64,000 nt of DNA from Phycisphaerae bacterium (GTDB lineage: Bacteria > Planctomycetota > Phycisphaerae > UBA1845): assembly GCA_028289375.1 (NCBI GenBank), contig JANQQK010000093.1, forward strand, positions 1-64,000, read 5' to 3'. Positions within the stretch are counted from its first letter, which is position 1; each line of letters starts with the position of its first letter. Position numbers and translations under genes: made by a program. Positions 1-64,000 of this stretch are shown in pieces. The notes beneath the pieces are model-generated. The model did not search any database and was not told the origin of the DNA. It worked only from the letters and a program-made list of their open reading frames with translations.

Positions 1-2
1 CC

Positions 3-1019
3 CTCGCCGCCGTCTGTGGCGACGCAACCCTCTGGAAACCATCCAGCAAGACGCCGCTCACTGCCGTCGCCTGCACGAAGATCGCTGAAAAAGTCTGTCG
101 CCAGACCGGCGTCGACCCAGCCATCTTCTCGCTCGTCATAGGCCCCGGTCGCAGCGTCGGTGAAAAGCTCATCAACGATCGCCGCATCCCGCTCGTTTCC
201 GCCACCGGAAGCTGCAAGATGGGCTACCGCATCGGCTCGGTCGTCGGCGAACGCCTCGGCAAAACGATCCTCGAACTCGGCGGCAACAACGCCATCATCG
301 TCACCCCCCACGCCGACATGGAGATGGCCATGCGCGCGATCCTGTTCGGCGCCGTCGGCACCGCTGGCCAACGCTGCACCTCGACCCGCCGCATCATCGT
401 TCACGACTCCGTCCGCGATCAGCTCGTCGAGAAACTCATCGCCGCCTACAAGCAGGTGCCCATCGGCAACCCGCTCAAGGACGGCACCCTTATGGGACCG
501 TTGATCGACCAGTCCGCCGTCAAGGACTTCACCAACGCCATCGAACGCATCAAGAAGGAAGGCGGCGAGATCCTCTGCGGCGGCGACGTGCTCACAGACG
601 CCCAATACCCCGGCGGTTGCTACGTCACCCCCTGCATCGCCGCAGCCAAGAATGAATACGAGATCGTGCAGGAGGAAACCTTCGCCCCGATCCTCTACAT
701 CATCAACTACAGCGATTTCGAGGACGCCATCCGACTGCACAACGACGTCCCGCAGGGATTGTCGTCTGCCATCTTCTCGACCAACGTGCTCGAGACCGAG
801 AAGTTCCTCGCCCACTGCGGCAGCGACTGCGGCATCGCCAACGTGAACATCGGCACCAGCGGCGCCGAGATCGGCGGAGCCTTCGGTGGTGAAAAGGAAA
901 CGGGTGGAGGCCGGGAATCCGGCTCCGACGCCTGGAAAGCCTACATGCGCCGCCAGACCAACACCATCAACTGGAGCACCGACCTCCCCCTCGCCCAGGG
1001 CATCAAATTCGGGGAGTAG
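3..1019 (+). CDS. ALDH7-family aldehyde dehydrogenase (alpha-aminoadipic semialdehyde dehydrogenase type), 5' end outside the window
   Basis: Reading frame 3 is open from the left edge of the window to a TAG at 1017-1019, giving about 338 C-terminal residues of an NAD(P)-dependent aldehyde dehydrogenase. The glutamate motif LELGGN (Glu codon 273-275) and the catalytic cysteine in GQRCTS (Cys codon 375-377) are present. The C-terminal signature, with SGAEIGGAFGGEK, ESGSDAWK and a final DLPLAQGIKF, closely matches ALDH7A1/antiquitin, which oxidises alpha-aminoadipic semialdehyde in lysine catabolism. The Rossmann NAD-binding half is only partly included. No other lysine-degradation gene is adjacent, so the physiological substrate is an inference from family resemblance. 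The gene ends 51 nt from the convergent PilZ gene and no clear terminator hairpin lies between them. Confidence 0.93.
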   Translation, partial: LAAVCGDATLWKPSSKTPLTAVACTKIAEKVCRQTGVDPAIFSLVIGPGRSVGEKLINDRRIPLVSATGSCKMGYRIGSVVGERLGKTILELGGNNAIIVTPHADMEMAMRAILFGAVGTAGQRCTSTRRIIVHDSVRDQLVEKLIAAYKQVPIGNPLKDGTLMGPLIDQSAVKDFTNAIERIKKEGGEILCGGDVLTDAQYPGGCYVTPCIAAAKNEYEIVQEETFAPILYIINYSDFEDAIRLHNDVPQGLSSAIFSTNVLETEKFLAHCGSDCGIANVNIGTSGAEIGGAFGGEKETGGGRESGSDAWKAYMRRQTNTINWSTDLPLAQGIKFGE

Positions 1020-1070
1020 GGTCGGCGCATTCAGGTTGTTGTTTGCGATGGCGACGTGCTAACGAAGTGA

Positions 1071-1694
1071 CTACGACACGCCCGCAAGCCGACGCGCTTG
1101 CTCGCGTTGGACGTGCAGGCTGAACTTCTGAATGCCGGCCAACAGGTTCGTGCCGCTCGGCTTCTCATCCAGACAGCTCACTCCATAGCGGATCTGCCCC
1201 TTGCCCAGCTCGCGGATGCTCTGCACGCACACCTTGCCCGAATAGACCACGCCCTCATGCTCCAGCGACGCCGGCACCGTGTTGGCCACCACGTACAACT
1301 GCGTCGTGGTCACCGCAAACCCCGTGGCCGACACATCCATGATTTTGCAATCGTCGTGCTTGCCGAATTGGATCTCATAGCCAGCCACCACAGTCGACGC
1401 CCGATAACACTCGCGCTGGTCCGCCGACACGGGCGCACCGGTCACGTCGATCGTAAACACGGTTTCCGGCTCGGTCTGAACGTCGCCCACGACCGTCGCC
1501 GGCACCTTCAAAAAGTCACGCTTGTGGTGATAGTAGACCAGAAGTTCCAGGTCCGTCTCGATATCGATCGGCGGCTCTTCCATCCATATCTGATACTGCT
1601 CGTCGGTCACCCCGACGACCTTCGCCGCATGCAGAACCCGCCGCTTGGCCTCAGTGGCTGCCTGAAGAAATATCTCATTGCCGATGCGAAACAT
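1071..1694 (-). CDS. PilZ-domain protein, probable c-di-GMP effector
   Basis: A 207-residue soluble protein. Its C-terminal half carries the two PilZ signature elements in the right order: an RxxxR motif (RECYR, residues 94-98) and a D-x-S-x-x-G motif (DVSATG, residues 120-125), followed by beta-strand-rich sequence. These residues bind cyclic di-GMP in PilZ proteins. The N-terminal 90 residues resemble the YcgR-like N-terminal barrel arrangement, but this is less certain. The ATG start is preceded by GGGAG at good spacing. The gene stands alone, convergent with the dehydrogenase and divergent from the 2100-3427 pair. A role in adjusting motility or surface behaviour fits with the flagellar island 16 kb away, but that link is inference. 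Confidence 0.8.
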   Translation of the reverse strand: MFRIGNEIFLQAATEAKRRVLHAAKVVGVTDEQYQIWMEEPPIDIETDLELLVYYHHKRDFLKVPATVVGDVQTEPETVFTIDVTGAPVSADQRECYRASTVVAGYEIQFGKHDDCKIMDVSATGFAVTTTQLYVVANTVPASLEHEGVVYSGKVCVQSIRELGKGQIRYGVSCLDEKPSGTNLLAGIQKFSLHVQREQARRLAGVS

Positions 1695-2099
1695 GCGTCA
1701 CTCCCAACTTCACGTCGCCGAGAATCCAACCTCACGATTGTCTATCGTCAATCCGTCCGCCAACCCCAATAAATGAGTCGGTAACCCCCCGATCTGCCTG
1801 AGATTAGCTTCTTATGAGACGTTGCATGACCTGAAGGATGGACCCCCAGGCGTGCCAAAAAATGTCACCAGTCCCAAAACGCGATTCGGCTTGAACTGGT
1901 TGTCTGCAGTTTGAGCCCACTCAAGAATGCGCCCACCTGTTGAGAGCACGCTTCAAATGCCAACGGAAAAGTACAGGTCATGACCATCGGATCAATCATC
2001 AATCTCACCGCTTCGGTCATCACCGTCATGCAGTTCGTACGAAACGATGTGCTCCGGAATACAGGCCTGGCCACCAAAACCAGAATATGGAGGATTCTT
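1695..2099. other. Intergenic region between divergent genes (405 nt)
   Basis: This stretch separates the PilZ gene (minus strand) from the secreted protein starting at 2100 (plus strand), so it should carry both promoters. On the minus strand a TTGACG hexamer (plus coordinates 1746-1751) is followed 17 nt later by a poor -10 (TGGATT). No convincing -35/-10 pair was seen for the plus-strand gene. Reading frames in the region look like composition shadows, not genes. Confidence 0.5.
2089..2093 (+). promoter_or_regulatory. Ribosome binding site that decides the start at 2100
   Basis: GGAGG lies 6 nt before an in-frame GTG at 2100. The upstream in-frame ATGs at 1980 and 2028 lack comparable Shine-Dalgarno sequences. 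Starting at the GTG turns the N-terminus into a clean signal peptide. Confidence 0.75.
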
Positions 2100-2738
2100 G
2101 TGCGATATTTGCTTCCATTATCCGTCATTGTTGTGTTCGCATCTCTAATCGACGCAGCCGTAGCCGGTGCAAGGCATGTTGTCATGCCGCACATCGTCCA
2201 GCCCAGAAGCACGGAGCATCTAACTACCGAACAGGCCAACGATCTCGCCGACGAAATCGATGCGGTCGTAAACAAAGCGCTTTCAAGTGCCCTCGAGCGT
2301 GACAAGTCCATCAGAGTTGTCAGTCGCCGCGAGATGGCTGACGCGAAAGAAGAGTTGCGCAACCTGAAGCTGAGGGGAGATGACCGCGAGGAGGCAGATC
2401 GACTCGCCGAGCTGGTCCGTGCCAATGTCAAACTCAGCACGCGGATTGTACGCGTGAGTGTCAGCGAGAACGCGATAAGACTGCCGGGCGGCGGCGATGA
2501 AATCTATGACGTTCGATCCGTGGAAATCACGGTGTCATTGACGCTGCGTCGACATGGCGGAGGACAGATCGATTTCATCAAGTACACCGAGTCGTCCTCC
2601 GACGAGGTGCCTCAAGGCCGCAAGCTCATGTCAAATTCTGATATTGCCATGGATGCCGTTCGAAAACTGCAAAAGAAGATTGAGAACGACTACGCGAAAC
2701 GCATTGTCGAGAAACTCAAGAAGGAGAAAAGCCAGTGA
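2100..2738 (+). CDS. Secreted protein of unknown function with CsgG-like pattern
   Basis: I place the start at GTG 2100 because of the GGAGG just before it and because it yields a signal peptide: a hydrophobic run of about 18 residues, then a cleavage-type AVAGA. The protein is 212 residues. The mature part has an 'IRVVSRREMADAKEEL' segment (an 'xxVVxR-E/D' helix start), then a strand-rich stretch (KLSTRIVRVSV, VEITVSLTL). This is the layout of the CsgG/FlgO-like fold, in which a conserved '(V)V(D/E)R' precedes a helix and a metabolite-free beta sheet. The resemblance is by pattern only. The C-terminal tail is very lysine/glutamate rich. The stop overlaps the start of the next gene by 4 nt (GTGA), so the two are almost certainly co-translated. 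Confidence 0.6.
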   Translation: MRYLLPLSVIVVFASLIDAAVAGARHVVMPHIVQPRSTEHLTTEQANDLADEIDAVVNKALSSALERDKSIRVVSRREMADAKEELRNLKLRGDDREEADRLAELVRANVKLSTRIVRVSVSENAIRLPGGGDEIYDVRSVEITVSLTLRRHGGGQIDFIKYTESSSDEVPQGRKLMSNSDIAMDAVRKLQKKIENDYAKRIVEKLKKEKSQ

Positions 2739-3427
2739 TCTCACGGAACAGAGTCTGCTTTCTGCTCGCGCTACCACTCCTCGCACTTGCCACCGGTTGT
2801 CAGACCAAGCTCCTGGAACTCGAAGGTGAGATGAGCACTCTCGACCAGTCGCTCAAGAATCATCGCATGTTCGCCGTGATGGTGGACGATCCGGACGCGC
2901 TTCTGCGTCGATACCAGAGCGCGAAAGTTGAGATTCGCGAACGCGTCAAAGGGCAGCTGCTCGACAAGGGATACGACGTGGTCGAACGCGACAAGATGGC
3001 CGTCGCACTGCGCGAACACCGTTTCGGTGTCTCGGAGATGTCCGATCGAGAGCGGTCAGAGTGTGCGAAAGCCGCCGGAGCAGATGCCATGTTCATCGTC
3101 GAGGTCACGAGCGCGAAAGTCACGACGCCGAAGAAAAGGCACGAAATCAACTCTGTGTTTCACGTCATACCCTACTCGATCAGGAACTTCTTCTTGATCG
3201 GATGGAACCTCAGGGAAGCGAAGGTGTCATTCAATGCGCGCATTGTCGAATTCGACTCCTGCAGGGTGAAATTGTCGTCTTGGTCCAAAGCCCGAGCTTC
3301 CGTCTACGAAAACGATGAACTCGGTGCGGCGCACACCGCGGCTGCCGAAAGGCTGACGGAGGAAATCCCCGAGCGACGCACCGCCGCGACGGTACGAGCG
3401 GTCACCGGAGCTGAGTCTGCCGAATAG
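2735..3427 (+). CDS. Lipoprotein with CsgG/FlgO-like pattern
   Basis: A 230-residue protein starting at GTG 2735 inside the stop region of the preceding gene (GTGA overlap). It opens with a basic N-terminus, a hydrophobic stretch and a lipobox LATGC (Cys about residue 22), so it should be a lipid-anchored envelope protein. The mature part contains 'YDVVERDKMAVALREHRFG' and then 'GADAMFIVEVTSAKV'. This closely follows the signature order of CsgG-fold proteins such as CsgG and FlgO, where a V-x-E/D-R helix is followed by a 'GAD-x-hydrophobic' strand. Both genes of this pair share the pattern, suggesting they are distant paralogues that assemble together. The function is unknown. Confidence 0.65.
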   Translation: MISRNRVCFLLALPLLALATGCQTKLLELEGEMSTLDQSLKNHRMFAVMVDDPDALLRRYQSAKVEIRERVKGQLLDKGYDVVERDKMAVALREHRFGVSEMSDRERSECAKAAGADAMFIVEVTSAKVTTPKKRHEINSVFHVIPYSIRNFFLIGWNLREAKVSFNARIVEFDSCRVKLSSWSKARASVYENDELGAAHTAAAERLTEEIPERRTAATVRAVTGAESAE

Positions 3428-3628
3428 CTATGCTATCGCCGCTCCGCCGCTGACAGCGTTTTCACTGCCGGGATCGCCCATTCTCGATCGTCGTTCGTTG
3501 AGGCGTGACTGTGTCGGCCATCGCGACGACGGCAACCTTGATGGACCCGCGTCGTCGGGCAAATCGTCTGCAGACAGGCGTCGGTTGCGGAGATGGTCCG
3601 CGCGGGCTTGATGGTACGTTCGAGCCCA

Positions 3629-4123
3629 TCAGAACGCAGGTGCCATACCAAGTTTGCGGCGGACAGTCGTGTATTGTCCCACGTGCATCAACTCGTGGGC
3701 GGCCACGAGGTTGTACGCATCGCCGACCGTCGGGGCGATCCGCTGCATATTCTCCGGTCCAGCCAGCGCCAATTCATCGGCCGTCGTCTGCTCCAACGCC
3801 TTGAGCGTCGCCGCCCGTTGCTGCTCGTACAGCTCAAGGTAGCGGGCCTTGGTTTCCCAGCCATCGGTTGTGTCCGACTTGCTCGTTTCGGGCGTGTAAT
3901 TGTCGGCGAACCCATCGGGAAGCGGCGGCATGGCCGCGTGCGGCAGACCTGACACGATTCTGTGCTCCGACGCGATCAGATGCCCCAACTGCCACGCCAC
4001 ATGATTCGCCCCTGCACAAGGCCGCTCAAGCAGGTTCTCATCCGTCAGATCGCCAACGATCATCGTCGTCACCATCCGTGCGAAGTCCATCGATCGCTTC
4101 AGTGCTTCCTGTGCCGTGTTCAT
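3629..4123 (-). CDS. DinB-like (YfiT/DinB superfamily) metal-binding protein
   Basis: A 164-residue four-helix-bundle protein. The three histidines expected for the DinB metal site are visible: His48 in the 'QLGHL' segment, and His143 and His147 in HELMH. Members act as thiol-dependent transferases or are damage-induced proteins of unknown activity, and the substrate cannot be read from the sequence. The ATG is preceded by GGGAG 7 nt upstream. The gene is monocistronic and divergent from the CPBP protease gene. The ~200 nt between 3428 and 3628 show nothing recognisable. Confidence 0.8.
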   Translation of the reverse strand: MNTAQEALKRSMDFARMVTTMIVGDLTDENLLERPCAGANHVAWQLGHLIASEHRIVSGLPHAAMPPLPDGFADNYTPETSKSDTTDGWETKARYLELYEQQRAATLKALEQTTADELALAGPENMQRIAPTVGDAYNLVAAHELMHVGQYTTVRRKLGMAPAF

Positions 4124-4282
4124 GTGGTGCTCCCGTATTGATGGCGGAAGTCGCGTGTCACGTCTCCCGTATCCCGATCTGCCTCAAGTCGACCCGATCC
4201 GCATCGGTGTCGTCAGTAACATACGCACATGCGACGCCGTTGTCTCATCGATTCGACTTGGTGTCTGCAAAAAGGAGAAACT

Positions 4283-4357
4283 GTGTTCAACGTGCACGCG
4301 GCGGACAGATTCCCAGCCTTGATGTTGGTGGTGCATCTACAGACAATGTCCACATGA
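4283..4357 (+). CDS. Possible 24-residue leader peptide overlapping the CPBP protease start
   Basis: An AGGAG (4273-4277) stands 5 nt before a GTG at 4283 that opens a 24-codon frame. Its TGA (4355-4357) overlaps the ATG of the following protease gene in an ATGA arrangement. That geometry is typical of translational coupling, and the protease ATG has no Shine-Dalgarno of its own. The peptide (beginning MFNVHAADRFPALMLVV) shows no recognised motif. A promoter within this stretch (4319-4347) offers a competing explanation for protease expression, so the peptide is a hypothesis only. Confidence 0.35.
   Translation: MFNVHAADRFPALMLVVHLQTMST
4319..4347 (+). promoter_or_regulatory. Candidate sigma-70 promoter giving a leaderless CPBP protease transcript
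   Basis: TTGATG (4319-4324), a 17-nt spacer and GACAAT (4342-4347) lie so that the last base of the -10 is only 6 nt before the ATG at 4354. Transcription would begin at or next to the start codon. Confidence 0.45.
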
Positions 4358-5007
4358 AGGACGTATCCATCCCGCGCAGAGTCGCCGCCATCCTGTTGAC
4401 CTTCGGGATTGCATTCCACCTGTTCACGTCGCCGATCTGGCACAGTTGCAAGCCATTGTTACAGCCGATGCATCCTTCGGTGAGTTATCCGATCGTCGTT
4501 CTGGCCATCGGACTGGCGCTCACACTGTGGGCCCCGCGGCGATTCGGACTTGTTCCGGCCAATACGCGGAAGAACCGGCGGGTCATTTCGACCATTGGCG
4601 GCGTGATGGCCGTCGTCGCATGTACCACGATGCTGTTCATGAGCACGCCATTCTACGGAGGCACGATGGCGTATTACCTGATTGTCCCGCTGGCCGAGGA
4701 GGTGCTTTTTCGTGGGTTTCTGTTTGCAGTCATCGATGACGCGTTTCCCCGCAGGGTGCGGATCGGCCGCTACGACGTTGCACTGGCTGTCTTCATCACC
4801 GCAATCGCTTTCGGCCTGTGGCATCTGTCGGGCTTGCGGTGGCCGACCAGCGGATTCACATGGTTCCAGCTTTTCTACACCACCATCGCCGGGCTGGGCA
4901 TGGGGATCATCAGACAGGCCACGGGCAGCATCTGGGGATCGTGGGGCGTCCACTTCATCGTCAATCTCTGGAGTGTCCATGTCCCGGGATTTCTCGCCCC
5001 TGCGTGA
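4354..5007 (+). CDS. CPBP-family intramembrane metalloprotease
   Basis: A 217-residue multi-pass membrane protein of the CPBP (CAAX protease and bacteriocin-processing, Abi) family. The catalytic motifs are all present: EEVLFR (residues 115-120), a histidine in FGLWH (His157) and HFIVN (His200, Asn204). Hydrophobic segments lie at about 10-26, 45-60, 80-97, 105-128 and 143-160. The start is the first in-frame Met of the conserved region, since the frame upstream has no plausible start. This ATG lacks a Shine-Dalgarno sequence; it is either leaderless or coupled to the short frame ending on it. Family members cleave peptides inside the membrane or process prenylated or bacteriocin-like substrates. 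No substrate gene is evident nearby. Confidence 0.85.
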   Translation: MKDVSIPRRVAAILLTFGIAFHLFTSPIWHSCKPLLQPMHPSVSYPIVVLAIGLALTLWAPRRFGLVPANTRKNRRVISTIGGVMAVVACTTMLFMSTPFYGGTMAYYLIVPLAEEVLFRGFLFAVIDDAFPRRVRIGRYDVALAVFITAIAFGLWHLSGLRWPTSGFTWFQLFYTTIAGLGMGIIRQATGSIWGSWGVHFIVNLWSVHVPGFLAPA

Positions 5008-5094
5008 AATGCGTCTCCACGACAGCAGGGATACACTTTCGGACAACTGTGCTCGTCCCAATGATCGGCGACACGCTAGAATGACGCGATCGAT

Positions 5095-6399
5095 ATGGCC
5101 ATCCGCACCATCAATCTAAGCCTGATCTTCGAGACCATCTGGCTGGGGCTGAACAATCTCCGCCTGCACAAGCTCCGCAGCGCCCTCACCGCCCTTGGCA
5201 TCATTTTCGGCGTCGCAGCCGTCATCTGCATGCTCTCCATCAGCGAGGGCGCCTCCGCCGACGAAATGCGCCTCATCCAACTCCTCGGTACCCGCAACAT
5301 CATCGTCAACTCCGTCAAGCCCCAAGGCCCCGTCCAGGCGTCCGACGAAACCACCTACATGCTCGATTACGGCGTCACCCACGACGACTACAAGCTCATC
5401 GAAGCCACCGTCCCCCACGTCAACGCCCTCATCCCCCTCAAGGAAGTCGCCAACGCCGTTCAATACCAGGACAAGAAGATCGAATGGCCCGTCCTCGGCA
5501 CCACGCCGGAATTCTTCACCGCGGTCAACGTCAGCGTCGCCCGAGGCCGAGCCATCACCGATCTCGACATGCACGACAACAAGCAGGTGTGCGTCATCGG
5601 CTCAGCCGTGGTGGATGAGCTGTTCGCCTACGAGGATCCGATCGGCAAATCCGTTTACGCCCAAAGCGCCTTCGGTATCCAACCTTTCCGCATCGTTGGC
5701 GTACTGGATCAGGTCATCACTGCCGGTGCCCCAGCACGCGACGTGCAGGACCGCAACCTCAACCGTGAGACGTACATCCCCTATTCCACCGCCAAGTCGC
5801 AGTATGGCTCGATTTCGCGTCGTCAGAGCAGCGGCTCGCGCGAGACCTTCAAGGTCGACTACACGTCTCTTTACGTGAACGTGGCCGACATCAACCGCGT
5901 GCTCCCGGTCTCCGGCATGGTGGCCCGCATCCTCGAGCGCAACCACGACGACAAGGATTACGAGGTCCGCGTCCCGCTGGCACGACTCCGACTCGCCCAG
6001 CAGAAGGAACGCAACAAGAAGGTCATGCTCGGCCTGATCGCAGGGATTTCCCTCGTGGTCGGCGGCATCGGCATCATGAACATTATGTTGGCCACCGTGA
6101 CCATGCGGACCCGCGAAATCGGAATCCGCCGGGCACTCGGCGCCAAGCAGCGCCACATCACGGTTCAGTTCCTGGTAGAAGCCGTCGTGTTGAGCACGAC
6201 GGGCGGCCTATTAGGGGTTGCCCTTGGTTGGCTAAGTGCTCACAGCATCAACCGATTCGCCAACTGGGATACGATCATCGAGCCCTGGACCATCATTGTC
6301 AGTTTCACGCTATCTGCCCTGGTGGGGATCTTCTTTGGCATGTATCCCGCCATCACTGCGGCCAAGCTTGACCCGATCGAGGCCCTCAGGCACGAATAA
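5095..6399 (+). CDS. MacB/FtsX-type ABC transporter permease
   Basis: A 434-residue protein with the MacB architecture: one N-terminal transmembrane helix (about residues 32-52), a large periplasmic MacB_PCD-like domain (about 55-300) and three C-terminal helices of the FtsX domain (about 310-333, 355-382, 395-420). Signatures include 'LRSALTALGIIFGVAAV' and 'GIMNIMLATVTMRTREIGIRRALGA', split here by the TM/loop boundary. These permeases work with a separate ATPase and often a periplasmic adaptor in mechanotransmission or efflux, but neither gene is adjacent. A TAGAAT (5077-5082) lies 12 nt before the ATG without a good -35, and no Shine-Dalgarno is seen. Confidence 0.88.
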   Translation: MAIRTINLSLIFETIWLGLNNLRLHKLRSALTALGIIFGVAAVICMLSISEGASADEMRLIQLLGTRNIIVNSVKPQGPVQASDETTYMLDYGVTHDDYKLIEATVPHVNALIPLKEVANAVQYQDKKIEWPVLGTTPEFFTAVNVSVARGRAITDLDMHDNKQVCVIGSAVVDELFAYEDPIGKSVYAQSAFGIQPFRIVGVLDQVITAGAPARDVQDRNLNRETYIPYSTAKSQYGSISRRQSSGSRETFKVDYTSLYVNVADINRVLPVSGMVARILERNHDDKDYEVRVPLARLRLAQQKERNKKVMLGLIAGISLVVGGIGIMNIMLATVTMRTREIGIRRALGAKQRHITVQFLVEAVVLSTTGGLLGVALGWLSAHSINRFANWDTIIEPWTIIVSFTLSALVGIFFGMYPAITAAKLDPIEALRHE

Positions 6400-6713
6400 T
6401 CCACGCCTGCGTGCATATTATGGGCCACACTTCACATTTCGCGGTACCGGTAACTCAATTGTCGGAAACTGTCGGCGGGAATTTTGCCTGGACACTTGGC
6501 GATTGTATACTTGCTAGTGAACGTTGGCTCCCCATAACAGTTCTCCCCGCTGGCACTACGCGTGGGTCTGCTCGGTTTTCGCGGACCACGGGTGGAAGGT
6601 TTTCGTTCTGCGGACATTTCGTTCCTGCAGGGCAGCGCATGAAGCGCACATGAACGGACTGGTTGGGTCGCGTCCGATAACCCAGCCGGTCATGAGAACC
6701 GGAGGTGACCGAC
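6400..6713. other. Intergenic region (314 nt) carrying the promoter and long leader of the sigma-factor gene
   Basis: The only clear element is the promoter at 6484-6511. The predicted leader of about 195 nt contains no recognised riboswitch, no long hairpin and no convincing ORF. A TCCGATAA at about 6674-6681 resembles a sigma-28 -10 but lacks a correctly spaced -35. Confidence 0.5.
6484..6511 (+). promoter_or_regulatory. Sigma-70 promoter of the sigma-factor gene
   Basis: TTGCCT (6484-6489), a 16-nt spacer and TATACT (6506-6511, five of six consensus bases). The next downstream gene starts at 6714, so the 5' leader would be close to 200 nt. Confidence 0.6.
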
Positions 6714-7706
6714 ATGACGATGCAAAACGCCACAGGACGGCCTGAGCAGGAGGAGGCGGCGATGACCGTGCTTCCCCCGCTGAAATCCGTCATGAATGCC
6801 CTCGCCGACGAGGACCAGGTTTTGCTCGTACGCTTGCTGACCGAAGCGCAGGAGTTCATCGACCATCCTGAGTTTGCGGGGAAGGGTGTCGACAAGACGT
6901 TTTTCGGCGTCGAAACCAAGCTGATCGGACCGCAGGCAACGCGGTTCGTGCGGCCTGCCTCAATCCTGCAGTCCAGCAAGAAAAAGAGCACCGCCCGCAT
7001 CCCGACGCTGACAGGCGATCAGGAGCAGCTGCTCTTCAAACGCTTCAATTACGCCCGCCGCGCGGTCTGCGCGATCCTCGAAGAGCATCGCAACAAGCGC
7101 TTGTCCGCCGATGCGACACGCCACCTGCTGGCGTGGGGCCATCGGGCCGTGACCGTTCGCAGTCAGATCGTTCAGTTCAACCTGCCGCTGGTTCTGGCGA
7201 TGGCAAAGCGGACGCGTCTGAACGGCGTTGATTACAACGAGTTGATCAGCGAGGGCAACATCGCGTTGCTTCGCAGCGTCGAGAAGTTCGACTGCGGGCG
7301 AGGTTTTAAGTTCAGCACGTACGCCTGTCGCGCGATACTCAAGGCGTTCTCGCGCGTGGCGATGCGGACCAGTCGCTACCGTGGCCGTTTCCCGGTCGAG
7401 TACGATCCGGCCATGGAAAAGAGCGATTACCTTGAGATCAAGCGGGAAGGCGTTGAAGCCGACTGTGTTCAGGAATTGAAACGCATCCTGTTGGACAACT
7501 CCGCCGACCTCAACCAGGTCGAGCAGACGGTCATCAAGGAGCGCTTCGCAATCGGCAAGCCTGCGATCGGCGGCAAGCCCGACACCAAGACGCTTGAGCA
7601 GGTCGGTTCGATGATCGGCGTCACCAAGGAGCGTGTTCGCCAGATTCAGAATCGCGCGTTGCAGAAGATTCGCGTCGCGTTGGAGCATGAGTATCTCGTC
7701 GCTTAG
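6714..7706 (+). CDS. Sigma-70 family RNA polymerase sigma factor with atypical N-terminus
   Basis: A 330-residue sigma factor. Region 2 is about residues 152-219 and includes a -10-recognition helix within 'DYNELISEGNIALLRSVEKF' and 'FKFSTYACRAI'. Region 4 is about 293-322, ending in the helix-turn-helix 'TKERVRQIQNRALQKIR'. The N-terminal 150 residues do not look like region 1.1 or 1.2 of RpoD and carry a basic linker (SKKKS), so this looks like a group 2 or group 3 alternative factor. The ATG at 6714 is chosen over GTG 6705 because GGAGG (6701-6705) sits 8 nt before it. A GTG start would overlap the Shine-Dalgarno itself. The gene has its own promoter and terminator, so it is monocistronic. 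Confidence 0.85.
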   Translation: MTMQNATGRPEQEEAAMTVLPPLKSVMNALADEDQVLLVRLLTEAQEFIDHPEFAGKGVDKTFFGVETKLIGPQATRFVRPASILQSSKKKSTARIPTLTGDQEQLLFKRFNYARRAVCAILEEHRNKRLSADATRHLLAWGHRAVTVRSQIVQFNLPLVLAMAKRTRLNGVDYNELISEGNIALLRSVEKFDCGRGFKFSTYACRAILKAFSRVAMRTSRYRGRFPVEYDPAMEKSDYLEIKREGVEADCVQELKRILLDNSADLNQVEQTVIKERFAIGKPAIGGKPDTKTLEQVGSMIGVTKERVRQIQNRALQKIRVALEHEYLVA

Positions 7707-7735
7707 ACGCTGACGTTCGTTACATTCGCATGACA

Positions 7736-7770
7736 CAGGCACGTCACCAACGGGTGGCGTGCCTGTTTTT
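7736..7770 (+). terminator. Rho-independent terminator of the sigma-factor gene
   Basis: Left arm 7736-7748 and right arm 7753-7765 form a 13-bp stem with one mismatch and a 4-nt loop, followed directly by TTTTT (7766-7770). It lies 30 nt after the sigma-factor stop codon. Confidence 0.9.
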
Positions 7771-7894
7771 GTGTCGGACGATGTCGCCGCCGCGTTCGAC
7801 GCCCCCCACCGCGCGCGATAAACTCAGATTTGTGGCAACCAATCCCCGCCAACTGCGTCAAATAGAAGGGATTCCATTCTGACGGGAGGCTCTC

Positions 7895-10800
7895 ATGTTT
7901 CGTCGATACTCGTTGCCGACCCTGCTTTTCGCCCTGATTGCCATGATGTCGCTGGCTGGGACGCCGCGGTCATACGAGGACGCACAGCGCGAATTCCGGC
8001 AGCACAACTACAAAGCCGCCCTCGACATCCTCGAGCGTCTCGATCGACCGGACGATGACCGCACCGCGCGGCAGGTTGATCTTCTCCGCGCCCGATGTCA
8101 GATTCGCCTCCGCCCCACCGAGGACCAGCTGCAATCCTTCGCAGATCTGCTCAAAGGTGATCAAACCGTCGGCAGTGATCCGCAGCTGCATGACGAGTTG
8201 GCCGACGCGTCCCGAAGACGCCGCAATCATCACCACATCGCGATCGAGCACTACAAGATCGCCCACGAACTGTGGCTTCAACGTCCCAACATTCATCGCC
8301 AACACGCCGCCCAAGCCGCCATCGACTGCGCGACGCTTCTGAGCAACTTCGATGACTTCGAGAAGCTCACCGGCTGGGTCGACGAGGTCCCTGCGGATTG
8401 GCAGCAGAAGCGTGCGTTGCAAGTGAAACTCGCGTCCGACTGGTTCGATCGCGGCATCGCGTTGGCCGACGACGACACCATGGCTGCCAAGGCGATGCTG
8501 CAAAAGGCCGACCTCTTCGAACGCGATCTCTATCGCCACGCCGACAAAGCCCAACGCGTCGTCGCGCTCTATCAGGACGTCGTGGACCGCGCTCCCCGAT
8601 CCCGCGAAGCCGCACAGGCCGACATCCGCATCGGCCAACTCTACAACCGCCGCCTGAGTCAGTACGCAAAGGCGGCTGATCACTATCGCGACATGATCAA
8701 ACGCTACAAAGGCACAGACGCCGCCAAGAGGGCAGATGCCGAACTTGACCGCATCGTCGCACCAACGGTGACGATCTGGTCGGATGCGCCGACGCCCGCC
8801 GGCGACAACGCAACGATTCACTTCCGGACGCGCAACGCCAAACGCGTGGACCTGCAGGCGTGGTCGATTGACTTGTTCGCGTTCGCACGCGAGCAGCATC
8901 GCAACTGGTCGCTGGGTGATTGGCTTCCGGATGGTCATCCCGTCGCGAGCTGGACGCAGACACTTCCCGATGACGGGACACACCAGTGGATCGACAGCAA
9001 CAGCAATGAGCACTCACCAATCGCCCTGCCGACGACCGATCCCGGGGCCTACATGATCGAAGCCGTCAGCGATCGCGGTGCGAAAGCGCGCACACTGCTG
9101 CTTGTCTCCGATTTGGCGTTGGTCACAAAAGTCGGCACGCGCGAGACGATCGTCTGGTCCACCGACGCCAACAACGGCGAGCCGATCAGCGACGTCGACC
9201 TTCTGGTTCAGCGTCGCGAAGGATCGGTCGACCTTCCACCTCTGATGCGTACCACAGACAAACACGGCCTCGCGTCGATCGATCGATCGCAGAACAAAGC
9301 CAACCGCTTGCGTCAGGTCTTCGCTCGTCACGGACAACACTACGCCACGACCCAAACAGGCGGTGGCTGGTATTGGTCGTCGCGGAAGGACGGTTTGTTC
9401 GTGTACAGCTTCTGTGATCGTCCGATCTACAAGCCGGGTGACACCGTGCACTTCAAACACATTGTCCGCCGCTATCGGTCGGGCACGTACGAGGTGGACG
9501 GCGGAACAACCTTCGCCATGACCGTGTACGACTCGCGCGGGCAGGAAGTCTTCAACGAGAACGTCGCCAGCGACAAGCACGGCATCGTGGTGGGAAGTTT
9601 TGAACTGCCCGGCGATGCGGCGCTCGGACTTCACCGCATCCAGTTGCAGTCCGGCGGACGATACGTCGACGTCGGATCAGGCGGCAACTTCCGCGTCGAG
9701 GAATACCGCAAGCCGGAATTCGAAGTCACCATCAATCCGGGCGACGGCGAACCCGCGTTCGGTCAACCGACCGATGTCACGATCGCGGCGACCTATCTGT
9801 TCGGGTCACCCGTCGCCGATGCACCGGTTCGCGTGACCATCCACCGCACGCCGATTCAGCCGCGTATGTGGTTCCCCTATGGATGTGGCTGCTACTTCCG
9901 TCAGTTGGGACCGATGATCGGCGGCGGTCGCGGTGTGTGGTGGTGGCCGCAGACGCAGCGTCGCGACCTGATCATGCAAGCGGAGTTAGTGACGGATGCG
10001 TCGGGCGTCGCGCGGTTGTCGTTTGTCCCCGCCGAGCCGGAGCAAGAGACAGGACGCAATGTTCTCGGTTACCGCTTCGAGGTCAGCGCGGAGGTATCCG
10101 ATCCGTCGAACCGCGTCGTGACCGGCACAGGATCGATCAGCGTCACCGAGACCCCGTTTACATTCCGCGTGACGCCGCAACGCTGGATCTACCAACCCGG
10201 CGACCGCGTGCACATCGACATCGAAGCCAACGATGCCAACGACAACCCGGTGGCGTTTGGTGGCGTCGTTCGCTTGCACACGTTGCGCAAAGCGGAAAAG
10301 GACGATGGCGGAAACCGCTCGCAGAATTCGTACGAACTCGGTGACGAGATCGCCCGTGCGGAAGTCTCCGCCGACGCATCCGGCCAAGCGGTCTTCCGGC
10401 ACGTCATCGAAGAGGAAGGACACTATCGATTCGCCGTTGAATCCAAACGCGACGGACGCACGATCACCGGAGCATGCGATGTCTGGCTGGCGAAGCGCGA
10501 TGGATCACTCGCGCACCATGCCCATCGAGACATCGAGATCACGCTTGATCGGATGAGCTACGGTCCTGGCGACAACGCAGCCATCCTGTTTACGAGCAGG
10601 CAGTCGGACGCCCACGCAATGTTGACCATTGAAGCCGATGGCTGGGTCGATGAGCAGGTCGTGCACCTCTCCGGCGGGTCCGCCATCGTCGATCTGCCCA
10701 TCACGCGACGCCACACGCCCAACTTCTTCGTGACTGCCACGCTCGTCCATGATCACGTCGTCCATCAGGACATGATGCCGGTCATCGTCCCGCCTCTCGA

Positions 10801-13486
10801 CCGCTTCCTCAACGTGTCGATCGACGGGCTGTCCCAACACTATGGCCCGCGCGACGACCTGTCGGCCACGCTGCGCATCACGGATCACAAGGATCAACCG
10901 GTTGCCGCCGACGCAGCCGTCATGATCGTCGACGAGAGCCTGTATCTGCTGCAGCCCGAACTCCGCACCGAAATCAACGAGTACTACTATGGCGATGTTC
11001 GACGGCAAGGCGTGCAGACGCACACGAGTTTCGCGTCGCTCGGACGCGGAATACGTCGTGGATTCGATGACGGCCGGTTGGGGATGGCGATGAGTGCGGA
11101 TGCTCCCGCTGCAGCGGTGGTGGCCAGGGCGGCGCCCGAAGCGCGATCCAGTCGTCAGGAGTTCGCAACGCCCGATATTCGCAGCGAATTCCCCGATGCG
11201 ATTCGCTGGATCGGCAACGTACGTACTGATGCTGACGGCTTGGCTGACATCAACGTCACCCTGCCCGATTCGCTGACGACGTGGCGACTGACGGCCATCG
11301 CGATCGATGAAGCATCGCGCGTCGGGGAAACAAGGTCTGATGCCATCGTCCGCAAGAACATCATCGCCCGTCTGCAGACGCCGCGCTTCCTTGTCGAGCA
11401 GGATCGTTGCCTTGTTTCCGTCATCGCGCGGAATGACTTCGACACGGTGAAAGACCTGCGCGTCTCGCTGGAGTCCGCCGGCCCGATCATGACGCGCGAC
11501 GTATTCGTCAATGGCGAACGTGTCGAGCGGGGAGACGATGGCAGCATCGTCGTGTCGGCGTCGCCTCGTTCCGAAGTTGTGGTCGACTTTGAACTGGTCG
11601 CCAAGTCACCCGGCTTGGTTGAGCTGACCGCCGCAGCGGCCGCCGACATCGAAGCCGACGCCGTCCGCAAGGAACTGCCCATCCTGACCTATGGCGCTCA
11701 GACGCTCTTGACTGATACCGGGACCATGCGCGACTTTGCACGCGACGAATCCCAAATCGTCACCCTCCACTTGCCCGAAGAAATGGATCCCAACGCGCCG
11801 ATCCTGGAGGTGCACTTTCGCCCCACCATCGCCGGCGTCCTCATCGATGCGATTCCCTACCTCGTCGAATACCCCTACGGATGCACCGAGCAAACCATGA
11901 GCCGCTTCATGCCGGCCGTACTGACGCGACAATCGCTGCAATCGCTCGGTGTCAGTCTGGATCAGTTGGCCGCCCTCGCCGGTGAGAATGTGACCGACCC
12001 GCGTCACCCCGAACGCAAACGCACCAATCCGGTGTTTGATCAGACGACGCTGAATGATGTCATCGCCGCCGGTGTCGAACGACTCACGTCACTGCAGCGA
12101 CCGGATGGCGGTTGGGGTTGGTGGCGTGGCGGGTCTGCAGATCCCTACATGACCGCGTATGTCGTGCAGGGATTGGCCGAGGGGCGCGAGGCGGGCGTGC
12201 CGTTCGACGCGTCCGTGCTCAAGCGTGGATTCGATTTCCTCCGCCGGCACCTGCTTGATCCATCAGCATCGCGGCATCACTGGTATCGCCAATCGCGCGC
12301 ACGGGAATTGAACACGCGCGCGTGGATGCTCTTTGCGCTCAGCTACGATACGTCGTCACGTCGTTCGAAAGACTTCCGCGCGATACTCGATGACATCTAC
12401 AACGAACGCGACGACTTGACCGACTATGGCCGCGCCATGCTCGCACTCGTACTTCATCGCGCCAACGACGCATCGCGGGCCGGCACGGCCATCGCCAATC
12501 TCGAAAACACCGTTGTCCGCGAAAACGACCTCGCCCACTGGGGTCAGGCCGATGGGTACTACTACTGGTATCAGAGTGGCATTGAATCAACGGCCATGGT
12601 GCTTCGCGCGCTTCTCGCGGTGGACCCGAACCACGCCGACATCCCAAACGCCGTCAATTGGCTTGTCCGATCGCGTCAGGCCTCACAATGGCATTCGACA
12701 AAATCAACCGCGCTCGCCATCCACGCCCTCGCCGCCTATCTCGAAACATCGCAGGAACTCCAAGCCGACATGCAACTCACGGTTACGATCGATGGCCACC
12801 TGTCGCGCAAGTTCGATATCGACGCAACCAACGTCCTCTCATCCGACCTGCGCATGATCGTCGCCCCCCGCCACCTTACCCCCGGGCCGCACACCGTGCA
12901 GATCGAGAAGACCGGTCGAGGCCATCTCTACTATGCCGTCTTCGCCGACTTCTTCACGAAACAGGATCCGATACCCCCCGCCGGTGACGACATCACCGTC
13001 AAACGTACCCATTACCTGCTCCGCGAGAAGACGGTCCAGAAAACACGCCGCGTCTGGGACTCGGTCCAACGCAAAATGATCGATCAGCCCTACGACGCCA
13101 TCGACTACGACCGCACGCCGATCGAGACTGGCCAACCCATCCCTGCGGGGTCCCTGATCGAGGTTTCGCTCGCCGTCCACTCGACCAACGACTTCGACTA
13201 CATCCTCATCGAGGATCCCAAACCCGCCGGTTTCGAGCCAGCCGACCTCCACAGCGGATATGCCACCGATGACGGCGGATATGCCCATCGCGAACTCCGC
13301 GATAAGCACGTCGCCTTCTTCCTCAACCGCCTCAACGCCGGCGACCGGACCTTCACGTACCGCCTTCGGAGCGAAAACGCCGGCGAGTTTCGCGTCCTCC
13401 CGACCCGCGTCGAAGCCATGTACTCCCCCTACCTGCGGGCAAACAGCGCCAGTGAGACGCTCGCCGCGGCAAACACCGGCCGATGA
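7895..13486 (+). CDS. Bacterial alpha-2-macroglobulin with N-terminal TPR-like region and thioester motif
   Basis: A 1,863-residue secreted protein. A signal peptide (residues about 1-22) leads into a TPR-like helical region (about 25-290) with repeats such as 'NYKAALDILERL'. Macroglobulin beta-sandwich domains follow (MG2 start YKPGDTVHFKH near 509; MG3 near 599). A Cys/Trp/Gly-rich insert lies at about 656-690. An Ala/Ser/Arg-rich bait-like segment is near 1055-1098, before the A2M core. The thioester sequence CTEQ is at residues 1330-1333, then an alpha/alpha-toroid (RPDGGWGWW near 1400). Such proteins trap attacking proteases by covalent crosslinking. There is no lipobox, so it is probably free in the periplasm or outside. 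No pbpC-type transglycosylase is adjacent, unlike many proteobacterial loci. GGGAGG precedes the ATG. Confidence 0.92.
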   Translation: MFRRYSLPTLLFALIAMMSLAGTPRSYEDAQREFRQHNYKAALDILERLDRPDDDRTARQVDLLRARCQIRLRPTEDQLQSFADLLKGDQTVGSDPQLHDELADASRRRRNHHHIAIEHYKIAHELWLQRPNIHRQHAAQAAIDCATLLSNFDDFEKLTGWVDEVPADWQQKRALQVKLASDWFDRGIALADDDTMAAKAMLQKADLFERDLYRHADKAQRVVALYQDVVDRAPRSREAAQADIRIGQLYNRRLSQYAKAADHYRDMIKRYKGTDAAKRADAELDRIVAPTVTIWSDAPTPAGDNATIHFRTRNAKRVDLQAWSIDLFAFAREQHRNWSLGDWLPDGHPVASWTQTLPDDGTHQWIDSNSNEHSPIALPTTDPGAYMIEAVSDRGAKARTLLLVSDLALVTKVGTRETIVWSTDANNGEPISDVDLLVQRREGSVDLPPLMRTTDKHGLASIDRSQNKANRLRQVFARHGQHYATTQTGGGWYWSSRKDGLFVYSFCDRPIYKPGDTVHFKHIVRRYRSGTYEVDGGTTFAMTVYDSRGQEVFNENVASDKHGIVVGSFELPGDAALGLHRIQLQSGGRYVDVGSGGNFRVEEYRKPEFEVTINPGDGEPAFGQPTDVTIAATYLFGSPVADAPVRVTIHRTPIQPRMWFPYGCGCYFRQLGPMIGGGRGVWWWPQTQRRDLIMQAELVTDASGVARLSFVPAEPEQETGRNVLGYRFEVSAEVSDPSNRVVTGTGSISVTETPFTFRVTPQRWIYQPGDRVHIDIEANDANDNPVAFGGVVRLHTLRKAEKDDGGNRSQNSYELGDEIARAEVSADASGQAVFRHVIEEEGHYRFAVESKRDGRTITGACDVWLAKRDGSLAHHAHRDIEITLDRMSYGPGDNAAILFTSRQSDAHAMLTIEADGWVDEQVVHLSGGSAIVDLPITRRHTPNFFVTATLVHDHVVHQDMMPVIVPPLDRFLNVSIDGLSQHYGPRDDLSATLRITDHKDQPVAADAAVMIVDESLYLLQPELRTEINEYYYGDVRRQGVQTHTSFASLGRGIRRGFDDGRLGMAMSADAPAAAVVARAAPEARSSRQEFATPDIRSEFPDAIRWIGNVRTDADGLADINVTLPDSLTTWRLTAIAIDEASRVGETRSDAIVRKNIIARLQTPRFLVEQDRCLVSVIARNDFDTVKDLRVSLESAGPIMTRDVFVNGERVERGDDGSIVVSASPRSEVVVDFELVAKSPGLVELTAAAAADIEADAVRKELPILTYGAQTLLTDTGTMRDFARDESQIVTLHLPEEMDPNAPILEVHFRPTIAGVLIDAIPYLVEYPYGCTEQTMSRFMPAVLTRQSLQSLGVSLDQLAALAGENVTDPRHPERKRTNPVFDQTTLNDVIAAGVERLTSLQRPDGGWGWWRGGSADPYMTAYVVQGLAEGREAGVPFDASVLKRGFDFLRRHLLDPSASRHHWYRQSRARELNTRAWMLFALSYDTSSRRSKDFRAILDDIYNERDDLTDYGRAMLALVLHRANDASRAGTAIANLENTVVRENDLAHWGQADGYYYWYQSGIESTAMVLRALLAVDPNHADIPNAVNWLVRSRQASQWHSTKSTALAIHALAAYLETSQELQADMQLTVTIDGHLSRKFDIDATNVLSSDLRMIVAPRHLTPGPHTVQIEKTGRGHLYYAVFADFFTKQDPIPPAGDDITVKRTHYLLREKTVQKTRRVWDSVQRKMIDQPYDAIDYDRTPIETGQPIPAGSLIEVSLAVHSTNDFDYILIEDPKPAGFEPADLHSGYATDDGGYAHRELRDKHVAFFLNRLNAGDRTFTYRLRSENAGEFRVLPTRVEAMYSPYLRANSASETLAAANTGR

Positions 13487-13656
13487 CAGAAATTCCATTT
13501 TCACTGCACAGCTATATGCACGAATAGCCCACAAATTATCGAACTTGCCCCACTTTTCGGGAGACATGGCCCACGCGATTGGTTACTATTTCGGGACGCA
13601 GGGGAGAGGCCCGCGCTTGTGGGTCCTGCGAAGAGAGAAAGAGAGAGGGAGAAGGG

Positions 13657-14115
13657 ATGAGAGGCATCTTGCGCCTTCCGCGTAACCTGTTCACAGTATT
13701 GGTACCAGCCGTTTGCATGGTTTTCAGCACTGGCTGCTTTGCGCCTGTTCCGAACGAGCCTGCGCTCGACAGTGGCGACGGCGGTGCGGCGGCCATCCTG
13801 CCGGCTGACGGTGTCACGCCTGACGACGTCGCGGGTGACCGCGATGTCATCGACGAGCCGGCCGAGGAGAACCCGATCCGCCCTGTCGACACGGTCGATG
13901 AGCCGATCGAGTTGCCGCAGCAGGCCCGTGCGGACTTGGATGGCGACGGCGTCTTCACCGAAGACGACGAAGCTGCATTCCAGGACCAGTTCGGAAACAC
14001 CGCTGACGACGAGGATTTCAACGAAGACGCCGATTTCGACGGCGACGGTGAAATCACATTGGTCGACTTCCAGATGTTGCTGGAGTTGGTTTCGGACATG
14101 AGGGCGGCAGAGTAA
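13657..14115 (+). CDS. Dockerin-like, calcium-binding lipoprotein
   Basis: A 152-residue protein with a hydrophobic signal and lipobox FSTGC (Cys27). The linker is very acidic and proline-rich (about 35-90). Two EF-hand-like calcium loops complete it, DLDGDGVFTEDD (93-104) and DFDGDGEITLVD (127-138), each followed by a helix. The paired loop-helix layout matches type I dockerins, which dock onto cohesins, and the same layout is common in planctomycete exported proteins. The ATG at 13657 follows a purine-rich GGGAGAAGGG. The neighbour downstream is a cohesin-like PEP-CTERM protein 103 nt away, so a cohesin-dockerin type interaction is possible. That interaction is inference. Confidence 0.75.
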   Translation: MRGILRLPRNLFTVLVPAVCMVFSTGCFAPVPNEPALDSGDGGAAAILPADGVTPDDVAGDRDVIDEPAEENPIRPVDTVDEPIELPQQARADLDGDGVFTEDDEAAFQDQFGNTADDEDFNEDADFDGDGEITLVDFQMLLELVSDMRAAE

Positions 14116-14218
14116 CGCTAATTCGAAATGAATCCGCCGAGGCGCACCCGTCTCGATGCGGAACTCGGTCGGGTTTCAGAGAGGTCCCGACTGCGATTTG
14201 GGAGAGGGAGTTTTGAAG

Positions 14219-14818
14219 ATGAAGATTACGCGTTTTGGATTGTTGGCAGTCACGGCGGTCTGTGGTCTCGTGACGGCAGCATCGGCTGAGATGATCAATG
14301 TTCAGCTTGTGGCGGACAACACGCAGGTGAACCCAGGCGATCTCGTGGATGTCGATATTTTCGCGTCGACCGAAGACGAGTCCCGGCTGATCGGGTTCGG
14401 TTTTGATTTTGTGACCAACGAGGGGTTGTCGTTTGACAGCTTCTCGACCGGTGCTGACTTCGCGACCGTACCGTCGCGCGACGGTGACGGTGTGACGGGT
14501 CTGTCGTTTGCTGGTGGCCTGACGGGCAGCGGGATTTTCCTCGGCTCGGCCCAGTTCACCGCCAACGATATCGGCAGCTACGTGATCGACATTGCCACGA
14601 CCGCCGGCGACCTGACCGAGGGTTTTGCACAGTCGGGTCGCGGCTTCTTCGACCTGACGGTCGACACGACGACGATCAACGTGCTCGCCCCTGCCGCGAG
14701 CAACAGCGGTTCGTTCGGCGCTGGTGGTGGCGACGGTGGCCCTGCCATCCCCGAGCCCGCCACGATCGCCCTGCTGAGCCTTGGCCTGGTGGCCATGCGT
14801 TTCCGCAGCGGTCGCTAA
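14219..14818 (+). CDS. PEP-CTERM protein with a cohesin-like domain
   Basis: A 199-residue exported protein. The signal peptide (1-23) ends in ASAE. The body (about 25-160) begins with VNPGDLVDVDIFAS and continues with LIGFGFDF and GIFLGSAQFTA. This is the pattern of cohesin-type beta sandwiches, where 'PGD-x-V-x-V' opens the domain. A Gly/Ser linker precedes a C-terminal PEP-CTERM sorting signal: PEPATIALLSLGL (from about 178), then a short basic tail. PEP-CTERM proteins are processed by exosortase and presented at the envelope; no exosortase gene is in the window. The start is ATG 14219, preceded by GGAGAGGGAG. A strong terminator follows. Confidence 0.8.
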   Translation: MKITRFGLLAVTAVCGLVTAASAEMINVQLVADNTQVNPGDLVDVDIFASTEDESRLIGFGFDFVTNEGLSFDSFSTGADFATVPSRDGDGVTGLSFAGGLTGSGIFLGSAQFTANDIGSYVIDIATTAGDLTEGFAQSGRGFFDLTVDTTTINVLAPAASNSGSFGAGGGDGGPAIPEPATIALLSLGLVAMRFRSGR

Positions 14819-14844
14819 GACAGCACCGTTTTCCCAAACAACCC

Positions 14845-14880
14845 AAGCGGCGGTCATTCAAGCGAGTGACCGCCGCTTTT
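14845..14880 (+). terminator. Rho-independent terminator after the PEP-CTERM gene
   Basis: AAGCGGCGGTCA (14845-14856) pairs perfectly with TGACCGCCGCTT (14867-14878). The stem can extend three more pairs toward a 4-nt loop and is followed by TT. Confidence 0.8.
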
Positions 14881-14937
14881 CCATATTCGTTTCCAGACAC
14901 TTGTTGCCAGCCGATGATTGCGCTGGGAGTCCCAAAC

Positions 14938-15441
14938 ATGTGTCGAGCACTCTTACTCGTCCTCGCCATGGTTGCCATTGAGGTCGTCGCCGTTGGCGTT
15001 GCGAGCTACTGGCACCCGTTGAGCTATGTGCCACGTTCCTGGCATTCGAGCACCCAGACGGACGAAGTACGGACATTGGCGATTTGGATTCGCGATGGAC
15101 GATTCGTGGTGTCGCATCGGCGATTCAGGTGTCGATGTCATGATTTGAAGGTCTGTCCCACCAGCTCACCGACGTCCCGTCGCGCATGGAATATTGCGGG
15201 CCTTCGCGTATCGGAGTGGTGCCACAACGATTCAGCGTGTGCAAATTGGCGTAGCTTTGTGAGTCACAGCGTGCATGTACCATATTGGTACATTGCGGTG
15301 ATCGTCGGTGCTGTTCCACTCTACGTGTTCACCACAAGACTCCGCAGGCATTGTGACTCGAGTTCGTGCAAGAGTTGTCGCTATAGCCTCGTGGGAAATG
15401 TCTCAGGAAGGTGCCCTGAGTGTGGGACGATCGTCGCCTAA
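14938..15441 (+). CDS. Small membrane protein with C-terminal zinc ribbon
   Basis: A 167-residue protein of unknown function and planctomycete type. An N-terminal transmembrane helix (about 3-21) and a second helix (about 117-136, VPYWYIAVIVGAVPLYVF) flank a 95-residue domain. The tail has two cysteine pairs, CKSC and CPEC, ending GRCPECGTIVA, which should form a zinc ribbon. ATG 14938 is chosen because GGGAG lies 8 nt upstream and because the hydrophobic segment begins right after it. The central region is unusually rich in Cys, His and Arg. The gene is convergent with the CDF transporter, with only 30 nt between the stops. No function is proposed. Confidence 0.65.
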   Translation: MCRALLLVLAMVAIEVVAVGVASYWHPLSYVPRSWHSSTQTDEVRTLAIWIRDGRFVVSHRRFRCRCHDLKVCPTSSPTSRRAWNIAGLRVSEWCHNDSACANWRSFVSHSVHVPYWYIAVIVGAVPLYVFTTRLRRHCDSSSCKSCRYSLVGNVSGRCPECGTIVA

Positions 15442-15471
15442 GACCAAGTGTCCGACTCGCGATCGGCTAGT

Positions 15472-16413
15472 TCAGTTGCTTTCGCCCTGCTGTTTCTGCC
15501 GGTTGTGGGCGGACATCGACTCGGCCTCGATGAAGACGCGGCGAACTTCGGGGACGGCGTTCTTGATTTGGCGGTTCATGTCGGCGATGGCTGACTCGAC
15601 GTCCTTGCTCGTCAGCTTGTCCGAGAAGTCGACGCTCACCGTCACGAGGATGTTCTGCGGGCCCATGTGCATGGTGGCCAGCTCATTCACACCCTTAATC
15701 CCGATCCGCTGTGCCACAATGTCATAGATAATCTTCTGTATCTCCGGGGTGGCTGCCTCGCCGATCAGCAGACCCTTGGTTTCGTACGCCAGCCAGACCG
15801 CCACCGCCGCGAGAATCAAGCCAATCACGATTGACGCCCCACCGTCGAAATACGCAATGCCCGTCGCGTGCCCCAGGTAGATGCCGACGAATGCGACGAT
15901 CAGTCCCGCCATCGCAGCCGAGTCTTCAAACAACACGACGAACATGATCGGGTCCTTGCCGCGACGGATGGCTTCGAAGTATCCGAGGTCGCCGCGGGCT
16001 TTGTTGAACTCCCGCCACGCCATGTACAACGCCCCGCCTTCGAACACGATGGCGATGGTCAGGACGATGTAGCTGACGGTCGGATCGCCAAGTTCGTGTG
16101 GATGGATGACGTGCTTGATGCCTTCATAGATCGACACGCCCGCCCCGACGGCGAAGATCAGAATTGCCACGACAAACGACCAGAAGTAGACCTCCTTGCC
16201 GTGACCGAAGGGAAAGCGTTCATCCGGCGGTCGCGAGCCACGCTTCAGGCCCCAAAGCAGCAACACCTGGTTACCCGTGTCGACGAGGGAGTGGATGGCT
16301 TCGGCGATCATCGCGCTCGAGCCGGTGATGCCGGCGGCGACGAACTTGGTGATGGCGATGCCGGTGTTGCCGATCAACGCCGCGTAGATGACGGTCTTCG
16401 AGCCGCTGGCCAT
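15472..16413 (-). CDS. CDF-family cation efflux transporter
   Basis: A 313-residue cation diffusion facilitator with about six transmembrane helices and a C-terminal cytoplasmic domain (about 215-300). The TM2 metal-site motif HSLVD (His41, Asp45) is clear. The second site reads EDSAAMAG (from Glu163), which is the variant seen in the ZnT9-like branch. These proteins exchange Zn2+, Mn2+ or Fe2+ for protons. The metal cannot be assigned from sequence alone. No Shine-Dalgarno precedes the ATG; instead a perfect TATAAT lies 7 nt upstream, so the mRNA may be leaderless. dapF lies 51 nt upstream on the same strand. Confidence 0.9.
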   Translation of the reverse strand: MASGSKTVIYAALIGNTGIAITKFVAAGITGSSAMIAEAIHSLVDTGNQVLLLWGLKRGSRPPDERFPFGHGKEVYFWSFVVAILIFAVGAGVSIYEGIKHVIHPHELGDPTVSYIVLTIAIVFEGGALYMAWREFNKARGDLGYFEAIRRGKDPIMFVVLFEDSAAMAGLIVAFVGIYLGHATGIAYFDGGASIVIGLILAAVAVWLAYETKGLLIGEAATPEIQKIIYDIVAQRIGIKGVNELATMHMGPQNILVTVSVDFSDKLTSKDVESAIADMNRQIKNAVPEVRRVFIEAESMSAHNRQKQQGESN

Positions 16414-16420
16414 GCGGCGG

Positions 16421-16449
16421 ATTATAGCCGCGTATGATGTGTGTGAAAG
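16421..16449 (-). promoter_or_regulatory. Candidate leaderless promoter of the CDF transporter gene
   Basis: On the minus strand a perfect TATAAT (plus 16421-16426) sits 7 nt before the ATG. A weak -35, CTTTCA (plus 16444-16449), lies 17 nt upstream of it. Confidence 0.5.
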
Positions 16450-16464
16450 AAATAAGTGGAGCGG

Positions 16465-17298
16465 TTAGCGTTCGTTCCACGTGCCGGTAAACACTTCGAC
16501 GGCGGGACCGGTCATGAAAACGTGATTGTCGTCGGTCCACTCGAGGTCAAGCTCGCCGCCGGGGACAAGGCATGTCACCCTGCGTTCCATGCGGCCGATT
16601 TTGGCACCGGCCACGCAGACCGCACAGGTGCCGGTTCCGCAGGCCATCGTCGCCCCACTGCCGCGTTCCCAGTGCAGGATGCGGACGCGCGTGGGAGATT
16701 CGATCACGCAAAAGTGGGCGTTGACGCGATCCGGAAAAATGTCGAGCGATTCGACGAACGGACCGTCAACGTCGAGCGTGATGTTGTCGAGTGTGTCGAG
16801 GAAGAACACGGCGTGCGGGTTGCCCATGGAGACACAGGTCATGGCCAGCGATTTGCCATTCACGTCGATCGCGTGGTTGACGATTTCGTCGCCGGGCAGT
16901 TGGACCGAGATCTTTGACGGTGCGAATCGCGGTTCGCCCATGTCGATCCGTACGGTGACGACACGGTCGCCGTCGATGGTGCACTCAGCCGTCTTGATGC
17001 CGTCGTCGGTGTCAATCGGGATGGTCGCGTCGACGGCGATCTTGTGATCGTAGAGGTACTTGGCGACGCAACGGATGCCGTTGCCGCACATCGTTCCGCG
17101 CGAGCCGTCGGCGTTGTACATCTCCATGCGGGCGACGGCGATGTCGGATGGCTGGATGAGAATCAGTCCATCGGAGCCGATGCCGGTGCGGCGATCTGAG
17201 ATGCGCCGTGCGACCGATGCTGCGTCGGCGACCTGCTGTTCGAAGCCATTGACGTAGACGTAGTCGTTGCCCGTGCCGTGCATCTTGGTGAATTGCAT
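16465..17298 (-). CDS. dapF: Diaminopimelate epimerase
   Basis: A 277-residue enzyme, the usual family length, that interconverts LL- and meso-diaminopimelate. It thereby supplies lysine and peptidoglycan precursors in the cytosol. The two catalytic cysteines lie in the expected motifs: Cys71 in NADGSRGTMCGNG and Cys220 in ERGSGATMACGTGTC. The N-terminal 'KMHGTGNDY' matches family starts, so the first ATG is correct. No Shine-Dalgarno precedes it; TACAAT lies 6 nt before the ATG. The presence of dapF supports a DAP-type peptidoglycan pathway in this organism. No other lysine-pathway gene adjoins. Confidence 0.96.
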   Translation of the reverse strand: MQFTKMHGTGNDYVYVNGFEQQVADAASVARRISDRRTGIGSDGLILIQPSDIAVARMEMYNADGSRGTMCGNGIRCVAKYLYDHKIAVDATIPIDTDDGIKTAECTIDGDRVVTVRIDMGEPRFAPSKISVQLPGDEIVNHAIDVNGKSLAMTCVSMGNPHAVFFLDTLDNITLDVDGPFVESLDIFPDRVNAHFCVIESPTRVRILHWERGSGATMACGTGTCAVCVAGAKIGRMERRVTCLVPGGELDLEWTDDNHVFMTGPAVEVFTGTWNER

Positions 17299-17304
17299 GG
17301 CGGA

Positions 17305-17333
17305 ATTGTAGTCTCAGTTTGGTCGGCGGCCAG
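17305..17333 (-). promoter_or_regulatory. Candidate leaderless promoter of dapF
   Basis: On the minus strand TACAAT (plus 17305-17310) ends 6 nt before the dapF ATG, with a poor -35 (CTGGCC, plus 17328-17333) 17 nt upstream. The spacing mirrors the neighbouring CDF gene. Confidence 0.35.
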
Positions 17334-17379
17334 CGAGGTGGTGGTGTGGGTGTTGGGCTGGGATGTCCGCGCGCGACGC

Positions 17380-17403
17380 GGGCCCGGTGGATTCACCGGG
17401 CCC
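17380..17403. repeat. Perfect 10-bp inverted repeat (stem-loop)
   Basis: GGGCCCGGTG (17380-17389) and CACCGGGCCC (17394-17403) flank a 4-nt loop. It lies between dapF and the 105-residue flagellar-region gene, about 90 nt past the latter's stop. There is no T tract, so it may be a processing or Rho-associated hairpin marking the end of the flagellar transcript. Confidence 0.6.
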
Positions 17404-17492
17404 GGCCTTGGTCTCTCTCCCAAAGCGACTCAGCAGCCTTGCGACGTTGTCGGCGATCGGACTCCGACATGCGGGTCTCGCCGGTCGTGGCG

Positions 17493-17810
17493 CTAAGCTT
17501 GGATGTCTAAATGTAAGTTTCCCTCGTCATCGGTCTGGACACCATGGTCTTCCGACGACTCATAGTCTGCCCCTTGCTCCAATTGTTCCTCGCTGGACCG
17601 CCCTTGTCCACCCATTCCTTCAGCATCTGCAAAAACAGCCGTGTCGGTATCGGTCGTTTCAATACTGGTATCAGATGCATCGAGGGCCTTAGCTGCCTTG
17701 TTTCCAGCGACACTTTGCGCGGAGCGGTCCGCGTCACGTGTTTTTGAGACGTCGGCCTGGTGAAACCCGGCTTGGGCGGCGGAGGATGCGATGGGTGGGA
17801 TGTCGGCCAC
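17493..17810 (-). CDS. Small acidic protein of the flagellar island, unknown function
   Basis: A 105-residue hydrophilic protein starting at GTG 17810, with GGAG 7 nt upstream. The N-terminal 35 residues (ending about SVAGNKAAKAL) look helical and alanine-rich. The rest is acidic and likely disordered, and it ends with a 'DDEGNLHLDIQA' tail. I know of similar small proteins after fliA in planctomycete flagellar clusters, but none with a described role. It is the last gene of the minus-strand flagellar island, 126 nt after fliA, which makes a motility-linked role plausible. An anti-sigma (FlgM-like) role is possible by position only; no FlgM motif is visible. Confidence 0.6.
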   Translation of the reverse strand: MADIPPIASSAAQAGFHQADVSKTRDADRSAQSVAGNKAAKALDASDTSIETTDTDTAVFADAEGMGGQGRSSEEQLEQGADYESSEDHGVQTDDEGNLHLDIQA

Positions 17811-17824
17811 GATCGGACTCCGAA

Positions 17825-17858
17825 TTCTGCGGCGATGACTCAGGGGTCATCGGCAGAA
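17825..17858. repeat. Bulged stem-loop between fliA and the 105-residue gene
   Basis: TTCTGC (17825-17830) pairs with GCAGAA (17853-17858) and CGATGAC (17833-17839) pairs with GTCATCG (17846-17852), giving 13 bp with a 2-nt bulge and a 6-nt loop. On the minus strand it lies just upstream of the ribosome binding site of the 105-residue gene and has no T tract. Confidence 0.55.
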
Positions 17859-17936
17859 AGTGCGCGGCGTGGCCAGTGGAATTGGCGTCGCTTGTCGCGT
17901 AAAGTCGCGATTGATTTTTCGTGGCGTCGGCGTCTG

Positions 17937-18728
17937 CTAGGCGCTTGCGGCGAGTCTCTGTTTCTTGCGCTGTTTCATCTGGCTCTTGAGTCGCGCGAGG
18001 ATGGCGGAGTGCATCTGGCTGACGCGACTTTCGGAGAGGTCGAGGGTGACGCCGATCTCTTTCATGGTCATTTGCTCGTAGTAGTAGAGCACGAGGACGA
18101 GGCGTTCGGCGCGGGTGAGGCCTTTGGTCATGAGTTCCTTGAGGTCGCGCCGCTGGGCTTCGTCGAGCGGGTCGATGCCTTTGCGGTCCTCGAGGATGTC
18201 GATCTCGCGGACATCGCGGTTGGAGTCGGTCTCGTATTGCTTGCGGGAGAGGCTGACGAGGGATACTGCCTTCGAGTCGCGCATGAGGCGTTCGAACTCG
18301 TCGTGGGGCAGTTTGAGGTGGTCCTTGATTTCGCCGCGGGTGGGCTGGCGTCCGGTGAGGGCTTCGAGCGTTTTGGTCGCTTTTTCGAGTTTGTGTGCGC
18401 GGCTGCGGACGAGACGGGGTACCCAGTCCATGGCGCGGAGTTCGTCGAGGATGGCGCCTCGGATACGTGGGGCGCAGTAGGTTTCGAACTTGACGCCCCG
18501 GTTGAGGTCGAAGGCATCGATGGCGTCGACGAGTCCGAAAATACCTGCCGAGACGAGGTCGTCGATGTCGACTTCGTCGGGGAGCTTGGCCCGGACGCGG
18601 TCCGCGTTGTATCGGACGATGGGCAGGTAGTTTTCGACAAGCTTGTTGCGTGACTGCTCGGACCCGGTGAGTTTGTACTCGTTCCAGGTGGCGGCAACTT
18701 CGGGACTTGTCTTTCTGGTCGAACGCAT
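17937..18728 (-). CDS. fliA: Flagellar sigma factor FliA (sigma-28)
   Basis: A 263-residue FliA/WhiG-type sigma factor that directs RNA polymerase to late flagellar promoters. Region 2 (about 20-85) includes 'DIDDLVSAGIFGLVDAIDAF' and 'KFETYCAPRIRGAILDELR'. Region 3 is about 95-160. Region 4 (about 205-250) includes 'MTMKEIGVTLDLSESRVSQ'. The start at 18728 is preferred to the ATG 24 nt upstream because GAGGAG lies 9 nt before it. It is downstream of flhF and a small membrane protein, a common planctomycete order. No FlgM gene is recognisable in the window. Confidence 0.93.
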   Translation of the reverse strand: MRSTRKTSPEVAATWNEYKLTGSEQSRNKLVENYLPIVRYNADRVRAKLPDEVDIDDLVSAGIFGLVDAIDAFDLNRGVKFETYCAPRIRGAILDELRAMDWVPRLVRSRAHKLEKATKTLEALTGRQPTRGEIKDHLKLPHDEFERLMRDSKAVSLVSLSRKQYETDSNRDVREIDILEDRKGIDPLDEAQRRDLKELMTKGLTRAERLVLVLYYYEQMTMKEIGVTLDLSESRVSQMHSAILARLKSQMKQRKKQRLAASA

Positions 18729-18824
18729 GTGCTTTTTCTCCTCTAAGCGCATGAGCGCGGTTCGAGGTTCGGGTTGTGCGGGTTCTGACGTGTTGATGTG
18801 CTTTGCACGTTGTTACCCGTCGAA

Positions 18825-19115
18825 TCACGTGTCCATCGGCTGTGCACCGCTGCTGGTGGATGAGTTTTCTGAACCGCTTTCCTCGTTTGCGGTGGTTGTC
18901 TCATCGTCCAGCTTGGCTTCGCGATTTCGGACATGTTCCCGGACCACGATTGACACGGCTGCCCCGGCGGCGAGACCGATAAGGCAGAACACGATCATGG
19001 CGATGATGGAACGTGAGAGGATGTCGCGCGGCTCGTGGCCGGCGATCAGTCCGGAGATGATGGCGGTGACAAACGCCAACAGCCCGAGGCAAGCTCCCGT
19101 GATGCGAGAAGCCAT
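18825..19115 (-). CDS. Small two-helix membrane protein between flhF and fliA
   Basis: A 96-residue protein with two transmembrane helices (about 6-26 and 36-57), a short basic segment (REHVRNREAK) and a Ser/Glu/Thr-rich cytoplasmic tail. A longer frame continues upstream, but its sequence there is not protein-like. ATG 19115 begins right before the hydrophobic segment and has AGGGA upstream. The gene lies between flhF and fliA and is separated from fliA by 96 nt. No domain is recognised; its position suggests a flagellar or polar-membrane role. Confidence 0.6.
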   Translation of the reverse strand: MASRITGACLGLLAFVTAIISGLIAGHEPRDILSRSIIAMIVFCLIGLAAGAAVSIVVREHVRNREAKLDDETTTANEESGSENSSTSSGAQPMDT

Positions 19116-19660
19116 AACACGTCCCTGTGTTCTGCTGCTTCGCGATGATGTCGGCGTGGTGACGCGGGATGAAGACGGAACAGAGGTGCGAATCCATCCG
19201 AGCGTCGCGACCAAGCCGGTCATCGACATGTCAGCGTCCTTGCTGACATCTCCGCCATCCGCGTCGGCGCCAATCCGTGGCACAGCTGTGCGGATGATGG
19301 GTTGTGGGAAGATGGCGGTCGAAGCGACGCCAACCTTCCACAAAGAGGGATGTTGGCGCGTCGGCGTTAAGGATTCAAGGGAAAATCGTGGCGTGGTGCG
19401 CGTGGTGCAAGTGGGTTGGCTGCGCGCCCGAGATCGAGGGCTTGGTTGAATCGCGGCGGATATTGTCTGTGAATCAGATCTGTGAAATTACAGGCAAGCG
19501 ACTGCTTAGATCATGATCAAGCTGGACTTATAGCAAGTCTAGAATTTGCAAGAGTGGGAATAGGCGATTGGCTGGGAATGGTCCGCGCCGCTTGTGGAAT
19601 TCATCGGCGATCGCGGAGGATTTGCTCGAAAAAAAATTGTGCGCGGCGGGTGCGGGCCGA
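19116..19660. other. Long intergenic gap between flhF and the small membrane protein (545 nt)
   Basis: No coding sequence was supported on either strand. This is the site where a MinD-like flhG is often found after flhF, but no P-loop motif is present. Part of the region (about 19450-19560) is clearly more AT-rich than the surroundings. On the minus strand it contains TTGCTA, 17 nt and TGATCT, a weak promoter match that could serve the small membrane protein and fliA. Confidence 0.5.
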
Positions 19661-20806
19661 TCATCGGAGCGATGAGAGGATCGATTGCGTGAGGGCGTCA
19701 GAGCGGCAGGCGGTGATATCTTCGGGGACGCGCTGACCGTTGGTGGTGAAGGCGAGGCGCGCGTGAACGGATTTGAGGCTGTTGAGGATGACGCCGAAAC
19801 CGACGGCTTCGTCGAGTTTGGTGAAGATGATGCGGTTGATGCCGAAGCTGTTGAAGCGTTCGATGTGGTGATCGATGGCACGTGGGCTTGCTTCGGCGGA
19901 GAGGACGATGTGGGTCTCGTCGGGGGATGCGGTATCGAGTAGGTGTCGGACGTCGTGGAGACGGGTTGTGTCGGAGGGGCCGCAGCCTGGGGTGTCGATG
20001 AGGATGATGTTGCAGTGATGCAGCGCGTCGAGGGCGTTGCGCATCTGGTCGGCGGTGTCGACGATGTGCAACTGGGCGTGGATGACGTCGGCGTAGGTTT
20101 GCAGTTGGTCGGCGGCGCCGACGCGGAGGGTGTCGGTCGTGATGAGGCCAACGGTCTTGTGGTGACGGAGGGTTTGATTTGCGGCGAGCTTGGCGATGGT
20201 GGTGGTCTTCCCGACGCCGGTGGCGCCGACGAGGGCGATGACGTGTGGGCCGCCTGACTTGCTGACGTTTGCCGTTTCCGCGACGGGCAGCATGCTGCGC
20301 AGGAACTCGGCGAGCTTTGTCTGGATGCGGTTGCGGTCGTTGAGTTGTGCCGGGGTGAGTTCACGCTGGATCTTGCGGACGAGTTTGGCGGCGATGTCGG
20401 CGGCGACCTGTGATTCGATGAGTGACTGATAGGTTGCGCGGAGTTGTTGCGGCAGATTGGGGTTGGTGTTGGACCAGCGATCGTGCAGGAGTTGGTCGAC
20501 GGATGACTGCAGTGCGGCGATGCGGGTGGCGAGTTGGGGGTCGCCTGCTGGCATGGCGGCGAGTCGTGATTCGGAGCTCGGTGTCGGCATCCGCTTCTTC
20601 TCGCGGGGGATCGAGGCGACGGGGGTCGGGTGTTTGGGATCGCCGCGGCCGGCGGTGATTTCAACGCGTTGTCTGGCGCGACCGGGCAGTCGTGTTTTGG
20701 TGTCGACGGTCCGTGTGTGCAGGATGACGGCGTCGGGGCCGAAGTGTTTCTTGACGACGGCGAGTGCTTCGCCCATGGAATCTGCGTGGAAAGTCTTAAC
20801 GTTCAT
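19661..20806 (-). CDS. flhF: Flagellar SRP-type GTPase FlhF
   Basis: A 381-residue protein. The N-terminal 'MNVKTFHADSMGEALAVVK' start is characteristic of FlhF. A variable basic linker (about 40-90) and an N-domain (about 90-180) lead to the SRP-type GTPase domain, with P-loop GATGVGKTTT at residues 194-203 and a G3-like 'IDTPGCG'. FlhF fixes the position and number of flagella at the pole. The start overlaps the end of flhA by 11 nt. The partner gene flhG does not follow. Confidence 0.94.
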   Translation of the reverse strand: MNVKTFHADSMGEALAVVKKHFGPDAVILHTRTVDTKTRLPGRARQRVEITAGRGDPKHPTPVASIPREKKRMPTPSSESRLAAMPAGDPQLATRIAALQSSVDQLLHDRWSNTNPNLPQQLRATYQSLIESQVAADIAAKLVRKIQRELTPAQLNDRNRIQTKLAEFLRSMLPVAETANVSKSGGPHVIALVGATGVGKTTTIAKLAANQTLRHHKTVGLITTDTLRVGAADQLQTYADVIHAQLHIVDTADQMRNALDALHHCNIILIDTPGCGPSDTTRLHDVRHLLDTASPDETHIVLSAEASPRAIDHHIERFNSFGINRIIFTKLDEAVGFGVILNSLKSVHARLAFTTNGQRVPEDITACRSDALTQSILSSLR

Positions 20807-22913
20807 CTTCGAGTGTCACCATGCCACGTGTGCGAATTTCGACGCCGCGGACGATTTCATTGAATGAGAGCACGTGCACCTGCGGGAGCGTCGGTTCGAT
20901 CATGCGGCGGACGAACTGACGGATGCGCGGGTTGCAGAGGATGATCGGCATCTGGCCTGCGGATTGCGGCAGTGCGTTTTCTACGGCGATGCGGATGCGG
21001 TCGATGATCGTGGTTTGCATCTGGGGCGGCATGGCGAAGAAGGTGCCGCGTTCCGACGAGTCGATGTGGCTGGCGATGGACTCCTCGACCTGGGGATCGA
21101 GGGAGATGCAGCCAATTGTGCCATCGGGGCCTTTGCAGATTTCGCAGATGCTTCGGGCGAGGGCAGCGCGGACATATTCGACGAGGATGTCGGGATCTTT
21201 GGTGCGGCCTGCCCAGTCGCCGATGGTTTCGACGATGGTCTCGAGGTCGCGGACGGGGAGGCGTTCGCGCAGCAGTTGCTGGAGCACCTTCTGGACTTCG
21301 CCTGGCTTGATGGTCTGCGGGATGAGTTCCTCGACGAGTTTCGGCGAGCGTTCGCGGAGGGTGTCGAGCAGGCGGTTGGTTTCGTTGCGCGAGAGCAGTT
21401 CGTCTGCGTGGCGTTTGATGGTCTCGGTGAGGTGCGTTGAGAGCACGCTGGAGGGTTCGACGACGGTGTAATTGCGTGTTTCGGCGGTGTGGCGATCATC
21501 GATGTTGACCCATGTGGCTGGCAGGCCGAAGGCGGGTTCTGTGCCGTCGATGCCGTGGATTTTTTCGGTGACGGTGCCGGAGTCAATGGCGAGCAGGTGA
21601 CCGGGCATGACATCACCGCGTGCGACCTGATTGCCGCGAATCTTGATGACGTATTGGTTTGGCTGGAGTTGCATGTTGTCGCGAATTCGGACGGGGGGCA
21701 CGACGATGCCGAGGTCCTGGGCGACTTGCGAGCGCATGTTGGTGATGCGATCGAGGAGGTCGCCGCCCTGCTTGCGGTCAACGAGCTTGATGAGTCCGTA
21801 GCCGACCTCGAGTTCCATGGGGTCGGGGAGGATGAGTTGTTCTGGCTTCTGTTCCGGTTTCGCTTTGGCGGCGGCTTTTTCGACCTTTTGGGCTGCTTCT
21901 TTCTTCTGTGAGGAATTGATGACGTAGGCGACGCCGGCCATCGATGCGCCGAGACCGAGGAGTGGGATCTTGGGCAGCGGGGTCATCGTCATGACGAAGA
22001 GGAACGTGGCGGCGAGGGCGAGGGCGACGGGTTGGTTGGTGAGTTGCTGGACGATTTCCGAGCCGAGGTTCTTCTTGGATGCGGAGCGGGTAACGACGAG
22101 TGCAGCGGCGATGGAGACGATGAAGGCGGGGATCTGCGAGACGAGGCCGTCACCGATGGTGAGCTTGGTGAAGACGTCGAGGGTGTCGCGGAACTGCATT
22201 TCCTGCTCGACCATGCCGACGTAGAGTCCGCCGAGAATGTTGATGAAGGTGATGATGAGTCCTGCGATGGCGTCGCCGCGGACGAACTTGCTGGCACCGT
22301 CCATGGCTCCGTAGAAGTCGGCTTCGTTGGTGATTTCGTCGCGGCGTCTGCGTGCTTCGCGATCGTCGATGATGCCGGCGTTGAGGTCTGCGTCGATGGC
22401 CATCTGCTTGCCGGGCATGCCGTCCAATGTGAAGCGTGCGGCGACTTCGGCGATGCGGGTGGCGCCTTTGGTGATGACGACGAATTGGATGATGACGATG
22501 ATGCCGAAGATGACGACGCCGACGATGAGCGAGCCGCCCGCGACGAACTCGCCGAAGACGCGGATCACTTCACCGGCAGCGGATGGTCCTTCGGCGGCGT
22601 TGGTGAGGATGAGTCGCGTCGTCGCGATGTTGAGGACGAGGCGGAAAAGCGTCATGGCCAGCAGCATGGAGGGAAAGCTGGTGAATTCGAGCGGTCCGGT
22701 CATGTACATGACGGTGAACATGACGACTGCTGCGGCGGTGATGTTGGCGGCGAGGAAGACGTCCATGAGCGCCGGTGGCAGCGGGACGAGCATGACGAGG
22801 ATGAGGCAGAGTGCACCGATGGGGATGATGGTGCCGTTGTGCTTCGCGACGGCGTTTGCGACGCCTTTGGGTGTCAGGTCGCGAAGGCTCTGAATGTGAT
22901 CGGTGGCTGCCAT
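20796..22913 (-). CDS. flhA: Flagellar export gate protein FlhA
   Basis: A 705-residue protein, the usual length. About eight transmembrane helices occupy residues 20-325, including the FHIPEP region, seen as 'RFTLDGMPGKQMAIDADLNAG'-type sequence in the cytosolic loop near 150-180. The large cytoplasmic domain (about 360-690) forms the nonameric ring that receives export chaperones and substrates. It lies 20 nt after flhB and overlaps flhF by 11 nt. No Shine-Dalgarno is obvious, consistent with translation coupled to flhB. Confidence 0.97.
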   Translation of the reverse strand: MAATDHIQSLRDLTPKGVANAVAKHNGTIIPIGALCLILVMLVPLPPALMDVFLAANITAAAVVMFTVMYMTGPLEFTSFPSMLLAMTLFRLVLNIATTRLILTNAAEGPSAAGEVIRVFGEFVAGGSLIVGVVIFGIIVIIQFVVITKGATRIAEVAARFTLDGMPGKQMAIDADLNAGIIDDREARRRRDEITNEADFYGAMDGASKFVRGDAIAGLIITFINILGGLYVGMVEQEMQFRDTLDVFTKLTIGDGLVSQIPAFIVSIAAALVVTRSASKKNLGSEIVQQLTNQPVALALAATFLFVMTMTPLPKIPLLGLGASMAGVAYVINSSQKKEAAQKVEKAAAKAKPEQKPEQLILPDPMELEVGYGLIKLVDRKQGGDLLDRITNMRSQVAQDLGIVVPPVRIRDNMQLQPNQYVIKIRGNQVARGDVMPGHLLAIDSGTVTEKIHGIDGTEPAFGLPATWVNIDDRHTAETRNYTVVEPSSVLSTHLTETIKRHADELLSRNETNRLLDTLRERSPKLVEELIPQTIKPGEVQKVLQQLLRERLPVRDLETIVETIGDWAGRTKDPDILVEYVRAALARSICEICKGPDGTIGCISLDPQVEESIASHIDSSERGTFFAMPPQMQTTIIDRIRIAVENALPQSAGQMPIILCNPRIRQFVRRMIEPTLPQVHVLSFNEIVRGVEIRTRGMVTLEDER

Positions 22914-22933
22914 CGGTTGCGTTTGTTATTGGG

Positions 22934-24013
22934 TCATACGGCGACCGGTTTTGGTCCCATGTTGCGTCCGGCGAGCTGGTAGACGTAGGCCATCACTTCG
23001 GCGACGGCGCGGTAGAATTTTTCCGGTATTTCGTGACCAACCTCGACATCCTTGTAGAGCGTTCGCGCCAGTAGTGGTTTTTCGACAATCGGGATGCCCG
23101 AGCTTGCGGCGATCTCGCGGATGCGGAACGCGAGATGGTCGACGCCTTTGGCGACGACGCGTGGGGCGGACATTTTGTCGGCGTCGTACTTGATGGCGAC
23201 GGAGTAGTGGGTTGGGTTTGTGACGATGACGTCCGCCTGGGGGACGGCGTTCTTGAGTCTCTCGGTGGATAGCTTCATCTGCGCTTCGCGGCGGCGGCGC
23301 TTGAGCAGCGGGTCGCCCTCCATGCGTTTCATTTCTTCCTTGACCTCTTCCTTGGTCATTTTGAGCTGCTTTTCGTGGCGGTACTTTTGCCATGCGAAAT
23401 CGATGAAGGCGAGCAGGAGCAGCAGGATGACGAGCTTGATGCCGAGGTCGAAGATAAGTTCGGATGCGTGGCCAACGATGGCGGCGTGGTCGAGGGAGTG
23501 GGCGAGGATGACTTCTGCGGCTTTGCTCTTGACGGTCATGTAGGCGATGGCGGTGATGAGGGCGAGCTTTAGGACGTTTTGAGCGAGTTGGACGAGCGAG
23601 TTGGGCGAGAAGATGCGTTTGAGACCGGAGAGCGGGCTGATCTTGTCGAGGCTGGGGGTGATGGGTTTCCAGGTGAGCAGCAGTCCGACCTGGGAGAGGA
23701 TGGCGGCGACGCCGAGAACGAAAATAAGTGCGACAAGTGGTGCGACGGCCCAGAACATGCTGCTGAATGCGGCGGAACTGAGGAGCAGGGATTCCTTGAT
23801 GTCGGAGGTATTCGTGGACTCGAGCGAAGTGCGCATGACGTTGAGCATGCTGGTCCAGATGCCGTTGCCGAACCAGAGCAGTCCGACGAGGGCGGTAAGC
23901 AGCATCACGGCGGCGCTGAGTTCCTGACTGCGTGCGACCTGTCCTCGCTCGCGCGCTTCCATGCGGCGGCGCGGCGTTGGTGCCTCTGTTCTGTCACCGA
24001 CATCATCCGGCAT
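22934..24013 (-). CDS. flhB: Flagellar export switch protein FlhB
   Basis: A 359-residue protein with four transmembrane helices (about 33-50, 83-108, 140-160, 185-205) and a C-terminal cytoplasmic domain. The autocleavage motif NPTH (in VIVTNPTHYSVAI) is intact, so the substrate-specificity switch from hook to filament should work. The start 'DRTEAPTPRRRMEARERGQVARS' region, interrupted here by normal variation, is typical. It overlaps the end of fliR by 11 nt. Confidence 0.97.
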   Translation of the reverse strand: MPDDVGDRTEAPTPRRRMEARERGQVARSQELSAAVMLLTALVGLLWFGNGIWTSMLNVMRTSLESTNTSDIKESLLLSSAAFSSMFWAVAPLVALIFVLGVAAILSQVGLLLTWKPITPSLDKISPLSGLKRIFSPNSLVQLAQNVLKLALITAIAYMTVKSKAAEVILAHSLDHAAIVGHASELIFDLGIKLVILLLLLAFIDFAWQKYRHEKQLKMTKEEVKEEMKRMEGDPLLKRRRREAQMKLSTERLKNAVPQADVIVTNPTHYSVAIKYDADKMSAPRVVAKGVDHLAFRIREIAASSGIPIVEKPLLARTLYKDVEVGHEIPEKFYRAVAEVMAYVYQLAGRNMGPKPVAV

Positions 24014-24806
24014 TGGCGGTGGCTCCTGACGGCAGGTCGGCGAGGACGTCGCGGGTCTGGCCGAGGAACTCTGCGATCATGTCGGTGAAGAGTTCGGCGC
24101 CGAAAGAGAAGGCGATGGCGGTGACGGCAAGTCCGATGACGACGCGGACAGTGAATCCGACAGAGAGGACGTTGAGCTGCGGGATGGTGCGGGAGATGAA
24201 CCCCATGATGAGGCTGACCATGAGCAGCGCGATGAGTGCCGGTGCGGCGAGGCGGATGGCGAGGATGAAGGCGCTGGTGAGCAGTGTGGTGAGCAGTTCG
24301 AGCAGGGTTGCGTCAAATTTGAACGTGGCGGGTGGGACGGTTTCGAAGGTATCGAGCAGAGCGCGCACGACGGCGCGGTGGCCGCCGATGAGCAGGAAGA
24401 TCATCATCATGGCGATGAAGTAGAGTTGGCCGAGGATGGTCGAGTCGTTCTGCAGGAGTGGGTTGACGACGCGTCCGAGACCGATGCCGGATTGCTGGCC
24501 GATGATCATGCCGGCGACCTCGCCACCAACGAAGACGAGCCCGACGGCAAGTCCGAGGATGAGGCCGATGAGGAGTTCGCCGATGACGGCGATGCCGACC
24601 ATCGACAGAGAGAGGTCGGTTGGGATGCGGCCCATGACGACGGGGAAGATCATCAGTGCGACGACGAACGAGAAGGCGACCTTGATCTGTGCGGGGATGG
24701 CGCGGCTGGAGAAGATCGGGGCGGCCAGTGTCAGCCCGCTGATGCGGAAGAGCACTAGGGCGAAGCTGGGCAGGAGCCATTCGATTTTGAACGCGAGCCA
24801 GGGCAC
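24003..24806 (-). CDS. fliR: Flagellar export gate protein FliR
   Basis: A 267-residue protein with about six transmembrane segments and the FliR signature 'QQSGIGLGRVVNP'. I place the start at GTG 24806: GGAG lies 10 nt upstream, and the residues encoded before it look like untranslated leader. FliR nucleates the FliPQR export gate in the basal body. It follows fliQ after an unusual 150-nt gap, in which no gene or clear promoter was seen. Confidence 0.93.
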   Translation of the reverse strand: MPWLAFKIEWLLPSFALVLFRISGLTLAAPIFSSRAIPAQIKVAFSFVVALMIFPVVMGRIPTDLSLSMVGIAVIGELLIGLILGLAVGLVFVGGEVAGMIIGQQSGIGLGRVVNPLLQNDSTILGQLYFIAMMMIFLLIGGHRAVVRALLDTFETVPPATFKFDATLLELLTTLLTSAFILAIRLAAPALIALLMVSLIMGFISRTIPQLNVLSVGFTVRVVIGLAVTAIAFSFGAELFTDMIAEFLGQTRDVLADLPSGATANAG

Positions 24807-24956
24807 GGTCGGGTTACTCCGTTGTGGTTCGCCCAAGTGAGTTGCTACGGTTGACCTGGTTGGTTGGCCCGCCACCCACAATGGGTCGCGTTACAGAAGA
24901 GTCTGCGGGGTGCACCGTGAGAACAGTCGCGAAAGGCGCTACAGAAGATACGATCA

Positions 24957-25217
24957 TCATGGCAATGTTCCGAGCATCTGTTGGGTGTATTCGATCATGC
25001 GGTTGGCGATCCATGGGAAGAAGAAGGATGCGGCGATGACCATGGCGGCGATCTTGGGGACGAACGTCAGCGTCTGTTCCTGAAGCTGGGTGACGGACTG
25101 CACGACGGAGATCATGAGTCCGACGACCAGGCCGATGACGAGAATCGGCGTCGCGGTCGCGAGCGCCATGAAGAGCGCGTCGCGGGACAGGTCCAGTGCC
25201 ATCGATAGGTCCATCAT
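24957..25217 (-). CDS. fliQ: Flagellar export gate protein FliQ
   Basis: An 86-residue protein with two transmembrane hairpin helices (about 16-38 and 52-72) and the conserved stretch 'SVTQLQEQTLTFVPKI' of FliQ/SctS proteins. Four copies surround the FliP5R1 core of the export gate. The gene lies 19 nt after fliP. Confidence 0.96.
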   Translation of the reverse strand: MMDLSMALDLSRDALFMALATATPILVIGLVVGLMISVVQSVTQLQEQTLTFVPKIAAMVIAASFFFPWIANRMIEYTQQMLGTLP

Positions 25218-25236
25218 GGATCGGTCTCCCAGGTGG

Positions 25237-26070
25237 TCAGCCGGTCAGCGGATCGAAGCTGTAGAGCAATGTCTGCACGGTGAGGTGCCAGCCGTCGGCG
25301 AGCACGAACAGCAGTATTTTGAAGGGCAATGAGATGAGCACGGGTGGCAGCATCATCATGCCCATCGAAATCAGGATCGAGGCGATGACCATGTCGATCA
25401 CGAGGAACGGCAGATAAATTCGAAAGCCCATCACGAATGCGGTCTTGAGCTCGCTGAGGATGAAGGCGGGCACGAGCGTGGTCATGCTGACGTCTTCAAG
25501 TTTCAGTGTTTCGTCATCGCCGACGGGTTTGCCGGCTGCGTATTCGTGGAAGAGGTAGATGTCTTCCTGGTTGTCGCTTTGCTCGATCTGGGCGTACATG
25601 AAGTTGCGCATGTGGAAAGACGCCCGTTCCATGGCGTCTTTCTGAGGTAGCCCGTTGTTGAAATATGGTTGGATGGCGTCGTTGTTGATGCGTGCGTAGG
25701 TCGGGGCCATCACGAGCAGCGTCATGAACAGTGACATGCCGAGCAGGACCTGGCCTGGTGGTAGTTGCGGTGTGGCCATCGCTTGTCGGAGCAATGCCAG
25801 CACGACAATGATGCGTGTGAAGCAGGTGGTCATGACGAGGATGGACGGCACGAGCGTGAGCACCGTCATCATGACGAGGATTTGGAGGGTAACGCTCACG
25901 CCTTCGCCGTCGGTGGCTTTGGGGAGGACGCCACGAACGTCGGGGACGTTCAGCGGGTTGTCGATGGGTGGTGCTTGCGCGACGGCGGGCGCGGCGAAAC
26001 AGAGCACCGTCAGCGCGAGGCCGATGGCGAACCGAGACCGCGGGAATGTCGAGCGTCCATGCTCTTGCAC
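25237..26070 (-). CDS. fliP: Flagellar export gate protein FliP
   Basis: A 277-residue protein with a cleavable signal peptide (about 1-32, ending AVAQA) and four transmembrane helices. Family signatures are 'TCFTRIIVVLALLRQAMATPQLPP' (split over TM2) and the C-terminal 'AFVMGFRIYLPFLVIDMVIASILISMGMMMLPP' region. Five copies form the pore of the export gate. It follows fliO by 41 nt. Confidence 0.97.
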   Translation of the reverse strand: MQEHGRSTFPRSRFAIGLALTVLCFAAPAVAQAPPIDNPLNVPDVRGVLPKATDGEGVSVTLQILVMMTVLTLVPSILVMTTCFTRIIVVLALLRQAMATPQLPPGQVLLGMSLFMTLLVMAPTYARINNDAIQPYFNNGLPQKDAMERASFHMRNFMYAQIEQSDNQEDIYLFHEYAAGKPVGDDETLKLEDVSMTTLVPAFILSELKTAFVMGFRIYLPFLVIDMVIASILISMGMMMLPPVLISLPFKILLFVLADGWHLTVQTLLYSFDPLTG

Positions 26071-26111
26071 TTGGCGCTACTCCTTAGCGCTGCGGGCTGC
26101 GACGTGTGTCG

Positions 26112-26996
26112 CTATTTCTTGTTCGACGTCGCCTGCGTTGCATCCGTGCGCAGCGTGCGAAGTCGGTCGAGAAGGCCGTTGATATCTTTTTGCACCTGAC
26201 GCGTGCCGTTGGTCGTTTGGGGTTCGGCAGATGCGTCGGGTTCCATGGCGTCGACAAGCTTGTCGTTCTCCACGCGGACCAGCTCATCGAATGCGTTCTG
26301 TTTGGTTGTCATGCCGCCGATGCGTAGTTTCGTGCGGACGGTTGCGGCTTCTTCGCGGTCTTCGATCACGCGTATTGGCGTGATGGACTGCGCGGTGACG
26401 CCGACGAAGACGAGCTTGCCGCCCATTTGCACGAGCGCGACGCTTTGCTTGGGGGCGATGTGCGTTTGCGTGAGCACACTGAGGACGTCGCCGCCGTTGA
26501 TGCGCGTCGTGCCTTTGAATTTTTTCATGCCCCACGCGACCGCGCCGATGGCGGCCAGCACGATGCCAAGGGGCAGCAGGCCGGTTTGGTACCATGCCGG
26601 CTGTCGCGTGATGGTGTCTGATGTCGATGTTGTGCGTTCGATGGTTGTTGTTGGGCGTCTGGAATTGACGGGCGTGGATTGTGTCGCTTCCGGCCTCTTG
26701 ATCGTGACAGAAGGCTGCGTTGGTGGCTCGACGACTGGTGGTGTTGCCTGTTGCGCCGGTGGTTCCGACGTTGTCTCAGGTTGCTCGACTGTTGGGTGGA
26801 GTTCGATTGCGGCGGCAGCATTCGCGGGCGTTGATGCAACCGTGGCCGACGCGGTTGTTGTGTCGTGCTGACGCAACGTCTCGGCGATGTCGTGCAACCA
26901 CGGGATGGACTGCGCTGACAGCGAGGCGGTCGCGAGCATGATGATCAGTGTTGAAATGTGGAGATTGGTTAAGATTCGGTCAGGCGGCGGATACAT
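26112..26996 (-). CDS. fliO: FliO-like export gate assembly protein
   Basis: A 294-residue protein. It has an N-terminal signal-like helix (about 12-28), a long Thr/Pro/Ala-rich periplasmic stretch (30-135), one transmembrane helix (about 138-158, LLPLGIVLAAIGAVAWGM) and a FliO domain (about 165-225, 'SVLTQTHIAPKQSVALVQMGGKLVFVGVT'). A C-terminal helix ends with 'LLDRLRTLR'. FliO helps FliP oligomerise. The periplasmic extension is much longer than in enterobacterial FliO. It overlaps the fliN stop by 17 nt. Confidence 0.87.
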   Translation of the reverse strand: MYPPPDRILTNLHISTLIIMLATASLSAQSIPWLHDIAETLRQHDTTTASATVASTPANAAAAIELHPTVEQPETTSEPPAQQATPPVVEPPTQPSVTIKRPEATQSTPVNSRRPTTTIERTTSTSDTITRQPAWYQTGLLPLGIVLAAIGAVAWGMKKFKGTTRINGGDVLSVLTQTHIAPKQSVALVQMGGKLVFVGVTAQSITPIRVIEDREEAATVRTKLRIGGMTTKQNAFDELVRVENDKLVDAMEPDASAEPQTTNGTRQVQKDINGLLDRLRTLRTDATQATSNKK

Positions 26997-27855
26997 CCTG
27001 CAATCCTTGCACGATCTCGCTGATGCGGACGCAGAAGTTGTCGCTTAAGACGAGCACTTCTCCGCGAGCGATGAGTCTTCCATTGACATAGACATCCACC
27101 GGATCACCGGCGAGGTTTTCCAATTCGACGACACTGCCTTCGCCGAGTTTGAGTACGTCTTCGATGAACATCTTGGTCCGTCCCAACTCGACGTGCACCC
27201 GAAGGGAGACGTCGCGGAGAATCGAGATGTCCTGTTCGCTGTTTGCCTTGGGGGCCGCCGAGAAATCGGGCACGTCCAATGCTTGTGGTTGGGGGCCTTC
27301 GGGGGCAGCGGGTGCTGATGGTGCTGGCTCGGCGGCTTCTTCTTCGATGGCAGCGGCCATCGCGGCGGCAATGTCATCAAAGGGGCGACCGGCAGAGTCG
27401 AGCCGTTCGTCTGCGGGCGTTTCTACTTCGTCGGCAGCCTGTGCTGCTTCTTCGATGGCCGCATCCGCAATGGACTGTGCGGAGTCGGGTTCAGATTCTG
27501 CGGCGGCTTGGGTGGCGTTGTCGAGGTCGGCGAGGGCCGCGTCGATGTCCGCCTGGCTGATGCCTTCTTCAGCTGGTGGTTCGGGCGCGGTGGCTTCCGA
27601 TGCCTGCTGGAGTGCCGCATCGATATCCGATTGCGACAGTTCGCCGGAGGAGTCGCCGGCGTCGGGCGTTGCCGATTCGGCGCCTTCGGCGGCAGCGTTG
27701 AGGGCCGCGTCGATGTCGGCCTGACTCAACTCGCCTGAGTCACCGGCAGCGTTCTCAGGGCTGGGAACTGGATCGGGCTGGTTCTGTGGAGAATCGCCCT
27801 GCTCGTTCTCAGGATTGTCGGACTGGTTTTCGAGTGGTTCTTCCGGCATCGCCAT
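26980..27855 (-). CDS. fliN: Flagellar motor switch protein FliN with three FliM-type CheY-docking repeats
   Basis: A 291-residue protein, more than twice the ~137 residues of E. coli FliN. The C-terminal SPOA domain (about 212-285, 'VSLRVHVELGRTKMFIEDVLKL', broken by normal variation, and 'VDVYVNGRLIARGEVLVL') is typical FliN. The N-terminal 200 residues are acidic and alanine-rich and contain LSQADIDAAL (43-52), LSQSDIDAAL (73-82) and ISQADIDAAL (99-108). These match the LSQ-x-EID-x-LL peptide with which FliM binds phosphorylated CheY. The gene directly follows fliL, where fliM would be expected. So this FliN may provide the CheY-binding function of the C-ring. Confidence 0.92.
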   Translation of the reverse strand: MAMPEEPLENQSDNPENEQGDSPQNQPDPVPSPENAAGDSGELSQADIDAALNAAAEGAESATPDAGDSSGELSQSDIDAALQQASEATAPEPPAEEGISQADIDAALADLDNATQAAAESEPDSAQSIADAAIEEAAQAADEVETPADERLDSAGRPFDDIAAAMAAAIEEEAAEPAPSAPAAPEGPQPQALDVPDFSAAPKANSEQDISILRDVSLRVHVELGRTKMFIEDVLKLGEGSVVELENLAGDPVDVYVNGRLIARGEVLVLSDNFCVRISEIVQGLQDVSAA

Positions 27856-27903
27856 ACACCTCGTCTCGCCCGTTTATCGACCTGAAGGTGGCTGGAATTC
27901 CAA

Positions 27904-28419
27904 TCAAAGATGGGTACGGGAGCGGATCATGTTGGGTATGAGCACTTCCTCGATGAGTTCCTTGCTGAGGAGATTGTTCAATTCAAACTTCAGTTGTCGC
28001 TTGATCACCTGAAGAGCGGGATCTTTGAGGTCTTCGGGGTCGGCTGAGCGGATGATCGTCTGAATGCGGTCTCTGATGGACTGGGCGCGGGCTTCGACAA
28101 ATCGTTCGACCATTTCCTTGTTCTCGGCGGCGACGATCGCAGAGACTTCGAGGTGGTACCCGTAGGTTTTGCCCTCTTTGCTGTTGGTGGCTTGGGTTTC
28201 GCAGATCTTGAGTTCGTTTTCAGACTCGAAAGGGTCGACTTCGACCACGATTTCTTCGGCGTTGCCGAGGTCAGGGTCGGGACTGATGAAGTTGGTCAGC
28301 AGGTAAATGCCGATGCCCTCACCAATCATCAGGGCGGCGACGATGATGATCGGTTTGAGCTTGCCCTTGGCGGATGGTGCTGGTTGATCCTGTTTCTCTT
28401 CCGCTTTTTCAGCTGCCAT
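27904..28419 (-). CDS. fliL: Flagellar basal body-associated protein FliL
   Basis: A 171-residue single-pass membrane protein: a charged cytoplasmic N-terminus, one helix (about 23-42) and a periplasmic FliL domain (about 55-170) with 'RDRIQTIIRSADPEDL' and a C-terminal 'LLSKELIEEVLIPN'-type end. FliL rings surround MotAB stators and stabilise their active state. Its start overlaps the motB stop by 11 nt and fliN follows after 48 nt. Confidence 0.93.
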   Translation of the reverse strand: MAAEKAEEKQDQPAPSAKGKLKPIIIVAALMIGEGIGIYLLTNFISPDPDLGNAEEIVVEVDPFESENELKICETQATNSKEGKTYGYHLEVSAIVAAENKEMVERFVEARAQSIRDRIQTIIRSADPEDLKDPALQVIKRQLKFELNNLLSKELIEEVLIPNMIRSRTHL

Positions 28420-29167
28420 TTTCCGACTCTCTGACCTCTTGCGACTGGGGCTGGCCTGCGTAGTCGTCGACGATCGCTTCGGTGACGATCACTTCGACGC
28501 GCCGGTTCAGCGCCAACCTCTCCTCGTCATATGCTTGCGCGACAAGCGGCTCGTTCGCACCGCAACCGATGATGCGAATACGCTGTGCGCGAACGCCGTT
28601 GGCTTTTAGCTCATCGGCTACTGCCGTGGCGCGGGCAAGTGAGAGGTCCATTTGGTCGGAGAATTCGGACTCGGGCGGAAGCGGCTCGCGCGTGGCGTGG
28701 CCGCGGATGTGGAGGACGGTGTTTCTGCCGATGATTTTTTCGGACAGGTTGCGAATGAGTTTTCGGGCTTCGGGTTTGAGTTGGGCGTGGAAACGTTCGA
28801 ATGTTATCCGGCCGCCGACGACGATGCTGATGCCTTCTCGGACGTTCGTGACGCGGAAGACGCGACCGTTGATGCCTTCGTCATCAGAATCGCCTTCTTC
28901 CATGGTGTATTCGGGGATGACGATCTTCTGGAGTTGTTGGATGAGGCTGTTCTGTGACGGGTCGGTCTGGGGCATTTGACCAGGGCTGTTGTGGTAGCCG
29001 AACGCCTGTTGGATTGAGTCGACGACGACCTGGTACTTGATGTCTTTCTTGATCTCGCTCATCGATACGATGATGACGAAAAAGCAGAGCAGCAGGGACA
29101 TCATGTCACCGAATGTCACCATCCATTCGGGTGCGCCGCCGGCTTGTTCCTTTTTCTTCTTGGGCAC
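28409..29167 (-). CDS. motB: Stator protein MotB
   Basis: A 252-residue protein with a short basic N-terminus (MPKKKKEQ), one transmembrane helix carrying the proton-binding aspartate (Asp21 in VTFGDMMSLLLCFF) and a C-terminal OmpA-like peptidoglycan-binding domain (about 115-235, with 'SLARATAVADELKANGV' and 'NRRVEVIV'). MotB anchors the stator to peptidoglycan. It lies 15 nt after motA. Confidence 0.96.
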   Translation of the reverse strand: MPKKKKEQAGGAPEWMVTFGDMMSLLLCFFVIIVSMSEIKKDIKYQVVVDSIQQAFGYHNSPGQMPQTDPSQNSLIQQLQKIVIPEYTMEEGDSDDEGINGRVFRVTNVREGISIVVGGRITFERFHAQLKPEARKLIRNLSEKIIGRNTVLHIRGHATREPLPPESEFSDQMDLSLARATAVADELKANGVRAQRIRIIGCGANEPLVAQAYDEERLALNRRVEVIVTEAIVDDYAGQPQSQEVRESENGS

Positions 29168-29182
29168 GGCTGTGGTCCGTTG

Positions 29183-29962
29183 CTAGGCGGCTTCCTGATC
29201 CTCTCCGATGGACGCGCGGAGTTTCGGCGGCAGGAAGGTCTTGAGTTTCTGCTCAACGATTCGCGGGTTGTCACCGGCCTGGATCGACATGATCCCCTTG
29301 ATGACGATTTCCTTTTGGAGCATTTCCTCGGCGCTGCGCGTGCCGAGCTTGTCGGCGAGGGGCAGTGCGACGAGGTTAGCAACGAGCGCGCCGTACATGG
29401 TGGTGAGCAGCGCGACGGCCATACCAGGTCCGATGGCTGAGGGATCATCCATGTTCTTGAGCATGACGATCAGTCCGACGAGCGTCCCGATCATGCCAAA
29501 GGCCGGTGCGTATCGACCGAGGGTATCGAAGAGTGTCTTGCCATCGCTGTGACGCTGGGAGATGGCGTCGAGTTCGCTGTTGAGCATCTGTTCGACGAGT
29601 TCCGGATCGGTGCCGTCGACGGCCATCTGGATCCCGGAAACGATGAAGGGGTCGCTTGCTTCAGATATGACGCCCTCGAGTGCGAGGATGCCGTCGCGTC
29701 GCGCGACCTCGGCGTAGCGAACGAGATCCTGGATGAGTGAATTGATGTCGGGTGGCTTGTTGAAGATGGTCTTCTTAACGACTTTTCCGATGCCGAGAAC
29801 GCCCTTGAGCGGTGTGGCGATGAGCGTGGCGGCGATCGCCCCACCGACGACGATGGCGACGGATGGGTAATCGATAAAAGAGCTCAAAGATGCGTTGGAC
29901 GTCATCGCCCAGAGGATGAGCGAGATGCCGGAGATGAGTCCGATAAGCGTTGCGATGTCCAT
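29183..29962 (-). CDS. motA: Stator protein MotA
   Basis: A 259-residue protein with four transmembrane helices (about 5-25, 35-52, 148-170, 182-203). The MotA/TolQ/ExbB signature 'GRYAPAFGMIGTLVGLIVML' is present, with the cytoplasmic loop between helices 2 and 3. It pairs with MotB as the ion-driven stator. Whether it uses H+ or Na+ cannot be settled by eye. Confidence 0.96.
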   Translation of the reverse strand: MDIATLIGLISGISLILWAMTSNASLSSFIDYPSVAIVVGGAIAATLIATPLKGVLGIGKVVKKTIFNKPPDINSLIQDLVRYAEVARRDGILALEGVISEASDPFIVSGIQMAVDGTDPELVEQMLNSELDAISQRHSDGKTLFDTLGRYAPAFGMIGTLVGLIVMLKNMDDPSAIGPGMAVALLTTMYGALVANLVALPLADKLGTRSAEEMLQKEIVIKGIMSIQAGDNPRIVEQKLKTFLPPKLRASIGEDQEAA

Positions 29963-30029
29963 GCTGAGCTACCCTACCGGTTCACATCGTTGACTGTGGA
30001 CACTCGTGTACATCGTCGTGTCATCGTTT

Positions 30030-30224
30030 TCAGACCACCTGAAATCCATGGACCTGTCGCTGGTAGTCGATTGCCTTGGCGACAACTTCGTCGACCGACT
30101 CGGTGACGACGATGTGGTCGCCGTTGACCAGCGTAATGAGCGTGTCCGGCGTGCATTCGATCATCTTGATGACCTCGGCATTGAGGACCACGGGGCGTTT
30201 GTTGAGTCGGGTTAGGAAAATCAT
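30030..30224 (-). CDS. flbD: FlbD family protein
   Basis: A 64-residue protein beginning 'MIFLTRLNKRPVVLNAEVI' with 'IECTPDTLITLVNGDHIVV', the pattern of the small FlbD (SwrD) family found next to motA and flgE in many bacteria. SwrD raises flagellar power in Bacillus subtilis. It is not the sigma-54 regulator also named FlbD in Caulobacter. It lies 26 nt after flgE and 67 nt before motA. Confidence 0.92.
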   Translation of the reverse strand: MIFLTRLNKRPVVLNAEVIKMIECTPDTLITLVNGDHIVVTESVDEVVAKAIDYQRQVHGFQVV

Positions 30225-30250
30225 GTCATCAGGTCACTGCGATCATGTGT

Positions 30251-31942
30251 TTATCGGACGAGAAGGAGCAACTCTTGGAGCATTTCATCGGCGGTGCTGA
30301 TGGTTCTGCTGGCTGCGGAGAATCCGTTGGACGCGGTAAGTAGTCCGATAAGTTCGCGCGACAGGTCGACATTGCTGATTTCGAGCGTCCCGGACGCGAT
30401 GGCGCCTGCGGCGGCTTCGGTGGGTGCGACGACGACGGGTTCGCCGGAATTCACGCCAACGGTGAAGACATTTTCGCTTCGGGCCACAAGTCCCATCGGG
30501 TTGGTGAAGGTGGCGAGGGCGACCTGTCCGAAGACGCGCTGTTCTCCATTGGAGAAGGTGCCGTTGATGATGCCCTCCCGGTCGACTTCGTACGCAACGA
30601 GAATGCCCTCCGAATTGCCGTCCTGCGACGCGATGGCGAGCGTGGATCGGCCCGCGATGTTGGTCAGGCCAGTGAGTCCGGAGAGGTCAAGGTCGAAAAC
30701 GACTGGGGCAGCGCCAGAGCCTTCGAGGTCGACGGTGATGTTTGTGCCAGTGGCGGAGACGAATTCACCGGATTGATCGAAGTTGAGTTCGCCGCTGCTG
30801 AGAATCTGGTTGGTGGCGCCGTCATCGGCGGTTTCGACGGTGTATTCCCATTGGGTGCCCTGGTCGCCCTGGGAAACGGGAACCATGCGAATGCGCAGGT
30901 CGATCGGGGTGCCAAGTGAGTCGAAGATTGAGGCTGTGGTGGTGACGCCCTCGCCGATTGCGACGGTGGTGTCGAATGCGAAGGGTGCCCTGCCGTTGGT
31001 GTTGTTGCGGATGGATGCGGCGTTGAAGCTGAGACCGTTTACGTCACCGGCGTTGGAATTGATGATCAGCGCGCCGGCATTTCCTGATTCTTCGTCACCG
31101 ATGAAGACGCCGGGTGCTCCGATGGCGGTTTCGGATGTGTTGATTCCGAGGGAACTCTGAAGGAAGTTGGCGAGGTCGCCATACGTATTGACGGAGGTTC
31201 CGACGGTGAACTGTTCTTCGGGGAGGTCGATGCCCCCCTTCTGAATGTCCCGGATGGTGACTTCGTGCCCGGCATCGAAGAGTTGGTTGCCTTCGGCGTC
31301 GCGGAGATCGGTAAGTTGGGTTGCCGCGGTTGCGGGTGAACCTGCGGCATCGAAGAGCGGGCCTGAGATTGAGTTAGAGCCGTTGGTGGCTTGGGCGCTG
31401 GCGGCGTTGAGGTTGCCGACGAGTCGGGTTTGTGTGGTGGCTTGTGCGCTGGAGAGTTCGCCAAGGGGAATGTTGAGATTCGTGAGGTTGCCGGTGTCGA
31501 TGGTGCCGTCGTCTGAGGCGGCGAAGCCCTGGACGAACCCTCCCGATGCGGTGACGAGGACGTTTTCGGTGTTCAGCTGGAAAGCGCCGTCGCGCGTGTA
31601 GACCTGCACGTCGGGCGATGCGTTCACGATGAAGAATCCGTTTCCGTCGACGGCGAGGTCGGATGGTACGCCGGTCTGCTGAAACGTGCCCTGCGCGAAG
31701 CTGCGCTGCGTGGTGGCCAGCCCTGCTCCGTATCCGACCTGAACGGGATTGGTTCCGCCCTGGTTCTGATCCGGCCGGGTGCCGCCCTCGATGGTGTGGA
31801 AGAGGAGCGTCTCGAAGAGTGCGCGCGAACTCTTGAAGCCGGTGGTGTTCACGTTCGCGACGTTGTTACCGATCGTGTCGATGGCGATCTGGTTGGTTTC
31901 GATTCCGGTGAAACCAGTCTGGATGGCATTGGTCAGACCCAT
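30251..31942 (-). CDS. flgE: Flagellar hook protein FlgE
   Basis: A 563-residue hook subunit, longer than E. coli FlgE (402). The rod/hook N-terminal signature reads 'AIDTIGNNVANVNTTGFK', and the C-terminal D0 helix reads 'SNVDLSRELIGLLTASNGFSAASRTIST', with normal variation between the blocks. The middle holds enlarged D1/D2 domains. AGGAG lies 6 nt before the ATG. The gene follows flgD by 44 nt. Confidence 0.95.
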   Translation of the reverse strand: MGLTNAIQTGFTGIETNQIAIDTIGNNVANVNTTGFKSSRALFETLLFHTIEGGTRPDQNQGGTNPVQVGYGAGLATTQRSFAQGTFQQTGVPSDLAVDGNGFFIVNASPDVQVYTRDGAFQLNTENVLVTASGGFVQGFAASDDGTIDTGNLTNLNIPLGELSSAQATTQTRLVGNLNAASAQATNGSNSISGPLFDAAGSPATAATQLTDLRDAEGNQLFDAGHEVTIRDIQKGGIDLPEEQFTVGTSVNTYGDLANFLQSSLGINTSETAIGAPGVFIGDEESGNAGALIINSNAGDVNGLSFNAASIRNNTNGRAPFAFDTTVAIGEGVTTTASIFDSLGTPIDLRIRMVPVSQGDQGTQWEYTVETADDGATNQILSSGELNFDQSGEFVSATGTNITVDLEGSGAAPVVFDLDLSGLTGLTNIAGRSTLAIASQDGNSEGILVAYEVDREGIINGTFSNGEQRVFGQVALATFTNPMGLVARSENVFTVGVNSGEPVVVAPTEAAAGAIASGTLEISNVDLSRELIGLLTASNGFSAASRTISTADEMLQELLLLVR

Positions 31943-31986
31943 GGGTTGCTCCTTGTCGGCTGCTTATTCGCGCGTTTCCCGCTCAC

Positions 31987-32580
31987 TTAGCCGGTGACGC
32001 CGAGGATGTCGGCGAGGTCGATCTGTTGGCCTGTGTCGAGTTCAAGCTTGATGCGGTTGTCCTCGTTCTTGAATCCGGTCACGACGCCCGAGATCTCCTT
32101 GAGTTCGTCCGGATCGCTGCGATCGAGGCCACTGACGGTCCTGCCGATCAGCGCTTCGGCTGCGTGTTCGGCGGTTTTGATCGACTGGATGTCGCCAAGG
32201 GGTACGGTCTCGCCGGTAGCGAGTTCGAGGATGGCGTTTCCGTCGTCGTTGTACTGAACGCCAATGACGACACCCGATGCGCCCGGTTCACCCTCGCTGG
32301 TTGGCTTGGTGTTGATGAACGAGCCGATGAGGCTCGGCGCGGCGCTGAAGCGTTCGTTGCCGATCAGCGTCTTGAGCGAGTCAGCCAAGCTGGTCGACAG
32401 GTCGATGTCGCGGATGGCGGACAGTTGTCTGAGCAGATCCTCGTTGCTGGTCGGTTCGAGCGGATCCTGATTGGTCAGCTGCGTGACGAGCAACTGGAGA
32501 AAATCGTCAGAGCCAAGTTCAAGCGAATCAGTCGCCGGTTGTGTTGGCGATGGTGCGGCGGTGAGTTCCGGGATTTCCAT
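31987..32580 (-). CDS. flgD: Hook cap/assembly protein FlgD
   Basis: A 197-residue protein with the N-terminal FlgD signature 'DDFLQLLVTQLTNQDPLEP' (about 25-44) that caps the growing hook. The C-terminal half is short: two regions of 'VIGVQYNDDGNAILEL' and 'VTGFKNEDNRIKLEL' type that look like small beta barrels and not the usual tandem FLG/FN3 domains. This variant C-terminus is a small oddity. It lies between fliK and flgE; AAAGGA precedes the ATG. Confidence 0.92.
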   Translation of the reverse strand: MEIPELTAAPSPTQPATDSLELGSDDFLQLLVTQLTNQDPLEPTSNEDLLRQLSAIRDIDLSTSLADSLKTLIGNERFSAAPSLIGSFINTKPTSEGEPGASGVVIGVQYNDDGNAILELATGETVPLGDIQSIKTAEHAAEALIGRTVSGLDRSDPDELKEISGVVTGFKNEDNRIKLELDTGQQIDLADILGVTG

Positions 32581-32602
32581 GATCGAGTCCTTTCGGTTCT
32601 GT

Positions 32603-33820
32603 TCAGGCTTTGAGATCGAGGCGATTCAGGGTGATGACCTGTTCCATGTGTGCGATTGGTTCAGCAGACGTATGGCGTTGTGAATCGATTTGGTCTTCAT
32701 GCGGACCGAAATCGGATTGGTGGACTTCGGGGTCGGTCGCTCGTTGTTGCCGCGGCTGATCGTCTTGCTGCGTCGGCTGGTGCGGCGATTCGTTCTGTTG
32801 ACCATGCGTTTCGTCGCTTGTGCGTGCATTCGGTGCATCGGCAAAGTCGAGACGATCGATCTTGAAACCGTGGGCTTCGATGGCGGATCGCAGTTCGCCG
32901 GCGTGGTTGTTCAGCAGGTCTTTGGCACTTGCTGTTTCGGTGGCGAGGCGAATGCGGATGGTGTCGTGGTGCATGCGGAGTTGGACGTTCACGCTGCCCA
33001 TCTCCGGCGGGTCGAGTCGGATGCGGGCGACAGTTTCATTCCTGCCAATTTTGGCGTGAATGACGCGGGCGACGCGCTGGATGTTGGATTCCTTCGGCTC
33101 GGACTGAGGTGTCGCCTTCGCGGCTGACGTTTTGATGGCTGACGGCTTGGTCTTGGCCTGGATCGGTGGTGCTTCGTTCGTCGTGCGTGACACCGATTTT
33201 GTTGGCTCGGTTGTGGTGGCCGGCGTTGTGGTGGTTGCGTTTGACCCGGTTCCGGCGACTGGTGGCGGTGTCACGGTCTGGACGTTCGCGGGATGGGTCG
33301 TCTGCGTTGGGCCTTGGGACGAAATTTGACGCGTGGCTTCGACGTGGGGTGTCGTGTTTTGCTGCGTCACGTTTGACTTGTTGGTGTTTGATTCGGCGAT
33401 GGCGCTTGGTGTTGCCGTTTCCCTTGAAACGGACTGTGTGTTTCCGTCTGGCGTCTTTGACGGAATCGGACGTTCGTGTCCCGGAATTGGCGAACCTTGT
33501 TTTGATTCGGATGTTGTCTGCGGTTGGACTTCCCTTGAGTCCGATGGGTTGGCTTGCTCGAAGGCGTTCCGGAGTGATGCGCTGTTTTGATGGGCGACGT
33601 CGCGTTGATGCAACTCGCCAAGCAGCGTTCCGCGTCGTCCTGACAGTTGGGCGGACCGGTTCGTGTCCGGCACGGATGTGCCTTCCGGTCGGAAGTTGTT
33701 GAGCGTGTCGATGAGCATGGCGAAGACGTTCGCGCCGGTTGTGTCGTCGCCGGGGTGACGACGATTGGCTGTCTGGGTCGCTTGTGGCGTTTGTTGCGTG
33801 TGCGATACCGCAGTGGTCAT
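32603..33820 (-). CDS. fliK: Hook-length control protein FliK
   Basis: A 405-residue protein. The N-terminal 245 residues are Thr/Gln/Pro/Ser-rich and low in complexity, as expected of a molecular ruler. The C-terminal domain (about 250-335) has the core 'ARIRLDPPEMGSVNVQLRM' and 'LRSAIEAHGFKIDRLD', which matches the FliK/FlhB-interacting domain. A Gln/His-rich tail follows. Its ATG overlaps the stop of the MotE-like gene by 4 nt. Confidence 0.88.
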   Translation of the reverse strand: MTTAVSHTQQTPQATQTANRRHPGDDTTGANVFAMLIDTLNNFRPEGTSVPDTNRSAQLSGRRGTLLGELHQRDVAHQNSASLRNAFEQANPSDSREVQPQTTSESKQGSPIPGHERPIPSKTPDGNTQSVSRETATPSAIAESNTNKSNVTQQNTTPHVEATRQISSQGPTQTTHPANVQTVTPPPVAGTGSNATTTTPATTTEPTKSVSRTTNEAPPIQAKTKPSAIKTSAAKATPQSEPKESNIQRVARVIHAKIGRNETVARIRLDPPEMGSVNVQLRMHHDTIRIRLATETASAKDLLNNHAGELRSAIEAHGFKIDRLDFADAPNARTSDETHGQQNESPHQPTQQDDQPRQQRATDPEVHQSDFGPHEDQIDSQRHTSAEPIAHMEQVITLNRLDLKA

Positions 33821-34488
33821 CGTCGGCCTCCCCGCGCGAGTGCGTCTGCGGACTTCACGTCACGAATGAGTTCACGGATCGCGGTGAGCTTGGTTGTTTG
33901 CGCTTCGGTCTTGGCGGCTTCGAAGATCTTCTTGACCTTGCGGGTCTCGAGTTTGAAGAGCAGTTCGGCGGCTTGGGCGTCTTCCATGGTCATGATCTGG
34001 GTCAGTGCGGCGTCAGGCTTGAGTGAGCGCAGGATTTCAAGTTCCTTGGCGAAGCCTGCCGTCTGCTGACGCTCGCGACTTCGGGTTGCGCTGGCGTGGG
34101 CTTGTTCCTGTTGACGTTTGAATTCCTCGCGCATGCGGTCGAGTTCGAGTCGTTCGCGTTGAATGAACTTCAGCCGTTGTTCGAGTTGTGTGCGGTAGCG
34201 ATCGGTGTCGCGTCGTGCGATTTCCTGGGACACACGGGCCTGTTCCCGCGATGTGGCGACGCGTGCTTCGATGGGGATTTCGGAGTCATCTTCCTCGACC
34301 GAGACTTCGCTGGCGTCCTCGCTTTCCTGCTCTATCTTTTCGCCCTTGATGAGAGCCACGACGGCGCGCGCCTTGTCTTCGTCGAGTTGGCCTGATGACA
34401 CGAGATAGCCGACGAGGCCGCCGACACCAAGCAGGTTGACCAGTGCGACGAGTGCGACGGCGCTGTACAGTTGTTTGAGAAGTTTCAC
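33817..34488 (-). CDS. MotE-like flagellar membrane protein
   Basis: A 223-residue protein with an N-terminal helix (about 12-32), a glutamate-rich segment, a long coiled coil (about 75-150) and a C-terminal 'LRSLKPDAALTQIMTMEDAQAAELLFKL' region. That region resembles the MgtE N-terminal/FliG-like repeat of MotE, a periplasmic chaperone of MotC in rhizobia. Such genes commonly sit beside fliJ and fliK. It overlaps both neighbours by 4 nt, so it is translated with the flagellar operon. The exact role here is not known. Confidence 0.75.
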   Translation of the reverse strand: MKLLKQLYSAVALVALVNLLGVGGLVGYLVSSGQLDEDKARAVVALIKGEKIEQESEDASEVSVEEDDSEIPIEARVATSREQARVSQEIARRDTDRYRTQLEQRLKFIQRERLELDRMREEFKRQQEQAHASATRSRERQQTAGFAKELEILRSLKPDAALTQIMTMEDAQAAELLFKLETRKVKKIFEAAKTEAQTTKLTAIRELIRDVKSADALARGGRR

Positions 34489-34967
34489 CGGTCAGCTCCG
34501 TATTCAAGGGTGACGTTTCGGTTGCGACGCGTCACGATGTTGGCGGCGATTTCGTCGGTGTCGCGCTGTTCTTCGCGGTCGACCTGTAGTTGATGCTCAG
34601 CCAGTCTTTTCTCGCGCAGTTTTTCCAGTGCCTTCACATCCTTGGATCGATCTGCCAGCTCCAATTGGGCGTTGTGCAGGGCGGATTGCAGTCGGGCGAG
34701 TTTGTCCTTGGCACGTATGATGCGGGCGACAAGCATCTGTTGCCACGCGATGTTTCGTTGCTCCCAATGCACGTCGACTGAATCCTGTGCGCGGTGGGCA
34801 ACCGCATTCACCCTGCTGTTCGACAGTTCGCTCGATGTTGCGTCGATGCCGGCTTCGCAGTTCTGAACGTCGCGATGACACGAAGCCACGACGCGCCGCT
34901 GCTCGTCTTCCTTGCGCTGGCGGACCTTCAGGACCGGATCGAGTTTGAATGTGAAGCGTTTGGCCAT
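34485..34967 (-). CDS. fliJ: Flagellar export protein FliJ
   Basis: A 160-residue, fully alpha-helical, coiled-coil protein. It opens 'MAKRFTFKLDPVLKVRQRKED', close to the FliJ N-terminal consensus 'F-x-L-x-x-(V/L)L-x-x-R'. FliJ acts as the stalk between FliI and FlhA. It is located 12 nt after fliI, the usual order. Confidence 0.9.
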   Translation of the reverse strand: MAKRFTFKLDPVLKVRQRKEDEQRRVVASCHRDVQNCEAGIDATSSELSNSRVNAVAHRAQDSVDVHWEQRNIAWQQMLVARIIRAKDKLARLQSALHNAQLELADRSKDVKALEKLREKRLAEHQLQVDREEQRDTDEIAANIVTRRNRNVTLEYGADR

Positions 34968-34979
34968 GGTGCTGTTTGG

Positions 34980-36371
34980 TTACGCGTTTCCTTTCTGTAC
35001 ATCGCTCGCATCGGGATTCGTGGTTGCGGCGTTCGCGATTGATCGGCGTTCGGTTTCGATTTGCTGGTGCAGGTCGATCAACTTGGTGCGGGTCTGGCCG
35101 AAGGTGTCTTCCTCGCCGATGTCCTGTGTGAGGAAGGCGTTGATGGCGGGTGTCATGCGGACGGCGAGGTCAAATTCGTGGTTGGCGCCCGGTACGTAAG
35201 CACCGATGTTGACTAGGTCTTCGATTTCCTGCCATGTGGCGAGGACTTTCTTGATGGCGCGGGCTGCTGCAAGGTGATCCGGATCGGCGACGTCGACCAT
35301 GAGGCGGCTGATGCTGTCGAGAATCGAAATGGCGGGGTAGTGTCCGGCGTTTGCGAGTTTGCGACTGAGCCACACGTGTCCATCGAGGATGCCGCGAACG
35401 GCGTCGGCAACGGGGTCGTTGAGGTCGTCGCCTTCGGTGAGGACGGTGTAGATGCCAGTGATGCTTCCGTGTTCGTTCGAGCCGGCGCGTTCGAGCATCT
35501 TGGGGAGCATGGCGAAGGCGCTGGGTGGGTAGCCGCGGGTGGCGGGAGGTTCGCCGGCGGCGAGGCCGATCTGTCGTTGGGCCATGGCGAATCGGGTGAC
35601 GGAGTCCATGAGCAGCAGGACGTTGTTTCCCTGGTCGCGGAAGTACTCGGCGACGGCCGTCGCGACGAAACAGGCGCGCGAGCGGAGGACCGGAGATTCG
35701 TCCGATGTGCTGACGACCATGACGGTTCGCTTGAGGCCTTCCTCGCCGAGTTCCTTGCGCAGGAAGTCGCCGACTTCTCGGCCACGCTCGCCGACGAGTG
35801 CGATGACGGTGACGTCGGCAGAGGTGTGGCGTGTGATCATGCCCATGAGCACGCTCTTTCCGACACCCGTGCCGGCGAACAGTCCGATGCGTTGGCCGCC
35901 ACCGAGTGTGAGCATGCTGTCGATCGAGCGGATGCCGGTGGCCAATGGTTTGTCGATGGGCGTGCGCGACAGCGCTGGCGGTGCGTCGGTCAGAACCGGG
36001 TATTGGTTTTCGTGCAACACCGGACCGCGATCATCGATCGGGCGACCAAGGCCGTCGAGAATGCGTCCAAGAAGGTGCCTGCCGACGTGAACCGTTTCGA
36101 GCGTCGGGCAACTGGAAACGGGTTGGCCGGTGCGGATGCCGTTCGTTTCACGGAGTGGCATGAGGATGGTGCGGTCGTTTTGGAACCCAACCACCTGTGC
36201 GAGGATGCGCTCGTTGTGGCGAACGCGAATCTCCGCCATGGAGCCGATCGAAAGCGGCAAGCCTTCGGCGGCAACTGTCAGTCCTGCGACGTGAACGACG
36301 TGGCCTGTGACGCGCATTAGTTGGGCGCGGTCGATGCATTCGAGCGGTTTGTCGAACAGTGACGCGATCAT
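34980..36371 (-). CDS. fliI: Flagellar export ATPase FliI
   Basis: A 463-residue F1-beta-like ATPase. The P-loop GTGVGKS is at residues 167-173, a Walker B segment is 'VLLLMDSVTRFAMAQR', and the family signature is 'PPSAFAMLPKMLERAG'. It energises flagellar export together with the proton motive force. Its start overlaps the fliH stop by 4 nt. Confidence 0.97.
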   Translation of the reverse strand: MIASLFDKPLECIDRAQLMRVTGHVVHVAGLTVAAEGLPLSIGSMAEIRVRHNERILAQVVGFQNDRTILMPLRETNGIRTGQPVSSCPTLETVHVGRHLLGRILDGLGRPIDDRGPVLHENQYPVLTDAPPALSRTPIDKPLATGIRSIDSMLTLGGGQRIGLFAGTGVGKSVLMGMITRHTSADVTVIALVGERGREVGDFLRKELGEEGLKRTVMVVSTSDESPVLRSRACFVATAVAEYFRDQGNNVLLLMDSVTRFAMAQRQIGLAAGEPPATRGYPPSAFAMLPKMLERAGSNEHGSITGIYTVLTEGDDLNDPVADAVRGILDGHVWLSRKLANAGHYPAISILDSISRLMVDVADPDHLAAARAIKKVLATWQEIEDLVNIGAYVPGANHEFDLAVRMTPAINAFLTQDIGEEDTFGQTRTKLIDLHQQIETERRSIANAATTNPDASDVQKGNA

Positions 36372-37087
36372 CCGGCTGTGCTCCCGTCCGTGGCCCCGAA
36401 GAGGACCTGCTCAGCCTGGGCAAGTTGGCCGTCGATCGTCGCGTCAATCACGCCACAGGGTGTTTCGACGATGCAACCGCCTTTCGCGACGCCGTCATCC
36501 TCGACGAGACGCAGGTGCGTTGCATTGGTGAGGCTGTTGGATGCTTCGGACGCGAATCGTTTCATCGCGTCGGCGTCGGCGGGGTGCATGCGAACGGTGA
36601 CGTCGGTGTTTCGTCCGACGATGGCCAACGCCTGACGTGCGTTGTCGATCGCGGCGGAATCTGAATCGACGGCCACTTGCTTGGTCACGCTCTTGGCGAC
36701 GTCGAACGCGAAGCGCAATAGTTCGTTCTGGGCAACGAGCAGGAGATCGTCCTTTGACTTGTCGACGTTGGCAACGGTCCGGGTCATGACCTCGATGAGT
36801 TGCTTGATTTGCGCGTCGTAGCGTGCGACGGCGTCGCCGTAGGCTTCATCATGTCCGGTTTTCTGTCCGGTGCGTGTTCCCTCGGCCAACCCCTCTGCGT
36901 ATCCCTGTTTGTGCGCCTGCTGACGGATTGCGGCGGCTTCTGTTTGTGCTGCTTCGACAATGGCAGCGGACTCGCGTCTTGCGTTGGCCAGTCGCGTTTT
37001 GGCTTCGGCGATGTGGTCGTTGACGTCCAGCCCCTTGAATCGGTGCTGGATGCGAGCGACTTGCCCTGCTTTGATGACGGTGCCCAT
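36368..37087 (-). CDS. fliH: Flagellar export ATPase regulator FliH
   Basis: A 239-residue protein with a coiled-coil N-terminal half containing glycine-repeat-like stretches ('HKQGYAEGLAEGTRTG') and a C-terminal FliH/V-ATPase-E-like domain. The ATG at 37087 has GGAG 9 nt upstream and is preferred to a GTG 18 nt earlier. FliH holds FliI in an inactive state and docks it at the C-ring through FliN. It lies 28 nt after fliG. Confidence 0.9.
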   Translation of the reverse strand: MGTVIKAGQVARIQHRFKGLDVNDHIAEAKTRLANARRESAAIVEAAQTEAAAIRQQAHKQGYAEGLAEGTRTGQKTGHDEAYGDAVARYDAQIKQLIEVMTRTVANVDKSKDDLLLVAQNELLRFAFDVAKSVTKQVAVDSDSAAIDNARQALAIVGRNTDVTVRMHPADADAMKRFASEASNSLTNATHLRLVEDDGVAKGGCIVETPCGVIDATIDGQLAQAEQVLFGATDGSTAG

Positions 37088-37115
37088 TGACGTTGCTCCT
37101 GTCACGCTGCGATCG

Positions 37116-38144
37116 TCAGACGATCATTTCCTTCTCGCCGCCACGTCCTGAGATGATGATCTCGCCGGCATCTTCGAGTCGTCTCACGACGTCGACGATT
37201 TTTTGCTGCGATTGTTCGACGTCGGCGACGCGGACCGGGCCCATGTACTCCATGTCCTCCATGATGAGCTGGGCCGCCCTTTCGGACATGTTCTTGAAGA
37301 TCTTGTCGCGAAGCTCTGTGCTGGCGGTCTTGAGTGCGAGCGAGAGATCGTCGTTCTCGATCTCCTTGAGCATTGACTGAATGCCCTTGTCGTTAACGAG
37401 CATGAGATCCTCGAAGACGAACATGAGTCGTCGAATCTGATCGACGAGTTCGGGATCTTCGGTTTCGAGCGCTTCGAGGATGCGCTTCTCGGTCGAGCGA
37501 TCGGCGAGGTTGAGCATCTCCGCAACAGACTCCACACCGCCAACGCTGCGGAAGGTCTGCGACACGATGCCGGAGAGCCTCATCTCCAAACCTTCCTCGA
37601 CTTCCTTGACGACCTCTGGATTGGTCTGGTCCATGTTGGCGATGCGCGACACAACCTCGAGCTGCTTCTTCTGCGGCAAGCCGGCCAGAATCTGTCCGCC
37701 CTTGCTTGCGGGAACATGGGCGAGGATCAGGGCGATGGTCTGTGGATGTTCGTCCTGAATAAACGTCCGAAGGTTCTCGCCGTCTGTGCGCTGAAGGAAG
37801 GAGAACGGTTGCTTGTAGACCTCGCCTTCGATGATCCCGATGATGCGTTGTGCTTCGTCGGCCGGCAGTGCGTTGACGAGCATGTTTCGGGCGTAGGCGA
37901 CACCACCCTGGTCCATGTACTGGGTGGCCAGAGCAAGGTTGTAAAACTCCTGTACGACCTTGGCGCGCGTGCCGCTATCGACGTAGTCGACAAGTGCGAC
38001 CTCGCGCGTCAGCAACTCGACAACGTCCTGGTCGATCTCAGCCAACAGCCGAGCAGCGGTCTCCTGACCAAGCGTCACGAGGAGGATCGCGGCTTTGCGA
38101 ATTCCGCTGACGGCGGCTGTTTCCTGTTCCTGTGTGGCCGGCAT
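37116..38144 (-). CDS. fliG: Flagellar motor switch protein FliG
   Basis: A 342-residue protein with the three FliG segments. The N-terminal part binds FliF, the middle part has 'QTIALILAHVPASKGGQIL' (EHPQ motif region), and the C-terminal torque-generating domain has the charged helix 'STELRDKIFKNMSERAAQLI'. All key elements for MotA interaction appear intact. fliF precedes it by 18 nt. Confidence 0.96.
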   Translation of the reverse strand: MPATQEQETAAVSGIRKAAILLVTLGQETAARLLAEIDQDVVELLTREVALVDYVDSGTRAKVVQEFYNLALATQYMDQGGVAYARNMLVNALPADEAQRIIGIIEGEVYKQPFSFLQRTDGENLRTFIQDEHPQTIALILAHVPASKGGQILAGLPQKKQLEVVSRIANMDQTNPEVVKEVEEGLEMRLSGIVSQTFRSVGGVESVAEMLNLADRSTEKRILEALETEDPELVDQIRRLMFVFEDLMLVNDKGIQSMLKEIENDDLSLALKTASTELRDKIFKNMSERAAQLIMEDMEYMGPVRVADVEQSQQKIVDVVRRLEDAGEIIISGRGGEKEMIV

Positions 38145-38162
38145 GGTGTTCAGTTCCCTCGC

Positions 38163-39833
38163 TTAGTCGCTGACATCGGTCCATCGCCTCAGAAGTTTGG
38201 CGACGCCGGCTGGGTTCTCTTCGACGAGCGAGCGTACCTGCTCGCTGACCTGCGACGCGCGGATCGAGTCTTCGTCCACCTCGTGACCTTCCAGCACGCT
38301 GTCGGCTGCCGGATCAACACGTCCGATCAGTCCACTGGCGATGGTCAGCGGTTCCTCGCTTTCCTCGTCCACGATTTCGGGGTTGAAGGCGAGGCGTTGT
38401 GCTTCGTAAGCAACATGGGCCGACCGCTTGGCAATGCGGGCCAGCACGATGACACCGAACAGCGCCAACACACCGAGCACGATCTCGGGTATATGCCCCT
38501 TCGCGGTGGACACCCATCCTTCTGTTCCGGTCACCTGGGTCGTGGCGATGACGGTTCCGTCGGGCAGCACGGTCATGCCGGGCGAGACGTCGTGGACGTA
38601 AGTGACGGAGACGTCGCTGCTGACGTCGGTCATCAGGATGTTGCCAACAATGCTGCGAACGCGGTCACTTTCCTCCTGGAACGTTGTCTCAATGTCATCC
38701 TTGGTTGGTGCGGTTTCGTCATCGGGCGCAAGTCCGGACTTGAAGATGTTCACAAGGTAGCTGCGGGGAATGGCGACGCTGGCGGATGCACGCTGCAACA
38801 TGTAAGGAGCGGATTTGGTTTTCTGCTCCTTGCGCAACTTCTGGTCCTGAAACGATGATGTTGATTCCTCCGTCGTTTCCGACTGCCCCCCAGTATTGCC
38901 GGTCAAGGCGCGACCCACGTTCGGACCAACGCCCGACTCGCCGGACGGTGAGCCGGACTGCGATGACGATGTGCGCGTCTGTTCTTCGCGAATGGCTGGT
39001 TCGGTGTACTCGAACTCGTGACTTTCCTTCACAGAGGGATCGAGTTCGACCGAAACCGCCACACGTACGCCTGGGATATAGGACAACTGGTTGTTGATCT
39101 TGCTGAGCAGCAACTGCTCATGTTTCTCCTGTTCACGCAGCATCCCGCGTGCGAAGGAGTCCTCCGGATCCGGCACGTTGTAGGCCATCATCGTCGATCC
39201 ATCGATGACAGAGACGTTGTGCGGGACGAGTCCGGGAACACTTCCTGCGACAAGCGCAGCGCAGGCGTTGACCATTTCCTGACTAAGGCTGTGCCCCGTT
39301 GCCATCGTAACCTTGACCGATGCACTGGCTTTGATGGACGGTCCGGAGATGCGCCGCTTGGTCGTGTCCGTGATGAACACTTCCGCGGACTTGATAAGCT
39401 TGGAAGAGGCGATGACGCGGGACAGTTCACCCTGGAGGGCGACAAGTCGACGGAACTTGTTCTCGGCCTCCGGTCGGAACGGCGATTCGCTGTCGATGAT
39501 GCTCTTGAAGGAGATGCTGGAGTCTTCCGGCATCGCGCCTTTGCTCTGCAGATCCCAGATGAGCGCGTGTTTGCGTTGCGGGGAAACGAGGATGTACTCG
39601 CCTCTGATGCGGTAGCTTCCTTCGGGGAGCGCCTCGGCGGCGGTCTGCAACTCCGCCATGGTCATCGGTTGATCGAGCAGGCGGACGTACTCCGGCTCTG
39701 CCGACCATCGGACAAGCCAGAGGAATGATCCGACAATCACGACGGCACAGAGACCAATTGATAGCCGCTGCGACGCTGACAGGTCAGTGAGGGATGAGTT
39801 GATTTTCGCAATGATTCGGCTGAGCGCTTCCAT
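38163..39833 (-). CDS. fliF: Flagellar MS-ring protein FliF
   Basis: A 556-residue protein with two transmembrane helices (about 23-43 and 455-475) flanking the periplasmic ring-building motifs. The RBM region includes 'GSVPGLVPHNVSVIDGSTM' and the variable loop has a Ser/Gly-rich insertion (SSSQSGSPSGESG). The C-terminal cytoplasmic tail, ending 'VAKLLRRWTDVSD', resembles the FliG-binding end. It follows fliE by 37 nt. Confidence 0.95.
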   Translation of the reverse strand: MEALSRIIAKINSSLTDLSASQRLSIGLCAVVIVGSFLWLVRWSAEPEYVRLLDQPMTMAELQTAAEALPEGSYRIRGEYILVSPQRKHALIWDLQSKGAMPEDSSISFKSIIDSESPFRPEAENKFRRLVALQGELSRVIASSKLIKSAEVFITDTTKRRISGPSIKASASVKVTMATGHSLSQEMVNACAALVAGSVPGLVPHNVSVIDGSTMMAYNVPDPEDSFARGMLREQEKHEQLLLSKINNQLSYIPGVRVAVSVELDPSVKESHEFEYTEPAIREEQTRTSSSQSGSPSGESGVGPNVGRALTGNTGGQSETTEESTSSFQDQKLRKEQKTKSAPYMLQRASASVAIPRSYLVNIFKSGLAPDDETAPTKDDIETTFQEESDRVRSIVGNILMTDVSSDVSVTYVHDVSPGMTVLPDGTVIATTQVTGTEGWVSTAKGHIPEIVLGVLALFGVIVLARIAKRSAHVAYEAQRLAFNPEIVDEESEEPLTIASGLIGRVDPAADSVLEGHEVDEDSIRASQVSEQVRSLVEENPAGVAKLLRRWTDVSD

Positions 39834-39870
39834 GGCTTAGGCAAACATCCTTGTTTTCGCCGAGAACGGA

Positions 39871-40173
39871 CTAGACCCGCATCTGCTGAATTTCCTGATA
39901 GGCATCGAGTAGTCGATTCCGCACCTCCATGAGCAGATCGAACGCGATGCCGGCTTTGTTGCTCGCGGCGAAGACCTCAGCCACGTTGTCGGTCTCACCG
40001 GTGAGGAGTCGCTGGACGCCGGCGTCTGCTTCCTTTTGCAGTTTGTTCACCTCGTTGAGGCGATCGAACATGAAATCGGAGAAGGACTTTCCGTCGGCTG
40101 GCGCGGCGGGCGTTGCCCCCCCTGCCGCCGGTACTGCGGGCATCGCTGGTCCCTGAAGCGGATCAATCGTCAT
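39871..40173 (-). CDS. fliE: Rod-MS ring adaptor FliE
   Basis: A 100-residue protein with a proline/alanine-rich N-terminus and the FliE pattern 'FSDFMFDRLNEVNKLQKEAD' followed by the C-terminal helix 'SNKAGIAFDLLMEVRNRLLDAYQEIQQM'-type block. FliE joins the MS ring to the proximal rod. It lies between flgC and fliF. Confidence 0.94.
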   Translation of the reverse strand: MTIDPLQGPAMPAVPAAGGATPAAPADGKSFSDFMFDRLNEVNKLQKEADAGVQRLLTGETDNVAEVFAASNKAGIAFDLLMEVRNRLLDAYQEIQQMRV

Positions 40174-40191
40174 CGTGTGCTATCCCTCCAA

Positions 40192-40605
40192 TCAAGCCAA
40201 AAGCCGCAGCGCCGACGCCGCCATCGACTTCGTGATTTCCATGACCGTGACGTTGGCCTCGTATGAACGGGCGGCCATCATCGCGTTGACCATTTCTGTA
40301 CTCGCGTCCACATTGGGCATCAGCAGATACCCCTTCTCAGGCCCCTCCTTGATCGCGTCGGGGTGGTTTGGCTGATAGACCTTGCGAAACGGGCTTTGGT
40401 CCCGGACGACCTCACGGATATGGACGCCGGGAGCGTTGTTGCCGTTCTGCGGATCGCCGCTCGCAAACATGGCGATTCGGCGGCGAAATGGTCCACCGTC
40501 GTCGGACCGCGTCGTGTACATGTTGGCGATGTTGCCTGCGATCACGTCGAGATTCGTGCGTTGCGCGGTCAGGGCCGATGCACTGATGTCCAAAGCGCCG
40601 TACAT
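40192..40605 (-). CDS. flgC: Proximal rod protein FlgC
   Basis: A 137-residue protein starting 'MYGALDISASALTAQRTNLD' and containing the rod signature 'VIAGNIANMYTTRS'. The C-terminal helix is 'VDASTEMVNAMMAARSYEAN'. Its length matches FlgC. It follows flgB by 34 nt. Confidence 0.95.
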   Translation of the reverse strand: MYGALDISASALTAQRTNLDVIAGNIANMYTTRSDDGGPFRRRIAMFASGDPQNGNNAPGVHIREVVRDQSPFRKVYQPNHPDAIKEGPEKGYLLMPNVDASTEMVNAMMAARSYEANVTVMEITKSMAASALRLLA

Positions 40606-40639
40606 GGTTTCGCCAGTCTCCTGTATCTATGCGAGCACG

Positions 40640-41071
40640 CTAGACCGTGCCGCGAATCGCTTTTCGCAATCCTTCGAAGTATCCACGCAGGATCGTGTTC
40701 GATGCTTCATAGACCATTGCGGTATCCGCCAGATCGGTCATCAACTGTTCGATTGAGGCGTTGGTGCCGTCGTGAAACAGGATGTTTTCGCTGGGCATAT
40801 CCGATGGTTTGATGTTCAGATTGCCGTTGGCGGTCGTCTGCACCTGATCGTTGCGGACATCGAGGGTGCGTTTGAAGTCGCTGCCCTTCTCATCGAGCGC
40901 TTTGCGAAGCGCTGACTGAAAACCGTCTGTGTCGAGCTGCTTGGCCTTGTATCCCGGCACGTGCCAGTTGGCGACGTTCTCGGCGATCAGGCGATGTCGC
41001 GTCTCGGCGAACGAGAGCGTGGCCACAAGCGCCGGCGTCGCACCGCGGTTTGTCAGGTTGTCGAGAATCAT
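40640..41071 (-). CDS. flgB: Proximal rod protein FlgB
   Basis: A 143-residue protein. The start at 41071 is chosen because GGGAG lies 7 nt upstream and the rod-protein N-terminus ('RHRLIAENVANWHVPGYKAK') follows at the correct distance. The longer frame upstream is not protein-like. The C-terminal helix is 'IEQLMTDLADTAMVYEASNT'. A candidate sigma-54 promoter precedes the gene. Confidence 0.93.
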   Translation of the reverse strand: MILDNLTNRGATPALVATLSFAETRHRLIAENVANWHVPGYKAKQLDTDGFQSALRKALDEKGSDFKRTLDVRNDQVQTTANGNLNIKPSDMPSENILFHDGTNASIEQLMTDLADTAMVYEASNTILRGYFEGLRKAIRGTV

Positions 41072-41110
41072 GCCAGTCTCCCGATGGCGATGAGCATCAC
41101 CGTTTCGCTT

Positions 41111-41128
41111 ACGCACGCCGTGTGCCGG
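41111..41128 (-). promoter_or_regulatory. Candidate sigma-54 promoter upstream of flgB
   Basis: On the minus strand GGCAC (GG at plus 41125-41126) is followed after exactly 10 nt from the GG by GC (plus 41113-41114), reading cGGCAC...gTGCg. This agrees with the GG-N10-GC core of the TGGCAC-N5-TTGCA consensus. Transcription would start about 30 nt before the flgB start codon. The gene just upstream encodes a sigma-54 activator. Confidence 0.45.
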
Positions 41129-41218
41129 TCGAGAATCGCGGCGGAACGTACTGCCACGCATGATTCGCGGACAGATCGCGCCGAATCTGCATCGATCGCG
41201 GCGCAGAAATTGCGCGAC

Positions 41219-42616
41219 TCAGCAGACATCAGCCAGCACCTCCTCGGACTGACCAATGCGTGCCGCCTCTGCTTCTCGCCATTGTTTGAGCTTTAGTCCG
41301 AGCGTGCGCAAACCCATCCCGAGAGCCTTGGCTGACTTGGCACGATGGCCGTTGAACTGCTCCAGTGTCTTTTCGATCAGCTGCCGTTCCATGTCTTCGA
41401 GCATTCGACCATGACGCAACTGACCAAACTGCGTTGACGATGTTGCGGGCGCCGTGATCCATCCACCAATCTCATCGCTTGTCACGACGCCGGACGTGTT
41501 CGTGGCGGCCGCTCTCTGACATGCGTTTTCCAGTTCGCGAATATTGCCAGGCCACGGGTATGTGCGCAGCTGACTCATGGCCGACTCGTCGATCTGCAGC
41601 GGGTCCCGACCCGATCTCAGGGCGATGCGGTTGAGGAAGTACTCGATCAACAGCGGGACATCGTCGACCCGTTGACGCAAGGGTGGTAACGCCAGCGGCA
41701 GGACATTCAAACGATAGAAGAGGTCTTCGCGGAACTTCCCCTTGTCGACCCATTCACGAAGGTCGCGGTTGGACGTCGCGATGATCCGCACGTCGGCCTT
41801 CAACGTCGCACTGCTGCCAACACGCTCGAATTCCCCTTCCTGCAACACGCGAAGCAGTTTTGCCTGCAATGGCAACGCCATCTCGGATATCTCGTCGAGC
41901 AACAGCGTGCCCTCATGGGCCAGCTCGAATCGACCTTTGCGGAGTTTGTCCGCGCCGGTAAAGGCACCCTTCTCATGACCAAACAGCTCGCTCTCCAGCA
42001 GGTTGCCCGACAATGCTGCACAATTCAGACACAGCATCGGTCGTTCGCGGCGCTGGGAGTTGGCGTGGATCGCGGCGGCTGCCAGTTCCTTGCCGGTCCC
42101 CGATTCCCCTGTGATCATCACCGTTGCGTCGCTTTCGGCGAACTGTGCGATCAGGTCGCGGACCTTCTGGATGGCTGCGCTGTCACCGATCATTCGCCGC
42201 TCGCGACTCATGTCGGCGATGGACGCCTTGAGCGCCTCGTTGTCCTGGCAGACGCGCCGGTGTCGCATTGCCCGTTCGATCTGCATGCACAGTCCATCCG
42301 CTTCGAATGGTTTCTGTACGAAGTCGAAAGCACCGAGTCGCATGGCTTCGACGGCGTTGTCGACGGAACCGTAGGCCGTCATGATGATCACGGGCGTCTC
42401 GACGCGTGCTTCACGAAGTGCACGCATCAAGGACAAGCCATCCATCTGCGGCATCTTCAGATCCGTGAGAATCAAATCGAAGTTGGAACGTCGGATCGCC
42501 GCGAGTGCTTTGACGGGATCGGCGAATGTCGTCGCATTGAATCCGCCGCGTTTCAGAGCGCTGCTGATCGAGTCACGCATCAGTTCCTTGTCATCAATTA
42601 CGCAAATGTGGGGCAT
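41219..42616 (-). CDS. NtrC-family sigma-54-dependent response regulator (FlrC/FleR type)
   Basis: A 465-residue regulator. The receiver domain (1-120) has phospho-acceptor Asp52 in 'LILTDLKMP'. The AAA+ domain (about 145-375) has Walker A GESGTGKE, the sigma-54-contacting loop GAFTGA and Walker B 'GTLLLDEIS'. The Fis-type helix-turn-helix (about 415-445) includes 'NGHRAKSAKALGMGLRTLGLKL'-type sequence, here with normal variation. It sits immediately before flgB and after its likely kinase, so it probably activates class III basal-body and hook genes. No rpoN gene is in the window. Confidence 0.93.
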   Translation of the reverse strand: MPHICVIDDKELMRDSISSALKRGGFNATTFADPVKALAAIRRSNFDLILTDLKMPQMDGLSLMRALREARVETPVIIMTAYGSVDNAVEAMRLGAFDFVQKPFEADGLCMQIERAMRHRRVCQDNEALKASIADMSRERRMIGDSAAIQKVRDLIAQFAESDATVMITGESGTGKELAAAAIHANSQRRERPMLCLNCAALSGNLLESELFGHEKGAFTGADKLRKGRFELAHEGTLLLDEISEMALPLQAKLLRVLQEGEFERVGSSATLKADVRIIATSNRDLREWVDKGKFREDLFYRLNVLPLALPPLRQRVDDVPLLIEYFLNRIALRSGRDPLQIDESAMSQLRTYPWPGNIRELENACQRAAATNTSGVVTSDEIGGWITAPATSSTQFGQLRHGRMLEDMERQLIEKTLEQFNGHRAKSAKALGMGLRTLGLKLKQWREAEAARIGQSEEVLADVC

Positions 42617-42631
42617 GGAAGGATAGCTCCG

Positions 42632-43519
42632 CTAGGAAGTTTGTGTCTCATGGTTCCGCGGCAAGGCCACACAAAAAACGGCACCACCGCCGTCGCGGTC
42701 GCCCACGATGATTCGGCCGCCGTGCGATGCCACAATGCGGTACACGATCGCGAGTCCGAGGCCGGTACCGGAATCCTTGGTCGTAAAGAATGGTTCGAAT
42801 ATCCGTTCTTTGATCTCGTCGGAGACGCCCGATCCGGAGTCGCTGATGCGCATCTGGATCTCCCGATCCGTCTCGGACATGACAATGCGGACGTCGCCGT
42901 CACCGGCAGCATCCACGGCGTTAAACGCGAGGTTCAGGAGCGCTCGTTGGATCTGCGCGCCGTCCGCTGCGATGGTTGCATCCGCGACTCGGCAATCAAC
43001 CGACACGTTGCATCGGTTGTCGTTGGCACGTGGTGCAACCAGCCGGATCACGTCCGTCAACACCGCCGTCAATGTGACGTTTCGGAAACGCGATGTACCC
43101 GGTCCGGCAAACGCCAACACATCGCCAACGATGCCGTCAAGCGCATGGACAGCTGTCGCGATCTGATCAGCAAGAGACTGGCTTTCCGGTTTGTCACACA
43201 AATCCTTCGAGAGCATATTGGCGCAGAGGAGAATGCTTGCCAGCGGGTTGCGGACTTCGTGTGCAACGCCTGCCGCCATCTGTCCGAGTGCTGCCAAGCG
43301 TTCGCGTCGCTCCAGTTCGAGGTCTTTCTCACGAATCCGCTCACGCAGACGTCGCACTTCAGCGGTCATCCGCTCGTGAGAACCCTTGAGCTTCTCCGTA
43401 ACGGCGTTGAAGGCGTTGACGATCGCGGCCAATTCAAGCTCCCGATGACCTTCATCGAGAATTGAGGCCGCAACGGCGTCCGTCGTATGACGCAAATCTG
43501 TGGCTACCGCCATCGTCAT
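42632..43519 (-). CDS. Sensor histidine kinase (FlrB/FleS type)
   Basis: A 295-residue soluble kinase. The N-terminal 70 residues form a coiled coil with no PAS domain and no transmembrane helix. The H box AHEVRNPL carries His87, and an N box ('LNLAFNAVDAA'), G1 and G2 boxes ('DSGSGV', 'GTGLGLAI') follow. Its partner is the regulator 15 nt downstream. Because it lacks a sensor module it probably senses assembly state by protein contact, which is inference from FlrB/FleS. Its start overlaps the FlgN-like stop by 4 nt. Confidence 0.9.
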   Translation of the reverse strand: MTMAVATDLRHTTDAVAASILDEGHRELELAAIVNAFNAVTEKLKGSHERMTAEVRRLRERIREKDLELERRERLAALGQMAAGVAHEVRNPLASILLCANMLSKDLCDKPESQSLADQIATAVHALDGIVGDVLAFAGPGTSRFRNVTLTAVLTDVIRLVAPRANDNRCNVSVDCRVADATIAADGAQIQRALLNLAFNAVDAAGDGDVRIVMSETDREIQMRISDSGSGVSDEIKERIFEPFFTTKDSGTGLGLAIVYRIVASHGGRIIVGDRDGGGAVFCVALPRNHETQTS

Positions 43520-43995
43520 GATTGCTGATCCACCTTGGCGATGCCACCATGCCCACCCGGTGCGCCATAAGCCGACAGCACCGCGCTGCTTTGCGGGATC
43601 GTTTGCATCGACTCGGCCACGCGCTGTTTCCGCACTTCCAGCAACCGAGCGTCTTCATCGTCGGTGGCGATGACGTTTTGAATCGTGCTTCGGACAGCGT
43701 TGATCAGCGTTTCGGCATGCTGCCTGTCGCTGTGATTCAACGTGTGCTTTGTGGTTTCCCACTGCTGCTGAAGCGAACCGAAACCGTCGTACATCGTCGA
43801 CAGATCGTCGGTCAGCTTGCGGCGATCGCGAAGCAGGCCGATCAACGCCTGAGTGTCTTCCTTCGACACAAGGTCACGCTGTCGCTTCACGAGATGACCA
43901 AGCCGCGAGCAGGTCCCCGCATGTTCGCGAAGGCGCTGAAGGAACGCTTGTCCCTCCGGCGTGGTCGATGCCGGTCCGGTCTTGTCTCTGTTCAC
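43516..43995 (-). CDS. FlgN-like helical protein, putative flagellar export chaperone
   Basis: A 159-residue, mostly helical protein. The core (about 15-125) has the spacing seen in FlgN: 'LVKRQRDLVSKEDTQALIGLLRDRRKL' (split by variation) and then a second long helix 'LINAVRSTIQNVIATDDED'. FlgN escorts hook-associated proteins FlgK and FlgL, neither of which is in the window. It is translationally coupled to the kinase gene by a 4-nt overlap. The family assignment rests on pattern and context. Confidence 0.55.
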   Translation of the reverse strand: MNRDKTGPASTTPEGQAFLQRLREHAGTCSRLGHLVKRQRDLVSKEDTQALIGLLRDRRKLTDDLSTMYDGFGSLQQQWETTKHTLNHSDRQHAETLINAVRSTIQNVIATDDEDARLLEVRKQRVAESMQTIPQSSAVLSAYGAPGGHGGIAKVDQQS

Positions 43996-44018
43996 CGCAA
44001 TCGTCCTTTCTCGTTGGT

Positions 44019-46388
44019 TCAGCTGCGCTCTGCCAGAAAGTCAGAGGTCGCCACCCAGTCAAAATAACTCTTCCAGTCTGCACGCGTCTCGACGGCGGGC
44101 TGCTCCTCGAACGCCGCATCGGGAATGGTGTCGACCAGGTACCGCGCACGCCGCAACGCAGCAGCCGCGTCGTCGGGTCGACCCATGAACGTGTAGCAGT
44201 TGATGATCTGGACATAGGCAGACAACGCCGTGGTTGTCCCCTTGTAAATCCATGCTGCGCGCTCGTACTGCACGAGTGCCTCGGCGTACTCGCCGAGTTC
44301 GAACAGGCAATCAGCCTGGTACATGCGCGCGTGTCGCAGGTAGACCCGGTCGAGTTCGCTCAACGAATCGGTATCGAGCGTCTCAAAGTCCTGCACCATG
44401 GCGTCGAACAGGCTGGCTGCCTTGCGCAGTCGCCGTTCCCGCTCGATCGCGATCTTTTCACGCTGTCCGGTAAACAACGCCTCAGCCAGGTCTTTCTCCA
44501 ACGCAACACCGCTCTGTCGGTAACAGTCACCCAGCAGGAAACGCGCCCGCGATGCACGGGTATCGTTCGGATAGCGTTCAAGCCCTTCCTCAAGCACGGG
44601 CACCGCACGCTCATACGCACCACTGCGGTTGAGCAGATCACCCAGCAGGAATACCGCATCGCGATACTCCGGCGCCGCCGGCGTAAACACGTCGGATTGT
44701 TCCAGCACGATGCGCAGGGTCTTTTCAGCCAGGTCGGCGTATTCATCGCCAAGCGCGATGTAGCTGCGTGCCAGCGGGATCAGGGAGTTTCCGGCGTCTT
44801 GCGTTCGGGGAAACCGTCGGTAGTTTTCCCGGTAGGTGTCGATGGCGTCTTCGTACAACCCAAGCGACTGCTGCGCTTCTCCGAGCATACGCAATGCACG
44901 CGGAACAAGCGGGTCTTCCGACCTGGCCAGGACAAACCCCTGCATCGCGCGGATGGTTGCCTGGGCATCGCCGCTCTCATTGGTCAGTTCCGCCGCACGC
45001 CACGCCATATCCGACGCCAGATCCTCGTCCATCGTCGCGAGGTCCGCGATGTCGCGTAGCGCCGCAGCCGCTTCGAGCAACAGTCGGCGTGCATCCAGTT
45101 CATGTTGGGTGTTGCCCGGGGCGTCGTGTCTGAGCGATCGGGCCAACGCAGCCTTCATGTCAGACACGTTCTGAAGGAGCGTTGCGCGAAGCGTCTTGTC
45201 CTCCGCATCGTCGAAAGCGATCGCCAGCTCACCGAAATCCAAAGCGCGTTCGAGCTTGTCGTTCTGGCGAAGCTGGCTGGCGACGACCATCAGCGATGAC
45301 ACGACCGCGCGTTGATCAATCACCGGGTTGGCCGGCAGTGCTGCAAGACGGTCGACCGCGCGGCGGTAGTGGTGCAACGCGTCATCGAAGCGCTGCATCA
45401 TCACGGCCACCTCAGCCATTCCCAACTCAGCCGCAACCGTGAAGACATCGCCCACGTCCTCATCGACGATGTCCCTGAAATACCGCTGCGCCGCCATGGG
45501 ACGTTCCGGCCCGGACGCGCCCAGAAGGACGCGGCCGAGAAGCCACGACGCCCGAACGTAGAGATCATCGCGCACCACCAGGGAATTCAGCAGGTGGCGG
45601 AGATTGCGTTCAGCCTCATCACCCTCGCCGGTCCGCGAAGAAACCAGCGCCGAGAAGTAGGCACCCCATGGCGCCCCCATCGTGTCCTCGAATCTGTCGG
45701 CATGCTCGTCGAGCAATTGTCTGGCACCGGCAAAATCGCCCAACGACAGACGCAAGTACAACGACTGCTCCGTCGCCCAAAGGAACGCGTCCTGGCGTCC
45801 ACCGGATGCGTTGAGCACACGATCCAATTCCGCCACACCGGCTTCACCGGAAAGCCCCTTGGTTTCGCTGCGAAGCTTCGCCGCCCGCCACAGCACGTCG
45901 ATGTCCGGTTCATCCACGAGCGCGATCGCCGCGTCGAGGTGCATCAACGCCAGATCAAGTTGCCCGATTTGCTCCTGCGCAAAAGCGACCAATCGGTGAT
46001 CTTCAGCGTCCAACTCGTACCCGTCGATCGAAGCCTTGTCGAACTCGTCAATACCGAGCCTTGCCACGCGCGGAGTAATGCGATCGGCTCGGTCCGCACG
46101 CAGCAGAATCGCCTTCGCCATCAAGCCGCGCGGGAATGCGTATTCTTCCGGTTCCTTCTCCGGCACGGCCAACATCTGCTCAGCGGTTTCGATCGCGGCG
46201 GTGTACAAGCCGTTGTCGATGAGTTCGGGGAGTTTCGCGCGGTACGCGTCGAAGGGGATCTTGTCGATCGGCGAGCGGTAGGTTGCCAGTGAGAAGATCA
46301 GTGCAATCGCGGACAGGACAAACGTCGGGATTTGCCATTTACCGGCCACCCGATCCCGCACGTCTGTCCAAAGCAGCGTATCGCTCAT
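44019..46388 (-). CDS. TPR-repeat membrane protein at the head of the flagellar island
   Basis: A 789-residue protein beginning at ATG 46388, where GGAGG lies 12 nt upstream. One transmembrane helix (about 19-38, FVLSAIALIFSL) follows a short cytoplasmic N-terminus. The rest is a superhelix of many tetratricopeptide repeats, for example 'QSLGLYEDAIDTYRENYRRFP' and 'FELGEYAEALVQYERAAWIY' (shown here as short blocks with natural variation). No enzymatic domain is evident. It is 23 nt upstream of the FlgN-like gene and could share its transcript. Similar proteins often scaffold envelope complexes. Confidence 0.7.
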   Translation of the reverse strand: MSDTLLWTDVRDRVAGKWQIPTFVLSAIALIFSLATYRSPIDKIPFDAYRAKLPELIDNGLYTAAIETAEQMLAVPEKEPEEYAFPRGLMAKAILLRADRADRITPRVARLGIDEFDKASIDGYELDAEDHRLVAFAQEQIGQLDLALMHLDAAIALVDEPDIDVLWRAAKLRSETKGLSGEAGVAELDRVLNASGGRQDAFLWATEQSLYLRLSLGDFAGARQLLDEHADRFEDTMGAPWGAYFSALVSSRTGEGDEAERNLRHLLNSLVVRDDLYVRASWLLGRVLLGASGPERPMAAQRYFRDIVDEDVGDVFTVAAELGMAEVAVMMQRFDDALHHYRRAVDRLAALPANPVIDQRAVVSSLMVVASQLRQNDKLERALDFGELAIAFDDAEDKTLRATLLQNVSDMKAALARSLRHDAPGNTQHELDARRLLLEAAAALRDIADLATMDEDLASDMAWRAAELTNESGDAQATIRAMQGFVLARSEDPLVPRALRMLGEAQQSLGLYEDAIDTYRENYRRFPRTQDAGNSLIPLARSYIALGDEYADLAEKTLRIVLEQSDVFTPAAPEYRDAVFLLGDLLNRSGAYERAVPVLEEGLERYPNDTRASRARFLLGDCYRQSGVALEKDLAEALFTGQREKIAIERERRLRKAASLFDAMVQDFETLDTDSLSELDRVYLRHARMYQADCLFELGEYAEALVQYERAAWIYKGTTTALSAYVQIINCYTFMGRPDDAAAALRRARYLVDTIPDAAFEEQPAVETRADWKSYFDWVATSDFLAERS

Positions 46389-46755
46389 CCTGAGCCTCGC
46401 CTCCGCTGATCTTCCATGATCCGCTTGTTCCGCAAGAGTCTTTCGGCGAAACCGATGCGCAATTTTGAACCCGATTCGCGCAGGAAAAGACGTGCCTGAA
46501 CCCGTCATTTTTGTTCAAGATCGGAGCGTAAATTCGGCGTTCCGCTGAGTCGCCAACCGACGAGCAGAGGCGGCAAGCGTCCGCCGATTTATCGGTCCTT
46601 GGCAACCCGCCCGGCAGCATTGCCACGCACGTTGCGGCCCTCATCCCGCCCCCGTTCACGATCGCCGATATCTCAGGTATCATGCGGCAGGTTTCGTACG
46701 ACAATCGACTTGCGACGGGCGTCGGCAGGCTTCAACCACGCGAAAGGCACAAAAT
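46389..46755. other. Intergenic region between divergent TPR-protein and acnA genes (367 nt)
   Basis: It holds the acnA promoter (46655-46683). On the minus strand no clear sigma-70 promoter for the TPR gene was seen. A TTATCGG at about 46585-46591 resembles part of a sigma-28 -10 on the minus strand but has no -35 partner. Confidence 0.5.
46655..46683 (+). promoter_or_regulatory. Sigma-70 promoter of acnA
   Basis: TTCACG (46655-46660), an exact 17-nt spacer and TATCAT (46678-46683). The leader to the ATG would be about 65 nt. Confidence 0.65.
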
Positions 46756-49461
<2,706 letters not shown>

Positions 49462-49538
49462 GCTGACCTGACTCTGGTGTCCAACTCGGTTGCGGTTTGA
49501 ACCTGGCGCTGCTCCGGTTGCAGGGACAGAAGATGTTC

Positions 49539-49567
49539 TTGTCTCAACCCAAACATTACCCTATCAT
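49539..49567 (+). promoter_or_regulatory. Sigma-70 promoter of recQ
   Basis: TTGTCT (49539-49544), a 17-nt spacer and TATCAT (49562-49567), the same -10 hexamer as acnA. The leader would be about 30 nt. Confidence 0.65.
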
Positions 49568-49603
49568 TTCGGTCGACTTCCATAAATCGCGATGGAGCCG
49601 ACT

Positions 49604-51502
49604 ATGACATTCGATGATATCCGCCGGGTGATTGCGGAGCGATGGGGATTCGAGACGTTCCGCCCATTGCAGGAACAGGCCATCCGCGCACACGTCGAGC
49701 GTCGTGACTCGGTCGTGGTCATTCCGACCGGCGGTGGTAAATCGCTTTGCTATCAGGCGCCTGCGGCGGCGTGCGACGATGGACTCACCATTGTGATCTC
49801 GCCGTTGATCGCATTGATGAAAGATCAGGTCGACAGTCTTGGTCGGCGCGGCATCGCCAGTGCGTACTTCAATTCGTCGCTCTCGTACGATGAGCGAGAC
49901 GCGGTCATTGACGACTTGCGATCCGGGGCTGTTCGTCTTCTCTATGTTGCGCCGGAGCGGTTCAGCGACCTGCAGTTCGTACAGTTGCTGCAAGCGAGCG
50001 ACGTGCGCGCGGTCGCGGTCGACGAGGCCCATTGCATCAGTTCCTGGGGACACGACTTTCGACCCGATTATCGACGACTCAGCCAACTCAAGAAATGGTT
50101 TCCCGATGTCCCCGTCCATGCGTTCACTGCCACCGCGACGGCCCGCGTTCGGGAGGATATCGCGACTCAGTTGAATTTGCGCGACCCGGAGACGTTCGTC
50201 GGTGACTTTGATCGTCCGAATCTGACGTATCGCGTTGTGTGGCGTAATGGATTTCGTGACCAGTTGCTCGCCCTCGTTGAAGCGCATCAGAATGAACCGG
50301 GGATTATCTACTGCATGCGCCGCAAAGATGCCGAGGACTACGCCAAGTACCTCCGCGACCACGGCCACCGCGTGCTGCCCTACCACGCCGGCATGTCACC
50401 CGACATGCGGCAACGTCATCAGGATTCATTCATGGCAGGCCGAACCGATATCATCACGGCCACCATCGCGTTTGGAATGGGCATTGATCGCGCGGACATT
50501 CGATTCATCGTGCATGCCGCCCTGCCGCAGTCGATCGAAGCCTATCAGCAGGAAACAGGCCGCGCCGGTCGCGATGGTGAACCATCCGTGTGCACCCTGT
50601 TCTTCACGTCTGCAGATTTCATGAGTTGGAAGTCGATCTTTGAGAAGTCGGCCATGTCGCCCTTTGACGACGGTGGCGATGACAATCTCGACGCACGCAT
50701 GACCCAACTCGGTGAAGTGCTCGATTTCTGCAAATCGGTCACGTGTCGTCACGCGACGCTTGTGTCCCACTTCGGCCAAACCTATGCGAATGAGAACTGC
50801 CGCGCCTGCGATGTCTGTCTGGATGAGATTCCAGTGGTGCCGGACAGCACGACGATCGCGCAGAAAATCCTCAGTGCCGTCGTCCGGACCGGCGAACGAT
50901 ACGGCGGCAAGTACATTGCCGACGTTCTGACCGGTGGGGATGACGAACGAATCTTCGACCGAGGCCACAACACGCTCAGCGTCTATGGCATCATGTCTGA
51001 AAGCGATCCGCGGGACATTCGCGGTTGGCTTGATCAACTCGCCGCTCAGAAGCTTCTCGATGTCGGTGTGGAGTACCCCACGTTCAGCCTGACCGCAGCG
51101 GGATGGGATCTTCTTCGCGGCCAGGCGGATACGACGCTGTTTGCAGCGCGCAAAGGCGAAAAGACAAGCAAGAAGACATCTCGGCGTCGGCGGGCAAGGA
51201 TGTCCGTCCCGGTTGATGGGCGTGATGATGGGTCGCACGCATTTGTGACCAGTGGTGACGAGGACGATGCGATGGCCGATCCCGCATTGGTCGACGCATT
51301 GCGACGATTGCGCAAACAACTCGCCGACGACCAGAAACTCCCCGCCTACTGCGTGTTCAACAACCGTACCCTGGAGGCGATCGCCAAGTCTCAGCCTTCT
51401 TCGGATGACGAGTTGTCACAATTGTCGGGAATGGGACCGAAGACGATGGCCAAGTACGGCGAAGCGATTTTGGCCTGTGTGAATCGTCGCACCGCCGGCT
51501 GA
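49604..51502 (+). CDS. recQ: ATP-dependent DNA helicase RecQ
   Basis: A 632-residue 3'-5' helicase. Walker A PTGGGKS ends near residue 47, the DEAH box is at 140-143, and the aromatic-rich loop reads [13 protein letters not shown]. Motif VI '[10 protein letters not shown]' closes the core. The zinc-binding cysteines (FCKSVTCRH and ENCRACDVC) and winged-helix region follow. A basic linker ([11 protein letters not shown]) leads to a C-terminal HRDC domain (about 555-630). The ATG at 49604 has GGAG 6 nt upstream and is preferred to the ATG at 49592, which overlaps that Shine-Dalgarno. RecQ acts in recombinational repair of DNA. Confidence 0.95.
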
Positions 51503-51524
51503 CGTTGCGTGGCCCGCGTCGTCA

Positions 51525-52769
51525 TTACCTTCGCGATCGGATCAGCGCGGCGTCCAGCCAATTGAACCGATCCTGCACACCGCCATGTTTGCCGAACCCC
51601 ACGACGAGCGACAGTTGACTGGCTCCGGTGAGTGGGACCGTGACCGGACCGTAGAGCTTGCCGCAACTGATGTTGGCCTGTTCGAAGACACGCTGACCGT
51701 CGACAACGATGGCGATGTCGACGTTGGAGAGTGGTCCGCCGGAATCGTCCATGCCGAGGTATGTCGTGAAGGCGTCGTATTCACCGTTGATTCGGTAGGT
51801 CAGCACGGAACGACTGTGCACGCCGAGACCGCGATCGAACATCCTGCCTGCGGTTTGTAAAGAGTCACCGAGCACGTCTTCCCGTGTGCGATGAGGCCAA
51901 TCCAATTGACCGGGCGGCACATGTTCGACGTCGTATGGCGTTTGCTCATCGAGCCACCACCAACGACCGCCTGCGATTTCGAGTTCTTCAATTCCCGCGA
52001 CGTTGAGACGCAGGTTCTCGCCGGAGACGAGTCGGACGCTGAGGGTCGGCTGATCCGCGTCGAGGTCCAATCGCCAATCACCAACGTGAAGGACACTCCC
52101 ATCGTGCAGGGCCAGGGCAGCGACAAGCCCTGCCGATGGCGTGGGCGGGTCATTCACCACCCCCGCCGCCAGGACACGGTCGTGAGCGAAGCGTCGCTCA
52201 CCGTCGTCTGTTTCGAGTGCGAACCCGTCCCAGTCGATGGCTGTCAGCACACCGGTTGCCAGATCGCGATTGGCCAGCAGCAGCGCGTCGTCGCCCCGGC
52301 CAAGCGGTGACCCGAGCAACAGCCGTGCATCGGAAACCGAGAGGTTGCTCGAAACAGCGGCAGGCGTCATCCAGAACGCAACGCGATCCAACGGCAACAC
52401 CAACTCGCCCACGCCGGCCATCCGAAAACCAATACGCTCGTTCGCGAACGATTGCGGCCTGCCAGTGAGGCGATCACCGTTGACCAGAACGACCGTGTGA
52501 CGCTCAGCATCAGTCGATGGCAAGTTCATGCGCGGTGGTTCCGACGTGTGCCCGAAGGCGATGCGCACGAGGTCCGGCGTAAGTACCTCCGCCTGTGTCC
52601 GATTCGGATCCACGATCATCGACAGGCCTTGGTCGCGCGAGAGTGACCGCATTGAACCCGTCAGTGCGCGCTCGCGAACCGTCTGGACCTCGATCGTGAT
52701 CGGCTGTGCAACGAGCGATGTCGTCAGCACCAGAAAGGCAAGAATTGAGATGTACCGTTGACCCGTCAT
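51525..52769 (-). CDS. Secreted NPCBM-domain protein
   Basis: A 414-residue protein with a signal peptide (about 1-22, ending SLVAQ). The middle (about 90-290) has short beta-rich repeats such as 'VVLVNGDRLTG' and 'VRLVSGENLRLNV', resembling small barrel domains of planctomycete exported proteins. The C-terminal domain (about 300-410) has the NPCBM/NEW2 pattern, with 'GLGVHSRSVLTYRINGEYDAF', then a 'FTTYLGMDD' and 'VVDGQRVFE' block, and may bind carbohydrate. It is the last gene of the MoxR-Bat operon and overlaps the toroid gene by 4 nt, so secretion and carbohydrate contact are probably linked to that system. Confidence 0.78.
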   Translation of the reverse strand: MTGQRYISILAFLVLTTSLVAQPITIEVQTVRERALTGSMRSLSRDQGLSMIVDPNRTQAEVLTPDLVRIAFGHTSEPPRMNLPSTDAERHTVVLVNGDRLTGRPQSFANERIGFRMAGVGELVLPLDRVAFWMTPAAVSSNLSVSDARLLLGSPLGRGDDALLLANRDLATGVLTAIDWDGFALETDDGERRFAHDRVLAAGVVNDPPTPSAGLVAALALHDGSVLHVGDWRLDLDADQPTLSVRLVSGENLRLNVAGIEELEIAGGRWWWLDEQTPYDVEHVPPGQLDWPHRTREDVLGDSLQTAGRMFDRGLGVHSRSVLTYRINGEYDAFTTYLGMDDSGGPLSNVDIAIVVDGQRVFEQANISCGKLYGPVTVPLTGASQLSLVVGFGKHGGVQDRFNWLDAALIRSRR

Positions 52770-53803
52770 CGTTGAAAAATGGGAAGCAGACGCTTGGGCA
52801 TCTGCAACACAATCAGGGACATAGCCGTACCGTACTCCTCGCCGGCTTGCCCACGCCAGGAACCGTCGTCACCCTGTTTCGTGATCAACTCGTCGCGAAC
52901 TGCAGGCCACCACACACCCCAGTATGCGTCGCCGCCCAGATACATCGCCTGAGCGGCGTAGTAGTGGCCATAAAAGTAGTGCCCCACGCTTTGTTCGTCG
53001 GGGGGCATGTATTGCTTACAATATTCTAGGCCCTTCTGCACGCCTTCTCCATGATAGATTCCGGCATATTGCAGGGCTGCGACGCCGGCGGCGCTGCGAG
53101 CGAAGGCGGATGTCGAACTCGAAAGCATGTAACGGAAGCCGCCATCGGGATTCTGACTCCGCCGAATATACGTGACCGCGTTGTCGATGACCGATTTTTC
53201 GACGGCGATGCCGACGTTGCGGGCGGCGCGCAGTGCCATCACCTGGCACACTGTGACCGATAAGTCCGCGTCGTTGCGAACGGGTTGATACCGCCAGCCA
53301 CCTTCGTCATTCTGCGTGGTCACGATCAGCCGAACCGCACGCCGAAGCGTTTCCTTCAGTTCCGGACGCGGCGACATGCCGTACACTTCCGCGAGAAACA
53401 GCGTTGCGAAACCATGCCCATACATCGGACCATGCGATGTTTCCGCGGCGAGCAGGCCTGACTCCGAGCCATGCTTGAGGATGAAGTCGATGCACCCGTC
53501 GAGGTTGCGTCCGTACGGGCCGCGTCCGGGCGTGCTGCCTTGAGACAGAAACGCCATCCCGGCCAATCCGGTAATGCCGACATGTTTGCCGTAGTGCGAC
53601 AGGCTGCCGAACGATCCGTCCGCCTCCTGATGTTCAGCCAGCCATTTCAGCCCGCCTGCGATCGATGCATTCAACGAAGCAGGAGCCATCGGTTTGGCAA
53701 CAGCCACCGGCGCGTCATCGGCCAAGCTTGGCTGAAGACCCATTATTGCGAGCAAAGTGACAGTTTTCAGTGTGCGGATCAGCGTGTGGAGCATCCTGCT
53801 CAT
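52766..53803 (-). CDS. Secreted alpha/alpha-toroid (prenyltransferase/squalene-oxidase repeat) protein
   Basis: A 345-residue protein. The start at 53803 has GAGGAG 7 nt upstream and overlaps the upstream stop as ATGA. After a signal peptide (about 1-28) the body is built of prenyltransferase-like repeats, e.g. 'GLKWLAEHQEADGSFGS', 'LIVTTQNDEGGWRYQP', 'YIRRSQNPDGGFRYML' and 'ITKQGDDGSWRGQ'. The fold is the one used by terpene cyclases and by complement/A2M thioester domains. No catalytic DxDD motif or thioester is visible, so it is probably a binding module and not an enzyme. Confidence 0.8.
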   Translation of the reverse strand: MSRMLHTLIRTLKTVTLLAIMGLQPSLADDAPVAVAKPMAPASLNASIAGGLKWLAEHQEADGSFGSLSHYGKHVGITGLAGMAFLSQGSTPGRGPYGRNLDGCIDFILKHGSESGLLAAETSHGPMYGHGFATLFLAEVYGMSPRPELKETLRRAVRLIVTTQNDEGGWRYQPVRNDADLSVTVCQVMALRAARNVGIAVEKSVIDNAVTYIRRSQNPDGGFRYMLSSSTSAFARSAAGVAALQYAGIYHGEGVQKGLEYCKQYMPPDEQSVGHYFYGHYYAAQAMYLGGDAYWGVWWPAVRDELITKQGDDGSWRGQAGEEYGTAMSLIVLQMPKRLLPIFQR

Positions 53804-54384
53804 TCGACGTTCTCCTCGCCCAATGCACGGTAGTACCGATCCACCCATTTGCGGAACCGCGGGATCGACTCCTCACGCACACCCTGAATCACCTCGTCGC
53901 GATCGCGCTCGGGCAGGTTGCCCCATTTCCGCAGTCGATCGCGAAACGCCTCAGGATCATCCGCGTCGGGCTGATCGACGATGGCTGTTTGACCCTGTCG
54001 TCGTGACGATTCACCCTTCTGTTGTTGGCTGGTGCCACGCGACCTGGTTCCGTCTTGCGGTTTGGTGCGCTTGTCGGATCGGGGCTTGGAAGAACCGTCC
54101 GACGGTGTCCCCTGACGGATGCTGGCTTTGATGGCGCGATCCAGTTGCTCGACGATGCGGGCCTGGACTGCGAGCGTTTCGTCGCCTGCGTCAAAGTCCT
54201 TCGACAATCGGTCGGCAGCCACGCCCATGTCCGTGATGATCGAGGCCATCACGTCGTCCGTCGGCTTCTCGGCGTTCTTCTGACGCAGTTTCTCCGAAAG
54301 TTTCTTCGCGTCGTCGGCGTCCCCGTCGGACGACGTGCCTGGTGATGCGACGATCAAGGCCAATACGAGAAGTCTAAGCATCAT
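53800..54384 (-). CDS. Small charged secreted protein of the MoxR-Bat operon
   Basis: A 194-residue protein with a probable signal peptide (about 1-18). A helical segment (about 25-90) has heptad-like spacing, and a highly charged Ser/Lys/Gln/Arg-rich linker (about 95-135) leads to a C-terminal helical stretch 'AFRDRLRKWGNLPERDRDEVI'. No recognised domain. It overlaps both neighbours by 4 nt, so it is made in step with the coiled-coil protein and the toroid protein. The role is unknown; it could bridge them. Confidence 0.6.
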   Translation of the reverse strand: MMLRLLVLALIVASPGTSSDGDADDAKKLSEKLRQKNAEKPTDDVMASIITDMGVAADRLSKDFDAGDETLAVQARIVEQLDRAIKASIRQGTPSDGSSKPRSDKRTKPQDGTRSRGTSQQQKGESSRRQGQTAIVDQPDADDPEAFRDRLRKWGNLPERDRDEVIQGVREESIPRFRKWVDRYYRALGEENVE

Positions 54385-57300
54385 GATCCACCCCGTGATT
54401 TCTCTGTGACCTGTTCGGTGAGCTTGAGGATCATGCGTTGTCGCGTGGACAGAGCCCCGATCGCCTCCAACTCCGCTTCGCTGGCATTCGCAGGATCAGC
54501 ATCGTCACCCTGCATCCGTTTCGTGTCATTCATCAAACCGCTTTGCATCGTCTTGATCATCATCAGTTCGGCGACCGGTGGCACGGGTGGACCCTGTTCC
54601 GACGATCCCCGCTGTCCGGACTCACCTCCACCGCCCGAAACGAATTCGTCCGATGGCGGCAGTTTCTGCACGTCGTCCAACGCTGTGATGAGTTGCGACA
54701 GGGAATCGACGATCCGTGCCTGCCGCGACTGCAAAGTGTCGTCGAGTCTGCGACGATCGAGGCTGGCGATGCAGTCATTCATATTCGCCATCGCTTCATC
54801 CAGCACGTAGACGAACACAATCGATCGCTCGACCGCTTCCCGCATTTCCGAAGTGGATTCGATGATCTCCTTTTGAGAACGCGTGATCTTGCGGATCTCG
54901 CGTGACGCACGCCGCGTCATCTGTCCGGCGTCGCGGATCATCTGCGTGGCCATCTCCGTGCGACTATTCACGCTCCGCTGACGCTCCACGACGGCGGTCA
55001 GTTGCTCCGCGACGGCAGCCATCGCCATCTTGAACGCCTCATGGGCCGTCTCCCGCTTCGCTTGTCGGATCGCTTCCAGGGCTTGCTGCAGGTGCGTAAT
55101 CGCGTGGCGTTGCCGATTGCTGCAGTCATCCGCATCCCGCTGGTTGAGTGCGTCTGATGCACCACGCATCGCGTCCGCACCGTCGGAGACGAAGTCGGCA
55201 GCCTCGACGGTTTCGGGTCGCTCCAGCATCGACTCTGCGATGTGGTCTGCGTTCCGGCTTAACAACGTCTGATCACGCCCGAATCCATCGAGCACCGCTC
55301 CGCCAACCGCCATCGCAAACGCTTCACGCGAAGCATCGGCCAATGTTTGCTGTCGCGCAAGCAGGTCCGCCACAACGGACTCATCCTCGGCCATGCGCTT
55401 GCTCAGACGCGCCAACCGCCGCGACGCCCGACGTTCCACCGACGCGATCATATTGAGCAACGCCTCTTCGGCCGTTCGCTGATTCCGTCGCGCCGCGGCG
55501 ACCCGGTTCTCACCAATCGCATCACCCGCTTCCTTCATGTGTCGGATCAGGTCGCTGGCGATCGCTTCGCGCAGGATGTCGGAATTCGCATCCGCGTTAC
55601 CGGCGGTGTTCTCCTGAAGGCGACGCAGCATGGCGTCCACTTCGTCAGCGAGTTCCATCTGCATGCGGGCCGTCTGATCAAGTTGAGCGCGGACGTCACG
55701 GTCTAGTTGATCCACATTCCTGCCAGCGGTTGATTTCGCGTGCGCCTCAACCCGTCGGCCCAACGCCTCCTGACGATCCAACTGATCGCGCAGACCCGCG
55801 ACCGCCGAGTGTTCGTTCTGCCACTGCACCATCTCCGCCACGATCTGACGCAACTCCGAAACGACATGTCGCTGGCCCTGCATCGCGCGATCTGCGCTCT
55901 CACTGTTGTTCTCGGCCAGCGCCTCCGCGACAACCCGCATTCTGCCGCCGGCAAGCGTACCGAATCGGTCAGCCAATTCCGTGACCCGCTGGATTCCCTC
56001 ATCGCCTGAGTTCAACGCCATGGCGGTGTTCTCGGAAACGCGTCGGAACTGCTGCGCAATCCTGGCTGACCGGCGATTGAGGCGCAGCTGACTGTCCAAT
56101 GCATCGCCGAGAGCACCCGGGCGTCGCGATGCGTCCCCATCTGCAAGCGAATCAGCCAACTCGTCACGCAACGTCGACTGCTCCCGCATCAGCGACCGCA
56201 TGCGACGTTGCAACACGATCATCGACGCCTGCAACCGTTGCTCGACCGCGGCACGCGAGATGATCCTGATGTGGATGGGAACCGACGATCCGATCTGCCC
56301 GCGAAGATCGGGCGATACGAAGTTGTCGGTGGCGTCGACGACCAAGCGTAGATCGCTGCCATTTGCAACGTTCCAATCCGCAATCCGGCAAGACGTCTCA
56401 ACACGCCACGTGCTGGCATCCCCATCGTCAGCGACCGCTTCCGATAGCCAGGACACAGCTTGCGGCTCATCGCCGTCATTCATCGACGCTCGCCGAAGCA
56501 CCACGTCCGTCATGCCGAAGTCGTCCGACACCCTCACTGCGAATGGAATCGTCGCGTCCTTGGTGACGTCGAGCCGACGCATCGGTCGCTCGATTTCAAC
56601 CACGGGCGGACGATCGGCCTCCACCTGCACGCGGAACGACACGTGATGATCGTTCTCAAGGCCGTCGGCATCGATCAGATGCGGCGTCAGCGTCAACGAA
56701 TGCGTCGCCACCAGCGAAGCGGTCAGCCGGCGACGATCACCATCGTCCACCACCAGCGGCGTCACCTGCCCGTCATCATGTTTGAGCCACGCCCCGGCAG
56801 TCCCATCAAACGCCTGAGCCGGTTTCGACGAGATCAAGACAAGGTCAATCGGCGCACCCTCAACGGCCCGCGCTGCACTGCTCAACAGGTCGAATTCCAC
56901 CCGCCGTGACTGATCCACGTAGGAGGGGACTCCGACGTGCGCCGTCGCATCGACGATCGTTGGCCGATGCAGCACAAAAATCGATCCGCTTCGCTTACGT
57001 GTGTCATTGTCACCGGCTGAGAACCAGAACGTCGTATGCTCACGCAGCCCGTCAACGACGCAGCGATACTCAAAGTCAGCATTGCGGTGCATCGCCAGAA
57101 TCGTTTCACGTCCCGATCGATCCACAAGGTGCAGCAACCCGCGTAGTCCCGCCGCCTGCCCGGCCAACACGCGCATCCGCAAGATGGCCGATTCCCCCCG
57201 CGCCAAGTGTACAACCTGCGTCAGCGGCTCGATCTGAACCCGCCGAGGCCATTCATACGGCGCAAACGGCGCGACATACCGCATCGCCCCCGTGCGCAAC

Positions 57301-57821
57301 CATTCGGGAGAAGTCCACGCCGACGTCAGCAAAAGGGACATGCCCAACGCCACGAGGCAAAGCTGCCGCAGCAAAGGCCCCACCGTGAACACGCGTCGGA
57401 GCGGGACCGACGCCAATTCCGACTCCGCGTCCGCCATCACGTGTCGCGTCATCGCATCGTGTTCGCCAGCATCAACAAAGCACACAAGACTCGTCAGCCG
57501 ATCGCCAAGCTGCGGGAATCGACCCTCCACGCGACGTGCCATCTGCCGAATCGATACCCCGCGCTGCCACGGACGCACGATCCAGTGCAATACAGCCAAC
57601 CCAAAGCCCAGCACGAACAAACACGCGCCGAATATGCGAACCGCCGGCGGAAGATCGAACAGCCAATCGAGTGTCACGACCGTCATCACCGAAAAGCAGC
57701 CGCCCCAGAGAACGGCACACGCGCCAAACAGCATGAGGCGCACGACCGCCGCGCGGCGAAGCAGATCGAGCTTTCGCGTCGCCGCCAAGCCAACGGGTAC
57801 AGGGGTATCAAGGCTGCTCAT
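54381..57821 (-). CDS. Very large membrane coiled-coil protein of the MoxR-Bat operon (DUF4175-like)
   Basis: About 1,146 residues. Three transmembrane helices near the N-terminus (about 25-50, 60-85, 148-168) flank a short cytosolic loop. Beta-rich periplasmic domains follow (about 180-500, 'TFWFSAGDNDTRKRSGSIFV'). Then comes a very long helical region (about 520-1090) with many Arg/Glu/Gln heptads and little variation in composition. The layout recalls DUF4175/TIGR02302-like proteins. The start is uncertain: ATG 57821 or GTG 57827, which abuts the upstream stop. Its size and coiled coil suggest a structural tether across the periplasm. Confidence 0.65.
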   Translation of the reverse strand: MSSLDTPVPVGLAATRKLDLLRRAAVVRLMLFGACAVLWGGCFSVMTVVTLDWLFDLPPAVRIFGACLFVLGFGLAVLHWIVRPWQRGVSIRQMARRVEGRFPQLGDRLTSLVCFVDAGEHDAMTRHVMADAESELASVPLRRVFTVGPLLRQLCLVALGMSLLLTSAWTSPEWLRTGAMRYVAPFAPYEWPRRVQIEPLTQVVHLARGESAILRMRVLAGQAAGLRGLLHLVDRSGRETILAMHRNADFEYRCVVDGLREHTTFWFSAGDNDTRKRSGSIFVLHRPTIVDATAHVGVPSYVDQSRRVEFDLLSSAARAVEGAPIDLVLISSKPAQAFDGTAGAWLKHDDGQVTPLVVDDGDRRRLTASLVATHSLTLTPHLIDADGLENDHHVSFRVQVEADRPPVVEIERPMRRLDVTKDATIPFAVRVSDDFGMTDVVLRRASMNDGDEPQAVSWLSEAVADDGDASTWRVETSCRIADWNVANGSDLRLVVDATDNFVSPDLRGQIGSSVPIHIRIISRAAVEQRLQASMIVLQRRMRSLMREQSTLRDELADSLADGDASRRPGALGDALDSQLRLNRRSARIAQQFRRVSENTAMALNSGDEGIQRVTELADRFGTLAGGRMRVVAEALAENNSESADRAMQGQRHVVSELRQIVAEMVQWQNEHSAVAGLRDQLDRQEALGRRVEAHAKSTAGRNVDQLDRDVRAQLDQTARMQMELADEVDAMLRRLQENTAGNADANSDILREAIASDLIRHMKEAGDAIGENRVAAARRNQRTAEEALLNMIASVERRASRRLARLSKRMAEDESVVADLLARQQTLADASREAFAMAVGGAVLDGFGRDQTLLSRNADHIAESMLERPETVEAADFVSDGADAMRGASDALNQRDADDCSNRQRHAITHLQQALEAIRQAKRETAHEAFKMAMAAVAEQLTAVVERQRSVNSRTEMATQMIRDAGQMTRRASREIRKITRSQKEIIESTSEMREAVERSIVFVYVLDEAMANMNDCIASLDRRRLDDTLQSRQARIVDSLSQLITALDDVQKLPPSDEFVSGGGGESGQRGSSEQGPPVPPVAELMMIKTMQSGLMNDTKRMQGDDADPANASEAELEAIGALSTRQRMILKLTEQVTEKSRGGS

Positions 57822-57827
57822 CACCAC

Positions 57828-60140
57828 TTACACCATGCCAAACAATTTGCGACAAACCCACTCCGTCGACAAAAGCAAACCGAACAGTCCGAACGACAGA
57901 TACGAATCCCAGATCGGCTCGGTGATGTCGTCCGGAATACGCACGCTGCAATTCGGAATACCCGCAGCCAACGCCGGCAGTCCGTCAATCCCGATGGCTT
58001 CGCCACCGGTTCTCGCCGCCAACTTGCGCAGGAGTTCATGGTTCGCCTCCGGATGACGCAACTCGTCACCGGAACCAACAACACGAAACGACGCCTCCGC
58101 GGAGTTGTCTGCCAACCGAAGGCGCCACTCACCGGAACGCGCCGGCACAAACGCACCGTCAAACAGCCGTCCCTCATCACCGATCGCCACGAGCCGGACC
58201 TCGCCGTCGATATCGCCCGCAGGATCAATGCACAACACGCTCTGCACATCGTCATCGGTCATGCCAGTGTCGACGGACGGCCGATCCAGCGTGATCAACA
58301 CCTCGTCGCCCAAACCATAGTCGCGTCGATCCGTGGTCAGGATCGCATCAATCCCCAGTCGTTCCGTCGACAGTGCCGCAACGGAGCGACAAACCTGAAG
58401 CCAAAACGCATCGAACAGCCAGTCCCGCCCGTCCTGTCGCCACCGCCACGTCTCATCCGTGCCAACATACAACACCCGTCCACCGCCGAATCGCGACCGG
58501 ACAATCGTGGGGATGTGTCCGACATCAGTGCGACGCTCTGCAAGGATGGTGGCACCGGGCTTCACTTCGAGCAGAGGCGGTGTCCAGTAGGCACCGCTCC
58601 AGTCGGCCACCATTGTGGCCGCGCGATCCGCATCCAGTCGAAACAGCGCCTCATCACGTCCCTCCGGCGTCACGGACAAAGGCTGCGGCGCGTCGAATAC
58701 CAGCCCGTCTCGCTGACCCATCGAACCAAGCCGCACCGGCAGCACCTGTTCCAGCGCGGTGCCGCGCATGGAGAACGGCATCGAGGCAGGACCCGCCATC
58801 ACCACCAGTCCGCCGCCACGATTCGCAACGAATTCACGAACGAGCGACGCTGCGTCAGGCCCCAGTCGGCGATCATCCGGATCCACATCGCCCCAAATGA
58901 CCAGGTCGAATGCATTGAGATCATCTTGATTGGTTGGAAACGCTGCAATCGGATCGCTGCCCTCCTGTGCGAATCCCATGTCGGCACTCAGCAGCAGGCA
59001 ACTCGAGCGGATCGTCGGTTCACGCAACAGTGCATTCTTCAGATAGCGATACTCATAGCGCGGGTAGCCATCGACATAGAGCACCGACATCTGTCGATCG
59101 ACGACACGGATGCGCAGCGCGGCGGTGTTGTTGTCGCGAATCAGTTCACCTTCGAGTGCACCAACTTCCACGCGCAGGTGAAGATCGCCCGGCCTCGTCG
59201 GCGTGATGGCCAAGGTAACCCGCTGCGCAACTTCATCCGGATCCACCACCACCGAACGTTCCGCCAGCGTTGAGCCATCCTCACCGTAGAGCGTCAGCGT
59301 GGCGGATCGTGCTTCCGGCAGTCCATTCGATCCAATATCAACCGTGACCATCACGCGGTCCCGCGCCGACACGACGTCGCGGGCCTGCACGCTTCCAACG
59401 AACAAATCAGGTCGTGGCTCCGGCGAACCCAGCAAAACAGTGTGCACCGGAACGCGACGCCACCGCGACGCCATCACCGACGTTGCGCGGCCATCCACGC
59501 CACGATCGCGCCCATCGGAAATCAGTACGACAGCCGCCATGCGCTCGCTCTCATCCGACAGCACCGCGCGCATCGCCTGCTGTATGTCGGTCGATGGTCC
59601 ATCAGGTTTCAGAGGCGCCAACGCACGCAGAGCATCTGCTGCGTCGCCCATGTGCGCAATCTCGGCGATCTGCGATACGTCGGCGTCAAACCGATAGAGA
59701 CGGACGTCGTTTTCCGTCGCAAGCGATCGCAGCACCGCCCCCTCATCGGCCGTCAGCGACGCCAACGCCGTCTCCCATCGCTTGTGCCCGCCATCAGCCA
59801 ACCCCATGCTCGCCGACGTGTCGAGCAGGATGGCGACGTGCGCCTGCTCCGACCGTTCGCGTTGCAGTGTCAGTTTGGGCTGACTCAGGAGCAGAAACGT
59901 CAGCACCACCATCGCGATGCGCAGCCCACTGGTCGCCATCCGACGCACAGGCGTGACCGCCGCCCCACGACTTGCTGCAACCACGACAACACACGCCGCC
60001 AAACACAAAGGCGCAAGGACCCAAGCCGGCAGAATCCACTGCCACGTCAGCACGACCGGTGCATCCTCACCGATGTGAATCCCGTCGAGACCGAGCAATC
60101 GACCAGTCCATGACCACAACGCATTGGACAGCATCATCAT
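57828..60140 (-). CDS. VWA and GATase-like membrane protein of the MoxR-Bat operon
   Basis: A 770-residue protein. The start at 60140 gives a 4-nt ATGA overlap with the upstream stop. N-terminal helices (about 37-57 and 70-88) precede a VWA domain with a MIDAS-type DTSAS ('HVAILLDTSASMGLADG', about 108-124). A GATase-like region (about 360-470, 'SVLYVDGYPRYEYRYLKNAL', 'GGGLVVMAGPASM') follows, and a C-terminal helix (about 745-765) ends the protein. This architecture is common in planctomycete Bat-like operons. The MIDAS could bind a metal-dependent partner, perhaps substrate for MoxR remodelling. Confidence 0.8.
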   Translation of the reverse strand: MMMLSNALWSWTGRLLGLDGIHIGEDAPVVLTWQWILPAWVLAPLCLAACVVVVAASRGAAVTPVRRMATSGLRIAMVVLTFLLLSQPKLTLQRERSEQAHVAILLDTSASMGLADGGHKRWETALASLTADEGAVLRSLATENDVRLYRFDADVSQIAEIAHMGDAADALRALAPLKPDGPSTDIQQAMRAVLSDESERMAAVVLISDGRDRGVDGRATSVMASRWRRVPVHTVLLGSPEPRPDLFVGSVQARDVVSARDRVMVTVDIGSNGLPEARSATLTLYGEDGSTLAERSVVVDPDEVAQRVTLAITPTRPGDLHLRVEVGALEGELIRDNNTAALRIRVVDRQMSVLYVDGYPRYEYRYLKNALLREPTIRSSCLLLSADMGFAQEGSDPIAAFPTNQDDLNAFDLVIWGDVDPDDRRLGPDAASLVREFVANRGGGLVVMAGPASMPFSMRGTALEQVLPVRLGSMGQRDGLVFDAPQPLSVTPEGRDEALFRLDADRAATMVADWSGAYWTPPLLEVKPGATILAERRTDVGHIPTIVRSRFGGGRVLYVGTDETWRWRQDGRDWLFDAFWLQVCRSVAALSTERLGIDAILTTDRRDYGLGDEVLITLDRPSVDTGMTDDDVQSVLCIDPAGDIDGEVRLVAIGDEGRLFDGAFVPARSGEWRLRLADNSAEASFRVVGSGDELRHPEANHELLRKLAARTGGEAIGIDGLPALAAGIPNCSVRIPDDITEPIWDSYLSFGLFGLLLSTEWVCRKLFGMV

Positions 60141-62308
60141 CGTGATGCCCCCAATCGCGTTGCAAGCCACGTCTCACCCAGAAGCAACAACGCCACCAGC
60201 CCCAGCATGCCGCCGGCCATTTCATGCGTTGGCACAGGTGGTTCAAGCTCAAATGCAGCACCATCGCCAAGTGCGACATAACGAACCGGTCCTTCGAACA
60301 CGTCGCGCAATCCCGATTCTCCAACCCCGGTGACATCCGACTCGCCCGTCGGCACGTTGGCCACGAATGCGATATCGCGATCGCCGACTCGGACGCGGTA
60401 CGAACCAGCCACGGGAACCGGCCCGTACACGACCCGTTCTCCGCGCTCGTCATGCTCGACCAGGACATCCACCGTTTCCCCTGTCGGCGTCTCCACGCGC
60501 GCGCCCTGAGCCGCCTCGCGCTCTGTCACGCCTCGCACGAACCGTTCACCCACGAGCAGCGAGGGACCGCCATCACCCGCGCGCCCGAGATGCCCGACGA
60601 CGTTGATCATCAACGCCACGTAGTCGCCCTTCGCCGGCAGGTTGTTCCACGACACGTCCAGAGACGTTGCAAACACGCAAACCGCCCCATCCCCGAAATT
60701 GTGTGACACGATCGCGGGCTGACCATCATCAAACCGAAGCCACACATCAGCATCGGCGTTGGGCTCAATCTGCAGGTATCGCCACACGCGCGTCGAAAAC
60801 AGTCCTGTCGACGGGTGCTGAGCAAAGTCCGCAAGCGCCGCGTGAACCGCGGTGGACTTCGAAAACGACACGCGCTCGTTGCGCTCCCGGTCACCATCCC
60901 ACGTTCCATGCATGGTCACAGGCAACAACGCCACATCAGCGAACTGCCCGACATCCAGGAACTCAGAACCCGCCACGAGCAGGCTTCCGCCGCGCCTCAC
61001 ATACCGTTCGACTTTCCCCCACATCTCCGTCGATAATCGACCGACATGCGCCATGACGACAACGTCATACGCACCGAGAACCTCATTCGCCAGATCCTCC
61101 GACGATACGATCGTCAGCGCAAACCAGCCGCCACGCGTTGTCTCGCCACCCGGCTGCAGCGCCGCCGAGAGATAGGTCCCCGCACCGGCCGCGTGACCCA
61201 ATGCACCTTGATCATCCACGATCAGGACACGAATCGCGTCCGACTCTCGAGCACCGAGATACCGCACGTTGTCCCCGACGATCGCATCCGCCGCGACCGG
61301 TCGCAACCGTGCCTGAAGTGTCTGACCCGCTACGTCCACCGAGCGCAACGCAAAACGCTCCGTCTGTGCTCCTCCGATGGGAACCGCATCCAACATCAAC
61401 CGCCGCACCAGCCGATCCCCGGCAAACACATCCACCACCGCCCCGCCTGCCGATTGCACACCGCCATCGTGCGATACCGTCACCGACAATTGCATCGGAA
61501 CGTCCGACCCTGCCGGCACCGACCCGACTTCCACGAACGCCGCAACAGCCAGGTTCGATTGGTCGTCGCCCGCAACCTCGATCAGTGTCACGGTCGCCGC
61601 ATCGGCAAGTTGTCGTGTCAACGCTGCAAGCGTTCGCCGCACGTCGGACTCTTCATCGTCGTCCGACGTCTCACCCCACGACGTGCCTGCAAAGTCCGAC
61701 ACCACGACCACCTCACGCTGCCCAGGCACGAAGTCTGAATCGTCCAAAACGTCGATCGCCAGCTGCAAGCCGCCCACCACATCCGTGCCAGCCTCTGTCA
61801 CGTCCAACGTCGCCAACCGATCCAGCACCATCCGCCGGTCATACGTCTCCTTGGCCGTGATTGCGTCAGCCTGCCCGCCAAGCGTCAGCACACACAAGGC
61901 GTCGTTCGCAGCCGCACGTTCCACCAGACCCCGCACAACCGACATCGCCCGCACAAACCGAGATTCCCCGTTATCGTTCGTCGCCGACATCGACATCGAA
62001 TTGTCCAGCACAATGACGCGATGCATGCGCGCCCCCGCCACCGATGCCATCGCCGATAGCGGCAGAAACGGTCTTGCCAGCGCCAGACCGAACAAGCCGA
62101 TGACGACCATACGCATCAACAACAGCAGCCATTGCTCGAGTCGCATCCGTCGAGCACGCTGCCGCACCGCCGCCTCCAGAAACCGCATCGCCGCCCACTC
62201 AATGGGCCGATACCGACGCCGATTCAAAAGATGAATCAACAACGGTATCGCCATCGCCCCAAGCGCGACCAGGACCATCATCGGATTGGCGACAGGCCAA
62301 GACGACAA
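60137..62308 (-). CDS. BatA/VWA membrane protein of the MoxR-Bat operon
   Basis: A 723-residue protein. It begins with the BatA N-terminal region (about 1-85), two transmembrane helices flanking 'HLLNRRRYRPIEWAAMRFL', as in Bacteroides aerotolerance proteins. A VWA domain follows (MIDAS-type DNSMS near 101-105), then a beta-rich middle (about 260-560). A C-terminal transmembrane helix (about 700-718) completes the protein. The MIDAS residues are intact. It lies 11 nt after the DUF58 gene and overlaps the next gene by 4 nt. Confidence 0.86.
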   Translation of the reverse strand: MSSWPVANPMMVLVALGAMAIPLLIHLLNRRRYRPIEWAAMRFLEAAVRQRARRMRLEQWLLLLMRMVVIGLFGLALARPFLPLSAMASVAGARMHRVIVLDNSMSMSATNDNGESRFVRAMSVVRGLVERAAANDALCVLTLGGQADAITAKETYDRRMVLDRLATLDVTEAGTDVVGGLQLAIDVLDDSDFVPGQREVVVVSDFAGTSWGETSDDDEESDVRRTLAALTRQLADAATVTLIEVAGDDQSNLAVAAFVEVGSVPAGSDVPMQLSVTVSHDGGVQSAGGAVVDVFAGDRLVRRLMLDAVPIGGAQTERFALRSVDVAGQTLQARLRPVAADAIVGDNVRYLGARESDAIRVLIVDDQGALGHAAGAGTYLSAALQPGGETTRGGWFALTIVSSEDLANEVLGAYDVVVMAHVGRLSTEMWGKVERYVRRGGSLLVAGSEFLDVGQFADVALLPVTMHGTWDGDRERNERVSFSKSTAVHAALADFAQHPSTGLFSTRVWRYLQIEPNADADVWLRFDDGQPAIVSHNFGDGAVCVFATSLDVSWNNLPAKGDYVALMINVVGHLGRAGDGGPSLLVGERFVRGVTEREAAQGARVETPTGETVDVLVEHDERGERVVYGPVPVAGSYRVRVGDRDIAFVANVPTGESDVTGVGESGLRDVFEGPVRYVALGDGAAFELEPPVPTHEMAGGMLGLVALLLLGETWLATRLGASR

Positions 62309-62319
62309 ACCAACCGCTC

Positions 62320-63270
62320 CTAACCACCACCCATCACACGCGACGAACGCTCACGAATGCGCAGACTGCGACTCGACAGATACGCACTCAGCGTCACATC
62401 CAGCGGCGACGACGTATCCACCATCACATAGTCCGTCTGCATCTTCCGACACCCACGTCGCAACCGCTGCACAAACGCCTCCACCTCGTCCAGATACCGA
62501 GATCGCAACGACTGGGGATGCGTCATCAATCGCCCAGCCCCTTCAAGACCGCGAAACTCCGTCGGCCCGACAAACGAGAACCGCAGTTCCGCCGGGTCCC
62601 ACACATGACAAACGATGACCTCATGATTGTGATAACGAAGCTGCTGGATCCCCCGCAGAATCTCATCCGGCTCATCGAATAGATCGCTCATCACCACGAC
62701 CATCGAACGCCGCCCCAGTCGCTCCGCCAGATCGAACAGCACGCTTTTGATCGACGTCTTCCCGCTTGCCCCCTCACGACACGCGACATCCAACTCACCC
62801 GTCAACACCTTCCAATGACCGGGATGACTCGACGGCTTCACATACGTCCCCAGCACCGCGTCGAACAACGCCACACCAACAGCGTCATGCTGCTGAATCG
62901 ACAGATACGCCAGCGCTGCCGCCGCACAGGCTGAGTAGTCCAGCTTCGACATGACCGCCCCGTCCGACTTCAACCGCATCGACTCGCTGCGATCCACGAG
63001 CAGCACGCAATTCAGATTCGTCTGCTGCTCATACTCCTTGACGTAGAATTTGTCCGTCCGCCCGTAGACCTTCCAATCGATGTGCCGAATGTCATCGCCC
63101 GGCGTGTAGCTGCGATGATCCGCAAACTCGATGCTCAACCCGCGATACGGACTGCGATGCGCCCCGGTGATGTACCCCTCCACCACCAGCCTCGCCCGCA
63201 ATTCCAGCGCATCGATCTTCGACAGCACCGACGGGTCCAGGTACTTGCGATAGGTTCCCGCCGGTGTCAT
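62320..63270 (-). CDS. DUF58 protein (MoxR-associated VWA-like)
   Basis: A 316-residue protein with the DUF58 core '[20 protein letters not shown]' (about 80-100) and a VWA-like domain with a MIDAS-type DRSES (in [11 protein letters not shown]). No transmembrane helix is seen, so this one is probably cytosolic. DUF58 proteins are encoded next to MoxR ATPases and are thought to act as their partners or adaptors. The ATG overlaps the moxR stop by 4 nt. Confidence 0.92.
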
Positions 63271-64000
63271 GACCCGTCAGGCTTGGCGAACACGCGGTCC
63301 GCCAGCGTCTCATCCAGTTTGTCCGATGGATCAATACGCACTTCGTCGAGCAGCATCTGAATGACGCGATCGCTGCTGATCCCGTCGGCTTCGGCGTTGA
63401 AGTTCGTGATCACCCGATGACGCAACACCGCCGGAGCAGCCTGCTTGACGTCATCAACCGACACCGCAAATCGCCCGGCCAACAGCGCCCGCGCCTTACC
63501 CGCCAGAACGAGATACTGCGACGCCCTTGGCCCCGCCCCCCACGCGATGTAATCCTCCGCAAACGCCGGCGCCGTCCCACGCCCAACCCGCGTCGCCCGC
63601 GCCAACGCCATCGCATACCGAATCACATGATCCGCACACGGCACCCGCCGCACCAGGTCCTGCAACGCCAAAATGTCCTCAGCCGACCACTGCTGCGACA
63701 CCGCCGGTGCACCCGCCGCCGTCGTCATCTTCACAATCGCGAATTCTTCATCCTCGCTCGGATAGTCCACCAGAATCTTGAACATGAACCGATCCAGCTG
63801 CGCCTCCGGCAACGGATACGTGCCCTCCTGCTCGATCGGATTCTGCGTCGCAAGCACGAAGAACGGATCCGGCAGCACATGTGTCTTGCCCCCCGCACTG
63901 ACCTGCCGATCCTGCATCGCCTCGAGCAGCGCGCTCTGCGTCTTGGGCGGTGTGCGATTGATCTCGTCCGCCAGCACCACGTTCGCAAACACAGGCCCCG
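63267..64000 (-). CDS. MoxR-family AAA+ ATPase, 5' end outside the window
   Basis: About 244 C-terminal residues of a MoxR ATPase; the N-terminal part including Walker A is beyond the right edge. Visible motifs are Walker B '[22 protein letters not shown]', sensor 1 '[24 protein letters not shown]' (both continuing the family pattern), and the lid domain. MoxR enzymes act as chaperone-like remodellers, often of metal-dependent VWA proteins such as those encoded downstream. It is the first visible gene of the Bat-like operon; the operon may extend upstream. Confidence 0.95.

Follow-up and report, generated by a model that had tools for sequence, protein, structure and literature searches.

FliN of a Phycisphaerae bacterium (GCA_028289375.1) carries three decapeptides of the type found at the N-terminus of FliM, and no fliM gene lies beside fliN, which raises the question whether this protein has taken over CheY reception from FliM in the flagellar motor or provides docking sites in addition to those of FliM. 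The window, meaning the whole stretch of DNA analysed, comprises 64,000 nt (contig JANQQK010000093.1, positions 1 to 64,000). It contains a large flagellar cluster in which fliN is flanked by fliL and fliO, and which also includes fliF, fliG, fliH, fliI and fliJ. The features concerned are as follows.

26980-27855, minus strand: fliN, 291 aa, with a disordered N-terminal arm bearing three FliM-type peptides and a C-terminal SPOA domain
27700-27729, minus strand: putative docking peptide 1, LSQADIDAAL, FliN residues 43-52 (from sequence; predicted helix)
27610-27639, minus strand: putative docking peptide 2, LSQSDIDAAL, residues 73-82 (from sequence; predicted helix)
27532-27561, minus strand: putative docking peptide 3, ISQADIDAAL, residues 99-108 (from sequence; predicted helix)
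27340-27411, minus strand: conserved box RLDSAGRPFDDIAAAMAAAIEEE and its neighbours, FliN residues 149-172 (from conservation; predicted helix)
27010-27219, minus strand: SPOA domain of FliN (FliMN_C, PF01052), residues 213-282 (Pfam)
27904-28419, minus strand: fliL, upstream neighbour of fliN (PF03748)
26112-26996, minus strand: fliO, downstream neighbour of fliN (PF04347)
37116-38144, minus strand: fliG, the other C-ring gene in the window (PF01706, PF14842, PF14841)

The C-terminus of FliN is an ordinary SPOA domain (PF01052, E 5e-23), for which the closest solved structures are the FliN chains 1o6a and 8umd. PF01052 was the sole Pfam match above the cut-off, and neither a FliM middle domain nor a CheC-like domain was found in the protein. 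The three decapeptides described in an earlier note on this DNA are present exactly at 27532-27729 of the minus strand and share an open reading frame with PF01052. Only 15 of 200,000 composition-preserving shuffles of FliN residues 1-205 yielded at least one such peptide, and different codons encode the three copies, so that their occurrence is not due to chance. The codon differences also ruled out an assembly or frame artefact, together with the FliN of a genome of the same genus (G001, its contig identical to that of MAG OFTM371; L036/L037), which has four copies, the fourth being degenerate (LSPADIDAAM).

In the E. coli complex of FliM and CheY, the contacts include Leu6, Gln8, Ile11, Asp12 and Leu14 of FliM (PMC3774744). 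Measured against the core L-x-Q-x-[DE]-[IV]-D-x-[L]-[L], contact positions 6, 8, 11 and 12 are satisfied in all three copies of the window, and the retention of these CheY-contacting positions speaks for docking. Position 14, however, is Ala instead of the contacting Leu in three out of three copies; this speaks against docking or, judged by the sequence, argues for weaker or different CheY binding. AlphaFold, supplied with a 26-sequence alignment, predicted a helix on each peptide (block pLDDT 82-84; numbering in the model is 2 lower than in the gene), and the linkers between them were of low confidence. As overall pTM was 0.29, the relative placement of parts in this model is meaningless, and the model is silent on binding.

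The earlier note had considered fliM to be missing and had suggested that CheY docking moved to FliN, leaving a C-ring of FliG and FliN alone. Within the window its observation that no fliM lies between fliL and fliN is true, and this lack of fliM in the window and beside fliN is what favours a replacement of FliM. The genome search, in contrast, located a complete fliM. In the host genome (5.0 Mb, 94 contigs, 99% complete) one copy of a full-length fliM is present on contig C43 (G000:C43:175763-176767; PF02154, E 3e-66), encoding FliM middle and SPOA domains. The N-terminus of this FliM, MADVLDQSEVDSLL, contains its own docking peptide, LDQSEVDSLL, and a match to host FliM was detected in 54 of the 60 genomes searched. 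Replacement of FliM by FliN is thereby refuted by the very criterion that the earlier note had set, and we give it practically no chance; since fliM is present elsewhere with its own peptide, the array on FliN in all likelihood supplements the docking sites of FliM. For fliN and fliM to lie apart is usual in this phylum, as fliM was not found within 3 kb at any of 80 planctomycete fliN loci; fliL was found within this distance at 65 and fliP at 72 of the 80 loci. Directly upstream of host fliM lies aroA, encoding EPSP synthase (L005:6339-8771, G000:C43), and aroA was also observed in the fliM flank of 20 out of 30 relatives.

A third SPOA protein, FliN-like and 142 aa in length, is encoded on contig C50 (G000:C50:9180-9605) and starts with MDILDQSEIDALL. 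This orphan (L006:6178-6606, G000:C50, minus strand) bears a FliM-type peptide at its extreme N-terminus and is conserved over the order; the protein or a paralogue was matched in 57 of 60 genomes searched. Its gene adjoins fatty-acid synthesis genes, with fabF in the flank in 24 of 30 relatives. Three C-ring-type proteins of this genome thus bear five FliM-type peptides among them. A tighter DNA pattern scan of the genome returned 14 matches, including these five (three in FliN, one each in FliM and the short FliN-like protein), compared to 2 in the reversed control. Of six matches inspected from a wider DNA pattern scan, none resembled a docking peptide at the N-terminus of a motor protein.

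A survey for FliN peptides was carried out across Planctomycetota. FliN was recovered from 55 genomes of the order, and copies were counted only if the central Gln was present. Peptide number was 0 in 13 genomes, 1 in 15, 2 in 16, 3 in 8, 4 in 1 and 5 in 2; hence 42 of the 55 have one to five and 27 have two or more. The array is not peculiar to one genome, and the threefold copy number put forward in the earlier note holds for this genome but not as a general figure. Beyond the order, Planctomycetaceae, Pirellulales and related records have FliN loci with one to three copies, most of which fit the pattern [IVLM]xQx[DE]IExL. In a tree of 50 genomes, calculated from FliM and the FliN SPOA domain and with half of its branches weak, copy number changed at least 25 times and presence or absence at least 6 times.

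These frequent shifts, and the absence of the array from some families, would be compatible with duplications within a low-complexity linker that have no function and are either decaying or selectively neutral. Such an origin is nevertheless very improbable given how the residues are retained. Two species of the host genus share 28 of 30 peptide residues although only 13 of 30 codons are identical, whereas the linkers have diverged and share 63 of 138 aligned residues. Contact positions are near-invariant across the order: among 85 FliN copies, Ile11 is found in 83 and Asp12 in 79 (Asn otherwise), while the invariance of Gln8 (85/85) is built into the search pattern. Position 14 is Ala in 40 copies, Leu in 39 and Met in 6.

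FliM still has one peptide in 49 out of 53 genomes, and in three more Pro replaces the Gln. Since FliN is peptide-free in 13 of the 55 genomes while FliM usually keeps its own peptide, the FliN array is dispensable, which counts against docking. Both proteins bear peptides in 37 of the 50 genomes having both. FliM of G042, G046 and G059 (L221, L222, L220) has Pro for the conserved Gln (LDPNEVNALL, LDPSEVDALL), and FliN of these three genomes is free of peptides.

The chemotaxis partners were examined in the host genome. On contig C25 a che operon encodes CheW, a chemoreceptor, CheR, CheA, a 395-aa CheC-like protein, CheD, CheY and CheB; chemoreceptor and CheR were identified by translation alone, and CheA has two Hpt stretches and a P2 domain. 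Two CheV proteins with receiver domains are encoded outside this operon. The 395-aa protein (L181:12296-13483, G000:C25) has two CheC-like stretches in tandem and is perhaps the CheY-P phosphatase of the host system. Host CheY (L181:14002-14367) has 6er7 (archaeal-type) and the CheY entries 1tmy/4iga as nearest PDB entries. Compared to the E. coli sequence, the residues involved in phosphorylation and the equivalent of Tyr106 are retained in it, and Lys119 is changed to Ala. In E. coli, Lys119 of CheY pairs with Asp12 of FliM, and the Ala at this position counts against docking. Taken together, sequence, order-wide conservation of the CheY contacts, predicted helices and an intact chemotaxis system back the proposal of the earlier note that the repeats are FliM-type docking peptides.

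The presence of two CheV with receiver domains and of the double CheC-like protein also fits the view that the FliN peptides dock a receiver or partner other than the motor CheY, such as one of these proteins, or, like FliY of Bacillus, hold CheY-P for dephosphorylation instead of triggering switching. The peptides of FliN furthermore form a sub-type of their own (DIDAAL/DIDALL versus EVDALL in FliM), so that a different partner or role is possible. We regard this explanation as unlikely, however, because the retained positions are CheY contacts and CheY is the known ligand of the peptide. A phosphatase would need to act in trans, since FliN itself lacks a CheC domain, and this argues against dephosphorylation.

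Besides the peptides, the box at residues 149-172 (consensus RLDSxGRPFDxxAAAMxxAIEEE) is near-invariant wherever FliN bears peptides and is lacking in each of the 12 FliN proteins checked that have none. No genome has the box without peptides and 12 lack both, although well-supported independent pairs number only three, too few for a correlated loss of box and array to attain significance. Restriction of the box to peptide-bearing FliN would be in line with a structural role of the peptides, as helices packing on SPOA clefts of neighbouring FliN or FliM, or on FliH, with no binding of CheY. In Salmonella, FliN exchanges α1 helices between clefts, and the FliN dimer is bound by a stretch of FliM_N (PMC11528121), which likewise favours packing. 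On the other hand, zero to five copies fit poorly with a fixed packing role, and the peptide matches that portion of FliM which binds CheY and not the stretch that binds the ring (residues 34-45 of Salmonella FliM). The box itself, possibly the α1 packing helix of FliN, is a better candidate for packing than the peptides, and we consider the structural role of the latter improbable, somewhat more so than docking of another partner.

The most convincing explanation is that FliN probably serves as an auxiliary, multivalent, putative docking ring for CheY-P beside FliM, with three FliM_N-type helical peptides on a disordered arm. Each peptide would dock the α4-β5-α5 face of CheY-P in the manner of the FliM N-terminus. 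Located on the long arm, the peptides would provide many more capture sites at the lower rim and increase CheY-P locally. CheY-P is known to be captured first by FliM_N and to pass from there to a second site, situated on the FliM middle domain or on FliN (PMC9126983, PMC7355467). If the stoichiometry of the Salmonella ring applied (34 protomers, FliM:FliN 1:3; PMC11528121), about 306 FliN peptides per ring would be present in addition to 34 on FliM. We infer CheY-P binding, the additive role, the stoichiometry and the effect on switching alike.

Compared to canonical FliN of E. coli and Salmonella, the host protein has the SPOA fold and a presumed position at the lower C-ring rim in common, but with 291 aa it is far longer than the canonical protein (~137 aa). 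Canonical FliN of E. coli and Salmonella is not known to carry an EIDALL peptide. In E. coli, FliN itself reportedly binds CheY (Sarkar et al. 2010, as cited in PMC7534056). With the N-terminal peptide of FliM (EIDALL in E. coli and T. maritima) the FliN repeats share Leu6, Gln8, Ile11, Asp12, a flexible arm and a predicted helix. In contrast to the FliM peptide, which occurs once at the extreme N-terminus, they are internal and present in three copies, and Glu10 is replaced by Asp and Leu14 by Ala.

Another related protein is FliY, known from B. subtilis and T. maritima. FliY of B. subtilis likewise combines a FliM-type N-terminal peptide with a FliN-type SPOA domain, the CheY-binding motif being joined to CheC-type and SPOA domains (PMC8809382, PMC6946799). 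Host FliN differs in having three peptides instead of one and no CheC-like phosphatase domain in between, and identity with FliY was ruled out as no CheC match was obtained. Full or degenerate EIDAL motifs have been described sporadically in FliN and FliY, and diverse species possess several FliN homologues (PMC6946799). Those FliN proteins resemble ours in carrying a full or degenerate motif without a CheC domain (PMC6946799), whereas here the motifs are tandem, vary in copy number (0-5) and extend across much of the order and other planctomycete groups. Nothing specific on tandem, copy-variable docking arrays on FliN, or on planctomycete switch proteins, was found in the openly licensed literature. 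Single EIDAL motifs in some FliN are therefore known, and tandem copy-variable arrays are apparently new as far as that literature goes.

Motor bias is set by the occupancy of FliM with CheY-P, and the step from docking to ultrasensitive switching is still debated. Candidate CheY docking sites in this group are distributed over three C-ring-type proteins, unlike in E. coli. More tentatively, and with the odds rather against it, planctomycete FliN could be a multivalent CheY-P antenna with one to five tethered peptides on each subunit and fast evolution of copy number, which would, regardless of FliM, determine CheY-P occupancy and the cooperativity of the switch, the DIDAAL sub-type of FliN and the EVDALL sub-type of FliM dividing capture from switching. 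Because FliN proteins with 0 to 5 peptides occur naturally in motors that have retained FliM, docking valency would become testable against switch sensitivity.
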